From positions 1 to 9,211 of the forward strand of contig JAFTNB010000120.1 of NCBI GenBank assembly GCA_017452115.1: DNA of 9,211 nucleotides, in the 5' to 3' direction. A program made the position numbers and the translations under genes. Positions 1 through 9,211 of this stretch are shown one piece after another. The notes under the pieces are model-generated. The model ran no database searches, was not told where the DNA came from, and was given only the letters and a program-made list of their open reading frames with translations. The stretch comes from Alphaproteobacteria bacterium (lineage in GTDB: Bacteria; Pseudomonadota; Alphaproteobacteria; RF32; CAG-239). How positions within the stretch are numbered: the first letter of the stretch is position 1; each line of letters begins with the position of its first letter.

Positions 1-87
1 AATTGTTCCATACATAAGAATTTTTAACATAATTAGTTTATTTTAAAATGGACTATATTTTATTTTTGGTTAGAAATCAAGTTTTAA

Positions 88-516
88 CTATTTGTAATAA
101 TATTCATCTCGTAAGCGTTTTTCTCGAACCAAATTTGTTGAAGAAGAGGTTTTGTTCTTAATAAATGTTTGAGTATTACGCAAAGCATTCCGATATTTAA
201 CTGCATTCTTTGCGGCATTGGTTTGAGCTAAAAAATAATTATCCCCCAAATATTTGCAAATTCCGACAATTGCTAAATTAATATTGTATTTCAAGTTATA
301 TTTTTTGCTACGACTGTATTTGTTATTGGGTAAACAATCAACGGCATTCAAAATATTAGAATATGTCGTAAGTTTATCAACAGATGGCGGTATTTTCGGA
401 AGTTCTTTTTTGTGTAAAATATCCTTAAACAGGTCATCAGCCTTTTGCTCGTAAAGTTTATTAGATTGTGGATTTTTGCGTTTATTTTTATCATATTCTT
501 TTTTTAATTTTAGCAC
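88..516 (-). CDS. unrecognised lysine-rich protein, probably the 3' part of a frameshifted gene
   Basis: Open frame of 142 codons from a GTG at 516 to the TAG at 90-88; the GTG has no convincing ribosome site and there is no ATG start near it. The open frame actually extends 5' to a TAA at 555-553, giving ELLAEYNERALEV in front, a charged helix that continues smoothly from the preceding frame. The product is highly basic, Lys/Asn/Tyr-rich, coiled-coil-like at its start (LKLKKEYDKNKRK), with a possible proline-rich hinge (LPKIPPSVDK) and no signal or membrane segment. I assign no function. Best read together with 543-785 as a single broken gene. After its stop, 1-87 holds only AT-rich sequence with no terminator that I can see. 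Confidence 0.45.
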   Translation of the reverse strand: MLKLKKEYDKNKRKNPQSNKLYEQKADDLFKDILHKKELPKIPPSVDKLTTYSNILNAVDCLPNNKYSRSKKYNLKYNINLAIVGICKYLGDNYFLAQTNAAKNAVKYRNALRNTQTFIKNKTSSSTNLVREKRLRDEYYYK

Positions 517-542
517 TTCAAGAGCTCGTTCATTATATTCTG

Positions 543-785
543 CTAAAAGTTCTTACGATAATCATCCAGCAAATCACAAAAATCCGTTGCCTGATATACT
601 TCTTGCACTGTTGGCACAGAAGCTTCAAAAACATTTAATTGACGATTAGATTGGGCTGCCTGCCAATGTTGTTGCTGAAAATGGCGGATTGACTTATTAA
701 CTGCAATATTTTTATCATTATAACATGCAGATAATGCCTCATTAATCAGGCGATACATTTGACTATAACTAATATCCACATTCAT
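543..785 (-). CDS. unrecognised protein, probably the 5' part of a frameshifted gene
   Basis: I do not recognise this 80-aa product (MNVDISYSQMYRLINEAL...). It is mostly polar and predicted helical by eye, with a Gln-rich stretch (FQQQHWQAAQSNRQ, about residues 35-48), no signal peptide and no membrane segment. The ATG at 785 has GGAG 7 nt upstream, which is better than the in-frame TTG at 800. It ends DDYRKNF at a TAG, but moving one base in the AA at 554-553 gives DDYRKELLAEYNERALEV and runs straight into the next frame. This is therefore probably the first third of a 232-aa protein. The gap to the secreted-protein gene upstream is 65 nt with no terminator seen. Confidence 0.5.
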   Translation of the reverse strand: MNVDISYSQMYRLINEALSACYNDKNIAVNKSIRHFQQQHWQAAQSNRQLNVFEASVPTVQEVYQATDFCDLLDDYRKNF

Positions 786-850
786 TGATACTCTCCACAA
801 TGATGTTCAGATAACAATATAGCACAGATATTATTAAAATGCGAGAAAAA

Positions 851-1453
851 TTAGTCTTGCAGAATACATTTACCATTCAGTTCTTTGATATAACCAACAG
901 GACAGAACTTTAGAACACAATAAGTTAACGGTTTTCCGGCAAGCTTAATTTTATCATCTTCAACTAATGTACGATTTCGGCAATTGCTACATTCTTTATC
1001 GCTTACCATTTGTACATTCATAACTACATTGCAACTATATTCAATACCAATATTGTCTTTAAACGTTGCAGTTTGTTCGGTACTTTGGATTTGACAATAA
1101 TTGATATTGGAAATAAGGTCGTTAAACTCTGTTTTAAATTCTTCTGTTCCTTGTAAATAATTTATAATTATTTTTATTTTATTTTGAGGAATACGACAGT
1201 GCAATAAATATTCTTCAACAACACCAATAGAAAAATCACATAAATTATTTTCATCAATACCAATAATTTTTTGCTGAAGATTAATTTTTTCTTCGCCAAA
1301 ATGAAATGTTTTTATATTTTGCATTGGTGTGCAGTCGGTTAATTTTTCTATATAATCACTATCAACAAAAGCAAATGCTGGCATAAACTTATCAGAAGCA
1401 TAAACTTCTTTATATAAAGAAAACATACATAAAAACATTATAATTTTTTTCAT
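851..1453 (-). CDS. small secreted cysteine-rich protein, unrecognised
   Basis: I do not recognise a family. The 200-aa product starts MKKIIMFLCMFSLY, a positively charged then hydrophobic segment, and VYA-SDKF gives a plausible signal-peptidase I site after Ala19, so export to the periplasm or beyond is likely. The mature part contains ten Cys (41, 72, 86, 120, 141, 155, 158, 179, 184, 196), an even number that fits disulfide pairing, with one CxxC (155-158) and a C-terminal cluster CVLKFCPVGY...GKC resembling small Cys-rich extracellular modules. No catalytic motif, lipobox or membrane segment after the signal is seen. The start is fixed by a consensus AAGGAGG site. It is last in line after comF (16-nt gap) and is more AT-rich and Asn/Lys/Ile-rich than the genes before it. 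Confidence 0.75.
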   Translation of the reverse strand: MKKIIMFLCMFSLYKEVYASDKFMPAFAFVDSDYIEKLTDCTPMQNIKTFHFGEEKINLQQKIIGIDENNLCDFSIGVVEEYLLHCRIPQNKIKIIINYLQGTEEFKTEFNDLISNINYCQIQSTEQTATFKDNIGIEYSCNVVMNVQMVSDKECSNCRNRTLVEDDKIKLAGKPLTYCVLKFCPVGYIKELNGKCILQD

Positions 1454-1458
1454 TATTT

Positions 1459-1465
1459 CCTCCTT
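1459..1465 (-). promoter_or_regulatory. consensus-strength ribosome binding site
   Basis: AAGGAGG followed by a 5-nt spacer (AAATA) and the ATG at 1453. It is the strongest Shine-Dalgarno match in the window and decides the start of the secreted ten-cysteine protein over an upstream in-frame alternative at 1486. It lies in the 16-nt gap after the comF stop. Confidence 0.8.
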
Positions 1466-1469
1466 CTGT

Positions 1470-2189
1470 TTAGCAGACACGAGCAATAGTCAAAGCATCC
1501 ACCGAAGCGGCTCCAGCTTTGTGCAAAGCAAGGGCGCATTCTTTTAATGTTGATCCGGTAGTCATAACATCATCAACCAACACAACATGTTTACCGCGAA
1601 TTTTTTCCGGAGATTTAATTTGAAAAGCATTACGAACATTTTTAATACGTGCAGCACCGGAAAATTCAACTTGAGGTCTGGTTTTTATATGTCGTTGTAT
1701 TGCAGTATACTCAACAGGTAGTCCACTCCTTTTACTTAACTGATTACACAATAATGCTGATTGGTTATATCGTCGTTTAAGCAAACGAGTATAATGTAAC
1801 GGAACCGGAACCAAAACTTCTGCTCCGCTATTCCATATATCTTTACCAGCATTATACATCCAATCACCTAAAACTTTAGCATTTTCGGTTTTATCTAAAA
1901 ATTTAAAGCTTAATATCATATTTTTAGACTTATCATCATACCGAAAAGCAGAACGGCTATAACGGAAATGGGGTTTTAACTCTTGCAAACAAGAAGCGCA
2001 ATATACCATACTGCCGGATGGTTTTTCATCTAAAGGACGTCCACATTTTTCACAATAAGGACGGCTTATAAAATTAATTTCATTAAAACATTCAGGACAA
2101 AGACCATCTTCCGTACCAGCCAAAATCTTACCACATTTAATGCAGCGAGGCGGTAAAAAAGCGTTTAAAACAGAAGATAAAAGCCTCAT
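1470..2189 (-). CDS. comF: ComF-family protein (zinc finger plus phosphoribosyltransferase fold)
   Basis: ComF/GntX-type protein, cytosolic, associated in other bacteria with DNA uptake and single-strand DNA handling during transformation. The 239-aa product has an N-terminal double zinc-ribbon with four CxxC pairs (Cys16/19, 31/34, 46/49, 64/67). The phosphoribosyltransferase fold follows: LVPVPLHYTRLLKRRYNQS in the middle, typical of the family, and the PRPP-binding loop VDDVMTTGST with Asp206-Asp207 near the C-terminus. Length is normal for the family. The ATG comes 1 nt after the sucD stop, so it is probably coupled; its own ribosome site is weak. A competence role in this organism is inference: no other competence gene is in view, and orphan ComF proteins are common in alphaproteobacteria. 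Confidence 0.92.
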   Translation of the reverse strand: MRLLSSVLNAFLPPRCIKCGKILAGTEDGLCPECFNEINFISRPYCEKCGRPLDEKPSGSMVYCASCLQELKPHFRYSRSAFRYDDKSKNMILSFKFLDKTENAKVLGDWMYNAGKDIWNSGAEVLVPVPLHYTRLLKRRYNQSALLCNQLSKRSGLPVEYTAIQRHIKTRPQVEFSGAARIKNVRNAFQIKSPEKIRGKHVVLVDDVMTTGSTLKECALALHKAGAASVDALTIARVC

Positions 2190-2190
2190 C

Positions 2191-3063
2191 TTAACCAGCC
2201 ATTTTTTGTAGTTCTTCGTGAATTTGCCCTATCCGATTGACAACAATCATACCGGATTTACTCATTGCTTCTTTTTTATCTTGAACAGAAACATAGCCTT
2301 GGGTAATTATATCTCCAGCATATCCCATCTTATGTCCTAAAGGAACCGCATTACCTGCAACAAAGCTAATTATAGGCTTTTTATGCTCTAAAGATTGATA
2401 GTAATATGCAGCCTCTTCTTCAAAACTTCCTCCCAATTGTCCAATAAGTACAACTGCATCAGTATCATCATCATTCATAAACGCTTTTAAAGTATCGACA
2501 AAATCAATACCAATCATCATATCATCCCCAAGACCAATCACCGTAGATTGTCCTAATCCTGCTTTTTTTGTTTCTATCACGGCTTCATAAGTTAAAGTTG
2601 ACGAACGAGATACTATACCAATATGCCCTTGATTATGAATATTTTCAGGAAAAATACCTAATCGTGCAACTCCAGGTGTGATAATTCCGGGGGTGTTGGG
2701 ACCTATAAGCTTGGTATTACTACCTTTAAGAATTGATTTTATCTCCATCATATCGCGCAGAGGTACACTATCGGCAATGCAAACTACTAAATCAAGTTCT
2801 GCTTCCGCGGCTTCAATTACAGCTTCTTTTACGGAACGAGCGGGCACATACATTACACTGGCGTTAGCTCCGGTAGCGGCTACTGCTTCTTTTACTGTAT
2901 TAAAAACCGGCATGCCTAAATGTTCATTTCCGCCTTTTCCGGGGGTAACTCCAGCTACAACATTTGTTCCATAATCTAAAGAACGGCGGATATGGAAAGT
3001 TGCTTGAGTACCGGTAATACCTTGGCAAAGGACTTTAGTATGTTGATTGACCAGAATTGACAT
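2191..3063 (-). CDS. sucD: SucD-like succinyl-CoA ligase alpha subunit lacking the phospho-histidine
   Basis: The family joins succinate and CoA using NTP through a phospho-histidine in this subunit. The 290-aa frame has normal length and is about half identical to E. coli SucD by eye: GVTPGKGG (38-45), VFNTVKEAVAATGA (53-66), VSRS.TLTYEAV and GGSFEEEAA are all recognisable. However, the catalytic GHAG motif reads GYAG (Tyr248, codon 2322-2320), the partner Glu of IGEIGG is Gln209 (codon 2439-2437), GPNCPG reads GPNTPG (Thr124), SRSGTLT reads SRSSTLT (Ser155), and GxGGDP reads GLGDDM. The coenzyme-binding GxTGxQG reads GITGTQA. So the ligase reaction is not expected. The ATG shares its A with the sucC stop (TAATG), with GAGG upstream. 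The intact frame suggests either recent decay or a retained non-catalytic role. Confidence 0.9.
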   Translation of the reverse strand: MSILVNQHTKVLCQGITGTQATFHIRRSLDYGTNVVAGVTPGKGGNEHLGMPVFNTVKEAVAATGANASVMYVPARSVKEAVIEAAEAELDLVVCIADSVPLRDMMEIKSILKGSNTKLIGPNTPGIITPGVARLGIFPENIHNQGHIGIVSRSSTLTYEAVIETKKAGLGQSTVIGLGDDMMIGIDFVDTLKAFMNDDDTDAVVLIGQLGGSFEEEAAYYYQSLEHKKPIISFVAGNAVPLGHKMGYAGDIITQGYVSVQDKKEAMSKSGMIVVNRIGQIHEELQKMAG

Positions 3064-3425
3064 TAATCATTTTCCTCTACTGCTTTTATCAGAATATCTA
3101 CAGCTGTTTCCATATCATCAGCAATAATTATAGGTAATTTTGAATGCTCTAAAATCTCTTTAGCTTCATCTTTATTAGTCCCCTCAAAACGGACAACCAA
3201 CGGGACATTCAATCCAACTTCTGAAGCAGCAGCTATAATTCCTTCAGCAATTAAATTACAACGCAAAAATCCGCCAAGAATATTAATTAAAATACCTTCG
3301 ACACGAGGGTTAGTCATAATAATCTTAATACCGGAAGCAATTTTATCCTTATCAACACCACCCTTTACATTTAGAAAGCATGACATACCGCTGCCTTTGC
3401 TCTGCAGCAAATCAAGTGCAGCCAT
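3063..3425 (-). CDS. C-terminal fragment of the sucC-like gene (CoA-ligase domain)
   Basis: After the in-frame TAA the first usable start codon is the ATG at 3425, which lies inside the conserved NGxGxAM motif. A protein started there (120 aa) would lack the GNIGCIVNG segment that begins the domain. It keeps ILINILGGFLRCN (family: VLVNIFGGIVRCD) and ends with the typical Ala/Val-rich tail. There is no clear ribosome site for it. Its stop overlaps the sucD ATG by 1 nt (TAATG), preserving the normal sucC-sucD junction. Independent expression is doubtful. Confidence 0.4.
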   Translation of the reverse strand: MAALDLLQSKGSGMSCFLNVKGGVDKDKIASGIKIIMTNPRVEGILINILGGFLRCNLIAEGIIAAASEVGLNVPLVVRFEGTNKDEAKEILEHSKLPIIIADDMETAVDILIKAVEEND

Positions 3426-3506
3426 AGCTATACCATCACCATTTACAATACAACCGATATTGCCCTCAAAATCACAATAGTTAAATCCATACTTTTTTGC
3501 TTTATT

Positions 3507-4265
3507 TTATTGATCATCTTCTTCATATTCATCTTCTAAATTTCTGATTTCCGGCTGACGATATAAAGCATTTTTATCAAAAGATATTTTTGCATCAAGT
3601 GCAATTAAAGAACCATTACGTTTAATGCCGACCGGATTAATTTCTATCATAGAGGCATCGTAAGTAATAAAGGTTTTATGCAAACCTTTAACAAAGGTCT
3701 TTAAACTATTAAAACTTTTAGGTTTCAATTTAAGAAATTCCATAATTTCTTCTAATTGAGTTTTAGAGGCTCCTTTTTTTAAATCAAGGCGTATTTTGAG
3801 AATTTTTTCAGGACAAGTAAGAGCTAATGTTTCAATATCATCACCACCAACTTCTGCAATGAGCAAAGTTAATGCCGGCAACATTCTATCAATTACTAAT
3901 CCAGCATAAAAGATACGATTGACTTTAGCAAATTCTTCTACATAGATACGCCCGACCAGTTTGCCTTTAGGGCCGGTTTGTACAGTAACCAACGTCGAAC
4001 CCAACATTTGCTCGGCATCTAACAAAATAGCACGCCGAGTTTTAGGTAAACGTATTCCACCGCCTTTACCTGCTTTTTTTTCAATAAATCGACCTCGATT
4101 ACGAGCACCGGATTGAATTTGCGATTTCAGCACCCACGGGCCTCTAGAAGATACTTCTCCGGCAACAGTCTTTGCCTCTAACGGAGTATAAGCAATTTTG
4201 CCACGTGGTATCTCAATACCATGACACTTGAGAATTTTTTTAGCCTGATACTCGTGGATATTCAT
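3507..4265 (-). CDS. N-terminal fragment of the sucC-like gene (ATP-grasp domain)
   Basis: If translated as it stands, the first part of the interrupted gene gives 252 residues containing the ATP-grasp domain alone, ending in an acidic tail EDEYEEDDQ. It keeps EINP (208-211) and ALDAK (222-226), where Asn210 and Asp224 correspond to the Mg-coordinating pair of E. coli SucC, but the glycine-rich ATP loop is changed. The ATG at 4265 has GAGG 7 nt upstream, overlapping the end of sufE; a GTG at 4277 overlapping sufE by 4 nt is an unlikely alternative. Without the second domain it cannot form a normal ligase. Confidence 0.6.
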   Translation of the reverse strand: MNIHEYQAKKILKCHGIEIPRGKIAYTPLEAKTVAGEVSSRGPWVLKSQIQSGARNRGRFIEKKAGKGGGIRLPKTRRAILLDAEQMLGSTLVTVQTGPKGKLVGRIYVEEFAKVNRIFYAGLVIDRMLPALTLLIAEVGGDDIETLALTCPEKILKIRLDLKKGASKTQLEEIMEFLKLKPKSFNSLKTFVKGLHKTFITYDASMIEINPVGIKRNGSLIALDAKISFDKNALYRQPEIRNLEDEYEEDDQ

Positions 4266-4273
4266 AATGTTCC

Positions 4274-4684
4274 TCACAAAATGGATGCATAATAACGAAT
4301 TTTTTCGGTCATGGCTCCTAAACCATTGCGGCGACTAGGGCTTAAATGTTCAGACAATCCCAGTTTAGCAAAAATATTTTCAACTTCAATTTCTTTAATT
4401 TGTTGCGGAGTTTTATGTGTAAAAATACTTAAAACAATTGCTATAATTCCCTTAACGATGGCTGCATCACTATCGCCGCGAAAATTTATCAGTTTTTTTC
4501 CAGCTTCTTCTATTACATCCGGAACTAACCAAACTTGTGACTGACAGCCGCTGACTTTCCATTCTTCGCTATGCAATGCAGGCGGTAATTGAGGCAAATG
4601 TTCTCCCAAGTCGATAAGATAACGATACTTGTCTTCCCAATCGTCAAAAAGTTCAAAATTTTCGATTAATTCTTGTATATCCAT
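4274..4684 (-). CDS. sufE: SufE, sulfur acceptor for SufS
   Basis: Accepts the persulfide sulfur from SufS and delivers it to the SufBCD scaffold. The 136-aa product matches E. coli SufE in length (138). The acceptor cysteine is Cys47 in VSGCQSQVWL, and DSDAAIVKG (71-79) and LSPSRRNGLGAM (115-126) are family signatures. The start is the ATG at 4684 (MDIQELIENF), 1 nt after the hydrolase stop, with AAGGTG upstream; longer in-frame reading would run into the hydrolase gene. The stop TGA is followed 8 nt later by the sucC ATG, and that GTGAGG region carries the sucC ribosome site. Placement three genes after sufS, with a hydrolase between, is unusual but the protein itself is canonical. Confidence 0.96.
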   Translation of the reverse strand: MDIQELIENFELFDDWEDKYRYLIDLGEHLPQLPPALHSEEWKVSGCQSQVWLVPDVIEEAGKKLINFRGDSDAAIVKGIIAIVLSIFTHKTPQQIKEIEVENIFAKLGLSEHLSPSRRNGLGAMTEKIRYYASIL

Positions 4685-4685
4685 A

Positions 4686-5528
4686 TTATTCACCTTTTTG
4701 ATATTTTCGAGCGGCATTAGCCAGTGCAGAAAATAAATTTTTAGCTTCGGAGGAACGACGCCATAAATATTCAGGATGCCACTGCACACCAAGCGCAAAC
4801 CAATCCCCACGTATTTCTACGGCTTCAACATTGCCATCAGAAGAACGAGCCGATACAATTATCGGCAAATCATCCGCTAATTCAGCAACGCCTTCACTAT
4901 GTACAGAATTTACCATAATTTCAGGCTTATTACCACATATTATCGCAAGTCTGGTATTTTCGACAATCGCAACGGCATGAGCATCTTGACGTTTGTCAAA
5001 TTTATGAGGTAAGCGACTACAAAGTTCTTGAACTACATTTGTATACATTTTAGCTCCGAAATAACCAGACAACATCTGAAATCCGGCACAAATACCCAAA
5101 ACAGGCAATTGATATTGTTTTGCGACCGAAATAGCATCAAGATATGCTAAAGAGCGTTTTGACACATGATGTGTATCGGGTAATTTTTCAGGAAACAGGT
5201 AATATTCTGCCGGAGAATCGAATGAACCTCCAATCAATAATATTGCATTTAAATCTAAATTGATAATTTGCGAACGAATATTATCATAAGTTAAAAAACG
5301 CAGATTAACATTTTGAGATAACAAAGCCTCAACATATGGCTCATCAATTACATATCCGTCATATCCATTTTCTAAAGCCATAATTATGCCTATATTAGGA
5401 GCATATGGGTTTTCTTTTATATCCGGAAGTCGAAGCTCGCTATCAACTTCCAATATTTTTGCAGGTACGACAAAAGAATCGATATCACGACCAGAAAAAC
5501 GAAAACGTTTAAGATAGATTTTCGACAT
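4686..5528 (-). CDS. class I glutamine amidotransferase-like hydrolase (peptidase C26, PuuD-like)
   Basis: Predicted cytosolic gamma-glutamyl hydrolase of the C26/PuuD family, which cleaves gamma-glutamyl amides such as gamma-glutamyl-GABA. Of 280 residues, about 45-280 form the amidotransferase-like domain. Visible: LIGGSFDSPAEYY (98-110), the nucleophile elbow LGICAGFQ with Cys147, MVNSVHSEGV (205-214), which resembles the PuuD VNSLHGQG segment, and the His-Glu pair in VQWHPE (His251, Glu253). The catalytic triad is therefore complete. An N-terminal stretch of about 43 residues precedes the domain; its role is unknown. The ATG start has TAGGAG upstream. The stop is 1 nt before the sufE ATG and the tail supplies the sufE ribosome site (AAGGTG), so the two are coupled. 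Substrate is not determined by the sequence; a glutathione- or polyamine-related gamma-glutamyl compound is possible. Confidence 0.85.
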   Translation of the reverse strand: MSKIYLKRFRFSGRDIDSFVVPAKILEVDSELRLPDIKENPYAPNIGIIMALENGYDGYVIDEPYVEALLSQNVNLRFLTYDNIRSQIINLDLNAILLIGGSFDSPAEYYLFPEKLPDTHHVSKRSLAYLDAISVAKQYQLPVLGICAGFQMLSGYFGAKMYTNVVQELCSRLPHKFDKRQDAHAVAIVENTRLAIICGNKPEIMVNSVHSEGVAELADDLPIIVSARSSDGNVEAVEIRGDWFALGVQWHPEYLWRRSSEAKNLFSALANAARKYQKGE

Positions 5529-5541
5529 TTAATATTTACTC

Positions 5542-5976
5542 CTAAAACATCTCAAACATCATTTTTGCTTCGTCGCTTAAACACTCAAAAGTCCAAGCTG
5601 GTTCCCAAACTAATTTAACTTTCACCTCGCCAACACCGTCAAGAGCAGCTACAGCCTCAGCAGCTTGCGCGGGCAATATTCCGGCAACAGGGCAGGTTGG
5701 AGCCGTTACAGTCATATCAATTTCAACATTACCATTATCTAAAATACGGATATCATAAATTAACCCCATATCCCAAATATTTATCATTATTTCAGGATCT
5801 GAAACCGTTTTAAGAGCATTAACAATATCCTCTTTAGCGGCAATATGAGAACCTTTCGGCAATGGATTGCCAAGATTTACCTTATAATCTTTATCCGGAA
5901 ACGGTTGTACCATTGCATCAAGTAAATTTGCTTCATCAAGAGAGATTTCATTATCTGAATCTTGTTCATCTGACAT
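5542..5976 (-). CDS. sufT: SUF-associated DUF59/MIP18-family protein (SufT-like)
   Basis: Small cytosolic Fe-S maturation factor of the DUF59 (MIP18/PaaD-like) family, commonly encoded in alphaproteobacterial suf operons after sufS. The 144-aa product has an acidic, low-complexity N-terminal tail (about residues 1-35) followed by the DUF59 core: SDPEIMINIWDMGLIYDI (59-76), then the conserved cysteine in TAPTCPVAG (Cys95), then the SUF-type C-terminal segment LVWEPAWTFECLSDEAKMM. The usual motif is DPEIPVNIYDLGLIY; the present MINIWDM is a mild variant. The start is an ATG with AAAGGT just upstream. It follows sufS after an 83-nt gap that contains a palindrome, and precedes the hydrolase by 13 nt. 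The family role in cluster maturation is established, but the exact client is unknown. The symbol is by family position; E. coli has no sufT in its suf operon. Confidence 0.9.
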   Translation of the reverse strand: MSDEQDSDNEISLDEANLLDAMVQPFPDKDYKVNLGNPLPKGSHIAAKEDIVNALKTVSDPEIMINIWDMGLIYDIRILDNGNVEIDMTVTAPTCPVAGILPAQAAEAVAALDGVGEVKVKLVWEPAWTFECLSDEAKMMFEMF

Positions 5977-5988
5977 TATATTACCTTT

Positions 5989-6000
5989 CAGAAATTTCTG
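5989..6000. promoter_or_regulatory. 12-nt perfect palindrome upstream of the DUF59 gene
   Basis: CAGAAATTTCTG is an exact inverted repeat with no loop, placed immediately 5' of the AAAGGT ribosome site of the DUF59 gene and just downstream of a weak promoter-like pair. The lack of a loop argues against an RNA hairpin and fits a dimeric regulator site better. I cannot name a regulator, and a 12-nt AT-rich palindrome can occur by chance. Confidence 0.3.
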
Positions 6001-6006
6001 TGGTAA

Positions 6007-6035
6007 GATATACGACTTTTGATAAGAAAATGCAA
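6007..6035 (-). promoter_or_regulatory. weak promoter-like pair in the sufS-DUF59 gap
   Basis: On the minus strand TTGCAT (6035-6030) and TATATC (6012-6007) are separated by exactly 17 nt, in the only sizeable gap (83 nt) of the suf block. The matches to sigma-70 consensus are poor (TTG of the -35 and TATA of the -10), and such pairs are frequent in AT-rich DNA. A start here would fall close to the palindrome at 6000-5989. It could be an internal promoter for the DUF59-to-comF part of the unit, but this is a guess. Confidence 0.22.
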
Positions 6036-6059
6036 GTATTCCGCGGCTTTTATTCAGAA

Positions 6060-7274
6060 TTAGAAAAAACTTGAAACCTTATACAAGGCTTGAATAAATC
6101 TATCAATATCTTCTCTAGATGTATAAAGTCCGATTGAAGCTCGCGCTAACGAATTATATCCCATTCTTTTAACCAGCGGTTCTGCACAATGATGCCCTGT
6201 GCGAATCGACACTCCTTCTTTATCTAAAATAAAAGCTACATCTTGTGCATGTATTCCGTTAAGGTCAAAAGAAAAAACGCCACCTTTATCCGGCGCCGTA
6301 CCAATAATTTTAAGTCCGGCAATTTCTTGCAATTGTTGAGAAGCATAAACGATTAAATCTTGTTCATGAGCTTCCAGACGAGCCCAACCAATATTCATCA
6401 TATATTTTAATGCGCTACCAAGAGCGATGGCATCTACAATTGCCGGAGTACCAGCTTCAAAACGAGAGGGAGGCAAAGCATAAGTTGTATGTTCAAAACT
6501 AACCGTATCCACCATATCGCCGCCAACCTGATAGGGAAGCATTTGTTCTAACACAGACATTTTTCCATATAAAACCCCTACTCCTGACGGTCCATAAGTT
6601 TTATGTCCGGAAAAAGCTAAAAAATCGCAATCCCAATCTTGAACATCTATTTGACGATGCACCGCATACTGACAGGCATCAACAGCAAACAAAGCTCCGA
6701 CTTTATGGGCTTGTGATACCATTTTTTTGATAGGGAAAACCGTTCCTAAAACATTAGACATTGCCGTAACGGAAACCAATTTGGTTTTTTCGTTTAATAA
6801 TTTTAAATATTCATCTTCAATATAGCTACCATCATTAGCTATTTTAAATATTTTTAACTTAATTCCCAATTCATCACGCAAAATTTGCCATGGTATTAAG
6901 TTGGCATGATGTTCTGCCTCAGAAATTAAAACCTCATCTCCGGTTTTTAGAAAATTTCTTCCCCAACTGTATGCTATTAAATTAAAAGCCTCTGTTGCAT
7001 TTCGGGTATAAATAATTTCATGTGAAGAAGCTGCATTAATAAAAGTTTTAATAATTTCTCTAGCTTGTTCGTACAATCCGGTTATTTGTTCAGAAAGATA
7101 ATAAGAACCGCGATGTACATTGGCATAAGTTCCACTATATACACGTACCAATGTATCGATTACACATTGGGGTTTTTGTGCAGATGCCGCTGTATCCAAA
7201 AAAGTATTCGGCTTACCATTAATTTGTATGTTTAATATTGGAAAATCTTTGCGAATCTCGTTAATATCATACAT
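6060..7274 (-). CDS. sufS: SufS, PLP-dependent cysteine desulfurase (group II)
   Basis: Takes sulfur from L-cysteine as an enzyme persulfide and supplies it for Fe-S cluster building. The 404-aa product covers the whole class V aminotransferase fold. Residues visible: LDTAASAQKP near the N-terminus, the PLP-stacking His in EHHANLIPWQ (His122), VDACQ (Asp199, Gln202), the Schiff-base lysine in FSGHKTYGPSG (Lys225), and the catalytic cysteine in RTGHHCAEP (Cys363). Each is one less than the E. coli SufS numbering, so alignment is nearly gap-free. The RTGHHCAEP loop is the SufS/group II type rather than IscS. The start is the ATG at 7274 (MYDINEIRKDFP), with GGAG 9 nt upstream and 14 nt after sufD. 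An upstream in-frame GTG at 7310 would overlap sufD and is less likely. SufE, its partner, lies three genes downstream. Confidence 0.97.
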   Translation of the reverse strand: MYDINEIRKDFPILNIQINGKPNTFLDTAASAQKPQCVIDTLVRVYSGTYANVHRGSYYLSEQITGLYEQAREIIKTFINAASSHEIIYTRNATEAFNLIAYSWGRNFLKTGDEVLISEAEHHANLIPWQILRDELGIKLKIFKIANDGSYIEDEYLKLLNEKTKLVSVTAMSNVLGTVFPIKKMVSQAHKVGALFAVDACQYAVHRQIDVQDWDCDFLAFSGHKTYGPSGVGVLYGKMSVLEQMLPYQVGGDMVDTVSFEHTTYALPPSRFEAGTPAIVDAIALGSALKYMMNIGWARLEAHEQDLIVYASQQLQEIAGLKIIGTAPDKGGVFSFDLNGIHAQDVAFILDKEGVSIRTGHHCAEPLVKRMGYNSLARASIGLYTSREDIDRFIQALYKVSSFF

Positions 7275-7288
7275 TAAAACATTCTCCG

Positions 7289-8575
7289 CTAAATTTGTTC
7301 TTTTAACCACGTTCTAATTGTTTCAGAATCGGCTTGTTGCAAAACATCATCTAGAAAAGCTTCAACTAAAATTCGGCGAGCGGTTTCTGCATCTATTCCG
7401 CGAGAACGCATATAAAATAATTGCTCTTCATTCAGCTCACCGCTAGCTGCCCCGTGAGAACATTTAACATCATCGGCAAAAATTTCAAGTTCTGGTTTAA
7501 CATCTATTTCAGCCCTATCACTTAATAACAAAGCTTGATGTAACTGATAACCTTCGGTTTGTTGTGCACCTTCGGCAATATGAATACGTCCTTGAAATAC
7601 ACCTTTTGCATCACCATCGACCACCCCTTTTACGAGTTGTTTGGAACGAGTGTGCGCACAAAGATGTTGAATATCTGTCGTTGTATCCAATGTAGCCCAA
7701 CCAGACATCTTGTATGCTGCATTAACTTTAGCTACAGCTTCTGGCTCCTGCAATTTTACGGTCACTTCATTGCGTCCGATATCGGCTCCTTCTTGAACAC
7801 AGAGGTTTGAATATTGTCCATAAGATTTGACCTGAACTAAATTTAATGCAATATGACAGGACTTGAATGCATCTTTTTGTAATTTATAATGATTGAGGCA
7901 AGCTTCTCGCCCGACGTATATTTCATTAACGACATTAACAAAATAACGAGATTTTTCTTCTCCCTGATAATGAAAATATTCTATAATTTCGGCTTTAGCT
8001 CCGTTTTCAACAATAATCAAATTGCGCAAATTATAAAATAAATTTTTATTGCCGGAATTGGTGTGTATATCAATAAACAAAGGCTTATCAAGTATAGTAT
8101 TTTTATGAATAAGAATAAACAAACCTTCTTCTAGATATGCTGTATTCAGAGCAGCAAAAGGATATTTTTTTAAATCAACTAATTTTCCTAATTTGGATTT
8201 AGGTTCCTCGTAAATATGTACCGCTTCAAGCAAAGTCATAACTTCCACACCTTGAGGAAGGCGTGGATGAGGAGGACAAAAGTATCCGTTACGAAAGCGA
8301 AAACAATAAGCATCAAAAGGTAATTCATAGTTATGGCAAGAACAACTACAATTATCATGACGGGTATGACAATCACAATGACATATATGCTCTTGTTCCT
8401 CCGGAAGCTCAAAATCATCTACAGTCAAAGCTCGTAGTTTGGTATATTTCCAAGCTTCGGTTTTAGATGTAGGCAATCCGGTTGCAACAAAAGTATCCCG
8501 TCCTTGTTGACGTAATGCATCTAGCCAAAATACATCACTACCATTCATTGTTTTATCTTGCAAAAGGCTACCCAT
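7289..8575 (-). CDS. sufD: SufD, Fe-S cluster scaffold subunit with a Cys/His-rich insertion
   Basis: Non-ATPase subunit of the SufBCD scaffold. The 428-aa product is close to the usual length (E. coli 423). The N-terminal helical part carries GLPTSKTEAWKYT, the typical SufD GLPT..E.WKYT signature. The middle is the beta-helix core, and the C-terminal part has DDVKCSHGA (Cys372, His374) followed by FYMRSRGI, both diagnostic. I chose the ATG at 8575, 1 nt after the sufC stop; a further in-frame extension would need a TTG inside sufC. The ribosome site is weak (AAAGAA), consistent with coupling to sufC. The oddity is residues 63-81, which hold six Cys and five His where E. coli SufD has none in the aligned linker (see the separate entry). 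The rest is ordinary SufD. Confidence 0.95.
   Translation of the reverse strand: MGSLLQDKTMNGSDVFWLDALRQQGRDTFVATGLPTSKTEAWKYTKLRALTVDDFELPEEQEHICHCDCHTRHDNCSCSCHNYELPFDAYCFRFRNGYFCPPHPRLPQGVEVMTLLEAVHIYEEPKSKLGKLVDLKKYPFAALNTAYLEEGLFILIHKNTILDKPLFIDIHTNSGNKNLFYNLRNLIIVENGAKAEIIEYFHYQGEEKSRYFVNVVNEIYVGREACLNHYKLQKDAFKSCHIALNLVQVKSYGQYSNLCVQEGADIGRNEVTVKLQEPEAVAKVNAAYKMSGWATLDTTTDIQHLCAHTRSKQLVKGVVDGDAKGVFQGRIHIAEGAQQTEGYQLHQALLLSDRAEIDVKPELEIFADDVKCSHGAASGELNEEQLFYMRSRGIDAETARRILVEAFLDDVLQQADSETIRTWLKEQI
8333..8389 (-). other. Cys/His cluster inside SufD (possible metal-binding insertion)
   Basis: SufD residues 63-81 read HICHCDCHTRHDNCSCSCH: six Cys (65, 67, 69, 76, 78, 80) and five His (63, 66, 70, 73, 81) in 19 residues, arranged as two CxCxCH units separated by five residues. 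It sits in the variable linker between the N-terminal helical segment and the conserved core. The DNA is internally repetitive, with TGTCAT and TGTGAT-like steps, so it may have arisen by short-repeat expansion. The spacing resembles a metal-binding or metallothionein-like patch; binding of metal is inference only. No such cluster is present in E. coli SufD as I recall its sequence. Confidence 0.7.
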
Positions 8576-8576
8576 A

Positions 8577-9211
8577 TTATTGTTCTTTCGTAAATTCGGC
8601 ATAACCGGTTTCTTCAAGTTCCAAAGCAAGATTTTTATCTCCGGATTTTACAATATGTCCATCCGAAAATACATGTACAAAATCCGGAACAATATAATTA
8701 AGCAGTTTCTGATAATGAGTAATGACAAGCATTGACATTTTTCCATTACGCAAAGAATTAATATTCTCGGCAACTATTTTCATTGCATCAATATCCAAAC
8801 CGGAATCCGCCTCATCAAGAATAGAAAAGCAAGGTTTCAGTATGGACATTTGCAGAGCCTCTAAACGTTTTTTCTCTCCGCCTGAAAAGCCAACATTAAT
8901 CGGGCGTTTCAGCATTTCATTGCTAATTTCCAGTTTTGATCCTTCTTCTTTTAAGGTTTTGAGAAATTCAAAAGTATCCAATTCCGGCAATTCATGGTGT
9001 TTACGCACTGCATTTACAGCATGTTTTAGAAATGTAGAAGTTGGAACTCCCGGAATTTCTACAGGATATTGCATACACAAAAAAATGCCTTCACGAGCAC
9101 GTTCTTCTGTAGACATTTGGCATAAATCTTTACCTTTAAAACGAATCGAACCGGAAGTAATTTCGTATCCGGGTTTTCCAGATAAAACATATGACAATGT
9201 TGATTTGCCTG
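8577..9211 (-). CDS. sufC: SufC, Fe-S assembly ABC ATPase (N-terminus cut by window edge)
   Basis: Cytosolic ATPase of the SUF iron-sulfur cluster scaffold, which works with SufB and SufD. The frame runs off the window end; the first complete codons read GKSTL, the end of the Walker A loop, so about 38 N-terminal residues are missing judged against E. coli SufC (248 aa). Visible in order: Q-loop region MQYPVEIPGV, ABC signature VGFSGGEKKR, Walker B/D-loop SILDEADSGLD, and the switch histidine in VITHYQ. These match SufC closely, including the family-typical YPVEIPGV and THYQ. An apparent TTG start at 9197 is only the Leu of GKSTL and is not a real start. The stop TAA lies 1 nt before the sufD ATG, which implies translational coupling. 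Upstream sufB is expected but cannot be seen. Confidence 0.96.
   Translation of the reverse strand, partial: GKSTLSYVLSGKPGYEITSGSIRFKGKDLCQMSTEERAREGIFLCMQYPVEIPGVPTSTFLKHAVNAVRKHHELPELDTFEFLKTLKEEGSKLEISNEMLKRPINVGFSGGEKKRLEALQMSILKPCFSILDEADSGLDIDAMKIVAENINSLRNGKMSMLVITHYQKLLNYIVPDFVHVFSDGHIVKSGDKNLALELEETGYAEFTKEQ

Follow-up and report, generated by a model that had tools for sequence, protein, structure and literature searches.

The window analysed here, a stretch of DNA with a total length of 9,211 nucleotides, raises the question of what an alpha subunit of succinyl-CoA synthetase (SCS) may be kept for once the residue that carries the phosphate has been replaced. In the canonical enzyme, as described in the available portion of PMC10342173, His246 of the alpha subunit is phosphorylated and is stabilised by Glu208α and Glu197β, and the available portion of PMC11494057 describes, for the SCS family, two power helices that aim their N-termini at the phosphate and a histidine that swings about 30 Å between the sites. 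The original prediction, made from the letters of the window, had proposed an intact frame of 290 codons for a SucD-like protein with Tyr for the phospho-His, Gln for its Glu partner and Thr for the family Cys. This was borne out by alignment with E. coli K-12 SucD (L129), by which the numbering of the window SucD was mapped to mature residues, and the frame is free of any stop or indel (Table 1). As heads of the power helices we take Gly154α and Ala266β. By family score the window SucD passes as a succinate-CoA ligase alpha subunit, with 367.6 bits against TIGR01019 (curated cut-off 353.2) and 366.6 bits against NF004230 (curated cut-off 336). Its AlphaFold2 model (mean pLDDT 88.1, pTM 0.87; below 50 in the tyrosine loop, residues 241–256) has SCS alpha chains as its best matches in the PDB (1scu_A, 48% identical, TM 0.94), and the matches include 2nu8, an engineered Cys123αThr E. 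coli enzyme with a replacement identical to that in the window SucD.

Table 1. Features of the window, in positions of the whole stretch.
Feature	Position	Strand	Remarks
SucD-like ORF (SCS alpha subunit homologue)	2191..3063	-	290 aa; no stop or indel; ORF list, family scan, predicted fold
Codon 248, TAT = Tyr	2320..2322	-	place of phospho-His246 of E. coli SucD; alignment
Codon 209, CAA = Gln	2437..2439	-	place of Glu208; alignment
Codon 124 = Thr	2692..2694	-	place of Cys123; alignment
Codon 155 = Ser	2599..2601	-	canonical Gly154, head of alpha power helix; Ser in 70/70 order sequences
Codon 180 = Asp	2524..2526	-	canonical Gly179; Asp in 70/70 order sequences
Codon 251 = Asp	2311..2313	-	canonical Ala249; Asp/Glu in 69/70 order sequences
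SucC-like ORF, N-terminal ATP-grasp part (252 aa + stop)	3507..4265	-	Mg-ATP residues kept
In-frame TAA interrupting SucC in the window assembly	3507..3509	-	single SucC frame in relatives except L080
SucC C-terminal CoA-ligase part, after the TAA, same frame	3063..3506	-	family scan
SufE-like gene	4274..4684	-	precedes sucC by 150 bases or less in 70/70 order genomes/records; family scan
Class-I glutamine amidotransferase / peptidase C26 gene, inside cluster	4686..5528	-	family scan
SufT-like (SUF-associated, FeS_assembly_P) gene	5542..5976	-	family scan
SufS-like cysteine desulfurase	6060..7310	-	named from translation, family motifs
SufD-like	7289..8575	-	named from translation
SufC-like ATPase, cut by window end	8577..9209	-	named from translation
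ComF-like gene, 3' of sucD	1470..2189	-	within 150 bases in 68/70 order genomes/records

The substitution extends throughout the alphaproteobacterial order to which the window belongs (probably RF32 of GTDB; hereafter the order). At site 248, His was found in none of 70 distinct sequences of the order and in all 37 of the outgroup; the order carries Tyr in 63, Leu in five, Phe in one and Ile in one, the seven exceptions all coming from one genus, and Glu is found at site 209 in a single order sequence (L091). The set comprised 108 distinct SucD sequences, including those from 20 further order stretches, picked for distant genera, and from 20 outgroup stretches; 107 were scored, one partial E. 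coli piece lacking site 248. An earlier alignment, built from 29 loci of the order plus 120 protein clusters, which overlaps the 70 and is biased to near relatives because the clusters are the best 120 of 8000, gave Tyr248 in 149 of 149 and Glu209 in none. When 105 of these sequences (L099, L101 and L102 dropped) were placed in a maximum-likelihood tree with a midpoint root, all 70 from the order fell in one clade with support 100/99, on a bootstrap that had not settled and with a long-branch warning for L028 and L128, and the His label changes once. Since His is absent in every order relative read at this site, Tyr248 of the window is not a chance change. An assembly or sequencing error would be conceivable in a fragmented draft genome (62% complete, 232 contigs) whose SucC is interrupted by a single codon, but Tyr248 and Gln209 recur in many other genomes, and for these two residues such an error is barely credible. 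Because Leu, Ile or Phe stand in for Tyr in seven order sequences, tyrosine is not strictly required, and the emphasis first placed on it was too strong. Thr124 was weakened as a mark of the clade by a divergent His-bearing sequence with Thr (L128) and by the f2 member L028, which has Cys. L128, from the outgroup genome G047, is a second, divergent SucD copy with Thr for Cys123 in which both His and Glu are kept. An internal TGA in SucD of G017 proved to be the ordinary end of the gene.

A second, canonical SucD in the order was sought and rejected. SucD was matched in 147 of 153 order genomes (as fragments in G020 and G084), with one copy in 146 of them, a count in which not every genome was read at the His site, and with two copies, both without His, in G128. 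The proposed search for a second sucCD in the window's own genome likewise yielded no further SucD in the 62% that the draft covers. G128 (L092 and L093) is the sole order genome with two sucCD copies, by duplication or contamination. As for the six genomes in which SucD was not matched, two have sufE at or near a contig end, one of these contigs ending inside sucC, and four are also without sufE; true absence was rejected where the contig is visible (G021 and G170), an assembly gap accounting for it there.

The loss of histidine could be reconciled with an enzyme that is still a succinyl-CoA synthetase if the phosphate were relayed via Tyr248 or via the acidic codon 251, three places on. Such a relay is in line with Tyr in 63 of the 70 sequences, with Asp or Glu at codon 251 in 69, and with a SucD that passes the succinate-CoA ligase models, but we regard it as improbable. 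Tyr is replaced by Leu, Ile or Phe in one genus, which in itself makes tyrosine an unlikely phosphate carrier, L095 has Lys at codon 251, the loop is variable, and Glu208 is gone in 69 of 70. The metabolic surroundings point the same way, as five enzymes known to form or consume succinyl-CoA were searched and none exceeded cut-off in 34 order genomes.

These profile searches covered 34 genomes of the order (G000–G033; G000 is 62% complete) and 23 other genomes of the class. The E1 component of 2-oxoglutarate dehydrogenase (OGDH) was over cut-off in none of the 34 order genomes and in 17 of the 23 others, 2-oxoacid:acceptor oxidoreductase of the KGOR type (TIGR03710) in none versus five, SdhA/FrdA in none (five weak matches) versus 19 (SdhA), DapD in none (four weak matches) versus 18, and ALAS in none versus 18, with sub-cut-off scores of 294 to 312 bits in G007, G018 and G021. 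Methylmalonyl-CoA mutase was over cut-off in one order genome (a partial match, G012) compared to 13 others. Weak TIGR03710 matches occur in 33 of the 34 order genomes; most of the frames concerned are about 1190 aa long, as is usual for pyruvate:ferredoxin oxidoreductase, and a 2-oxoglutarate oxidoreductase of another type may be present in the order. A CoA-transferase profile was over cut-off in 17 of the 34, and proved to be of the acetate/3-oxoacid type in the two genomes read, G003 (A and B subunits) and G000 (B subunit). Loss of OGDH alone does not remove the histidine, since three outgroup genomes (G035, G041 and G056) have no OGDH match and keep both His and Glu.

In order to see where constraint has moved, substitution rates and site entropies were compared. 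Among 17 order pairs, Nei-Gojobori dN/dS lay at 0.025–0.065 in the 14 with finite dS, three being saturated; three rhizobial control pairs gave 0.040–0.074. Two of the three pairs that include the window are saturated and the third has a dS of 2.4 (dN/dS 0.059), which puts the window's own branch beyond judging. Across the order, the values amount to strong purifying selection. Recent release from selection, one of the two explanations originally offered, is not supported at the level of the clade, with His in none of the 70 sequences (nor in the overlapping 149) and dN/dS at 0.025–0.065.

Entropy, expressed relative to the mean of each set (alpha, 25 outgroup sequences, with 11 near-identical rows and L128 left out, versus 70 of the order; beta, eight outgroup versus 71 order rows), rises from outgroup to order in the His/Tyr loop (0.50 to 1.30), the Glu208 loop (0.49 to 1.17) and the TPGKGG CoA loop (0.93 to 1.36), the Lys of which remains in 57 of 70 order sequences. 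In the rest of the alpha subunit it falls in the power helix (0.30 to 0.14), GPNxPG (0.41 to 0.16), QGITGTQ (0.50 to 0.27) and YVPA (0.52 to 0.28), and rises in the GLGDD stretch (0.47 to 0.56). In the beta subunit it falls at Glu99 (1.24 to 0.69), Asp213 (0.88 to 0.53) and NIFGGI (0.41 to 0.25), is steady in DVGGG (0.26, 0.27), and rises, staying below the mean, in the Lys46-Arg54 stretch (0.25 to 0.40), Glu197-Asn199 (0.44 to 0.57) and the power helix (0.10 to 0.41). These shifts therefore indicate that the shuttle has been given up, while the interface pocket and the ATP site have not. CoA itself is disfavoured as the conserved ligand, because the TPGKGG loop is now more variable.

Conservation of the α/β interface pocket is high in the order, yet the residues that occupy it are new and almost fixed. 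In the alpha subunit, compared to 36 outgroup sequences (L128 and L102 left out), Ser replaces Gly154, Asp replaces Gly179 and Ala replaces Gly20 in all 70 order sequences. The beta subunit was read in 191 rows of the order against 19 outgroup sequences. These rows are the window, 70 loci and 120 clusters, without L080 and five repeated loci, with G033 entering twice and with L032 and L064 probably from one genome. The subunit has Asp or Glu for Ala266 in 181 rows, Cys for Asn285 in 187, Asn for Asp288 in 183, Lys for Gly290 in 186, Phe for Ile322 in 186, Asn for Asp326 in 178 and Ala for Gly357 in 188. The nucleotide and metal residues, which we take to be Lys46, Arg54, Glu99, Asn199 and Asp213 in E. 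coli SucC, are retained together with Glu197: Lys46 in 190 rows, Arg54, Glu99, Glu197 and Asp213 in all 191, and Asn199 in 186, the five exceptions having Thr, four of them in the window's own genus. Glu197β and the Mg-ATP residues are present in the window SucC as in the order; Glu107β is gone in most of the 191 rows. The f2 genome G033 (L028/L094) retains Cys124, His50β and Glu107β alongside Tyr, Gln and the new residues of the beta subunit, with position 322 occupied by Tyr and not Phe; this mixture fits a stepwise change with an early loss of histidine. In the SucC of this genome (L094, 599-2048), some 70 residues are also inserted around residue 323.

In the window itself sucC is interrupted, the TAA falling between the ATP-grasp part (3510–4265) and the CoA-ligase part. 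A single SucC frame is found in 93 of the 97 loci searched, outgroup loci counted in, and of the four exceptions three are copies of the locus in the window, while the fourth, L080, comes from a different genome of the order and has a single TAA roughly a dozen codons beyond the position of the window's stop. P0157, a protein cluster belonging to another lineage, terminates at the codon that ends the window SucC; read at the protein level, this may reflect a stop or a frameshift. No strong in-frame start was seen by eye close 3' of the TAA, as two working halves of a split gene would have called for. The nearest full-length relative of SucC among the matches listed, P0122 (400 aa), matches 96% of the N-terminal part at 86% identity; its AlphaFold model has SCS beta chains as best PDB matches (pLDDT 79.1, pTM 0.55), and because the pTM is only 0.55 no site geometry was taken from it. 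The stop may leave the complex broken in the strain of the window, or it may stem from an assembly error. For the order as a whole, these stops, the missing TCA partners, the end of P0157 at the window's codon and the relaxing CoA and shuttle loops are the points in favour of plain decay of an unused TCA-cycle enzyme. Decay of the clade is nevertheless rejected, since dN/dS is low, the new residues are nearly fixed and presence is near-universal, the six genomes without a match having sufE at or near a contig end (two) or no sufE (four), and since SucC is a single frame at 93 of 97 loci; we consider it very improbable. Retention and the loss of the ligase histidine, as the original prediction of a retained non-ligase role had it, are supported by this order-wide conservation, and the particular roles it named, CoA or nucleotide sensing and structural partnering, stay at the level of suggestions.

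SufE lies upstream of sucC in every one of 70 order genomes or records (68 numbered genomes plus two contigs with names; L032 and L064 probably represent a single genome), and ComF follows SucD within 150 bases in all but G019 and G174, where BLAST gave no ComF match. Of the 18 loci with more than 1.4 kb of upstream sequence, 17 have SufT and 15 have SufS ahead of sucC in the same orientation. The suf query genes had no match beside 18 outgroup sucCD loci (L029–L031, L034–L048; flanks of 1.5–4 kb). SucCD thus holds a constant position in the suf cluster; as evidence, gene order speaks to association and not to contact. The amidotransferase gene of the window sits between the SufT-like gene and sufE, and in L032 and L033 SufT adjoins SufE. 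Close to the N-terminus of the SufD-like ORF lies a stretch rich in Cys and His (8330-8389, minus strand; HICHCDCHTRHDNCSCSCHN), perhaps metal-binding, and a small ORF (543-800, minus strand) matches Spo0A_C weakly (20.6 bits, cut-off 25).

Compared to E. coli SucCD (EC 6.2.1.5), the complex of the order is alike in having both subunits, the full domain set, the sucC-sucD gene order and the Mg-ATP residues of SucC; it differs in the absence of the phospho-His and Glu208, in the changed power-helix residues and in a suf context where a TCA context was not found, and in the window also in the interrupted SucC. There are precedents for SCS relatives in other roles. In the type I and II acetyltransferases Pat/PatZ, according to the available portion of PMC8556138, the SCS-like domain is inactive and thought to bind and sense acetyl-CoA, and in type II it is inactive since the catalytic histidine is absent. 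The Pat domains share with the order the lack of histidine (type II), but are fused to a GNAT domain, of which none was found in SucD, the two parts of SucC and six other window proteins (nine scanned; SufS, SufD, SufC and the 88-516 ORF were left out of the family scan), and sequence similarity is weak (9isq_A, 1.7e-05). For FdrA/AllF, a protein of the SucD superfamily, the authors detected no SCS activity in what is available of PMC8550087, and the corresponding part of PMC11326118 reassigns it to the oxamic transcarbamylase of E. coli. Unlike the window SucD, FdrA/AllF has 555 aa and other partners, and the window SucD scores 29.8 bits against the FdrA model (cut-off 433). Citryl-CoA synthetase and ATP-citrate lyase have the same fold (6hxq_A, TM 0.90) at 33% identity or less to the window SucD, and both use a phospho-His. 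The order differs from Pat domains and from FdrA/AllF in that a full SucCD, with its two subunits, has been kept. Neither a His-less alphaproteobacterial SucCD nor a SucCD in a suf cluster was found in the open-access matches listed, judged by title and beginning of the abstract, with subscription journals and bioRxiv mostly outside.

At the level of sequence, then, the comparisons document an old, order-wide loss of the phospho-His. SucC and SucD have both been kept, as have the ATP site and an interface pocket with altered residues, in the suf cluster of genomes in which five usual enzymes of succinyl-CoA stayed below cut-off (34 searched). We infer that SucCD of the order is not a succinate-CoA ligase, and suggest more tentatively that it is a nucleotide- and ligand-binding partner of SUF; as a whole, this reading, of a His-less SucCD fixed in the SUF cluster of an entire order, is given a probability of roughly 0.4. 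With no group left to carry the phosphoryl, the ATP-grasp site would no longer be chemically coupled to the CoA/acyl site, which in family structures lies about 30 Å away, and with the sites uncoupled the complex would probably bind a nucleotide within SucC together with a small interface ligand. This bound state would then be passed on to a neighbour, for which SufE or the desulfurase step of SUF is the likeliest candidate. Several observations temper the proposal. The link to SUF is read from gene order, which may reflect a housekeeping operon, ComF being there too. Asn199 is Thr in five of 191 rows, Glu107β is mostly gone, and the Lys46-Arg54 and Glu197-Asn199 stretches are slightly less conserved. 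The TPGKGG loop is more variable, a 2-oxoglutarate oxidoreductase of another type is possible, and the window SucC is interrupted. A more specific version, in which SucCD is a fixed subunit pair of SUF, an ATP-grasp complex partnering SufE in which Ser, Asp and Lys refill the phosphate site between the power helices and ATP binding or cleavage gates sulfur transfer, would be rather unlikely in all its detail.

Given how well the ATP site is preserved, real catalysis on another acceptor can be defended as readily as sensing. Most ATP-grasp enzymes hand the phosphate directly to their substrate, and the closest rival to a partner of SUF is a direct ATP-grasp enzyme without a relay, that is, a different ATP-dependent ligase whose substrate might be linked to sulfur or cysteine. 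The presence of Lys46, Arg54, Glu99, Glu197, Asn199 and Asp213 in 186 to 191 of 191 rows, the interface pocket kept with new charged residues, and the SUF neighbourhood all agree with such a ligase. Against it, the pocket lies some 30 Å from the ATP site according to the available portion of PMC11494057, no substitute carrier is evident and no substrate can be named, which leaves it possible though doubtful.

Two relatives (P0082 and P0133) are named succinate-CoA ligase by a source, and because SucD passes NF004230 even in the window and relatives are so named, metabolic models built for these genomes would credit them with a ligase that they likely lack. The order amounts to a natural experiment, in which a two-site enzyme has been deprived of its carrier residue: relaxation is seen in the shuttle loop, but in neither the ATP site nor the pocket. 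An ATP-grasp complex would be added to iron-sulfur assembly if the link to SUF is real.
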